From Clostridia bacterium (GTDB lineage: Bacteria > Bacillota > Clostridia > UMGS1883): DNA of 34,348 nucleotides. The translations under genes and the position numbers were made by a program. The first letter of the stretch is position 1; each line of letters starts with the position of its first letter. The DNA lies in the NCBI GenBank assembly GCA_017547445.1, contig JAFYPR010000017.1:1-34348 (forward strand), read 5' to 3'. This document shows, one piece after another, positions 1 to 34,348 of this stretch. The notes beneath the pieces are model-generated. The model made no database searches. It worked only from the letters and a program-made list of their open reading frames with translations, and was not told the origin of the DNA.

Positions 1-255
1 TCTCCCGACGATGCCAAAGGGGGACTGTCCCCAATGGGGATTTCCCCCGCTTACTCATTGCATCATACACAGAGCCTTCTTATTACCTTAAATGCGCACA
101 AAATACCGTTGGGGACTGTCCCAACAAAACCTCGTAAGGTTTCTTTGGCTCGTCGTCTCCCGACGATGCCAAAGGGGGACTGTCCCCAATGGGGATTTCC
201 CCCGCTTACTCATTGCATCATACACAGAGCCTTCTTATTACCTTAAATGCGCACA
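1..255. repeat. 155-bp tandem duplication with REP-like hairpins
   Basis: Bases 1-100 recur exactly at 156-255, a period of 155. The first copy is cut by the window edge, so more units may lie to the left. The repeated part includes the last 12 codons of the ylbJ-like gene (218-255) plus its downstream flank. GGGGACTGTCCC occurs three times (20, 111, 175). An imperfect 12-bp stem lies at 144-173: TTTGGC-TCGTCG, loop TCTCC, CGACGA-T-GCCAAA with one bulged T. Such GC-rich palindromes next to gene ends resemble REP elements mobilised by RAYT transposases; no transposase is visible here, so that link is inference. Confidence 0.8.
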
Positions 256-1150
256 CCACCGCTATAACACAAAGGACGGAAAACAAAATAACATCCTTTC
301 CCAAAAATGGTCTGTTTACAACCATATATGTAATAACAAAAGATAGTGTTGCCTGAAAAATTTTGCATAAGGCATATCTTTTAAGTCCTACATCATACCC
401 CGAGCATATAGCGGCGCTTTGCGCAAAAATCCCCGCTCCCCCCAATGAAAAGAAAAACGCCCCAAGGGGTATACTGCACACCTCCCCTGCAAATCCGAGT
501 CCCTTTGTCATTTCAAAAACCCCCTGTAAAAAGGGTATTCTATAAAGTGACAGCGCATTTGCCACGGCGTAAAAAACAATAAAAGACGAAAGAATATTCA
601 CAAGAACACTGCCTGAGGCTGCTATGCTCTTACCCATAGCCGCCATAAACGGCAGTTTTTTTGTATGTATCAGTCTTTCCTCCCCGTTTCCCTTTGCAAA
701 AATAAGTCCCGCAACAAATGCCGATATGGCAGAGGATATAAAAATCAAAGCACCTGCCCTCTTGCTTCCGAACATCTCTCCGCATATATTAAGGGCAAAA
801 ATAAGTCCGCCGTTATTTGTATAAGAGACGATTTTTTCGCACTCCTCCTTGTCAAAGAGTCCCTCGGAATACATCTGGCAAGCCATATTGCACCCTGTAG
901 GGTAGCCTCCCAAAAGACCTGCAACAAAAGCAGTTGCCCCGTATGGATTCATTTTCAGCTTTTTAAATAAAGGTGCAAATATATTCCCCAGTTTTTCAGC
1001 AGTGCCCGAAAAAATCATTGCGCCTGACAAAAATGCAAAGGGCAATATTGCTGCAATCACATTTTCCAATGCGAACATAAGCCCTTCCCTTGCCCCCTCC
1101 TGTGCCTCAGAGGGAAAAAGAAGCAGCATAATCATCACCAATACAAACAT
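218..1150 (-). CDS. YlbJ-like sporulation integral membrane protein
   Basis: A 310-residue polytopic membrane protein with about eight hydrophobic segments and little soluble domain. The layout (ILPFAFLSG near residue 36, GLLGGYPTGC near 81, TNNGG near 112, repeated small-residue helices) fits the YlbJ/nucleoside-recognition (Gate) family, whose YlbJ members are sporulation proteins expressed in the mother cell in Bacillus. It is shorter than typical YlbJ (about 400 residues). The start is set by GGGAGGGG seven bases before the ATG. It is divergent from yqfC with only 50 bp between starts. Its final 12 codons lie inside the tandem duplication at 156-255, so the gene tail exists twice. The family call is by pattern; another Gate-family transporter is possible. 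Confidence 0.7.
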   Translation of the reverse strand: MFVLVMIMLLLFPSEAQEGAREGLMFALENVIAAILPFAFLSGAMIFSGTAEKLGNIFAPLFKKLKMNPYGATAFVAGLLGGYPTGCNMACQMYSEGLFDKEECEKIVSYTNNGGLIFALNICGEMFGSKRAGALIFISSAISAFVAGLIFAKGNGEERLIHTKKLPFMAAMGKSIAASGSVLVNILSSFIVFYAVANALSLYRIPFLQGVFEMTKGLGFAGEVCSIPLGAFFFSLGGAGIFAQSAAICSGYDVGLKRYALCKIFQATLSFVITYMVVNRPFLGKDVILFSVLCVIAVVCAFKVIRRLCV

Positions 1151-1200
1151 AAATCAACCCCTCCCGTAATAAATATATGTATAATCGAAAGGATGATTGT

Positions 1201-1485
1201 ATGTCAAAAACAAAAAAACCAAAAAAGAGCTTTTTATCCCGTGCCGAGGATGCCTTTGACCTTTCCTCGGGCACTCTTTCAAATCTTCCCAATATAACCC
1301 TCTACGGCACCGGATCAGTTGAAATTGACAATTTTAAATCACTTCTTGATTTTTCTCAATCTGCCGTCAGGGTCAATACAACAGACGGCATAGTCCGTAT
1401 CGACGGCTTTGATTTAAGCCTTGCCGTTATGACCGACGAAAGTGTTTGCGTAAGAGGGAATATCAGAAATCTGAGCTTTGAATAA
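1201..1485 (+). CDS. yqfC: Sporulation protein YqfC
   Basis: A 94-residue protein, matching the usual YqfC length of about 93. It has a basic N-terminus followed by a beta-rich YabP/YqfC-type core (NLPNITLYG, SVEIDNFKSLLDF, VRIDGFDLSL, VRGNIRNLSFE). YqfC is made under sigma-E in Bacillus and its role is unclear. I chose the ATG at 1201 because AAAGGATG sits eight bases ahead; an in-frame ATG at 1177 has no site. It is the first gene of the operon and is followed 11 bp later by yqfD, its normal partner. Confidence 0.88.
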   Translation: MSKTKKPKKSFLSRAEDAFDLSSGTLSNLPNITLYGTGSVEIDNFKSLLDFSQSAVRVNTTDGIVRIDGFDLSLAVMTDESVCVRGNIRNLSFE

Positions 1486-1496
1486 GGGGGTATTAC

Positions 1497-2681
1497 ATGA
1501 AGCTTGAAATAATTGATTTTTTATACGGTGCCTGTCGGATGGAAGCAAAAGGCGTATTCTCGGAAAGAATAATGAATATAGCAAATAAAAAGGGTATTTT
1601 TCTACGTGATATCACCCGCGAGGATGATAAAACAATTACCTTCACCGTAAGCAGAAAGGGTGCAGCCATTCTTTTATCCGACCACCCTGACGATATTTTT
1701 CTTACAGCTTTATCCTCGTGGGGCATTCCTTACATCCTCTCCTTGCGGAAAAACCGCCTCATAACCCTTCTTGCGCCCTTTGCTATCCTTCTTATGCTGT
1801 TTTTATCCACACAGGTTATATGGCATGTAAACGTAATCGGTGCAACAGGAGAGGAGGAAGAATATATCTTAAAGGAGCTGAAAGAATTAGGTGTAAAAAA
1901 AGGTGCGCTCAAATCCTCCATCGACCAGAGTCGGATTAAAAACCGTATTCTTATCGAAAATCCCGACATTATGTGGTTGTGGGTGGACCTTAAGGGTTCA
2001 AGTGCCATAGTAAAATTCGCCCCCAGGCAGCTGCCTCCCGAGGTTTATAATGAGGATGAATTTTATAATATTTACTCCACCCACGATGCAGTCATAACAA
2101 AAATACTGCCAAAAAGCGGTGCGGCAAAGGTTAAGGAAGGCGATACTGTATTAAAGGGTCAGCTTTTGATTGAAGGTGTTATGCCCAAAGATGCCGAAAA
2201 CATAAAATACATCCATGCCCAAGGCGAGGTTTACGGCAACGTATGGGAAGAAAAAACCGTCCTCATACCTAAGAAAAATGAAATCCGCACCCCTACAGGC
2301 AGAAAAACTGAGCATCTTTACATAAATTTTAAAAATTTTCCGTTAAAACTTTTCATAAACAGTAGCATTTTATATACTGATTATGATATTATAGAGAATA
2401 ATAGGATTATTGTACCCTCTCGTCTGTCATTTACAAAAAAAGAATATATTGAAGTAGATGTCACCTATGAGGACAATAATATTTCAGCTTTGCAAAAAAC
2501 GCACGAGTCTGAGTTTTATACATCTCTTTCCCAAAGAGGCTTTTCCGTAAGCTATACGGAATCTGTAATAAATGACACAGGCGACTCTGTATCTCTTACA
2601 ATGCGTGCATTGTGTGAGGAAAGCATCGCCAAGGAGCGGAGGATTAATTTTGGAGAAAATAATTCAGTCACAGACAATTGA
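1497..2681 (+). CDS. yqfD: Sporulation protein YqfD
   Basis: A 394-residue protein typical of YqfD: a cytoplasmic N-terminal part (about residues 1-85), one membrane helix at about 89-111 (TLLAPFAILLMLFLS), then a long extracytoplasmic part with a FtsQ/POTRA-like segment after the helix (VNVIGATGEEEEYILKELKELG) and a hairpin-rich beta region. YqfD is needed for efficient sporulation in Bacillus and belongs to the sigma-E regulon; its biochemical role is unknown. AAGGGGG precedes the ATG. Its 3' end overlaps the start of the phoH-like gene by 32 bp, which implies translational coupling. Confidence 0.9.
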   Translation: MKLEIIDFLYGACRMEAKGVFSERIMNIANKKGIFLRDITREDDKTITFTVSRKGAAILLSDHPDDIFLTALSSWGIPYILSLRKNRLITLLAPFAILLMLFLSTQVIWHVNVIGATGEEEEYILKELKELGVKKGALKSSIDQSRIKNRILIENPDIMWLWVDLKGSSAIVKFAPRQLPPEVYNEDEFYNIYSTHDAVITKILPKSGAAKVKEGDTVLKGQLLIEGVMPKDAENIKYIHAQGEVYGNVWEEKTVLIPKKNEIRTPTGRKTEHLYINFKNFPLKLFINSSILYTDYDIIENNRIIVPSRLSFTKKEYIEVDVTYEDNNISALQKTHESEFYTSLSQRGFSVSYTESVINDTGDSVSLTMRALCEESIAKERRINFGENNSVTDN

Positions 2682-3609
2682 CGAAACAATAGCCGTTTTC
2701 GGGAGCTTTGATTTTAACGTAAAGCTTATGGAAAAGGCGTTTGATGTAAAAATAACAAACCGTGGCGAGGTAATAAAAATCGTTGGTGACGACGAAAGCG
2801 TTGAAAGAGCCTCAAACGTATTTGACAACCTTTTTGCCCTTCACCGTAACGGCGAGGAAATAACAGAGCAGGCAGTCAGATATGCCATTGACATGGCTCA
2901 GGCAGGCCTTAGTCCCGATTATGCCAAAAGTGCGGATACAATCTGCATAAGTGCCAAGGGCAGACCTGTAAAATGCAAGACAAAGGGTCAGCAGAGCTAT
3001 GTTGACAAAATCAAGAATAACACCGTAGTTATCGCCATAGGCCCTGCAGGTACAGGTAAGACATACCTTGCCGTGGCAATGGCAGTTGACGCATTCCGTA
3101 AAAAAGAGGTATCACGTATTATCCTTACCCGTCCTGCGGTTGAAGCAGGGGAAAAATTAGGTTTTCTCCCCGGTGATTTGCAGATGAAGGTTGACCCCTA
3201 TTTAAGACCTCTTTACGATGCTTTAGCCGATATGTTAGGCTTTGAAAACTATCAGAAATATGTTGAACGCGGCTCTATTGAGGTTGCCCCCCTTGCCTAT
3301 ATGCGAGGCAGAACACTTGACGATGCCTTTATAATCCTTGACGAAGCGCAGAACACCACACCCGAACAGATGAAAATGTTCCTGACACGTATCGGCTTCG
3401 GCTCAAGATGCGTCATCACAGGCGACGTTACACAGATTGACCTTCCCGACGGCAAAAGAAGCGGTCTTAAGGAGGCAGTTAAAATTCTTCGTGATATCGA
3501 AGGCCTTGCAATATGCCATCTTTCTTCCTCCGATATTGTACGTCACCCCCTTGTGCAGAAGATTATAGCCGCATACGAAAAGTACGAATCAAGACGAAAC
3601 TCACGCTAA
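2650..3609 (+). CDS. PhoH family ATPase (PhoH-like, YbeZ type)
   Basis: A 319-residue cytoplasmic P-loop ATPase. The N-terminal part has a KH-like small domain (about 1-70). Walker A is GPAGTGKT at about 121-128, Walker B is FIILDEAQNT, and GSRCVITGDVTQIDLP is the typical PhoH sensor region. In many bacteria it is encoded beside ybeY and thought to act with it on ribosomal RNA. I chose the TTG at 2650 because GGAGG lies seven bases upstream at 2638-2642 and the protein then begins MEKIIQSQ; an in-frame upstream ATG at 2572 would add 26 residues lying inside yqfD. Order yqfD-phoH-pgpH-ybeY is the standard Firmicute arrangement. Confidence 0.93.
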   Translation: MEKIIQSQTIDETIAVFGSFDFNVKLMEKAFDVKITNRGEVIKIVGDDESVERASNVFDNLFALHRNGEEITEQAVRYAIDMAQAGLSPDYAKSADTICISAKGRPVKCKTKGQQSYVDKIKNNTVVIAIGPAGTGKTYLAVAMAVDAFRKKEVSRIILTRPAVEAGEKLGFLPGDLQMKVDPYLRPLYDALADMLGFENYQKYVERGSIEVAPLAYMRGRTLDDAFIILDEAQNTTPEQMKMFLTRIGFGSRCVITGDVTQIDLPDGKRSGLKEAVKILRDIEGLAICHLSSSDIVRHPLVQKIIAAYEKYESRRNSR

Positions 3610-3622
3610 AGGAGAAATTCTT

Positions 3623-5647
3623 ATGACAGTGCGACAGAGAATAATTTGCATTTTAATAGTTGTTGTAACCTTTGCCGCCTTAGTCGGCACGGTAATTGCG
3701 GCAGGCTTTTCCGTCCAGTACGATATTACGGTAGGCGGTATCTGCCCCGAGGATATTTATGCCACAAGAACCATAATTGATACAGTCACTACCCAGAGCC
3801 GTAAGCAGGCGGCAAGTGACAGTGTGGAGGATGTGTATACAACCGATTTTTCTGCAGTTGATTTAGCTGTCAAAAAGGTTAAGGATGCTCTTAAGGCTAT
3901 CCGCGAAGAAAGGGAAATGCCTCTTGAGAATGCTACGGATTTTCTTTTAAGCGGCACTATAAACCCCACATACCTTTCGCAGAAGGCATATTCCGCCGCA
4001 CTTAAGCTTTCCTGGTCTGATTTTGACCATCTTTCCGAGAATGTGCCCGAAATCATAGAACAGCTTATGACCGAAGGCGTTACTGATAAGGATGAAGCTA
4101 TAGAAGAGTTCAACCGCATTTTGTCTTCTTCGGGCAATACACGCGATGTTCTTTTAACTGTAGGCTATGAGCTTTGCCGCGGCGCAATAAGTGAAAACAA
4201 AACCTATAACAGTGAAGAAACATTGGCAAGGCGCCAATCTGCCGCTGATGATGTTGCCAATGTTACATATATGAAAAATCAGGTAATCGCCCGCAAAGGT
4301 GAGGTTATTACCGGGGCTCAGCATGCCATGCTCAAGGAATTAGGCTTTGTAAAGGGCTCAATACAGATTGATATCTTCCACACCGTAAGTATCATATCAA
4401 CACTTCTTTTAGCTATCGCTCTTGTTATACTCTACTATTTGACAACAGGAAAAAAGGAAGCAGTTGCATGTCCTGTTATAACTGCCCTCATCAGTTCTGT
4501 TTTAACCATTATCGGAAGCCTGATTATCCTTTTCGGGGTAAAGAGCGGCAACGGCATGATGTATGTTATGCCTCTTTCCTTAATACCTGCCCTCTTGGCA
4601 CTTTTGTTAGGCTGTAATATGTCGGTTATAGTAAACATGGTAACTGCCATCTTGGCAGGTATACAGACAAACGATTTATCCGTAGCATTATCTCTTATTC
4701 TTGCAGGCTCGGCAACGGCATATATATTCTCCCGTGTAAGGCGCCGTGCACACCTTTTAAGTGCAACTGCACTTTCCTCCCTTTGTTATGCACTTGCCTT
4801 CTCGGCAATTATGATTGACACATCAAAAACAGTTTTTGATGTTTTTGCAATATTCTTCTACGCCTATATCGGCGCATTTTTCGGCGGCATCTTAACTATC
4901 GGCACCATCCCCTTCTGGGAGGCAATCTTTGATGTTATAACCCCCATGAAATTAGGTGAGCTCAGTAATCCCGAGCATAAGCTTTTAAAAAAGCTTCTTT
5001 TAAAGGCTCCCGGCAGCTACCACCATTCCTTAACCGTTGCCAACATGGCAGACGCGGCGGCAGAGGCAATCGGCGCAAACGCCCTTTTGGCACGTGTAGG
5101 TGCCTATTACCACGATATCGGCAAGATGGAAAACCCCATGTTCTTTAAAGAAAATCAGTTCGGATGTGATAATCCTCACGACAATCTCCCCTATACAGAA
5201 AGTGCTGAAATTATCTTAAAGCATGTATCTGACGGTGTAAGATTAGCCTCAGCCTATCACCTGCCCACAGCGGTAAGGGATATTATCGCACAGCACCACG
5301 GCACCACCACAACAGGCTACTTTTACTATAAAGCAAAAAGCGAAAATCCCGATATTGACCCATCTCTCTTTACCTACCCCGGTCCCGTGCCCCGGAGCAA
5401 GGAAGCAACTATTATAATGCTTGCCGATGCCTGCGAAGCGGCTGTCCGTGCCATGCGCGAAAAGGGCGAGGTTGATGCAAAGAGTGTGGTTGACAATATC
5501 GTATCTACCCGTATTAATGAAGGTCAGCTTTCCGATACTCCCCTCACCTTCTCCGACCTTGAAAAGGTGAAGGACTCCTTCATTAAGACCTTGGACCAGT
5601 ACTTCCACAAGCGTATTATCTATCCTCAGAACGAAAAAAAGGACTGA
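3623..5647 (+). CDS. pgpH: 7TM-HD family cyclic-di-AMP phosphodiesterase PgpH
   Basis: A 674-residue membrane phosphohydrolase (YqfF/PgpH family). Domains in order: one N-terminal helix (about 8-28), an extracytoplasmic 7TMR-HDED domain (about 30-250), a seven-helix bundle (about 255-430) and a C-terminal cytoplasmic HD domain. HD residues are visible: HHSL at about 467, YYHDIGKM at about 495-502, and QHHGT further on. Known members hydrolyse c-di-AMP to pApA, affecting cell wall and potassium homeostasis. AAAGGAGAAATTCTT precedes the ATG; the gap to phoH is 13 bp and to ybeY 6 bp. Confidence 0.93.
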   Translation: MTVRQRIICILIVVVTFAALVGTVIAAGFSVQYDITVGGICPEDIYATRTIIDTVTTQSRKQAASDSVEDVYTTDFSAVDLAVKKVKDALKAIREEREMPLENATDFLLSGTINPTYLSQKAYSAALKLSWSDFDHLSENVPEIIEQLMTEGVTDKDEAIEEFNRILSSSGNTRDVLLTVGYELCRGAISENKTYNSEETLARRQSAADDVANVTYMKNQVIARKGEVITGAQHAMLKELGFVKGSIQIDIFHTVSIISTLLLAIALVILYYLTTGKKEAVACPVITALISSVLTIIGSLIILFGVKSGNGMMYVMPLSLIPALLALLLGCNMSVIVNMVTAILAGIQTNDLSVALSLILAGSATAYIFSRVRRRAHLLSATALSSLCYALAFSAIMIDTSKTVFDVFAIFFYAYIGAFFGGILTIGTIPFWEAIFDVITPMKLGELSNPEHKLLKKLLLKAPGSYHHSLTVANMADAAAEAIGANALLARVGAYYHDIGKMENPMFFKENQFGCDNPHDNLPYTESAEIILKHVSDGVRLASAYHLPTAVRDIIAQHHGTTTTGYFYYKAKSENPDIDPSLFTYPGPVPRSKEATIIMLADACEAAVRAMREKGEVDAKSVVDNIVSTRINEGQLSDTPLTFSDLEKVKDSFIKTLDQYFHKRIIYPQNEKKD

Positions 5648-5653
5648 TTACAT

Positions 5654-6148
5654 ATGGCAAAAGTTGATTTTATATTTGAAAACGAACAGGACAAGCTCCC
5701 CTTTACCGACGAGCTTGAAAATGTTATACGAAAAGCGGTTGAAACCACTCTTGACACTTTAGGGTGGGAGGATGTTTTATGTCAGGTAAGCGTTACAATT
5801 ACCGACAACGAAAAAATCCGTGAAATCAATTCAATCTACCGCAATATCGACCGTGAAACGGACGTTTTATCCTTCCCCATTATCGAATTTTCACCCGACG
5901 GTGAAGCACTTGTTACAGAAGGCGACTATGACGGTGATACACTTCTTTTAGGCGATATTATGCTTTCACTTGAAAAGGCTCAGGCACAAAGCGAGGAATA
6001 CGGCCATTCACTTATCCGTGAGGTAGGCTTTTTATCCCTTCATTCGGCACTCCATCTTATGGGCTTTGACCATATTGAGGAAAAGGATGCCGAAATAATG
6101 CGCCCCCTGGAGAAGGAAATTGCCGAAAAAATGGAGTTGAGGCGATAA
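5654..6148 (+). CDS. ybeY: rRNA maturation endoribonuclease YbeY
   Basis: A 164-residue protein of the UPF0054 family. The zinc-binding signature HSALHLMGFDH is present near residues 133-143, preceded by the conserved DVLSFP and LGDIMLS segments. YbeY acts in 16S rRNA 3'-end maturation and ribosome quality control. It sits between pgpH (6 bp upstream) and dgkA (1 bp downstream), its normal neighbours, and the phoH-like gene lies in the same operon. Confidence 0.95.
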   Translation: MAKVDFIFENEQDKLPFTDELENVIRKAVETTLDTLGWEDVLCQVSVTITDNEKIREINSIYRNIDRETDVLSFPIIEFSPDGEALVTEGDYDGDTLLLGDIMLSLEKAQAQSEEYGHSLIREVGFLSLHSALHLMGFDHIEEKDAEIMRPLEKEIAEKMELRR

Positions 6149-6149
6149 C

Positions 6150-6539
6150 ATGAAAAACAAAAGCTTTTTATCAAGCCTTAAATATGCCTCAAAGGGCATA
6201 AAAACCGTATTTTTTGATGAGCGCAACTTCCGTTTTGACCTTATAATGTGCACACTTGTGGTAATCTGCTCATTCATTTTCCCCCTTTTGAAATGGGAAA
6301 GGTGCGTTGTATGGGCACTTTGTGCACTATGCCTTTTTGCCGAATGCACAAATTCCGCAATTGAAGCATTGGTGGACTTAGCGTCACCCTCCTTCCACCC
6401 TCTTGCAGGCAGGGCAAAGGATATTGCCGCAGGTGCCGCATTGATTTGCGCAATTTTCGCCGCAGTCATAGGCTTGTATATTTTTATCCCCTACGGGGTC
6501 GAATTTCTGAAGGAGACAGGAGGCTTTATCCATGAATGA
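6150..6539 (+). CDS. dgkA: Diacylglycerol kinase / undecaprenol kinase family protein
   Basis: A 129-residue membrane protein of the prokaryotic DAGK family. Conserved features: an amphipathic N-terminus (SSLKYASKGIKTVFFDERNFR), three hydrophobic helices, and the signature ECTNSAIEALVDLAS followed by AGRAKDIAAGAALI. In Gram-positive bacteria this enzyme mostly phosphorylates undecaprenol, supplying carrier lipid for wall synthesis. GAGGCGATAAC precedes the ATG, which lies one base after the ybeY stop. The next gene starts inside its last codons. Confidence 0.93.
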   Translation: MKNKSFLSSLKYASKGIKTVFFDERNFRFDLIMCTLVVICSFIFPLLKWERCVVWALCALCLFAECTNSAIEALVDLASPSFHPLAGRAKDIAAGAALICAIFAAVIGLYIFIPYGVEFLKETGGFIHE

Positions 6540-6852
6540 AAAAAAATCATCTGTTGACTTGCTTGAAAAAGGTACTAATCTCTGCCTTTTCCTCACAAAG
6601 GAAAAAGAGGAGACCGCGTTAACCCCCCGCCTTTTTGATGCAATATGCACTCTTTCCGAGTGCTGTTATTCACTTTCAAACCCTGCTCTTTCAAAGACGG
6701 AGCTTTCCGCGCTCCGCAAAAGCGCATCTCTTGAAGCGGACAAGGTTACACTTTACCTTGAAGCGCTCTGCATAGGCGGCAGTATAAGCCCCGCACAGAA
6801 GGAAAGCATGTCAAAAACTCTTGAAGCGTTAAAAAAAGAAACTAATATATAG
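6532..6852 (+). CDS. Small helical protein of unknown function in the era operon
   Basis: A 106-residue protein that I do not recognise with confidence. It is predicted mostly alpha-helical with no membrane segment or signal peptide. The spacing of helices (KGTNLCLFLTKE, PRLFDAICTLSECCYSL, ELSALRKSASLEADKVTLYLEALCI) loosely resembles the four-helix-bundle/S23 intervening-sequence protein family, but the family hallmark N-(I/L)-A-E-G is missing. AGGAGG eight bases before the ATG supports translation and the gene overlaps dgkA by 8 bp, so it is a real operon member. In Bacillus this slot holds cdd; there is no cytidine deaminase zinc motif here. Confidence 0.75.
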   Translation: MNEKKSSVDLLEKGTNLCLFLTKEKEETALTPRLFDAICTLSECCYSLSNPALSKTELSALRKSASLEADKVTLYLEALCIGGSISPAQKESMSKTLEALKKETNI

Positions 6853-6863
6853 GAGAAACCGAT

Positions 6864-7763
6864 ATGAATAATTTTAAATCAGGCTTTATCACAATCGTAG
6901 GCAGACCCAACGTAGGCAAATCCACACTTTTAAATGCCCTTACAGGCGAAAAGATTGCCATTGTTTCCAATAAGCCCCAGACAACACGAAACAAGGTGCT
7001 TACAATACTTACAGACGAGGAAAGTCAGATAATCTTTGTTGACACACCCGGTGTACACGCTCCCAGAACAAAGCTTGGCGAGTATATGAACAAAGTGGTA
7101 AATGATGCCGTAAATGAGGTTGATGCAGTACTTTTCGTAACCGAGGCAACAAGCAAGCTTCAGAATAACGAAAAGGAAATTATAACAGACCTTTTCAATA
7201 AGAAAATCCCCGTTATCCTTATCATCAATAAGGCAGACACGGTAAAAAATAAAGAGGACATGCTCTCTCTCATTGCCGATGCAACCACATTAGGCGATTT
7301 TGCATCAATAATCCCCGTTTCCGCCCTTAAAAAGGACGGGGTTAAGAATGTACTTACCGAAATTAAGCGTCTTTTACCCCAGGGCCCCATGTACTACCCC
7401 GAGGATATGATAACAGACCAGACCGAAAGAGAAATCGTGTCCGAAATCATCCGCGAAAAAATGCTCCGCCTTCTCGATAAGGAGGTACCTCACGGTACCG
7501 CTGTTGAAATCGAATATATGAAAGAGGGCGACAGCTTAACAAAAATCGGTGCGGTAATTTTCTGCGAAAAGGCAAGCCATAAGGGCATTATTATAGGCAA
7601 GGGCGGCGAAATGTTAAAGCGCATCGGCTCTTACGCCAGAGGCGATATCGAAAAGCTTCTCGACAAAAAGGTATTTTTGGAATTATGGGTAAAGGTTAAG
7701 GAAGACTGGAGAAACTCCAACTTCCTTCTTAAGGAATTCGGATACAAAGAAGAAGAGGAATAA
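6864..7763 (+). CDS. era: GTPase Era
   Basis: A 299-residue GTPase. G1 is GRPNVGKST at about 13-21, G2 lies in PQTTRNK, G3 is DTPGVH, G4 is NKAD, and the C-terminal KH domain carries GKGGEMLKRIG. Era binds 16S rRNA near its 3' end and assists 30S assembly; it works with YbeY encoded upstream. TAGGAGAAACCGAT places a good binding site before the ATG. It is the last gene of the operon and is followed directly by a strong hairpin with a T-run. Confidence 0.97.
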   Translation: MNNFKSGFITIVGRPNVGKSTLLNALTGEKIAIVSNKPQTTRNKVLTILTDEESQIIFVDTPGVHAPRTKLGEYMNKVVNDAVNEVDAVLFVTEATSKLQNNEKEIITDLFNKKIPVILIINKADTVKNKEDMLSLIADATTLGDFASIIPVSALKKDGVKNVLTEIKRLLPQGPMYYPEDMITDQTEREIVSEIIREKMLRLLDKEVPHGTAVEIEYMKEGDSLTKIGAVIFCEKASHKGIIIGKGGEMLKRIGSYARGDIEKLLDKKVFLELWVKVKEDWRNSNFLLKEFGYKEEEE

Positions 7764-7766
7764 AAC

Positions 7767-7806
7767 AAAAAACTGAACCGGTGAAATTCATCAGTTCAGT
7801 TTTTTT
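7767..7806. terminator. Bidirectional terminator between era and fic
   Basis: AACTGAAC (7771-7778) pairs with GTTCAGTT (7794-7801), extended by AAAA/TTTT on the outside. The stem is flanked by an A-run on the left and a T-run on the right, so it can end the era operon (+) and the fic transcript (-). Confidence 0.9.
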
Positions 7807-8389
7807 ACATTATTTCTTTAAGTATATCCTTGAGCAAAAATACATCACCGGATACAGATCTAATGGTTGCTATCATAAACAAATCTTTATCAACCTTTGA
7901 AAAATCAAGTGTTCTTCCCGCATTTTTAGCAAGCAGGGCAAGGAACAATCTGTGTATTCTTCCGTTACCTTCTCTGAATGGATGCAGATAATTCAATTCA
8001 CAATACAAATTGACTAATTCATCAAGAAAATCTTCATCCGAAAAATCTGCAAGCAACTTTCTCTCATTCAAGCCATCAAATATTCTCTTTCCGCCTTCTT
8101 CGATTTTATCACAAGGGCAAAACGCCGTTCCCTTTTTGCTCATGTTGACGATTCTTATCTCCCCTGCCCAATCATAAATATCAGAGAACACATATTTGTG
8201 CAACATTTTATAATAAGAAAAATCAACATTTTCAAAAGGCAATTCAATGAAAGCCTTTGCTATCAAAGCACTTGTAATACTTTGCTCTAACCTGTTTAAA
8301 ACATCTTCATCTCTTATATCAAACTTATTAATTAAAACAGAGGTGTTCTCATAGCATCCATCCGAAATCGGATCTAATGAATATGCCAT
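7805..8389 (-). CDS. fic: Fic-family AMPylase toxin
   Basis: A 194-residue Fic domain protein. The catalytic motif HPFREGNGRIHR is intact near residues 135-146 (HPFx(D/E)GNGRxxR form), with the flap region upstream (KKGTAFCPCDKI). Such enzymes transfer AMP to target proteins; the VbhT/FicT class hits gyrase and topoisomerase IV. The inhibitory (S/T)xxxE(G/N) motif is not in this protein but in the small gene just upstream, which defines class I Fic. I chose the ATG at 8389 (MAYSLDP) because GAGAGG lies eight bases upstream; an in-frame GTG at 8398 would overlap the antitoxin. The gap from the antitoxin stop is 2 bp, so the pair is translationally coupled. The gene looks more AT-rich than its neighbours, as expected for acquired DNA. 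Confidence 0.93.
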   Translation of the reverse strand: MAYSLDPISDGCYENTSVLINKFDIRDEDVLNRLEQSITSALIAKAFIELPFENVDFSYYKMLHKYVFSDIYDWAGEIRIVNMSKKGTAFCPCDKIEEGGKRIFDGLNERKLLADFSDEDFLDELVNLYCELNYLHPFREGNGRIHRLFLALLAKNAGRTLDFSKVDKDLFMIATIRSVSGDVFLLKDILKEIM

Positions 8390-8391
8390 TT

Positions 8392-8556
8392 TCAACACCT
8401 CTCAAGCATTATTTTTATAAATTCATCCTTGTTAATTTCCCCTGTAACAAAACCCAGACAAATCTCTTTTTGGGCATCCGTAACCTTATACCCCTCTATT
8501 TCAACAGACGCCACCGCGCTGTTCAATGCTTCACTATATATCTTGTCAGCTTGCAT
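8392..8556 (-). CDS. VbhA-type antitoxin to Fic
   Basis: A 54-residue protein. It carries the class I Fic inhibitory motif (S/T)xxxE(G/N) as SVEIEG near residues 16-21, followed by the typical VbhA tail (FVTGEINKDEFIKIML). In known systems this helix enters the Fic active site and its glutamate blocks productive ATP binding. The start is uncertain: an in-frame ATG at 8577 exists, but the promoter at 8581-8609 puts the transcript start near 8574, so translation should begin at 8556, with AAAGGATGTGAG upstream. The stop lies 2 bp before the fic ATG. Confidence 0.85.
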   Translation of the reverse strand: MQADKIYSEALNSAVASVEIEGYKVTDAQKEICLGFVTGEINKDEFIKIMLERC

Positions 8557-8580
8557 TATTAACTCACATCCTTTCATAAT

Positions 8581-8609
8581 ATTATAAAACAAATTTATGA
8601 AAGATGCAA
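8581..8609 (-). promoter_or_regulatory. Sigma-A promoter of the antitoxin-fic operon
   Basis: On the minus strand, -35 TTGCAT (8604-8609), 17-bp spacer, -10 TATAAT (8581-8586). The predicted start is near 8574, leaving a leader of about 18 nt before the antitoxin ATG at 8556. Confidence 0.8.
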
Positions 8610-8648
8610 GAAAAACTCCATACAACGCTTAAATTCGTTAATCTTCTT

Positions 8649-8912
8649 CTATTTGCAAATATCTGCAACAAATTTTATAACCTTTAAATATACTGACCTT
8701 TTTGCTTCCTCAGAAAGCGACGTTGTCCTTGTTATAATATCGCCAAAGAGCAGTTGAAGTGCTCTGTCCTCATCAAAGGGCATATAATCCAGAAGCAACC
8801 TTTCTACAACCTCACTTTTTGAGGCTTTTGTAAGCTTCGAAAGGTATTCAATCTTCTCAATGGCAGCAGGAAACAACTCAACCTCAAATTTTACCGGACA
8901 TGCTTCTTTCAT
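8649..8912 (-). CDS. Small ribbon-helix-helix-like protein, function unknown
   Basis: An 87-residue protein. The segment FEVELFPAAIEKIEYLSKLTKASKSEVVERLLLDYM looks like a short strand followed by two helices with an SKSEVVERLL turn, as in ribbon-helix-helix regulators, but I cannot confirm the family. The C-terminal 35 residues are helical and charged. The start is at 8912, where GGGAGGAATTATT precedes the ATG; an in-frame start at 8957 would fall inside the terminator. There is no room for a promoter between that terminator (8931-8960) and the binding site, so the gene is probably transcribed through the structured RNA upstream. The antitoxin-fic genes begin 92 bp downstream under their own promoter. 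Confidence 0.7.
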   Translation of the reverse strand: MKEACPVKFEVELFPAAIEKIEYLSKLTKASKSEVVERLLLDYMPFDEDRALQLLFGDIITRTTSLSEEAKRSVYLKVIKFVADICK

Positions 8913-8930
8913 AATAATTCCTCCCAAATC

Positions 8931-8960
8931 AAAAAAGGTGTGGGCACGAAGCCGCACACC
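8931..8960 (-). terminator. Rho-independent terminator of the structured RNA
   Basis: On the minus strand: GGTGTG, bulged C, GGC, loop TTCGT, GCC, CACACC, then TTTTTT (8931-8936). This is a textbook intrinsic terminator. It lies just ahead of the GGGAGG binding site of the 87-residue protein. Confidence 0.88.
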
Positions 8961-9088
8961 ATAAAAAGCGCGCTGACTTCATGCTGCAACACATTTACAA
9001 TCCGAACAAGTAGGGATAGGAAATCAGAGGCACGCTTTTTTACATTAGCGTGTCCCTACTTGCCTCAGTTTATCTAAATGTGTTGCAT
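8931..9088 (-). ncRNA. Unassigned structured RNA (rod with internal bubble)
   Basis: About 155 nt on the minus strand, bounded by a consensus promoter and an intrinsic terminator. Stem 1 is 13 bp, 9075-9087 with 8985-8997 (GCAACACATTTA with TAAATGTGTTGC). An internal loop of 12 nt (9063-9074) faces 9 nt (8998-9006). Stem 2 is 10 bp, 9053-9062 with 9007-9016 (CAAGTAGGGA with TCCCTACTTG). It is capped by CACGC/GCGTG (9048-9052 with 9031-9035) plus an asymmetric single-stranded side. No ORF is present. The rod-bubble-rod shape recalls 6S RNA, but it is short for 6S and I see no decisive 6S sequence. It could instead be a cis-acting leader for the downstream gene. Confidence 0.75.
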
Positions 9089-9092
9089 CCTT

Positions 9093-9121
9093 ATTATACC
9101 ACTCTCTTCCTCCTCTTTCAA
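9093..9121 (-). promoter_or_regulatory. Sigma-A promoter of the structured RNA
   Basis: On the minus strand, -35 TTGAAA (9116-9121), 17-bp spacer, -10 TATAAT (9093-9098). The predicted start near 9086-9088 coincides with the 5' edge of stem 1. It is back-to-back with the promoter at 9141-9169. Confidence 0.88.
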
Positions 9122-9140
9122 GATATAATTCCCATTTTCC

Positions 9141-9169
9141 TTGACTTTTTCTTCTTCCGGGTGTATACT
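9141..9169 (+). promoter_or_regulatory. Sigma-A promoter of the zinc operon
   Basis: -35 TTGACT (9141-9146), 17-bp spacer, -10 TATACT (9164-9169), about 40 bp before the first ATG at 9208. I see no clear Zur/Fur inverted repeat here, so an operator cannot be placed. Confidence 0.82.
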
Positions 9170-9207
9170 GATACTTAATCTCATTTTCAAAAAAGGAGGC
9201 AAAAAAA

Positions 9208-9612
9208 ATGCCCGTTCATCATAACACCAGACAAAAGGCTTTAATTTTAGATGTCCTTGAAAAAAACCGTAATCATGTAACCGCCGAGGATGTTATAACA
9301 CTTCTCCATTCTCATGAGGAAAAGGTAGGCAGAGCAACGGTTTACCGTTTTCTCCGTGAATTAGAAGCTGCAGGCAAGGTTAAAAAATATACATTAGGCG
9401 AAAAAAACACCGCCTATTATCAGTACACAGGCGGCGACAGCGACTGTCATGGGCACTATCACTTAATGTGCGATATATGCGGAAAGCTTGAGCATCTTGA
9501 CTCAGCCGTTGCAGAGCAGTTTGCCCAAAGCGCCCGTGAAAGCTACGGCTTTATTATTGATTGTTCAAGAACAGTATTTTACGGCAAGTGCAAAAGCTGC
9601 GCAAAAATGTGA
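9208..9612 (+). CDS. Fur-family transcriptional regulator, probably Zur
   Basis: A 134-residue Fur-family protein: an N-terminal winged helix (TRQKALILDVLEKNRNHVTAED, GRATVYRFLRELEAAGKV) and a C-terminal dimer/metal domain. HGHYH with DICG gives the regulatory site and CDIC plus CKSC give the structural Cys4 zinc site. Its position as first gene of a zinc-type ABC operon suggests Zur (zinc uptake repressor); PerR or Fur activity cannot be excluded from sequence alone. AAGGAGG precedes the ATG. Autoregulation with the downstream transporter is likely. Confidence 0.88.
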   Translation: MPVHHNTRQKALILDVLEKNRNHVTAEDVITLLHSHEEKVGRATVYRFLRELEAAGKVKKYTLGEKNTAYYQYTGGDSDCHGHYHLMCDICGKLEHLDSAVAEQFAQSARESYGFIIDCSRTVFYGKCKSCAKM

Positions 9613-9620
9613 GGTGCGAT

Positions 9621-10523
9621 ATGAAAAAGATATTTGCTTTATTACTTATTTTAACACTTATCCCCCTTGCAGGCTGCAGTAAGGATATTTCCGATTCATC
9701 AAAAATACAGATAACCGCAACACTTTTCCCTCAGTATGATTTTGCACGGGTTATAGGCGGCGACAAGGTAGAGGTAACACTTCTTCTGCCCCCCGGTCAG
9801 GAAAGCCATCTTTATGACCCCTCGCCTTCCGATATGGCAAAAATCTCAAAAAGCGACCTTTTCATCTATACAGGTGATATGATGGAGGGCTGGGCAGGAG
9901 ATATCGCAGCCTCTGTAGGAGGCGATGTAAAAGTCCTTGACGTGTCAAGAAATATTGAGCTTTTCCATGGTGAACACGATACATCTCACGCTCATGCACT
10001 TGACCCCCATATATGGCTTGATTTTGACAATGCAAAAGCAATGTGCGCAAATATTGCCACAGAGCTTATACTGCTCTCCCCCGAAAACGAGGATTATTTC
10101 ACACAAAACCTTGTAAGCTATACAAACTCACTTACCGACCTTGATAATGATTTCAAAGCACTCTTTACAGACCCTCAGAAGAAGGAACTAATTTTCGGCG
10201 GGCGCTTTGCAGTAGGCTATCTTACAAGAAGATACAACATAGCCTACAAATCTGCTTATGACTCCTGCAGTGCAAATTCCGAGCCAAGTGTTCAGGATAT
10301 CGCCGCTCTTTCTGACTATGTAAAGGCAAATGATATAAAGGTGGTTTTCTGTGAGGAATTTTCCGACCCGAAAATCGCACGTGAAATTGCATCAGGCAAT
10401 AATGCAGAGGTTCTTACCGTTCATTCCTGTCATAACACAAATGCAGAGGAAAGAGAAAATAATGCAACCTTTGTATCCTTAATGACACAGAATTTATCAA
10501 ATATCCGAAAGGGGCTTGAATAA
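9621..10523 (+). CDS. znuA: Zinc/metal ABC transporter substrate-binding lipoprotein
   Basis: A 300-residue extracellular metal-binding lipoprotein (SBP_bac_9/ZnuA family). The signal peptide ends in lipobox LAGC (Cys near residue 19). Ligand candidates: the His in GQESHLYDPSP, the His-rich loop HGEHDTSHAHALDPHIWLD typical of zinc binders, and late HSCHN. The third family His, normally in HxAFGYL, is Arg here (GGRFAVGYL), a variant. GAGGTG precedes the ATG at 9621; an in-frame start at 9561 lies inside the regulator gene and would bury the signal peptide. It overlaps znuC by one base. Confidence 0.9.
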   Translation: MKKIFALLLILTLIPLAGCSKDISDSSKIQITATLFPQYDFARVIGGDKVEVTLLLPPGQESHLYDPSPSDMAKISKSDLFIYTGDMMEGWAGDIAASVGGDVKVLDVSRNIELFHGEHDTSHAHALDPHIWLDFDNAKAMCANIATELILLSPENEDYFTQNLVSYTNSLTDLDNDFKALFTDPQKKELIFGGRFAVGYLTRRYNIAYKSAYDSCSANSEPSVQDIAALSDYVKANDIKVVFCEEFSDPKIAREIASGNNAEVLTVHSCHNTNAEERENNATFVSLMTQNLSNIRKGLE

Positions 10524-11200
10524 TGGAAATACTTACAGCCTCATCAGTTACAATAAATTACGGCAACGTAACCGCTGTAGATAACGCAACCTTCTCTGTT
10601 AACGAAGGGGACTATTTCTGCATCGCAGGTGCCAACGGAAGCGGTAAATCCACCCTTTTAAAGGGCATAGTGGGTCTTGCCCCCATAAAGAGCGGTCATC
10701 TTCATATCCACTTTCCGAAGGAACAGATTTCCTATCTCTCCCAGTCCAACAAGGCTGACCGGGATTTCCCCGCCACCGTATGGGAGATTATCCTCTCAGG
10801 CACACAGAAATCGGGCAAAAAGCTCCCTCTTTATACAAAGGACGACAAGCTCCGTGCAGAGGAATCAATGGTTAAGTTAGGCATGGAAAAATTCCGCAAT
10901 ACCCGTATCGGCAACCTCTCGGGCGGTCAGCAGCAAAGAGCACTCCTTGCACGTGCCCTTTGTAAAAACCCGCGCCTTATGCTTCTTGACGAGCCATTTG
11001 CAGGGTTAGACAGCAGTATCAGCGAAGAATTGTATTCACTTTATCACGACCTTAACCGTCAGGGCGTAACAATAGTCATGGCATCCCACGATTATCAGGC
11101 AATCGGCAAATATGCCACTCGGGTTATGCTTATGAACAACTCTCATGTTAATTTCGTAGGCTCTATCGAGGATTGGAGGGATACACTTTGGCAGAACTGA
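10523..11200 (+). CDS. znuC: Zinc/metal ABC transporter ATP-binding protein
   Basis: A 225-residue ABC ATPase. Walker A is GANGSGKST (about residues 38-46), the Q-loop region is SYLSQSNKADRDFP, the signature is LSGGQQQR, Walker B is LMLLDEPFAG, and the H-loop is VMASHD. It powers the metal importer with the lipoprotein upstream and the permease downstream. Its ATG overlaps the znuA stop (TAATG), and its end overlaps the permease start by 13 bp. Confidence 0.94.
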   Translation: MEILTASSVTINYGNVTAVDNATFSVNEGDYFCIAGANGSGKSTLLKGIVGLAPIKSGHLHIHFPKEQISYLSQSNKADRDFPATVWEIILSGTQKSGKKLPLYTKDDKLRAEESMVKLGMEKFRNTRIGNLSGGQQQRALLARALCKNPRLMLLDEPFAGLDSSISEELYSLYHDLNRQGVTIVMASHDYQAIGKYATRVMLMNNSHVNFVGSIEDWRDTLWQN

Positions 11201-12006
11201 TAAACCTTTTATCCTACCCCTTCATGACCCGTGCTCTTATAACAGGCACGGCAATATCCTTCTGCGCCGCTCTTTTAGGCGTTATTCTGGTATTAAAGCG
11301 CTATTCCATGATAGGCCATGGTTTAGCTGATGTGGCATTCTGTGCCGTAAGTATGGCTGTAGCCTTAGGCTTAAGTCCCACTCAGCATATTTTCGTCACA
11401 CTTCCCGTTGTTGTAACAGCGTCCTTTATTATTATGAGCCTCACAAGAAAAGGCGGCAAGGGCGACGTTGCCATAGGCATGGTTTCAACAGGCGCCTTGA
11501 GCTTAGGTATTATCATCACAAGCCTTTCCAAAGGCTTTAACGTAGATGTTTATAACTATATGTTCGGCTCAATTCTTGCATCCTCCGACAACGATATGTA
11601 TATGAGCATTGTCCTTGTTTTGGTGGTGCTTATGATGTTTGTGGTGTTCTATAACCGCCTTTTCCTTATCACCTATGATGAAAGCTTTGCAGAGGCAAGC
11701 GGTATAAACGTCAACTTTTATCAGTTCCTTATTTCATTTTTAACAGCGCTTACAATTGTAATCGGTATGCGCATAATGGGTACGCTTTTAATTTCAAGCC
11801 TCATTATCTTTCCTGCCGTTACAAGCCGTCGCCTTGTTAAAAGCTTCCGTTCACTTGTACTGCTTTCCTCAATAATTTCTGTTGTATGCTTCCTTACAGG
11901 TCTTTTTGCATCATATTTTTCAGACCTCCCCACAGGCGCATCAATAGTAGGAGCAAACATAGCAGTATGTATCATAGTTACACTTTGTACATTGAGAAAG
12001 GAATAA
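11188..12006 (+). CDS. znuB: Zinc/metal ABC transporter permease
   Basis: A 272-residue integral membrane protein of the ABC-3 family with about eight to nine helices. Typical segments: ITGTAISFCAALLGVILVLKRYSMIGHGLADVAF near the N-terminus and GTLLISSLIIFPAVTSR in the C-terminal half. I chose the TTG at 11188 (MAELINLL) because GGAGGG lies at 11175-11180, seven bases upstream; the in-frame TTG at 11173 overlaps that site. It forms the membrane channel for znuA/znuC. Confidence 0.93.
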   Translation: MAELINLLSYPFMTRALITGTAISFCAALLGVILVLKRYSMIGHGLADVAFCAVSMAVALGLSPTQHIFVTLPVVVTASFIIMSLTRKGGKGDVAIGMVSTGALSLGIIITSLSKGFNVDVYNYMFGSILASSDNDMYMSIVLVLVVLMMFVVFYNRLFLITYDESFAEASGINVNFYQFLISFLTALTIVIGMRIMGTLLISSLIIFPAVTSRRLVKSFRSLVLLSSIISVVCFLTGLFASYFSDLPTGASIVGANIAVCIIVTLCTLRKE

Positions 12007-12010
12007 TATT

Positions 12011-12628
12011 ATGGAAATGAACGAAATCAAAAGAAGAGTACATTCCTCCGAGCTTTACTATGAAAGCAGTGAGTTTTTAGCAGAGCAGAAGAGATGTCTT
12101 GAGCTTTTATATGACTTTAATCAGACCCGCCCCTCTGAATATGCAAAAAGGCAGGCACTTTTAAAAGAAATGCTTGCTGAAATGGGCGAAGGCTGTTACA
12201 TAGAGCCACCCTTCCGCTCTAACTGGGGCGGTAAGTTTGTACACTTCGGCAAGCACGTATATGCAAACTTCAACCTTACAATGGTTGACGATACCCATAT
12301 ATATGTAGGTGACGGTACACTTTTCGGGCCCAACGTAACAGTTGCAACGGCAGGCCACCCCATTGACCCCGCTCTTCGTGCAACTGCCTGTCAGTTTGCA
12401 GTGCCCGTTAAAATCGGTAAAAACTGCTGGATAGGCGCAGGTGCCATTATCCTTCCGGGTGTCACCATTGGTGACGGTACGGTTATCGGTGCCGGCAGCG
12501 TTGTAACACGTGATATCCCTTCAAACGTTGTAGCAGTAGGCAACCCCTGCCGTGTTCTCCGCCCTGTTGACGAAAGAGACAGAAAGTATTACTATAAGGA
12601 TTTGAAAATCCCGGAGGAAATGCTGTGA
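12011..12628 (+). CDS. Maltose/galactoside O-acetyltransferase family protein
   Basis: A 205-residue acetyl-CoA-dependent sugar O-acetyltransferase. The N-terminal Mac domain (SSELYYESSEFLAEQKRCLELLYDFN) is followed by a left-handed beta-helix of hexapeptide repeats (IGKNCWIGAGAIILPGVTIGDGTVIGAGSVVTRDIP). The catalytic His is in TAGHPIDP. The family acetylates sugars such as maltose or galactosides; the substrate here is unknown. It follows the permease gene by 4 bp with AAAGGAATAATATT upstream, so it is co-transcribed with the zinc operon, and it overlaps the next gene by 4 bp. Confidence 0.92.
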   Translation: MEMNEIKRRVHSSELYYESSEFLAEQKRCLELLYDFNQTRPSEYAKRQALLKEMLAEMGEGCYIEPPFRSNWGGKFVHFGKHVYANFNLTMVDDTHIYVGDGTLFGPNVTVATAGHPIDPALRATACQFAVPVKIGKNCWIGAGAIILPGVTIGDGTVIGAGSVVTRDIPSNVVAVGNPCRVLRPVDERDRKYYYKDLKIPEEML

Positions 12629-13797
12629 AACTTACATACAAACATACGATCTATGCCTGCTTCTTAGGTTATATGACCCAGGCAACAATCAACAACCTTG
12701 CCCCCCTGCTCTTTGTCATTTTCCATGAAAGCCTGAAAGTTGACCTTTCAAGAATAACACTTCTTGTGACGGCAAACTTTCTTATTCAGCTTGCCGTTGA
12801 TGCACTCTGTCCTTATGTTGCCGAAAAGATTGGCTACAGAAAATGCATTGTCGCATCACACATCTTTTCTGCATCAGGTCTTATTATGATGGGTATACTT
12901 CCCCTTTTCATGCCACCCTTCCCCGCGCTTTTAATCTCTGTTGGAGCTTATGCCGTCGGCGGCGGCATTATTGAGGTTTTAATAAGTCCCATCACCGAAG
13001 GGTGTCCTACAGAAAACAAAACCTCAGCAATGAGCCTTCTGCACTCCTTTTACTGCTGGGGCATAATATGTGTTGTAATTTTGTCAACGGCATTTCTTTA
13101 CTTCTTCGGCAAAGAAAGCTGGAATATACTTTGCGTCCTTTGGTCGCTTCTGCCCATTTTTAATGCAGTTCTTTTCATCCGGGTTCCCATAAACGAGCTT
13201 GAAGGCAACAAGGGAAGTAAGGGTCTTTTTGAGCTTTTCAAAAACCCTGCCTTTCTCCCCTTTATACTTCTGATGGTTACCGCAGGCGCAAGCGAACAGG
13301 CAATGAGCCAGTGGGCGTCCTTCTTTGTGGAATCCTCCCTAAAGCTTCCAAAAGCCTTAGGCGACCTTTTGGGCATATGCACCTTTGCCCTTTTTATGGG
13401 TATTGCCAGAGTCCTTTTCTCTGCATTTGGCGAAAAGGTAAAAATTAATTATGCATTAGCCGTAAGCGGAATTATCAATCTTTTATCCTACATAATAGCC
13501 GCTTTATCACCCTATGCATTTGTATCGCTTATTGCCTGTGCAGTGTGCGGTCTTTCATCAGGTATTCTCTGGCCGGGAGTATTTTCAATGGTCAGCAGTT
13601 ATTTCCCCCGGGGCGGCACCTTAATCTTTGCAATTTTAGCCCTGGCAGGTGATTTAGGCTGCTCTGCAGGCCCCACCTTAACAGGCTTTGTATCAACACT
13701 TTTTAACGACAATCTGCACATAGGTCTTTTAAGTGCCGTAATATTCCCTTTAACATTAATTATTTCCGCATTAACATTAAAAAAGCGTCAGTCCTGA
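12625..13797 (+). CDS. MFS transporter
   Basis: A 390-residue major facilitator with about 12 membrane helices in two halves and the loop-2 type motif EKIGYRK. The substrate cannot be told. The start is GTG at 12625: GGAGG at 12613-12617 is seven bases upstream. It overlaps the acetyltransferase by 4 bp. The last codons (RQS and the stop) lie inside a 26-bp hairpin repeat that recurs at 14053-14078, so the repeat supplies the gene's end. It could export a product of the acetyltransferase, but that is inference. Confidence 0.9.
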   Translation: MKLTYKHTIYACFLGYMTQATINNLAPLLFVIFHESLKVDLSRITLLVTANFLIQLAVDALCPYVAEKIGYRKCIVASHIFSASGLIMMGILPLFMPPFPALLISVGAYAVGGGIIEVLISPITEGCPTENKTSAMSLLHSFYCWGIICVVILSTAFLYFFGKESWNILCVLWSLLPIFNAVLFIRVPINELEGNKGSKGLFELFKNPAFLPFILLMVTAGASEQAMSQWASFFVESSLKLPKALGDLLGICTFALFMGIARVLFSAFGEKVKINYALAVSGIINLLSYIIAALSPYAFVSLIACAVCGLSSGILWPGVFSMVSSYFPRGGTLIFAILALAGDLGCSAGPTLTGFVSTLFNDNLHIGLLSAVIFPLTLIISALTLKKRQS

Positions 13798-14078
13798 AAG
13801 ACTGACGCTGAGCGTGTCGATAAAGTGTTATCGACACGCGACCTCAAACGCGGGCTAACGCCCTTCGGCACTTTGAGGTCTGAATTTTATAAGGAATAAA
13901 GTGACGATTTCTCGTGCAAGACTCCCTATGGGAGTCCTGAAATCGTCACTTTCGGAGGGGTGAATGCGATTAACCCCTCCGATTTTATTTTGGGAAACCT
14001 TCTTTCCCAAACCCTTCGCTATTGTGCAGAAAATGACTTTTTCGACAGTCTGAGCGTCAGTCCTGAAAGACTGACGCT
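13784..14078. repeat. Seven-hairpin island bracketed by identical 26-bp hairpins
   Basis: Consecutive perfect stems, no ORF: H1 13784-13809 (AGCGTCAGTC, loop CTGAAA); H2 13812-13839 (12 bp, GCGTGTCGATAA); H3 13840-13880 (9 bp, inner GGGC/GCCC); H4 13898-13952 (14 bp, inner GACTCCC/GGGAGTC); H5 13953-13981 (9 bp, CGGAGGGGT); H6 13989-14011 (9 bp, TTTGGGAAA); H7 14053-14078, identical to H1. It separates the convergent MFS and degV genes. H7 followed by TTTAAATTTTT may act as a weak terminator on the plus strand. The rest exceeds what termination needs and looks like a composite of palindromic repeats or a structured RNA. Confidence 0.85.
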
Positions 14079-14086
14079 TTAAATTT

Positions 14087-14977
14087 TTACTTATAAAACT
14101 GACTTCTGTCATCACCCATAAAGAACAGTGCCAATGTGCCCTGACCTGTATGTGAAGCAATAATAGTACCGATATCAAATATCTTCACATCAACATTTTT
14201 AAACTTTTCTTCAATCATTGCCTTAACAGTATTTGCATCATCAATACAGTCTGCATGACAGATAAAGCACTTACCGTCATAGTCATAACCGTTCTGAACG
14301 TGCTCTTCCATAGCCTTAACTGTTTCAGCCATTGCCTTTTTCTTGCTTCTCACCTTGCCGTAGGCGTCAATACTGCCCTTGTCGTTAAGTCTCATAATGG
14401 GGCAGATACCTAAAACAGTACCTATCATTGCCGCAGGACCTGACACTCTTCCGCCTCTCTTTAAATGGAAAAGGTCTGTTGCATAAATCTGGTGATGAAC
14501 ATTCATTCGGTTATCAAGCACCCACTTTTCAATCTCCTCCATTGAAGAGCCGTTATCACGCATATCTGCCGCATAGTCAACAAGCATACCATAGCCTGAT
14601 GCACTGGCTAAAGTATCCACAACAATAATTTTTCTGTCGGGATACTGCTCTCTTAATTCATTTGCCGCATTTATGGCATTCACAACAGAAGCAGACATGC
14701 CTCTTCCGAATGCAAGATGCAGCACGTCACCCTTCTTGAGAAGCTCTTCAAAATATTCAAGATAAGTATAATGATTAATCTGTGAGGTCTGAGGCATTTT
14801 ACCTTCTCTGAGCATTTTGTGGAAATTGGGAAGTGCCTCGGGGTCACGGCACATATCGTCAACGTAAACCTCACCGTCAATTGTATAGGTATAAAAGGCA
14901 ACTGCTATATCTCTTCCCGATACGTAAGAAAAGGGCATATCTACCGTAGATTCACATGATAACTGAAACTTTGTCAT
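14087..14977 (-). CDS. DegV family fatty-acid-binding protein
   Basis: A 296-residue DegV protein. It starts with the family pattern (FQLSCESTVDMPFSYV), has the TSQIN motif near residue 70, GRGMSAS, VVDTLASASGYGMLVD, and KRGGRVSGPAAMIG in the C-terminal domain. DegV (FakB) proteins hold a fatty acid for the FakA kinase, feeding exogenous lipids into phospholipids; no fakA is in this window. I chose the ATG at 14977: GAGGTG at 14984-14989 is six bases upstream. Starts at 14983 (ATG) and 14986 (GTG) lie too close to that site. Confidence 0.92.
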   Translation of the reverse strand: MTKFQLSCESTVDMPFSYVSGRDIAVAFYTYTIDGEVYVDDMCRDPEALPNFHKMLREGKMPQTSQINHYTYLEYFEELLKKGDVLHLAFGRGMSASVVNAINAANELREQYPDRKIIVVDTLASASGYGMLVDYAADMRDNGSSMEEIEKWVLDNRMNVHHQIYATDLFHLKRGGRVSGPAAMIGTVLGICPIMRLNDKGSIDAYGKVRSKKKAMAETVKAMEEHVQNGYDYDGKCFICHADCIDDANTVKAMIEEKFKNVDVKIFDIGTIIASHTGQGTLALFFMGDDRSQFYK

Positions 14978-15046
14978 TCTCATCACCTCATAAAATTTCT
15001 GCTATAATTTTATCATCATACATGCTTATTTTCAATAAACAAATCA

Positions 15047-15078
15047 AAACAGAGTGTTGAATTTTCAACACTCTGTTT
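15047..15078 (-). terminator. Hairpin terminator after the beta-helix protein gene
   Basis: A 15-bp stem, AAACAGAGTGTTGAA (15047-15061) with TTCAACACTCTGTTT (15064-15078), immediately after the stop at 15082 on the minus strand. Minus-strand transcripts end in TTTTGATTTG, a short T-run. Confidence 0.75.
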
Positions 15079-15081
15079 GTT

Positions 15082-17232
15082 TTACCAAGGTCTTCTTCCT
15101 CCGCCAAAACCGCCAAAGCCTCCGTTACCTGTATTTGTAACCGTAGTCTTCATTTCAATTGTGTGGGTTTCCTCACCGATTGTAACCGTATAGGTTTCGC
15201 CCACCTTAAGCTCAGGAGAGGAGAAAACAATACTGTTGCCTGTTTTCAATGTTTTATATCTGTAAATTTCTTCGCCCTTCTGATTTTTTATCACGATATC
15301 GCTTCCTGCGGTGATATTTGCACTTGTAACAAGCTTAAACGAGGGTTGCTTTGAGTCATTGTCAGGACTTTCAGCCATGCCTGATGCTCCCAATGCAATG
15401 AGAGTGCCTCCGTTAACCTTTATGCTTCCGCCTGAGTCCAGTGCGCCGTTGCCGTTATTTGTAGGACCTTCAACAATAATATTTCCGCCCTCAATAATCA
15501 TTCTGCCGTTTGCGTCAAGTCCGTCCCCCTGTGCGTCAACGAAAATTTCACCGCCTGTAATTATAAGGTCGTGACCGGTTTCAGCATCAGGGTTACTGCG
15601 GTTTACTGCATCTCTTCCGCCTGTACCGCCTGCATTTATACCATCGTCGCTGCCCTTTATGTTTATAATACCGCCGTTTATTGTAAGGTTTGCCTTACTC
15701 TCCAGACCTTCACTTGCCTTTAAAATATCAATTCTGCCATTATCAATCACAACATCACCGTGAGCAGAAATCCCCTTGCCCTTTTGGGAGGAAAGTATCA
15801 TTTCACCGCCTGTTATATTTAAAGTACCGCCCGAATGCACGGCATGGTCGGCAGAATTTACCGTGATGCTTCCGCCCTTTATTGCAATATCAGTTTCGCC
15901 CTTAATGCCTTTTGTTGCAGTAGACTCATCCTCTGTGGTTTCCTCGGGCGGTGTCATGTTGCCCCCGGGCTGGAATCCCTCGGGCGGTGTCATGTTGCCC
16001 CCGGGCTGGAATCCCTCGGGCGGTGTCATGTTGCCCCCGGGTTGAAATCCCCCGGGCGGTGTCATGTTGCCCCCGGGTTGAAATCCCTCGGGCGGTGTCA
16101 TATTGCCATTGGGCTGAAGTCCTTCAAAAGACTCTCTGTTCCCTCTTTCGCCTCGGTTTCCCCATTCCATACCTCCGCGACCGCCAAAGCTATCATTGAC
16201 CTCACCTGTAGTTGTTATGTCAATTGCTCCGCCTTCAATTATTACATCCTCTTCTGCCTCAATACCGTCACCGTAGGCAGTAATCTTTATGTCACCGCCC
16301 TGTATTTTTATGGTATTATTTGCATGGATGCCGTCCTTTTTGTCCGAAGAAAGCACCAGAGTGCCCTCTTCTATTTTTATATCGTCATCGCCGGCTAAGG
16401 CATGATGGGCCTTACTTGTAACGCAAAGTGTACCCTCACCCTTTATCTCAATATCATCATTCGAGAAAATCGCCGCCTTTGCATCCAGGGTATACTCTTC
16501 ACCGTCTGTTATGTAGTTTTCATAACCCTTGGAAATTGTTATAAACGACTTATTTGAATTTTCAAAGAAAATAACAGGGTTTGACGGGTTTGACATTTTA
16601 ACCCCTTCAAGACGAAGCTTTACCTTATACTTTGTGTCAACATGTATCATAACGTTATCATTTTCGCCCGTAACAGAAAAATCTCCGCCTTCGGTTATTT
16701 TTATTACATTACCTTCAACTGAAACACCCTTACCTGTAAAGGTCATATCGGTAACATTTACAGCACCGGTATTTTCTTTCCACGCATCCTTATTTTCTTC
16801 AAATTCAGCAGTGGTAATTTCAACACGGCGCTTTTCGTTATTCCAGTTAACCTCTGCCTCTAATCCTTCACTTACCGCACGCACAGGTACGAGCGTTGTA
16901 TCATCTGCAATAAAGGGTGCCACATCCATCTGGACAGCCTCACCGTTTACGTAAAGGGTTTTATCACCTATTGTAAGGCTTATAACCTCCTCCCCGTTTG
17001 TCGCAGTAACCTTCTTTTCTTCGTTATTCCAGCTGACCTGCATGCCAAATGCCTCAAAAATTGCACGCATAGGCACCATAGTACGTCCGTTTTCAATTCT
17101 TGCGGGCACAGGGCAGGCAACCTTTTTCTCATCAAGCTCAATTGTTATTTCATCTGCATAGCTTTCAATGCCAATGCCCATAACAAAAGCTGCCGCCAGA
17201 ATTACGGCGCAAATCTTTTTACCTGATTTCAT
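15082..17232 (-). CDS. Secreted Cthe_2159-like beta-helix carbohydrate-binding protein with copper amine oxidase N-terminal domain
   Basis: A 716-residue exported protein. Signal peptide at 1-27 (KKICAVILAAAFVMGIG, cleavage near SYA-DE). Residues about 30-130 form a copper amine oxidase N-domain-like repeat (RTMVPMRAIFEAFG, TTLVPVRAVSEGLEAEVNW), a domain often found on clostridial surface proteins. The rest is a parallel beta-helix with recurring turns (INGGIINIKGSDDGINAGG, IKGGSITVNSADHAVHSGG) like the pectin-binding Cthe_2159/DUF4353 family. A loop holds five near-identical GFQPGGNMTPP repeats. The C-terminus is Gly-rich (GGFGGFGGG). AGGAGG nine bases before the ATG at 17232 decides the start; an in-frame upstream start adds 18 residues before the signal peptide. 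A cell-surface role in binding plant polysaccharide is inference. Confidence 0.85.
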   Translation of the reverse strand: MKSGKKICAVILAAAFVMGIGIESYADEITIELDEKKVACPVPARIENGRTMVPMRAIFEAFGMQVSWNNEEKKVTATNGEEVISLTIGDKTLYVNGEAVQMDVAPFIADDTTLVPVRAVSEGLEAEVNWNNEKRRVEITTAEFEENKDAWKENTGAVNVTDMTFTGKGVSVEGNVIKITEGGDFSVTGENDNVMIHVDTKYKVKLRLEGVKMSNPSNPVIFFENSNKSFITISKGYENYITDGEEYTLDAKAAIFSNDDIEIKGEGTLCVTSKAHHALAGDDDIKIEEGTLVLSSDKKDGIHANNTIKIQGGDIKITAYGDGIEAEEDVIIEGGAIDITTTGEVNDSFGGRGGMEWGNRGERGNRESFEGLQPNGNMTPPEGFQPGGNMTPPGGFQPGGNMTPPEGFQPGGNMTPPEGFQPGGNMTPPEETTEDESTATKGIKGETDIAIKGGSITVNSADHAVHSGGTLNITGGEMILSSQKGKGISAHGDVVIDNGRIDILKASEGLESKANLTINGGIINIKGSDDGINAGGTGGRDAVNRSNPDAETGHDLIITGGEIFVDAQGDGLDANGRMIIEGGNIIVEGPTNNGNGALDSGGSIKVNGGTLIALGASGMAESPDNDSKQPSFKLVTSANITAGSDIVIKNQKGEEIYRYKTLKTGNSIVFSSPELKVGETYTVTIGEETHTIEMKTTVTNTGNGGFGGFGGGRRPW
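15942..16121. repeat. 33-bp tandem repeat within the beta-helix protein gene
   Basis: About five head-to-tail copies of a 33-bp unit (plus strand core CGGGCGGTGTCATGTTGCC), encoding 11 residues (GFQPGGNMTPP, with E or G following). Outer copies diverge (LQPNGNMTPPE), inner ones are nearly identical, which points to recent copy-number change. The length is a multiple of three, so changes keep frame. Confidence 0.93.
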
Positions 17233-17304
17233 GTAAATCAACCTCCTCATCTTAAGCATACATCCATAATATATAGCTTCTGCCAAGCAAAAGTGAACAT
17301 TTTG

Positions 17305-17772
17305 TTAATTCAAAAGTGCAACAGCTCTTGTTTCAATGCCCTCTTCTCTGCCTGTAAAGCCCATCTTCTCGTTTGTTTTTGCCTTGACGTTTATCTGCGA
17401 GGGGTCAATTTTCAAAGTCTCTGCCATCCTCTGTGCCATTAAAGCCTTGTAAGGTGCCATTTTAGGCTTCTGTGCAATTATGATCGTGTCAATATTAACA
17501 ATTTCAAAGCCTTTTTCTTTAATTCTCTTCCCCGCCTCCTCAAGAAGCACCAAAGACGAAATATCCTTATACTTCATATCCGTATCGGGAAAAAGCGTTC
17601 CTATATCACCCAGACCTGCCGCACCTAAAAGTGCATCAATCACCGCATGAATAAGAGCATCTGCATCAGAATGACCCAAAAGACCCTTGTCATGCTCTAT
17701 TTCGATACCGCCCAATATAAGCTTTCTGCCTTCTGTAAGGCGGTGTGTGTCGCATCCTATACCAATTCTCAT
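17305..17772 (-). CDS. ispF: 2-C-methyl-D-erythritol 2,4-cyclodiphosphate synthase
   Basis: A 155-residue IspF, the usual length. Metal-binding GCDTH near residues 6-10 and [26 protein letters not shown]; and C-terminal [17 protein letters not shown]. It cyclises CDP-ME 2-phosphate in the MEP isoprenoid pathway. It overlaps ispD by 4 bp (ATGA), the gene for the step two reactions earlier. Confidence 0.97.
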
Positions 17773-18467
17773 AATGCACCTCTCGATCTCAGTACTTCTG
17801 TCATATACAGAACATCCTCAGGATATGTAAGCTTAACATTATCCCTGCCCGTTATAACTGTCTTTATGGGGTAGCTGCACCTTTCAACAAGCATACATTC
17901 GTCAGTACCCTCAAAGCCATCTCTCTTTGCCGCTTCGTGGGCAGCAAGAAGAATTTCTTTTTTAAATATCTGAGGTGTCCTTACCTGTACCGTCGCCTCA
18001 CGGTCAACAGTAGCGGTAATCATCCCATTTTCATCAATGCTCTTTAACGTATCCACACTTAAAACAGAAGCAACCGCACCGCCGAAAGCAATAGCCGCCC
18101 GGGCAACCTCGGCAATGCTCTCAGCCTTTATAAGGGGCCTTGCCCCGTCATGCACGGCGATATATTCACATTCCTCCGAAATTTTCGCAAGAGCATTTCT
18201 TACGCTCTCCTGTCTTGTTGCTCCGCCCGATACAATATTTGTAATCTTTGCGTAGCCGTTCTTCTTTATTATTTCACCGTACTTTTCAATCATTTCCTTG
18301 GGTGCGGCAATAATAATTTCGTCAATTGCCTCGCAATTTTCAAAAACCTCTACAGTTCTTTCAAAAACACTTTTGCTTCCGATTTCAAGAAGCATCTTGT
18401 TATATCCCATCCTCTGCGAGCTTCCCGCAGAAAGTATAATTGCAGTAAAAAACCTTCCGTCCTTCAT
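17769..18467 (-). CDS. ispD: 2-C-methyl-D-erythritol 4-phosphate cytidylyltransferase
   Basis: A 232-residue IspD. The CTP-binding loop is [21 protein letters not shown] near residues 8-27, VHDGARPLI carries the conserved Asp, and [13 protein letters not shown] follows. It makes CDP-ME from MEP and CTP. The start at 18467 is set by GGGAGG seven bases upstream (MKDGRFF); the longer frame to 18590 runs through the carD terminator. Cotranscribed with ispF. Confidence 0.96.
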
Positions 18468-18488
18468 AATCTGCCTCCCTGTATAATT

Positions 18489-18518
18489 AAAATGCGACCG
18501 CATATGCGGTCGCATTTT
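18489..18518 (-). terminator. Perfect 30-bp palindrome, terminator after carD
   Basis: AAAATGCGACCGCAT and its exact complement with no spacer, 32 bp past the carD stop. The minus-strand 3' side reads CATTTTAATTATAC. A second small inverted repeat CTTTGC-GCC-GCAAAG lies at 18531-18545. It may also reduce read-through from carD into ispD. Confidence 0.75.
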
Positions 18519-18549
18519 GATAATCTGTTCTTTGCGCCGCAAAGTATAA

Positions 18550-19053
18550 TCACTCCACTTTCGGCTTTTGCATTTCTTCTTCAATAACATCTCTCAGAGC
18601 CTTATCAACCGCATCATAAGTGGTCTTCTTGCTCATAACAATTTCACTTATCAATATCTGCTTTGCATTTGCAAGCATCTTTCTTTCACCTGTGGAAAGC
18701 CCCTTTGTCTTATCACGCATCATAAGGCTTTTTACAACAGAGGCAACCTCATAAATATTACCGCTCTTGATTCTCACCATATTTTCACGGTAACGCTTAT
18801 TCCAGTTAAGGTTTGTATCAATATCAACTATCCTGAATTCATCCATAACCTTATCTGCCTCTTCAGGGGCAATAATATCCCTCACACCGATTTTTTCGGC
18901 ACCGTCAACGGGGATAAGAACTTTCATGTCACCTAACGGAATGCGCATGGCATAGTAACTGTGCACAAGACCGCCGATCTCGCACTCTTCAATAGCTTCG
19001 ATTACACCTGCACCGTGCAGTGGGTAAACAACGCTGTCTCCTATGCTGTACAT
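18550..19053 (-). CDS. CarD family transcriptional regulator
   Basis: A 167-residue CarD/CdnL protein. The N-terminal Tudor-like RNAP-interacting domain is clear (MYSIGDSVVYPLHGAGVIEAIEE with YYAMRIPLGDMKVLIPV) and the C-terminal part is an all-helical DNA-binding domain (NWNKRYRENMVRIKSG, LSTGERKMLANAKQILISE). It binds the RNA polymerase beta subunit and adjusts open-complex stability at many promoters. It is monocistronic, with its own consensus promoter and a terminator behind. GGGGAAGGATGTGA precedes the ATG. Confidence 0.94.
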   Translation of the reverse strand: MYSIGDSVVYPLHGAGVIEAIEECEIGGLVHSYYAMRIPLGDMKVLIPVDGAEKIGVRDIIAPEEADKVMDEFRIVDIDTNLNWNKRYRENMVRIKSGNIYEVASVVKSLMMRDKTKGLSTGERKMLANAKQILISEIVMSKKTTYDAVDKALRDVIEEEMQKPKVE

Positions 19054-19093
19054 AAAAATTCACATCCTTCCCCTTTTATCACCGAACAATATC

Positions 19094-19122
19094 ATTATAA
19101 CATGCTTTCCAAGGTTTGTCAA
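19094..19122 (-). promoter_or_regulatory. Sigma-A promoter of carD
   Basis: Minus strand: -35 TTGACA (19117-19122), 17-bp spacer, -10 TATAAT (19094-19099). Both hexamers are perfect consensus. Distance to the carD ATG is about 40 bp. Confidence 0.9.
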
Positions 19123-19190
19123 ACGCAAATTTTTTTAAATGGGTATAGTATCATATAACAGGTTAAAAATCAAGACCTTTTTTGAACAAT

Positions 19191-20288
19191 TTATATTTTT
19201 TTAAAATTTCCGAGATATTTATATCCTGTTGCATACTTTTTAAGCTCTTCCACAGCCTTTATCATATTTTCATCGCCTATATTGCCTTCAAGCTCAGCAA
19301 AAAATCTGTACTCACCCATTCTGTCTATAACAGGACGTGATTCTATCTTAAGAAGGTTTACGCCGTGCTTTGCAAAAATCTCCAATGCAGTAACCAACGC
19401 ACCCGAAACATGAGGCACGCTGAAGGAAAGTGCCGCCTTTGTGGCGCCCTCGCCAAACTGCGGATTTTTGGATATTATAACAAATCTGGTGGAATTTGCC
19501 TTACCCGAGTTTATACCCTCAGATAAAATATCCAGATCATAAAGCTTCCCCGCTCTCTTTGATGCAATGGCAGCCTTTGTCTTATCTCCCGATTCCTTTA
19601 CACTCTTTGCACCAACCGCTGTATTTACCACAGTGTTTAAATTCCAGTTTTTATCCTTTAAAAATTCCCTGCACTGGAAAAACCCCTGCTCGTGGGAATA
19701 TACATCCGTGATATCCTCTATATTCGCTCCCTTATTCACAAGAAGGCTGTGCTCTACCTTAATGGCAGTTTCGCCCACTATGTATACATCGCTCATGCAG
19801 AGCATATCAAGAACGTCCGTTATACTGCCCGTGGTTGAATTTTCCATAGGAAGCACACCATAATCCGCTTCGCCCTTTTCCACCGCTTCTATAACATTTT
19901 CAAAGGTTTTTACGTTATATATGTTTTCGCCGAATATCTTTGATGCGGCAATGGAGCCGTAGCCACCGTCAACGCCCTGATAAACTGCTCTCCCCTCAAG
20001 AGCCTTCTTCATATTGTAAGAATCCATCAGCTTCTGCTGTACACCTCTTGAAAGAGCCATCACCTTAACAAAGAATTCTTCTATAACGCCCTCGTATTCC
20101 TTTTCGGATACCTTTTCCATACGGCTTCTTAAAACCTTCTGCTCGCGGGAAGCATCCAATACCTGCATTCCCTCTTTAATCTTAATTGTACCTATGCTTT
20201 TTGCCACATCCATTCTTTTTTCCATAAGTGCAATAAGCTCTGTATCTATTTTATCTATTTCCGCTCTGTAATATTCAAGATTTTCCAT
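19191..20288 (-). CDS. pheA: Bifunctional chorismate mutase / prephenate dehydratase
   Basis: A 365-residue P-protein. Chorismate mutase domain at about 1-85 (EIDKIDTELIALMEKRMDVAKSIG), prephenate dehydratase at about 100-285 (VYQGVDGGYGSIAA, MENSTTGSITDVLD, STRFVIIS), then an ACT domain (SFSVPHVSGALVTALEIFA, with the Phe-binding ESRP motif at KIESRPVID). It converts chorismate to phenylpyruvate and is likely feedback-inhibited by phenylalanine. The ATG at 20288 has AGGGTG six bases upstream; the in-frame GTG at 20297 overlaps that site. Last gene of aroB-aroA-aroC-pheA. Confidence 0.96.
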   Translation of the reverse strand: MENLEYYRAEIDKIDTELIALMEKRMDVAKSIGTIKIKEGMQVLDASREQKVLRSRMEKVSEKEYEGVIEEFFVKVMALSRGVQQKLMDSYNMKKALEGRAVYQGVDGGYGSIAASKIFGENIYNVKTFENVIEAVEKGEADYGVLPMENSTTGSITDVLDMLCMSDVYIVGETAIKVEHSLLVNKGANIEDITDVYSHEQGFFQCREFLKDKNWNLNTVVNTAVGAKSVKESGDKTKAAIASKRAGKLYDLDILSEGINSGKANSTRFVIISKNPQFGEGATKAALSFSVPHVSGALVTALEIFAKHGVNLLKIESRPVIDRMGEYRFFAELEGNIGDENMIKAVEELKKYATGYKYLGNFKKI

Positions 20289-20302
20289 TTTTTTCACCCT
20301 TA

Positions 20303-21391
20303 TCAGAACATTTTTGCTTCAACAAGATAGTCGAATGCACATAATGTGGCACAAGCATCAATAACGCTTACCGCTCTTACGCATATGCAGGCATCGTGTC
20401 TTCCCACAACAGTCAGCTTTTCGTTTTTCATTTCAACAAAGTTAACGCTGTCCTGCTCACGTGATATGGAAGCCGTAGGCTTTATCGCCGTTCTGAACAC
20501 AATGGGCATACCGTTTGTGATGCCTCCGTTTATACCGCCGTCATGGTTTGTTTTCGTATATATTCTCCCGCCGTCCGTGTAAAGAGAATCGTTAGCCTCG
20601 CTGCCTCTCATTCTTGTCACGTTAAAGCCCTCGCCGAATTCCAGACCCTTAACTGCAGGAACAGAAAATATAAGCGAAGAAAGGCGTGATTCAAACGCAT
20701 CAAATATGGGGTTTCCTATGCCCTTTTCCATATTCATTATCGCACACTCTATAATACCGCCTGCGCTGTCAAGCTCACTCTTTAATCCGAGGACTCTCTC
20801 TTCCATTCTCTCCCGTGCCACAGGGTCAATTGTGGGGATAATCATATCCTTCATTTTTTTTGCCTCATCATATGTCATAGCACTTAAATCCCAGGGTGTG
20901 TCCTCAATATCCATAATGCTCTTTATTCTCGAAACTGTATATATGCCCTTCTGCTTTAAAGCGCATTTTGCAATTGCACCTGCAAAAACCAATGGCGCGG
21001 TTAATCTTCCCGAAAAATGTCCTCCGCCACGGTGGTCGTTAAAGCCGTTGTATCTTAAAAAGCCTGTATAATCTGCATGTGAAGGACGTGCAGTAGTTTT
21101 CAGATTATCATAATCCTTTGAGTGCTGGTCACTGTTATAAATCACAAACCCAAGGGGTGTACCTGTTGTCCTGCCGTTTACAACACCGGATAAAATTTCA
21201 GGCATATCAGGCTCTTTTCGTGCTGTCGCCAAAGCAGATGACCCTGTCTGTCTTCTTTTTAATTCGTATTTTATTTCCTCCATGTCAATTTCTATCCCCG
21301 GAGGAAGGTTGTCAATAACACCGCCGATTGCTCTTGAGTGGCTTTCCCCGAAAATTGAAAGCTTTATGTTATTACCCCATATTGAGCTCAT
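20303..21391 (-). CDS. aroC: Chorismate synthase
   Basis: A 362-residue chorismate synthase. Signatures: FGESHSRAIGGVIDNLPPG near the N-terminus (the family usually has GESHG, here GESHS), RPSHADYTGFLRY, and DHRGGGHFSGRLTAP. It makes chorismate from EPSP with reduced FMN. It overlaps the aroA end by 20 bp and is followed by pheA after 14 bp. Confidence 0.97.
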   Translation of the reverse strand: MSSIWGNNIKLSIFGESHSRAIGGVIDNLPPGIEIDMEEIKYELKRRQTGSSALATARKEPDMPEILSGVVNGRTTGTPLGFVIYNSDQHSKDYDNLKTTARPSHADYTGFLRYNGFNDHRGGGHFSGRLTAPLVFAGAIAKCALKQKGIYTVSRIKSIMDIEDTPWDLSAMTYDEAKKMKDMIIPTIDPVARERMEERVLGLKSELDSAGGIIECAIMNMEKGIGNPIFDAFESRLSSLIFSVPAVKGLEFGEGFNVTRMRGSEANDSLYTDGGRIYTKTNHDGGINGGITNGMPIVFRTAIKPTASISREQDSVNFVEMKNEKLTVVGRHDACICVRAVSVIDACATLCAFDYLVEAKMF

Positions 21392-22559
21392 ATGCTTTAC
21401 CTCCTAATTTACCGAACCTTTCCCAGAAATCCGGCATACTCTTATTAACACTCTCTGCGCCCTTTATAATAACATCCCCTGTACAGTAGGGTGAAATCGT
21501 AGCAAGAGCCATTGCAATACGGTGGTCGTTATGGGAGGAACAAACCCCACCCTTAAGGCTTTTTTTACCTCTTATAACAAGATAATCCTCGCCTTCTGTC
21601 ACATCAGCACCTATATTTTTCAGCTCCTCGCTTATAGCCTGAAGCCTGTCGCTTTCCTTGATGCGGAGCCTTGATGCATTGTAAATCCTGCCCTCGCCCT
21701 CACACACCGCCATAACACAGGCTAAAACAGGCACGCAATCGGGTATCTGACTGACGTCAACATCAATATTTCTGAGCGCCCTGCCGTTTGTCAGATATCC
21801 GTTTTTGATATCATCAATCTTCATGCCCATATTGCGGTAAACTTCCACAATCTCCTTATCCCCCTGAAGGCTTTCACTGTCAAGCCCTGTCAGGGTAACA
21901 TTCCCCATAGCAAGGAAAAACGCCGCCTGAGAGTAGTCCCCCTCCACGTTATATACGGCATTCTTATACCTTTGCCCGCCTTTTATAATAAAGGTATTTT
22001 CCTCTTCCTTTATCTCAATGCCGAATTTACTGAGTACATCAATTGTCATGTCAACATACGCACGGCTTTCAAGATGGGTTGTAATAATCAGTCTCGAATC
22101 TTCCTCTATCAATGGCAGGGCAAACAAAAGCCCCGTTATAAACTGGCTTGACACGTCACCTCTGATTTTATAATCTCCGCCCGTAAGCTGTCCCTTAACG
22201 TAAAGGGTGCTATCCTCCAGACGGTAATCAATGCCCTTTTCATTAAATATATTGAAGTAATCGTCAAGGGGTCTTTCCATCAATCTCTTTGACCCCGAAA
22301 CAGTAACCTCACCGTTAACTGCCAATGCAATAGGTATCATAAAGCGAAGGGTGGAGCCTGACTCGTTGGCAAATAAAGGCTTCTTATCCTTCATTGCCTC
22401 TAAACACGCCCTTGTGGCTTTTGTATCCTCGCTCGCGCCTACACCGACAGCCTCACCGCCGCCTAAATATGCCGCAATCAGACCTCTGTGGGAATAGCTC
22501 TTTGAAGGGGGTATTTTCATTTCGCCCTGCAAGTGGCAGGGTTTTATTCTTATATCCAT
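21372..22559 (-). CDS. aroA: 3-phosphoshikimate 1-carboxyvinyltransferase (EPSP synthase)
   Basis: A 395-residue EPSP synthase, slightly shorter than the usual 425-430. The PEP/shikimate phosphate binding loop is PPSKSYSHRGLIAA near residue 17, SGSTLRFMIPIA follows (family LxNSGTxxR/GSTxRF type), and RIKESDRLQAI and HNDHRIAMALA are in the C-terminal half. The ATG at 22559 lies 2 bp after the aroB stop with GTGAGG upstream; the in-frame TTG at 22565 is rejected. Confidence 0.96.
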   Translation of the reverse strand: MDIRIKPCHLQGEMKIPPSKSYSHRGLIAAYLGGGEAVGVGASEDTKATRACLEAMKDKKPLFANESGSTLRFMIPIALAVNGEVTVSGSKRLMERPLDDYFNIFNEKGIDYRLEDSTLYVKGQLTGGDYKIRGDVSSQFITGLLFALPLIEEDSRLIITTHLESRAYVDMTIDVLSKFGIEIKEEENTFIIKGGQRYKNAVYNVEGDYSQAAFFLAMGNVTLTGLDSESLQGDKEIVEVYRNMGMKIDDIKNGYLTNGRALRNIDVDVSQIPDCVPVLACVMAVCEGEGRIYNASRLRIKESDRLQAISEELKNIGADVTEGEDYLVIRGKKSLKGGVCSSHNDHRIAMALATISPYCTGDVIIKGAESVNKSMPDFWERFGKLGGKAYELNMG

Positions 22560-22561
22560 AA

Positions 22562-23608
22562 TCAAACCTCACGTGCAATTTCATCCAAAAGGCTTACATC
22601 CACCTTTTCGTAGTAGCTTTCTCCCATATCCTTTACAAGCACAATGCTTATCTTACTTCCGCTTCGCTTTTTGTCATGCATTGCCGCACCTGTCATTTTA
22701 TCAAGATTTTCTATAGAGGCGGGCAGATTATATTTTTCGCAAAGCGCCTTCAGCTTATCGTATGTGCCCGATTTTGTAATGCCTTGTCTTTCACTCCATA
22801 AGGTGATTGTGCACATGCCTATGGCAACAGCCGCCCCGTGGGAATAGGTGCCGTAGCCGGTATAATTCTCGACTGCATGACCTAACGTATGCCCGAAATT
22901 CAGAAGCATTCTCTCGCCCTTGTCAAGCTCGTCCTTTTCAACAATGCCCGCCTTGATACTGCAGCATTTTGCAATTACATCTTCAATTTCAAAACTGCCT
23001 GACAGCAAAGTCTCATAAAGAGCCTCATCACGTATTGCGGCATATTTTATAACCTCTGCCATACCGCAGGCAACCTCCCTTTCGGGAAGAGTTTTAAGGG
23101 TATCGGTATCAATTATAACCATCTTCGGCTGATAAAAGCTGCCCACTAAATTCTTCCCCTCGGGTATATTAACCGCAGTCTTACCCCCTACAGAAGAATC
23201 AACCTGTGACAAAAGCGTCGTCGGCAGCTGTATAAGGTTTACGCCTCTTAATACAACGGATGCGCAAAAAGCTGTCAGATCACCTACAACACCGCCGCCC
23301 AAGGCTATAATAACATCGCTTCGGGTAAAATCACGGCGGATAATTTCACGGCATAAATATTCAAGGTTTTTAAAGCTTTTTGCTTCTTCCCCTGCTTCAA
23401 CCACCAGCGAAAAACCTTCACCGCCGCCCTTTGCTACCGCTTCCTCCACCGCTTTGCCGTATAAAGGGTATACGTTGGTGTCAGATACTATGCAGACCTT
23501 TTTCCCCTCCACAAAACCTCTTAAAAGCTCTGCAGATTCTGAAAAAAGGCTTTTACCGATATATATTTTATATTCCTTTTTCGGAAGTTTCACATCAAGA
23601 GATAACAT
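22562..23608 (-). CDS. aroB: 3-dehydroquinate synthase
   Basis: A 348-residue AroB. NAD-binding GGGVVGDLTAFCASVVLRG, substrate loops LPTTLLSQVDSSVGGKTAVN, and metal ligands in LNFGHTLGHAVE and SHGAAVAIGM. It converts DAHP to 3-dehydroquinate. First gene of the aromatic operon, with a perfect -10 box upstream. The ATG at 23617 lies one base from GGAG and is too close, so I prefer 23608 (MLSLDVKL), with AAGGAG about ten bases upstream. aroD, aroE and aroK are not in this window. Confidence 0.95.
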   Translation of the reverse strand: MLSLDVKLPKKEYKIYIGKSLFSESAELLRGFVEGKKVCIVSDTNVYPLYGKAVEEAVAKGGGEGFSLVVEAGEEAKSFKNLEYLCREIIRRDFTRSDVIIALGGGVVGDLTAFCASVVLRGVNLIQLPTTLLSQVDSSVGGKTAVNIPEGKNLVGSFYQPKMVIIDTDTLKTLPEREVACGMAEVIKYAAIRDEALYETLLSGSFEIEDVIAKCCSIKAGIVEKDELDKGERMLLNFGHTLGHAVENYTGYGTYSHGAAVAIGMCTITLWSERQGITKSGTYDKLKALCEKYNLPASIENLDKMTGAAMHDKKRSGSKISIVLVKDMGESYYEKVDVSLLDEIAREV

Positions 23609-23643
23609 TTTAACCATTCTCCTTAAAAATGTATATTAGAATA

Positions 23644-23672
23644 ATTATAGCACCGCCTTTGTATGTTTTCAA
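23644..23672 (-). promoter_or_regulatory. Sigma-A promoter of the aro operon
   Basis: Minus strand: -35 TTGAAA (23667-23672), 17-bp spacer, -10 TATAAT (23644-23649). No attenuator-like peptide or T-box is visible in the roughly 30-nt leader. Confidence 0.85.
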
Positions 23673-23690
23673 GTTTTTTGCAAATTTACC

Positions 23691-23718
23691 TTGATAATTT
23701 GCCATTTTATGATAAAAT
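23691..23718 (+). promoter_or_regulatory. Probable promoter of the DUF554-malQ pair
   Basis: -35 TTGATA (23691-23696), 16-bp spacer, -10 TAAAAT (23713-23718), in AT-rich DNA back-to-back with the aro promoter. Confidence 0.6.
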
Positions 23719-23753
23719 AATTTATATTATTTTTTGGAAGGTCTTGGTATTTT

Positions 23754-24494
23754 ATGTACATCACAGGTATAGGCACTATAGTCAATGTAATTGCGGTTAT
23801 GGCAGGCTCCTTTGTAGGTCTTTTTGCCAAAAAGCTTATAAGCGACCGCCTCCGTGAAGGTATAATGGCAGCCTTAGGCTTGGCTGTTTTCACAATCGGT
23901 CTTTCGGGCATTGTGACAAACAGTATCTTCGTATCGGGCAGCTCCCTTTCATCGGAATTTACTCTTCTTATGATACTCGCACTTGCCATCGGTACACTTA
24001 TCGGTACACTTATTGACATTGAAAAGCGTCTTGACGATTTAGGGAGGTTTTTTCAGGAAAAGCTCACCAAAAATCAGTCAGGCTCCACCTTTGCCGAAGG
24101 CTTTGTATCCGCCTCGCTCCTTTTCTGTGTAGGCAGTATGGCAATTGTAGGCTCATTAAACGACGGCATATCCCATGACCCTAACATTCTTTTTGCCAAA
24201 AGCATCCTTGACGGCATCATGGCAGTTGTTTTTGCTTCAACCTTAGGAGTTGGCACAATGATGAGCTGTTTATCCCTTGTAGTATATCAGGGCGGTATAA
24301 CACTTTGCGCATCCCTTGTAGCACCGTATCTTACCGATACTGTAATTTCTCAGATGGGTCTTATCGGCAACGTGCTTATTATGGCAATTGGTCTTAACTT
24401 CGTATACAAGCCTAAATTCAAGGTGGGCAATATGCTCCCTTCGGTATTTATTCCCTTTATATATTATCTTTTTAAAATGATTTTTAATTTCTAA
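23754..24494 (+). CDS. DUF554 family membrane protein (YqgA-like)
   Basis: A 246-residue membrane protein with about seven helices. The start GIGTIVNVIAVMAGSFVGLF and the segments GLAVFTIGLSGI, LFCVGSMAIVGSLNDG and GVGTMMSCLSLVVYQGGITL are typical of DUF554/YqgA, a family without an established function (a transport role has been proposed). It precedes malQ by 13 bp; I see no functional link. The ribosome site is weak (GGAAGG well upstream), so the start is moderately certain. Confidence 0.88.
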   Translation: MYITGIGTIVNVIAVMAGSFVGLFAKKLISDRLREGIMAALGLAVFTIGLSGIVTNSIFVSGSSLSSEFTLLMILALAIGTLIGTLIDIEKRLDDLGRFFQEKLTKNQSGSTFAEGFVSASLLFCVGSMAIVGSLNDGISHDPNILFAKSILDGIMAVVFASTLGVGTMMSCLSLVVYQGGITLCASLVAPYLTDTVISQMGLIGNVLIMAIGLNFVYKPKFKVGNMLPSVFIPFIYYLFKMIFNF

Positions 24495-24507
24495 GGAGTT
24501 TTTACAT

Positions 24508-26016
24508 ATGTTTAACCGTTCCTCGGGCGTTCTTGCCCATATTTCATCTGTCCCCGGCAAATACGGCATCGGCACCTTCGGCAAAGAAGCGGTGGAATTT
24601 GCCTCTTTTTTAAGAAGCATGGACATCCGCACCTGGCAGGTACTGCCCCTTTGCCCTACGGATGATTATAATTCTCCCTATGCAGGCTGCAGTGCCTTTG
24701 CAGGCAATCCCTTCTTTATTGACCCTGAAATTTTATTTGAAGAAAAGCTTCTTACCAAAGAAGAATTGGACAGTGCAGTTGCACCCCAGCCCTACAGTGC
24801 AGACTTTGAATTTTTAAAGAAAACAAGACTCCCTCTTTTCAAAAAAGCATTTGACCGCTTCAGGAAGGATAACATGGATATTCTCAATGCATTCCTTAAA
24901 GAAAATCCTGATCTGGACGATTATGCCCTTTTCACCGCATTAAAGGAGCATTACGACCTTCTCCCCTGGTGGGAATGGCCCGAGGATATCAGAATGCGTG
25001 AAGAAAAGGCAGTAAAAAAAGCAAAGGAAGAATTGAAGGACGAATACTTCTTCGCACTCTTTTTACAGTATCAGTTCCACAAACAGTTCACCAATCTTAA
25101 GGAAAAGGTAAACGCTTTAGGTGTTTCCATCATAGGCGATATGCCCATTTATCTTGCACACGACTCTGCTGATGTATGGGCAAATAAAGCTCTCTTCTCA
25201 ATTGATGAAAAGACATGTGCCCTCCGCTCCTGTGCAGGTGTACCTCCGGATTATTTCTCAGCTGACGGTCAGATGTGGGGCAACCCCCTCTATAACTGGG
25301 ATGCTATGAAAAAGGACGGCTATAAGTGGTGGATAAAGCGTGCAGGTTATGCCTTCAGGCTTTATGATGCAGTAAGAATTGACCATTTCCGTGCATTTTC
25401 CGCTTACTGGGCAATCCCCGCAGGTGAAAAGGCAACAAAGGGCGAATGGATAAAAGGCCCCGGAATGGACTTTTTCAATGCCCTCCGGAAGGAATATCCC
25501 GCAAGCCCCATCATTGCAGAGGACTTAGGCGATATTGACGACGATGTACGTCAATTGGTAAAGGACACTAAATTCCCCGGCATGGGCGTAATGCAGTTTG
25601 CATTCCTCTCTGACGGCGACAATACACATATGCCCTATAACTATACAAAGGATACCGTTGCATATACAGGCACACACGACAATAATACAATCTTAGGCTG
25701 GCTGTGGGAAGCAAACGACGCTTCAAGAAGGAGAATATGCAACTACTGCAATTTTGAAGGAGACTGGGGCATGGGTGGTTATAACGCTCCCTGTATAAAG
25801 ACAATCATCCGCACACTTTTTGAATCAAGCGCAGTTTTAGCCATCGTTCCCGTACAGGACTTGTGCGGCTTCGGTGCAGACACACGTATGAATACCCCCG
25901 GAAAAGCTGACGGCAACTGGTCCTTCAGAATAACCAAGGAAAGTCTTGACGGAGTAAATAAAGACTTTTTCCGCCAACTCTCAAATATGTATAACAGAAA
26001 TAATAATCTTATCTGA
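24508..26016 (+). CDS. malQ: 4-alpha-glucanotransferase (GH77)
   Basis: A 502-residue amylomaltase. GH77 marks: GVLAHISSVPGKYGIGTFG at the start, YAGCSAFAGNPFFID, RIDHFRAFSAYW (nucleophile Asp), IIAEDLGDI (acid/base Glu) and YTGTHDNNTILGW. It disproportionates malto-oligosaccharides in the cytoplasm, in glycogen or starch use. AAGGAG stands nine bases before the ATG. No other glycogen genes are nearby. Confidence 0.97.
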   Translation: MFNRSSGVLAHISSVPGKYGIGTFGKEAVEFASFLRSMDIRTWQVLPLCPTDDYNSPYAGCSAFAGNPFFIDPEILFEEKLLTKEELDSAVAPQPYSADFEFLKKTRLPLFKKAFDRFRKDNMDILNAFLKENPDLDDYALFTALKEHYDLLPWWEWPEDIRMREEKAVKKAKEELKDEYFFALFLQYQFHKQFTNLKEKVNALGVSIIGDMPIYLAHDSADVWANKALFSIDEKTCALRSCAGVPPDYFSADGQMWGNPLYNWDAMKKDGYKWWIKRAGYAFRLYDAVRIDHFRAFSAYWAIPAGEKATKGEWIKGPGMDFFNALRKEYPASPIIAEDLGDIDDDVRQLVKDTKFPGMGVMQFAFLSDGDNTHMPYNYTKDTVAYTGTHDNNTILGWLWEANDASRRRICNYCNFEGDWGMGGYNAPCIKTIIRTLFESSAVLAIVPVQDLCGFGADTRMNTPGKADGNWSFRITKESLDGVNKDFFRQLSNMYNRNNNLI

Positions 26017-26017
26017 C

Positions 26018-26055
26018 AAAAAACACGGAATTACAAAAGCAATTCCGTGTTTTTT
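26018..26055. terminator. Bidirectional terminator between malQ and htpG
   Basis: AAAAAACACGGAATT (26018-26032), loop of eight, AATTCCGTGTTTTTT (26041-26055). The A-run and T-run on each side allow termination of both convergent genes. Confidence 0.93.
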
Positions 26056-26056
26056 G

Positions 26057-27937
26057 TTACATCAATTCACTTACCATTTGCGCAAATTCCACCGCATTAT
26101 CAATGGGCATGTCCGCAATTAAAAGAGACTGGGTATAAAGGATTTTACTAAGCTTTACCGCCTTTTCCTTATCCTCTTCGTATGCCTTTTTCAAGGCTTC
26201 AAAGGCTCTGTGGTCGCCGTTTAATTCCAGTACTCTTCGTGCCTTTATGGCATTTTCCTTCTCGCCGGGAAGGCTCTTGAAGTACTTTTCCATCTCTAAA
26301 GTAATTTCACCCTCACTTACAAGGCATACAGGGTGGCTCTTAAGCTTATGGGAAAGTCTTACAAATTCAACCTCTTCGCCCAAAGCTTCCTTTACAAAGT
26401 CTAAAAGAGGCTTATTTTCCTCTTCCTTCTTATCAGCTTCAGCCTTTTCCTCCTCTGTTTCAAGTCCAAGGTCCTTGTCGTTGATATTTCTGAACTCCTT
26501 ATCCATAAATGTGCCTAAAATGTTCACAACGAACTCATCCACATCATCTGTAAGGTAAAGTATGCCGTAGCCCTTTTCCTTAACAGCTTCAGTCTGAGGA
26601 AGGGATGCAATCTTTGCAATGCTTTCGCCACGGGCATAATAGATATATTTCTGACTTTCGGGCATAGACGAAACATATTCCTCTAAGCTTACTAAAGAAT
26701 CCGTAAGAGAAGAATAGTACAACAAAAGGTCTGTAAGAGTATCCTTATGCACGCCGTAGTCACTTACAACACCATACTTAAGCTGCAAGCCGAACTCTCT
26801 GAAAAAGCCTTCGTACTTTTCCCTTTCATTTGTCATAAGCTTTTTCAATTCGTTCTTTATCTTCTTTTCAAGATTGTTTGCAATCTGCTTAAGCTGTCTG
26901 TCGTGCTGAAGGATTTCACGGGAAATATTAAGCGATAAATTATCCGAATCAACAACACCCTTCACAAAGCGGAAATGCTCAGGGAGCAATTCCTCGCATC
27001 TGTCCATAATCATAACAGAGGATGTATAAAGACCAAGCCCCTTCTGATATTCCTTTGTGTAATAGGTCATAGGTGCCTTTGAGGGGATAAAGAGCATAGC
27101 CTTGTAGTTTAATGACCCTTCTGCATTTATCCGTATAACTGCGCAGGGGTCGTTCATGTCATAGTAGGTCTCCTTATAAAAGCTGTTACATTCCTCGTCC
27201 GTTACATCGCTTTTATTTCTCTGCCAGATGGGCACCATACTGTTTACGGTTTCTTCTTCAAAAAATGTACCTTCTGTGCCCTCGTATGTCTTTTCTTCCA
27301 TCATTACGATAGGATAGCGCACATAATCGGAATACTTCTTTATAATGCCCTTTATGCGGTAGGGGCGCAAAAATTCGCCATATACCTCGTCCTCGGTATC
27401 AGGCTTTATGTACATAACAATTTCCGTACCCACTTCATCACGGACGCCTTCACGGATTGTATAGCCGTCAACGCCTGTGCTTTCCCACACAAAAGCCTCG
27501 TCACTCTTAAGGCTTCTTGTGGTAACAACCACCTTTTCCGCCACCATAAATGCACTGTAAAAGCCTACACCGAACTGACCTATAATATCAATTTCAGCTT
27601 CAGCCTTTTCTTCGCTTGTGATATTTTCCTTAAAATTCAAGGACCCGCTCTTTGCGATAGTACCTAAATTTTCTTCAAGCTCCTCACGGGTCATACCGAT
27701 ACCGTTATCTGTTACGGTAATTGTTCGTCTGTCCTTATCAATGTCAACTTTTATCTTGAAGTCGCTTCTTGAAAAACCGCTCTCGCCCTCGCTCAACGCC
27801 ACATAACAACGCTTATCAATAGCATCGGATGCATTTGAAATAATCTCACGGAGGAAAATCTCCTTATGTGTGTAGATGGAGTTTATCATTAAATCAAGTA
27901 TTCTTTTAGACTCCGTTTTAAACTGTTTTTTTGCCAT
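26057..27937 (-). CDS. htpG: Molecular chaperone HtpG (Hsp90)
   Basis: A 626-residue Hsp90. N-terminal GHKL ATPase: REIISNASDAIDK, VTDNGIGMTREEL, IGQFGVGFYSAFMV; the middle domain has VDSDNLSLNISREILQ and the C-terminal dimerisation part follows. It is an ATP-driven cytosolic chaperone. The start is the ATG at 27937 with AAAGGAA upstream (spacing slightly long); an in-frame TTG at 27946 is less likely. The gap to the lipid kinase gene is 37 bp, so it is probably in that transcript. No heat-shock CIRCE repeat is seen nearby. Confidence 0.97.
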   Translation of the reverse strand: MAKKQFKTESKRILDLMINSIYTHKEIFLREIISNASDAIDKRCYVALSEGESGFSRSDFKIKVDIDKDRRTITVTDNGIGMTREELEENLGTIAKSGSLNFKENITSEEKAEAEIDIIGQFGVGFYSAFMVAEKVVVTTRSLKSDEAFVWESTGVDGYTIREGVRDEVGTEIVMYIKPDTEDEVYGEFLRPYRIKGIIKKYSDYVRYPIVMMEEKTYEGTEGTFFEEETVNSMVPIWQRNKSDVTDEECNSFYKETYYDMNDPCAVIRINAEGSLNYKAMLFIPSKAPMTYYTKEYQKGLGLYTSSVMIMDRCEELLPEHFRFVKGVVDSDNLSLNISREILQHDRQLKQIANNLEKKIKNELKKLMTNEREKYEGFFREFGLQLKYGVVSDYGVHKDTLTDLLLYYSSLTDSLVSLEEYVSSMPESQKYIYYARGESIAKIASLPQTEAVKEKGYGILYLTDDVDEFVVNILGTFMDKEFRNINDKDLGLETEEEKAEADKKEEENKPLLDFVKEALGEEVEFVRLSHKLKSHPVCLVSEGEITLEMEKYFKSLPGEKENAIKARRVLELNGDHRAFEALKKAYEEDKEKAVKLSKILYTQSLLIADMPIDNAVEFAQMVSELM

Positions 27938-27974
27938 TTGTATCAATTCCTTTCACCGTGGTATCTTACCATTT

Positions 27975-28868
27975 TTAATCCTTTGAAGCAACCCTTATTT
28001 TAATTGCCCCGGGCACATTTTCCACCTCTGCTTTTCTGTGTCCTCCGCCGAATTCTCCGTCTAAGGTCCACATAATTTCCTCATCTGAGGCAAAGGTGAT
28101 TTTATCGGTTTTAAGCATATAGTAATATTCGCTGTCGGTTTTTCTGCCCAAAAGGTCTGTTATGACAGCATTTATATCCCGGGGCTTTTGTATCTTCTTT
28201 AAAAGAAGCACCTCAAAAAGTCCGTCCTTAAGGTCAACCTGTAAGCTTTTTATATTGACTCCCCCTACAGAATTGGAGTTTGCAACCATGCCGAAAATGA
28301 AGTCCTCTTCAATTTCCTTTCCGTTAAATAAAGCCTTTATCCTGTAGCTTTTCACATTGGCAATACGCTTTATGCCCTCTAAGACATACGCCGCCTTGCC
28401 GAAAAGGTTTTTAATCTCCTGCGGGGTGTCGTATGCCACATCGGTGAGGATACCGAATGCCGCAACATATGAAAAATACATATCGTTGAATTTGCCCGCA
28501 TCAATCTTTATCTCCACACCGCCTGTTGCAACCCTTGCCGCATCATAAGGGTCAAAGGGGATATTGCAGGAGGAGGCAAAATCATTTGTTGTACCCATAG
28601 GTATATAGCCCAAGGTGGGTTTATCCTCACCTATTGCCATAAGTGCATTGAACGCCTCATTCACAGTGCCGTCACCGCCTGATACACAAATGGTGTCAAA
28701 GCGTTTCCCTTCGTTTTCTATATACTCCCTGCAGTGGTTTTTATATTTCGTGGGCACAAGGGTTATTTCATAATCTTCCTTTGAAAAGGCGTTTATAATG
28801 TCCGTAAAGCACCCTTCAATCCTGCCCTTTCCCGCACGGGGGTTATATACAAATGCCATTTTTTTCAT
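27975..28868 (-). CDS. Diacylglycerol/lipid kinase family protein (YegS/DgkB-like)
   Basis: A 297-residue soluble lipid kinase. The N-terminal DAGK catalytic domain shows AFVYNPRAGKGR, VSGGDGTVNEAFN (GGDGT nucleotide motif) and YIPMGTTNDFA; the C-terminal beta-sandwich has DGLFEVLLLKK and MWTLDGEF. In Firmicutes DgkB returns diacylglycerol from lipoteichoic acid synthesis to phosphatidic acid. AAGGTG lies five bases before the ATG at 28868; the longer in-frame start at 28910 lies within the promoter. Confidence 0.92.
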   Translation of the reverse strand: MKKMAFVYNPRAGKGRIEGCFTDIINAFSKEDYEITLVPTKYKNHCREYIENEGKRFDTICVSGGDGTVNEAFNALMAIGEDKPTLGYIPMGTTNDFASSCNIPFDPYDAARVATGGVEIKIDAGKFNDMYFSYVAAFGILTDVAYDTPQEIKNLFGKAAYVLEGIKRIANVKSYRIKALFNGKEIEEDFIFGMVANSNSVGGVNIKSLQVDLKDGLFEVLLLKKIQKPRDINAVITDLLGRKTDSEYYYMLKTDKITFASDEEIMWTLDGEFGGGHRKAEVENVPGAIKIRVASKD

Positions 28869-28889
28869 TTTATCACCTTCAATGGTATC

Positions 28890-28918
28890 ATAATACCACT
28901 TTTTGAACATTTTGTGAA
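28890..28918 (-). promoter_or_regulatory. Promoter between sigE and the lipid kinase gene
   Basis: Minus strand: -35 TTCACA (28913-28918), 17-bp spacer, -10 TATTAT (28890-28895). It would give the lipid kinase and htpG vegetative expression independent of spoIIGA-sigE. Confidence 0.7.
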
Positions 28919-28924
28919 TACATT

Positions 28925-29641
28925 TTACAGGTTTTTTAAAATATCCTTCTTAAGATTTGACATTATCTTTTTTTCAAGCCGTGATATATAGCTCTGGCTT
29001 ATCCCCAAAAGGTCTGCAACCTCTTTTTGTGTCTTTTCTCTTCTTCCCTCAAGCCCGTAGCGGAGGTTTATTATCTCCCGCTCTCTCTGATTGAGCCTCA
29101 TCATTGCACCTTTTAAAAGCTGCAGCTCTGCCGCTTCCTCCAGGGATGCCTCCACAGTGTCATTCTCCGTACCTAAAATGTCCGATAACAAAAGCTCATT
29201 TCCGTCCCAGTCCACATTCAGCGGCTCGTCAAAGCTCACCTCGCTTCGTCTTGCGTTGTACTTTCTCAGATACATAAGTATTTCGTTTTCAATACATCTT
29301 GAGGCATATGTGGCAAGCTTTATTTTTTTATCAGGTTTAAAGGTGTTTACCGCTTTTATCAGCCCGATTGTGCCTATTGAAATCAAATCCTCGATATATA
29401 TATTTGTGTTTTCAAACTTCTTTGCTATATATACAACAAGCCTTAGGTTATGCTCAATAAGCTTGTTTTTTGCTTCCATAGTATCAAGACGTGCAAGAAG
29501 CAGCTCCTCCTCGTCCTTATCAAGAGCCTTGGGGAGTGCCTCTGCTCCGCCTATGTAATGTATTGTCTCACCCGATAAGCTTTTAATTATTTCCTTATAG
29601 CCGACATATGCAATACGTTCAAAAAGGTTTTTCATGTTCAT
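28925..29641 (-). CDS. sigE: Sporulation sigma factor SigE (pro-sigma-E)
   Basis: A 238-residue sigma-70 family factor. The N-terminal about 27 residues form a pro-sequence ending before YIGGAEALP, the same junction region as Bacillus pro-sigma-E. Region 2: [49 protein letters not shown]. Region 4: [23 protein letters not shown]. It directs early mother-cell transcription; likely targets here include yqfC-yqfD and the ylbJ-like gene. GGGAGAG precedes the ATG. It follows spoIIGA by 14 bp. Confidence 0.97.
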
Positions 29642-29655
29642 TTTTCTCTCCCTTT

Positions 29656-30513
29656 CTATTTAACCACCATGGTGGGATTAAGCAAAGCATGATAGTCCTC
29701 GCTTACAGACAGATTATTCCTTGTTATACCTATCACGCATCTTTTTGCCACATATTCATCAATTTTTACCATGTCGGGCAAAAAGGCAGGCATAATATCA
29801 CTTTCGTTTCCTATGCTTGAAAAGGGTATTAGCCTGACCTTGAGCCCTGCCTCACGCATTTTTTCGATAAGGCTCTCCCCCTCGTTTATGGGCACAAGGC
29901 TTTTTATCTGTCCGTATTCGCACACTATAACAGGCGAGCCTGTTATAGGGTCTGTAAGGGAATTTCCCGTATCTATAATCGCCTTAATCTCTATCTTACT
30001 GCCGTTGATAAAAATAGTCAGCTTTCTTGCAACCGCTTCCTTTGCAATTTTTCTTTTACGTATTTTACCGAAGAAAAATATAAGCATATACGTCCCTGCA
30101 GCAGTGGCAAAAACCCACCTCCATGGAAGATTGAGATAAATTGAGCCGTTTGAATATATTGCACCAAGCCTGCTTCCCAGACCTGTCAGGCTCATTATGG
30201 CAATAAGGCTTCCGCCAAAGATAAAGCTTGCAACATAAAAGCTGCCCCACATTTTAAGAAAATGCGCTCTTGTCTTAAAGCCGAAGGCTATCATAACCAT
30301 AACTGCCGAAAGCAGTATTTTCATAACAACACCTTCAATAAATTCCATCCCCGGGAAAAATGCAAGTGTTGCGTATACAGCGCCCACCAGCGCCGAAGAA
30401 AGACTTCTGTACCATTTAGTGTCAGTTGAAATAATAAGTCCCGTACCCTCTACAATAAGAATATTTATAAGAAAATTCACCGCAAAAAGCACATCTATGT
30501 ATACAGTAATCAT
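29656..30513 (-). CDS. spoIIGA: Sigma-E processing peptidase SpoIIGA
   Basis: A 285-residue protein: five membrane helices in the first about 150 residues ([19 protein letters not shown] at the start), then a cytoplasmic protease domain with the aspartic-protease motif IIDTGNSL (Asp near 181). SpoIIGA dimers cleave the pro-sequence of sigma-E, which is encoded next, after a signal from the forespore. GGGGTG lies before the ATG. Its upstream region has promoter features like those of spoIIG. Confidence 0.95.
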
Positions 30514-30533
30514 AATTTCACCCCGTCTTTTAT

Positions 30534-30567
30534 ATTATACAATTCCACTTGCCAAAATATTGTCGCT
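30534..30567 (-). promoter_or_regulatory. Probable Spo0A-controlled spoIIG promoter
   Basis: Minus strand: perfect -10 TATAAT (30534-30539). No -35 stands at 17 bp; the nearest candidate, GCGACA (30561-30566), is 21 bp away. The complement of that stretch on the plus strand, TTGTCGCT (30560-30567), resembles the Spo0A box TTGTCGAA. A long spacer with 0A boxes is the known design of the Bacillus spoIIG promoter (22 bp). The match is partial. Confidence 0.5.
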
Positions 30568-30594
30568 TAAAGGCAGTAACCCTATCTTTTTTTA

Positions 30595-30623
30595 TTGACA
30601 TCCATAAAAAAAAGATATAGAAT
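30595..30623 (+). promoter_or_regulatory. Sigma-A promoter of the glycyl radical operon
   Basis: -35 TTGACA (30595-30600), 17-bp spacer rich in A, -10 TAGAAT (30618-30623). The leader to the ATG at 30687 is about 57 nt. Divergent from spoIIGA. Confidence 0.82.
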
Positions 30624-30686
30624 TAATCTGATAAATAGTAATGAGTTGCAATTTGGTAATTTTAGAGAAAGGCAAAGGCAATTTTT

Positions 30687-31592
30687 ATGGAAAATGCACT
30701 TATATCAAATATACAGCGGTTTTCCACCAAGGATGGTCCGGGTATACGCACAACGGTGTTTTTCAAGGGATGTCCCTTAAGATGCAAATGGTGCCATAAC
30801 CCTGAAACCCACATTTCGGATGAGGAGATTATGTACAACAGGGAAAACTGCACCCTCTGCGGCAGATGTGTTGCAGCTTGCCCCGAGGGAGCCGTAAAAA
30901 TTGAAAATAATACAGTTATAACAGATACAAAAAAGTGCACCCATTGTAAAAAGTGCACCGACGAATGTTATTACAACGCAAGGGAAATTTCGGGCAAAGG
31001 TATGACCTATGGCGAAATCTGTGATGCTATCAGTCGTGATGTGGCGTTTTACAGTGAATCAGGCGGCGGTGTCACCTTCTCAGGCGGCGAATGCCTTATG
31101 TTTCCCGACCTTTTGAAAAAGCTTTTGCAGTACTGCAAAGCTATGCGCATACATACCGCAGTTGACACCTCAGGCTTTTCAGGATGGGAAAGCCTTGAAA
31201 AGATTATCCCCTTTACGGATTTATTCTTATACGACATCAAAGCCTTTTCTTCCTCTCTCCATGAGCGCATTACAGGTGTGCCCAACACTCTTATATGGGA
31301 AAACCTTGAAAAGCTCTGCAGAACGGGCGCAAATGTAAACCTCAGGCTTCCCGTTATCGAAGGCTGTAATGCAGATTTGGAGGATATCGAAAAAACTGCC
31401 GAAAAATGTAAAGGCTTTGGCATAAAAAAGGTGAATATTCTGCCCTATCACGATATGGGTAAGTATAAATACACAAAATTAGGTCGTGACTACGATTCAA
31501 ACAGTATGTCCACCCCTTCGGATGAAAAGCTTGAAAAAATAAAGGAAATTTTTAAAAAATATAGCTTTGCAGACATAAAAATCGGCGGATAA
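30687..31592 (+). CDS. Glycyl radical enzyme activating protein (radical SAM)
   Basis: A 301-residue radical SAM activase. The N-terminal segment FSTKDGPGIRTTVFFKGCPLRCKWCHNPE carries the CxxxCxxC iron-sulfur motif. An inserted ferredoxin-like part follows with CTLCGRCVAACPEGA and CTHCKKCTDECYYNA, two more 4Fe-4S clusters, as in activases of non-PFL glycyl radical enzymes. YSESGGGVTFSGGECLM is the typical activase segment. It generates the glycyl radical on its partner, encoded 27 bp downstream. The ribosome site (AAAGG) is weak. Confidence 0.94.
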   Translation: MENALISNIQRFSTKDGPGIRTTVFFKGCPLRCKWCHNPETHISDEEIMYNRENCTLCGRCVAACPEGAVKIENNTVITDTKKCTHCKKCTDECYYNAREISGKGMTYGEICDAISRDVAFYSESGGGVTFSGGECLMFPDLLKKLLQYCKAMRIHTAVDTSGFSGWESLEKIIPFTDLFLYDIKAFSSSLHERITGVPNTLIWENLEKLCRTGANVNLRLPVIEGCNADLEDIEKTAEKCKGFGIKKVNILPYHDMGKYKYTKLGRDYDSNSMSTPSDEKLEKIKEIFKKYSFADIKIGG

Positions 31593-31619
31593 GATCCACT
31601 AAAATGAAAGGAGACCACT

Positions 31620-33989
31620 ATGAGAGGTTATACAGAAAGAACAAAAAAATTACGTGAAATGAGTGTTTCAACAGACCCCGCCCTTTCAATTGAGCGTGCG
31701 GTCCTTATGACAGAGGCATATAAAAAGTACGAGGGCAGTGTTGATATCCCCGTACTCAGAGCTTTGGCATTCAAGGAATATATGGAACAGAAGACTCTTG
31801 TTATCAATGAGGGCGAATTAATCGTAGGCGAAAAGGGTCACAATCTGCAGTGTGCCCCCTCCTTCCCCGAATTGTGCTGTCACACAATCGAGGATATGGA
31901 GGTTATGGATGCGAGAGAGCTTATAAGCTTCTCCGTCACCGAGGAGGATAAGAGACTTCAGGCAGAAAAGGTTATTCCCTACTGGGAAAAGCGTTCCATC
32001 CGACATAAGATTATGCAGTCCACCTCAGAAGAATGGAAGGCTTGCTATGCCGCAGGCATGTTCACAGAATTCATGGAACAGCGCGGTCCCGGGCACACGG
32101 GAGCCGGCAATGCTATCTATAAAAAAGGCTTTTCCGATTTCAAAAAGGACATCGACGCACGTCTTGCCCGTCTTGACTTTGTAAATGATGTAACCGCATA
32201 TGACAAAAAGGCTGAATTGGAAGCTATGAAAATAGCCTGTGACGGCATTATAGCTTTTGGACGCCGTTACAGTGAATATGCCTTAAAGCTTGCCGAAGGC
32301 GAAACAGACCCTCAGAGAAAGGCTGATTTGCTTTTAATCAGTGAAAACTGTAAGCAGGTTCCCGAATTTGCACCTAAGACCTTCCATCAGGCGCTTCAGA
32401 TGTACTGGTTTGTACATATCGGTGTAACAAGTGAGGTTAACCCCTGGGATGCCTTTACCCCCGGAAGATTAGACCAGCACCTTTACCCCTTCTATAAAAA
32501 GGAGGTTGAAGAAGGCACTATGGATTATGACAAGGCGCGTGAGCTTTTAGAATGCTTCTGGATTAAGTTCAACAATCAGCCCGCTCCTCCCAAGGTTGGT
32601 ATTACTTTAAAGGAAAGCGGTACTTATACAGACTTCTGTAATATGAACACAGGCGGTATCACAGAAGACGGCAGAGACGGTGTAAACCCCGTAAGCTACA
32701 TTATCCTTGACACTATGGATGAAATGAAGCTTCTTCAGCCTTCAAGCAACGTGCAGATTTCAAAGAAAACACCCGATGCATTCCTTCTCCGTGCGTGTGA
32801 AATTTCCCGTAAGGGTTGGGGTCAGCCTGCTTTCTATAACACAGAAGCTATCATTCAGGAGCTTTTAAACGCAGGCAAGACCATTGAGGATGCCCGTCAC
32901 GGCTGTTCTACAGGCTGTGTTGAAACAGGCTGTTTAGGTAAGGAAAACTATGCCCTGACAGGCTACTTCAATATCCCCAAGGTGCTGGAGATTACATTAA
33001 ACAACGGCTTTGATAACTATACAGGTAAGCAGATTGGTCTTAAAACAGGTAACGCAGAAGACTATAAGTGCTTTGAGGAATTGTATGATGCATTCTTAAA
33101 GCAGATGCACCACTTCCTTGACATCAAGATTGCAGGCAATAACATCATAGAAGAGATTTATGCAAAATATATGCCCGTACCCTTCCTTTCCATCATTATG
33201 GAGGATTGTATTGAAAAGGCAGTGGACTATAACGCAGGCGGCGCACGCTACAATACATATTACATTCAGGGTGTAGGCATAGGCACAATCACAGATGCCC
33301 TTTCGGCTATAAGCTACAACGTGTTTGACAAAAAGAACTTCACAATGGCAGAGCTTTGTGAAGCCTTAAAGGCAGACTTTGAAGGTTTTGACCGTATCTA
33401 TAACCTTGTAACAAACAAAACACCCAAGTACGGCAATGATGACGACTATGCCGACTCTATTATGAAGAGAGTGTTTGACAGCTACTGCGACTACGTAACA
33501 GGCAGACCCACAATAAAGGGTGGTCAGTACCGTATTGACATGCTCCCCACAACCTGCCATGTATACTTTGGGGAGGTTTGCGGCGCACTTCCCAACGGAA
33601 GACGTGCACAGAAGCCTATGAGCGAGGGCATATCCCCCGAAAAGGGCGCCGATGTAAACGGACCCACGGCAGTTATAAAGAGCTGCTCCAAGATGGACCA
33701 CTTAAAGACAGGCGGTACACTTCTTAATCAGAAGTTCACCCCCGCAGTTGTAGCCGGTGAAGACGGGCTTAAAAACATGGCTTCTCTTATCCGTACATAC
33801 TTTGCACTTGACGGTCACCACATTCAGTTCAATGTAATTGACCGCGCTACTCTTATCGAGGCGCAGAAGCATCCTGAGGAATATAAGGATTTAATTGTTC
33901 GTGTAGCAGGCTACAGCGACCATTTCAGAAATCTTTCCCGCGCATTACAGGACGAAATTATCAACAGAACAGAGCAATCCTTCTCCTGA
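31620..33989 (+). CDS. Glycyl radical enzyme, probably trans-4-hydroxy-L-proline dehydratase (HypD)
   Basis: A 789-residue glycyl radical enzyme. The radical Gly is G764 in RVAGYSDHF; the thiyl Cys is C433 in STGCVETGC, with Glu two positions on. H159 (GPGHT) and D277 (NPWDAF) stand where, from memory, HypD of Clostridioides difficile has H160, C434, E436, D278 and G765, each one higher, and the length matches. It therefore looks like the HypD branch, which dehydrates hydroxyproline to pyrroline-5-carboxylate, rather than PFL, CutC or glycerol dehydratase. No proC neighbour, the usual partner, is present. GAAAGGAGACCACT precedes the ATG. The activase gene is just upstream. Confidence 0.85.
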   Translation: MRGYTERTKKLREMSVSTDPALSIERAVLMTEAYKKYEGSVDIPVLRALAFKEYMEQKTLVINEGELIVGEKGHNLQCAPSFPELCCHTIEDMEVMDARELISFSVTEEDKRLQAEKVIPYWEKRSIRHKIMQSTSEEWKACYAAGMFTEFMEQRGPGHTGAGNAIYKKGFSDFKKDIDARLARLDFVNDVTAYDKKAELEAMKIACDGIIAFGRRYSEYALKLAEGETDPQRKADLLLISENCKQVPEFAPKTFHQALQMYWFVHIGVTSEVNPWDAFTPGRLDQHLYPFYKKEVEEGTMDYDKARELLECFWIKFNNQPAPPKVGITLKESGTYTDFCNMNTGGITEDGRDGVNPVSYIILDTMDEMKLLQPSSNVQISKKTPDAFLLRACEISRKGWGQPAFYNTEAIIQELLNAGKTIEDARHGCSTGCVETGCLGKENYALTGYFNIPKVLEITLNNGFDNYTGKQIGLKTGNAEDYKCFEELYDAFLKQMHHFLDIKIAGNNIIEEIYAKYMPVPFLSIIMEDCIEKAVDYNAGGARYNTYYIQGVGIGTITDALSAISYNVFDKKNFTMAELCEALKADFEGFDRIYNLVTNKTPKYGNDDDYADSIMKRVFDSYCDYVTGRPTIKGGQYRIDMLPTTCHVYFGEVCGALPNGRRAQKPMSEGISPEKGADVNGPTAVIKSCSKMDHLKTGGTLLNQKFTPAVVAGEDGLKNMASLIRTYFALDGHHIQFNVIDRATLIEAQKHPEEYKDLIVRVAGYSDHFRNLSRALQDEIINRTEQSFS

Positions 33990-34022
33990 TTTGTTCAATC
34001 CTACAAAAATATATAAACTGTG

Positions 34023-34051
34023 TTGACAAATAATTTTTTTCAGTATACTAT
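34023..34051 (+). promoter_or_regulatory. Sigma-A promoter of the last, truncated gene
   Basis: -35 TTGACA (34023-34028), 17-bp spacer, -10 TACTAT (34046-34051). The predicted transcript begins with a small hairpin, GTAAGG-TAAG-CCTTAC (34058-34073). Confidence 0.85.
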
Positions 34052-34110
34052 GTGCTTGTAAGGTAAGCCTTACTGATAATCAATCGCTCATTTATGAGGA
34101 GGTTTTAACT

Positions 34111-34348
34111 ATGAGGAAATTCACAGTACATGATCTTGACCTTCAGGGCTTTATTCATGAGCTCAGCAACTGCACAGGCAACGTATGGATGACAACAGAA
34201 GATGGCGACAAGATTAATCTTCAGTCTGCATTCTGCCGTCTTATCGGTCTTAAGAGCATTCTTGAAGGCGGTAAGTTAAGCCAGGCTACTATCGAATGTG
34301 ACAATGTTGAAGATGAATCCCGTCTTTTCAGATTTAATCTTTACGGAA
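34111..34348 (+). CDS. Unknown small protein, cut by the window end
   Basis: An open frame of 79 codons from the ATG at 34111 that runs off the window without a stop. GAGGAGG is about nine bases upstream and a consensus promoter precedes it, so it is a real, probably well-expressed gene. The product starts MRKFTVHDLDLQGFIHELS and continues NVWMTTEDGDKINLQSAFCRLIG and ATIECDNVEDESRLFRFNLYG: soluble, acidic, mixed alpha/beta, no signal peptide. I do not recognise the family. The order of elements resembles HPr-like or PTS-like small domains only in size. Confidence 0.75.
   Translation, partial: MRKFTVHDLDLQGFIHELSNCTGNVWMTTEDGDKINLQSAFCRLIGLKSILEGGKLSQATIECDNVEDESRLFRFNLYG

Follow-up and report, generated by a model that had tools for sequence, protein, structure and literature searches.

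A candidate family of riboswitch-like attenuator leaders with two alternative folds in Clostridia

Attenuators of the trp type are leaders of four segments, which form either the pairings 1:2 and 3:4 or the alternative pairing 2:3. Naville and Gautheret (2010, PMC2965389) described mobile attenuators, i.e., related terminator leaders that stand before unrelated genes and were probably spread by mobile DNA; these are recent, highly conserved and IS-borne terminators. On the side of catalogues, Fremin and Bhatt (2021, PMC8040213) computed 3161 RNA candidates from gut bacteria and human microbiomes; the main text of that work describes nothing like the RNA treated here, and its supplementary tables could contain the family. 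Our literature search, which covered the main texts of open-licence papers without their supplements, found no description. The RNA apparently represents a hitherto undescribed family of known kind and unusual design.

The locus lies in a stretch of 34,348 nucleotides from a Clostridia bacterium, which was analysed as a whole and is called the window. A first-pass annotation of the letters alone had placed an unassigned structured RNA with a consensus promoter and an intrinsic terminator at 8931-9121 on the minus strand, and every element it described is present (Table 1). The promoter TTGAAA-17-TATAAT was found complete, with an extended TG in addition. The rod has the two long stems that had been reported, an outer stem P1 of 13 bp (TGCAACACATTTA/TAAATGTGTTGCA) and an inner stem P2 of 10 bp (CAAGTAGGGA/TCCCTACTTG), separated by an internal loop and capped by an apical hairpin. 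It is followed by the GC-rich terminator stem GGTGTG..CACACC and six T. The RNA likewise contains no ORF, as had been stated: an ORF listed at 8649-8957 probably starts at 8912, past the terminator. Two things had been missed. One is an antiterminator of 16-17 bp, which uses the 5' half of the terminator and is preferred over it in the minimum-energy fold of the window RNA; the other is a gene that begins about 20 nt past the T run, its RBS and ATG lying 10 to 20 nt on. Dinucleotide shuffles average -38.0 kcal/mol (sd 3.9), compared to a fold energy of -70.4 kcal/mol for the RNA (z -8.4), and none of 200 shuffles folded as well. Conserved unpaired stretches are limited to AATA and GUAAAAA.

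Table 1. Coordinates of the RNA, its parts and the genes behind it in the window.
Feature	Position	Strand	Basis or remark
Sigma-70 type promoter	9093..9121	-	11/12 consensus positions; extended -10 recurs in homologues
-35 TTGAAA; TG; -10 TATAAT	9121-9116; 9101-9100; 9098-9093	-	spacer 17 nt
Predicted transcription start, first base of P1	9086	-	inferred from homologues
RNA stretch, ending in the terminator with T6	9086-8931	-	156 nt
5' arm X	9037..9086	-	folding and covariation
P1 5' strand; J1/2	9086-9075; 9074-9063	-	parts of X; J1/2 holds the conserved AATA-like stretch
P2 5' strand; P3 5' strand; loop L3	9062-9053; 9052-9047; 9046-9037	-	parts of X
Middle arm Y (A5 run, P3 3' strand, J3/2)	9020..9041	-	pairs with X (P3) or X'
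P2 3' strand; J2/1; P1 3' strand	9016-9007; 9006-8998; 8997-8986 (together 8986..9016)	-	folding and covariation
Alternative hairpin H1 (ATGT-GTTGCA-GCAT)	8981..8994	-	covariation; incompatible with P1, directly adjoins the Y:X' helix
Third arm X' with U5 run	8963..8984	-	pairs with Z (antiterminator) or Y
Terminator hairpin Z:Z' GGTGTGCGGCTTCGTGCCCACACC	8937..8960	-	5' part 8960-8944 doubles as antiterminator 3' half
Terminator T6 run	8931..8936	-	read from sequence
87-aa ribbon-helix-helix-like protein	8649..8912	-	RBS GGGAGGA, ATG at 8912; first gene behind the RNA
VbhA and Fic genes	7805..8625	-	probably share an operon with the RNA-led gene in the window's genome
VbhA antitoxin-like protein	8392-8562	-	VbhA 1.3e-8
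Fic protein	7805-8398	-	Fic 2.2e-16

Known families do not account for the transcript. With Rfam 15 at the gathering score, the window and 20 homologous loci returned tRNAs only; a search for tRNA and tmRNA genes in the window gave none. A search by E-value in 20 further loci gave nothing credible at the RNA positions. The first-pass annotation knew no family that fits, and the Rfam search it had proposed bears this out.

A blastn search of 98 relatives yielded three true homologues, two of them in congeners and the third in a genome of another family; all share the architecture and differ in their stem sequences. A fourth match (L005) was promoter-like only and was rejected. From four sequences, the covariance model A2 was built and run over 391 genomes of the class Clostridia. 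It matched 92 of them at E<=0.1, 82 of these at E<=1e-5 and over the full length. In a phylum-wide sample of 398 genomes, the window's own genome was the sole match at E<=1e-3, so that this sample doubles as a specificity control for the model. With deeper scoring, about 17 copies were counted in one genome, about 10 or more in another and 3 to 5 in congeners; the window's own genome, which is incomplete, holds two. Tandem pairs and one triple occur among the carriers. A few IMG/VR contigs, classed as viral, also carry copies (L174, L194, L196, L199, L201), found by a DNA pattern for P1' together with the covariance model; a terminator-based DNA pattern gave no match in viral contigs, nor did blastn against plasmids and phages. 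Upstream of the copies in L194 and L201 stand ribonucleotide-reductase-like and other phage-like genes. Roughly one in five of the Clostridia genomes sampled thus holds this structured RNA, with up to about 17 copies in each. This abundance, together with the absence from Rfam 15, points to a common, apparently undescribed gene-control system in gut bacteria.

The homologues also locate the start of the transcript. The extended -10 is present in 111 of 122 homologues, at a fixed distance to the RNA. The gap between -10 and P1 is exactly six nt in 106 of 122, and the first base of P1 is G in 118 of 122. Given this spacing and the G at the first P1 base, transcription very probably begins at the first base of P1, i.e., at the foot of the rod, as judged from these sequence constraints.

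The first-pass annotation had named compensatory change in homologues as a check, and such change is massive. Already among four sequences, aligned with plain MAFFT, double changes occur in 15 pairs versus 7.5 in shuffles, with the structure derived from the same sequences. Among 33 sequences, 93.3% of the pair cells are standard and 339 cells are double changes, compared to 96 in shuffles; since the model had guided these alignments, the pair counts lean towards it. Slid controls of the same 33 sequences are paired to only 31-52%, and these shifted controls as well as the MAFFT test speak against model fitting as the whole of the covariation effect. G-U cells outnumber A-C cells by 312 to 20, which implies that the structure is selected in the RNA of the minus strand.

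Beyond the rod, the leader can form two further helices. X' is complementary to the 5' half of the terminator and to Y in the duplex examples inspected, and complementarity of Y and X' over at least 12 bp was found in all 98 scorable members (mean 16.9 bp). The partner region in Y consists of the A5 run, the 3' strand of P3 and a CTCTG-like stretch after it. Over 122 RNAs, cognate arms pair better than non-cognate ones, both for Y:X' (-14.1 versus -9.5 kcal/mol) and for X':Z (-18.1 versus -12.2 kcal/mol). When X' is swapped between members, the proportion that reaches 10 or more Y:X' pairs drops from 0.94 to 0.50. Position-wise tests agree for the first five Y:X' pairs past the A5:U5 run. Since X' resembles parts of X, the Y:X' covariation could be partly indirect. 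The hairpin H1, made of the 3' strand of P1 and the CAA directly behind it, emerged unpredicted from mutual information; 94% of its cells are paired, with 50 double changes versus 12.8 in shuffles. A pseudoknot of Y:X' with P1 intact was dropped: H1 excludes P1 and the linker is short, which favours a nested second fold. The 3' strand is thus predicted to have two alternative partners, the 5' arm X in fold A and X' in fold B.

As long as X is free, the antiterminator and the terminator are close in energy, with a mean difference of 0.4 kcal/mol (sd 3.9), and fold B is weaker than fold A by a mean of 16.5 kcal/mol. Fold B would therefore need something that keeps X away. In ensemble folding, an equilibrium calculation rather than a kinetic one, masking X raises the probability of the terminator from 0.56 to 0.92 and that of Y:X' from 0.00 to 0.83. 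In the window RNA the change is complete, with a terminator probability of about 0 before masking and 0.999 after it. Masking the 12-nt P1 5' strand alone caused no such flip in the same calculation.

The intrinsic terminator directly precedes an RBS and a gene in the window and in most homologues. Counting ORFs of 45 aa or more, we found that 64 of 117 copies are followed within 160 nt by an ORF with a strong RBS, at a median distance of 21 nt past the T run. On the divergent side this holds for 13 out of 117 copies, and the rate at random places is 5.5%. Under looser RBS rules, 80 of 122 copies have an ORF behind them, seven precede another copy and five lie at a contig edge; 30 are without a convincing ORF, and some of them look orphaned. 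By a crude hydrophobicity rule, signal-peptide-like N-termini occur in 28 of 64 downstream products versus 17 of 115 background ORFs. The products include BspA-type leucine-rich repeats, copper amine oxidase N-domains, SLH, CHAP, M23 and single lipoproteins, and many are small proteins without a family. A single pathway that would name a ligand was looked for among the downstream genes, and none was found.

In the window, the 87-aa product matches RHH_1 at E 0.023, short of the curated cut-off, and its orthologue stands behind the orthologous RNA in L006/L008. The Fic protein matches the PADLOC candidate defence models PDC-S04 (E 1.9e-63). Two small proteins recur behind the RNA. One is a cysteine-rich orphan (..GKDCPGNGENGNECCCDECNYMCCC..) in L016, L041, L068 (two copies) and L074, with relatives in L049 and L078, which was once duplicated together with the RNA. 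The other, M.DYKKLYF.LF..V.DVIEE.., was seen in L013, L026 (two), L028, L036, L038 and L071, i.e., in several genera, and has no database family. Elsewhere in the window, a 36-bp tandem repeat of five copies (15942-16122) encodes PPEGFQPGGNMT repeats inside the gene of a large secreted protein (15082-17286, minus strand).

We propose, with a probability of roughly 0.7, that the RNA represents a new family of cis-acting transcription attenuators of Clostridia, i.e., riboswitch-like leader RNAs and a riboswitch candidate. Sequence comparison shows the family itself, its helices including both alternative ones, the lock between promoter and P1, and the location ahead of genes. The description as an unassigned structured RNA with promoter and terminator stands. 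The first-pass annotation had treated the RNA as free-standing, whereas the data speak rather for a 5' leader that acts on the following gene. In the proposed mechanism, transcription would begin with the first base of P1. In fold A, X would pair with the middle strand (P1, P2, P3) and leave X' free; X' would then capture the 5' half of the terminator as an antiterminator, and the polymerase would read into the gene. Read-through would be the default if X:Y forms during RNA synthesis. An effector, be it a metabolite, a protein or an RNA, could hold the nascent 5' arm, such that X is unavailable by the time the middle strand is made. That strand would then pair with X' in fold B, consisting of H1 and of the A5-stem-U5 helix Y:X', which resembles a terminator in its own right; the actual terminator would be released and transcription would stop. 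That both folds arise in vivo, with the ON/OFF sign given here and with an effector acting on the 5' arm as it is made, is our inference. Within this arm, the conserved unpaired AATA is perhaps the best candidate for the contact. A tentative further step would be to see a new class of RNA sensor here, in which the effector captures the nascent 5' arm of a start-site-locked leader before the middle arm is made, the second fold carries two terminator-like hairpins, and the leader controls surface, phage and orphan genes of Clostridia as a dispersed regulon, travelling with them in a cassette of promoter, leader and gene. Starting from this anatomy, one could arrive at a new effector as well as at a regulon of surface and orphan proteins.

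Other readings of the same data have to be weighed against the attenuator. A stand-alone small RNA of about 155 nt that ends in the terminator and acts in trans, with the genes behind it being incidental, would be in agreement with its own promoter, a blunt 5' stem protecting the 5' end, the strong terminator, the multiple copies as known from some sRNA families, and the roughly one quarter of copies that lack a clear downstream ORF. We consider it unlikely, because strong-RBS ORFs follow at a narrow distance and are about ten times as frequent there as at random places and five times as frequent as on the divergent side. It is also hard to see what an RNA acting in trans would do with a conserved antiterminator and a conserved Y:X' pairing. 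The first-pass annotation had seen in the rod-bubble-rod plan a reminiscence of 6S RNA, a look that the fold indeed has. At the gathering score the window has no RF00013 match, and a search of 8850-9250 at E<=10 gave none either. Of 18 carrier genomes examined, 17 have a single 6S gene elsewhere that scores above the cut-off, the exception being the window's own genome, which is only 60% complete. The RNA is also multi-copy, with 3 to 17 copies per genome, and carries an expression platform before a gene. An identity with 6S RNA or a variant of it is therefore practically out of the question.

The unit does appear to move. Together with the following genes, the RNA forms an insertion between era and a fur-znuABC-like locus (window 7805-9121; L236; L003). 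At this site, era and fur are about 110 bp apart and nothing lies between them in one genome (G001), a second (G002) has the RNA and the RHH gene only, and the window's genome (G000) has the RNA, the RHH gene and VbhA-Fic; in a fourth (G003), the closest relative of the RNA lies downstream of era on the opposite strand, with a different gene. Empty, occupied and differently occupied sites imply that promoter, RNA and gene travel as a unit. One could thus argue that the structure serves mobility rather than gene control, as a promoter-leader cassette of mobile elements or a recombination palindrome in DNA. The viral-contig copies, one IS200-type transposase among the neighbours, the many contigs that break near copies and the nearby tRNA and tmRNA genes would fit. 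Such genes are common integration sites of mobile DNA; copies near them were noted in L021, L022, L032, L034 and L081. Yet the excess of G-U over A-C cells argues for single-stranded RNA of this strand and disfavours a DNA palindrome as the primary function. The promoter start is fixed, the antiterminator logic is intact and most copies lie away from transposases, which makes mobility as the purpose of the structure quite improbable. The attenuator remains the best explanation, on a unit that moves.

Among described systems, 6S RNA shares only the rod with an internal bubble, and neither its sequence nor its model matches. The mobile attenuators likewise are related terminator leaders before unrelated genes; here, the sequences have diverged and the structure has been kept in many families, the promoter is fixed and the design has two states. 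Riboswitches with terminator expression platforms are similar in that a 5' leader with conserved unpaired stretches switches between antiterminator and terminator, just before the RBS and sometimes in tandem. The present RNA differs in matching no Rfam class and in preceding mostly surface or orphan proteins instead of one pathway. Like the trp-type attenuators, it would use mutually exclusive pairings of successive segments to choose antiterminator or terminator. It differs from them in that unrelated genes share the RNA in many copies, and no leader peptide is involved: the predicted start is the first base of segment 1, which leaves no room for the RBS of a leader ORF overlapping that segment. 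Moreover, blocking segment 1 is predicted to favour termination, and the response would thus have the opposite sign.
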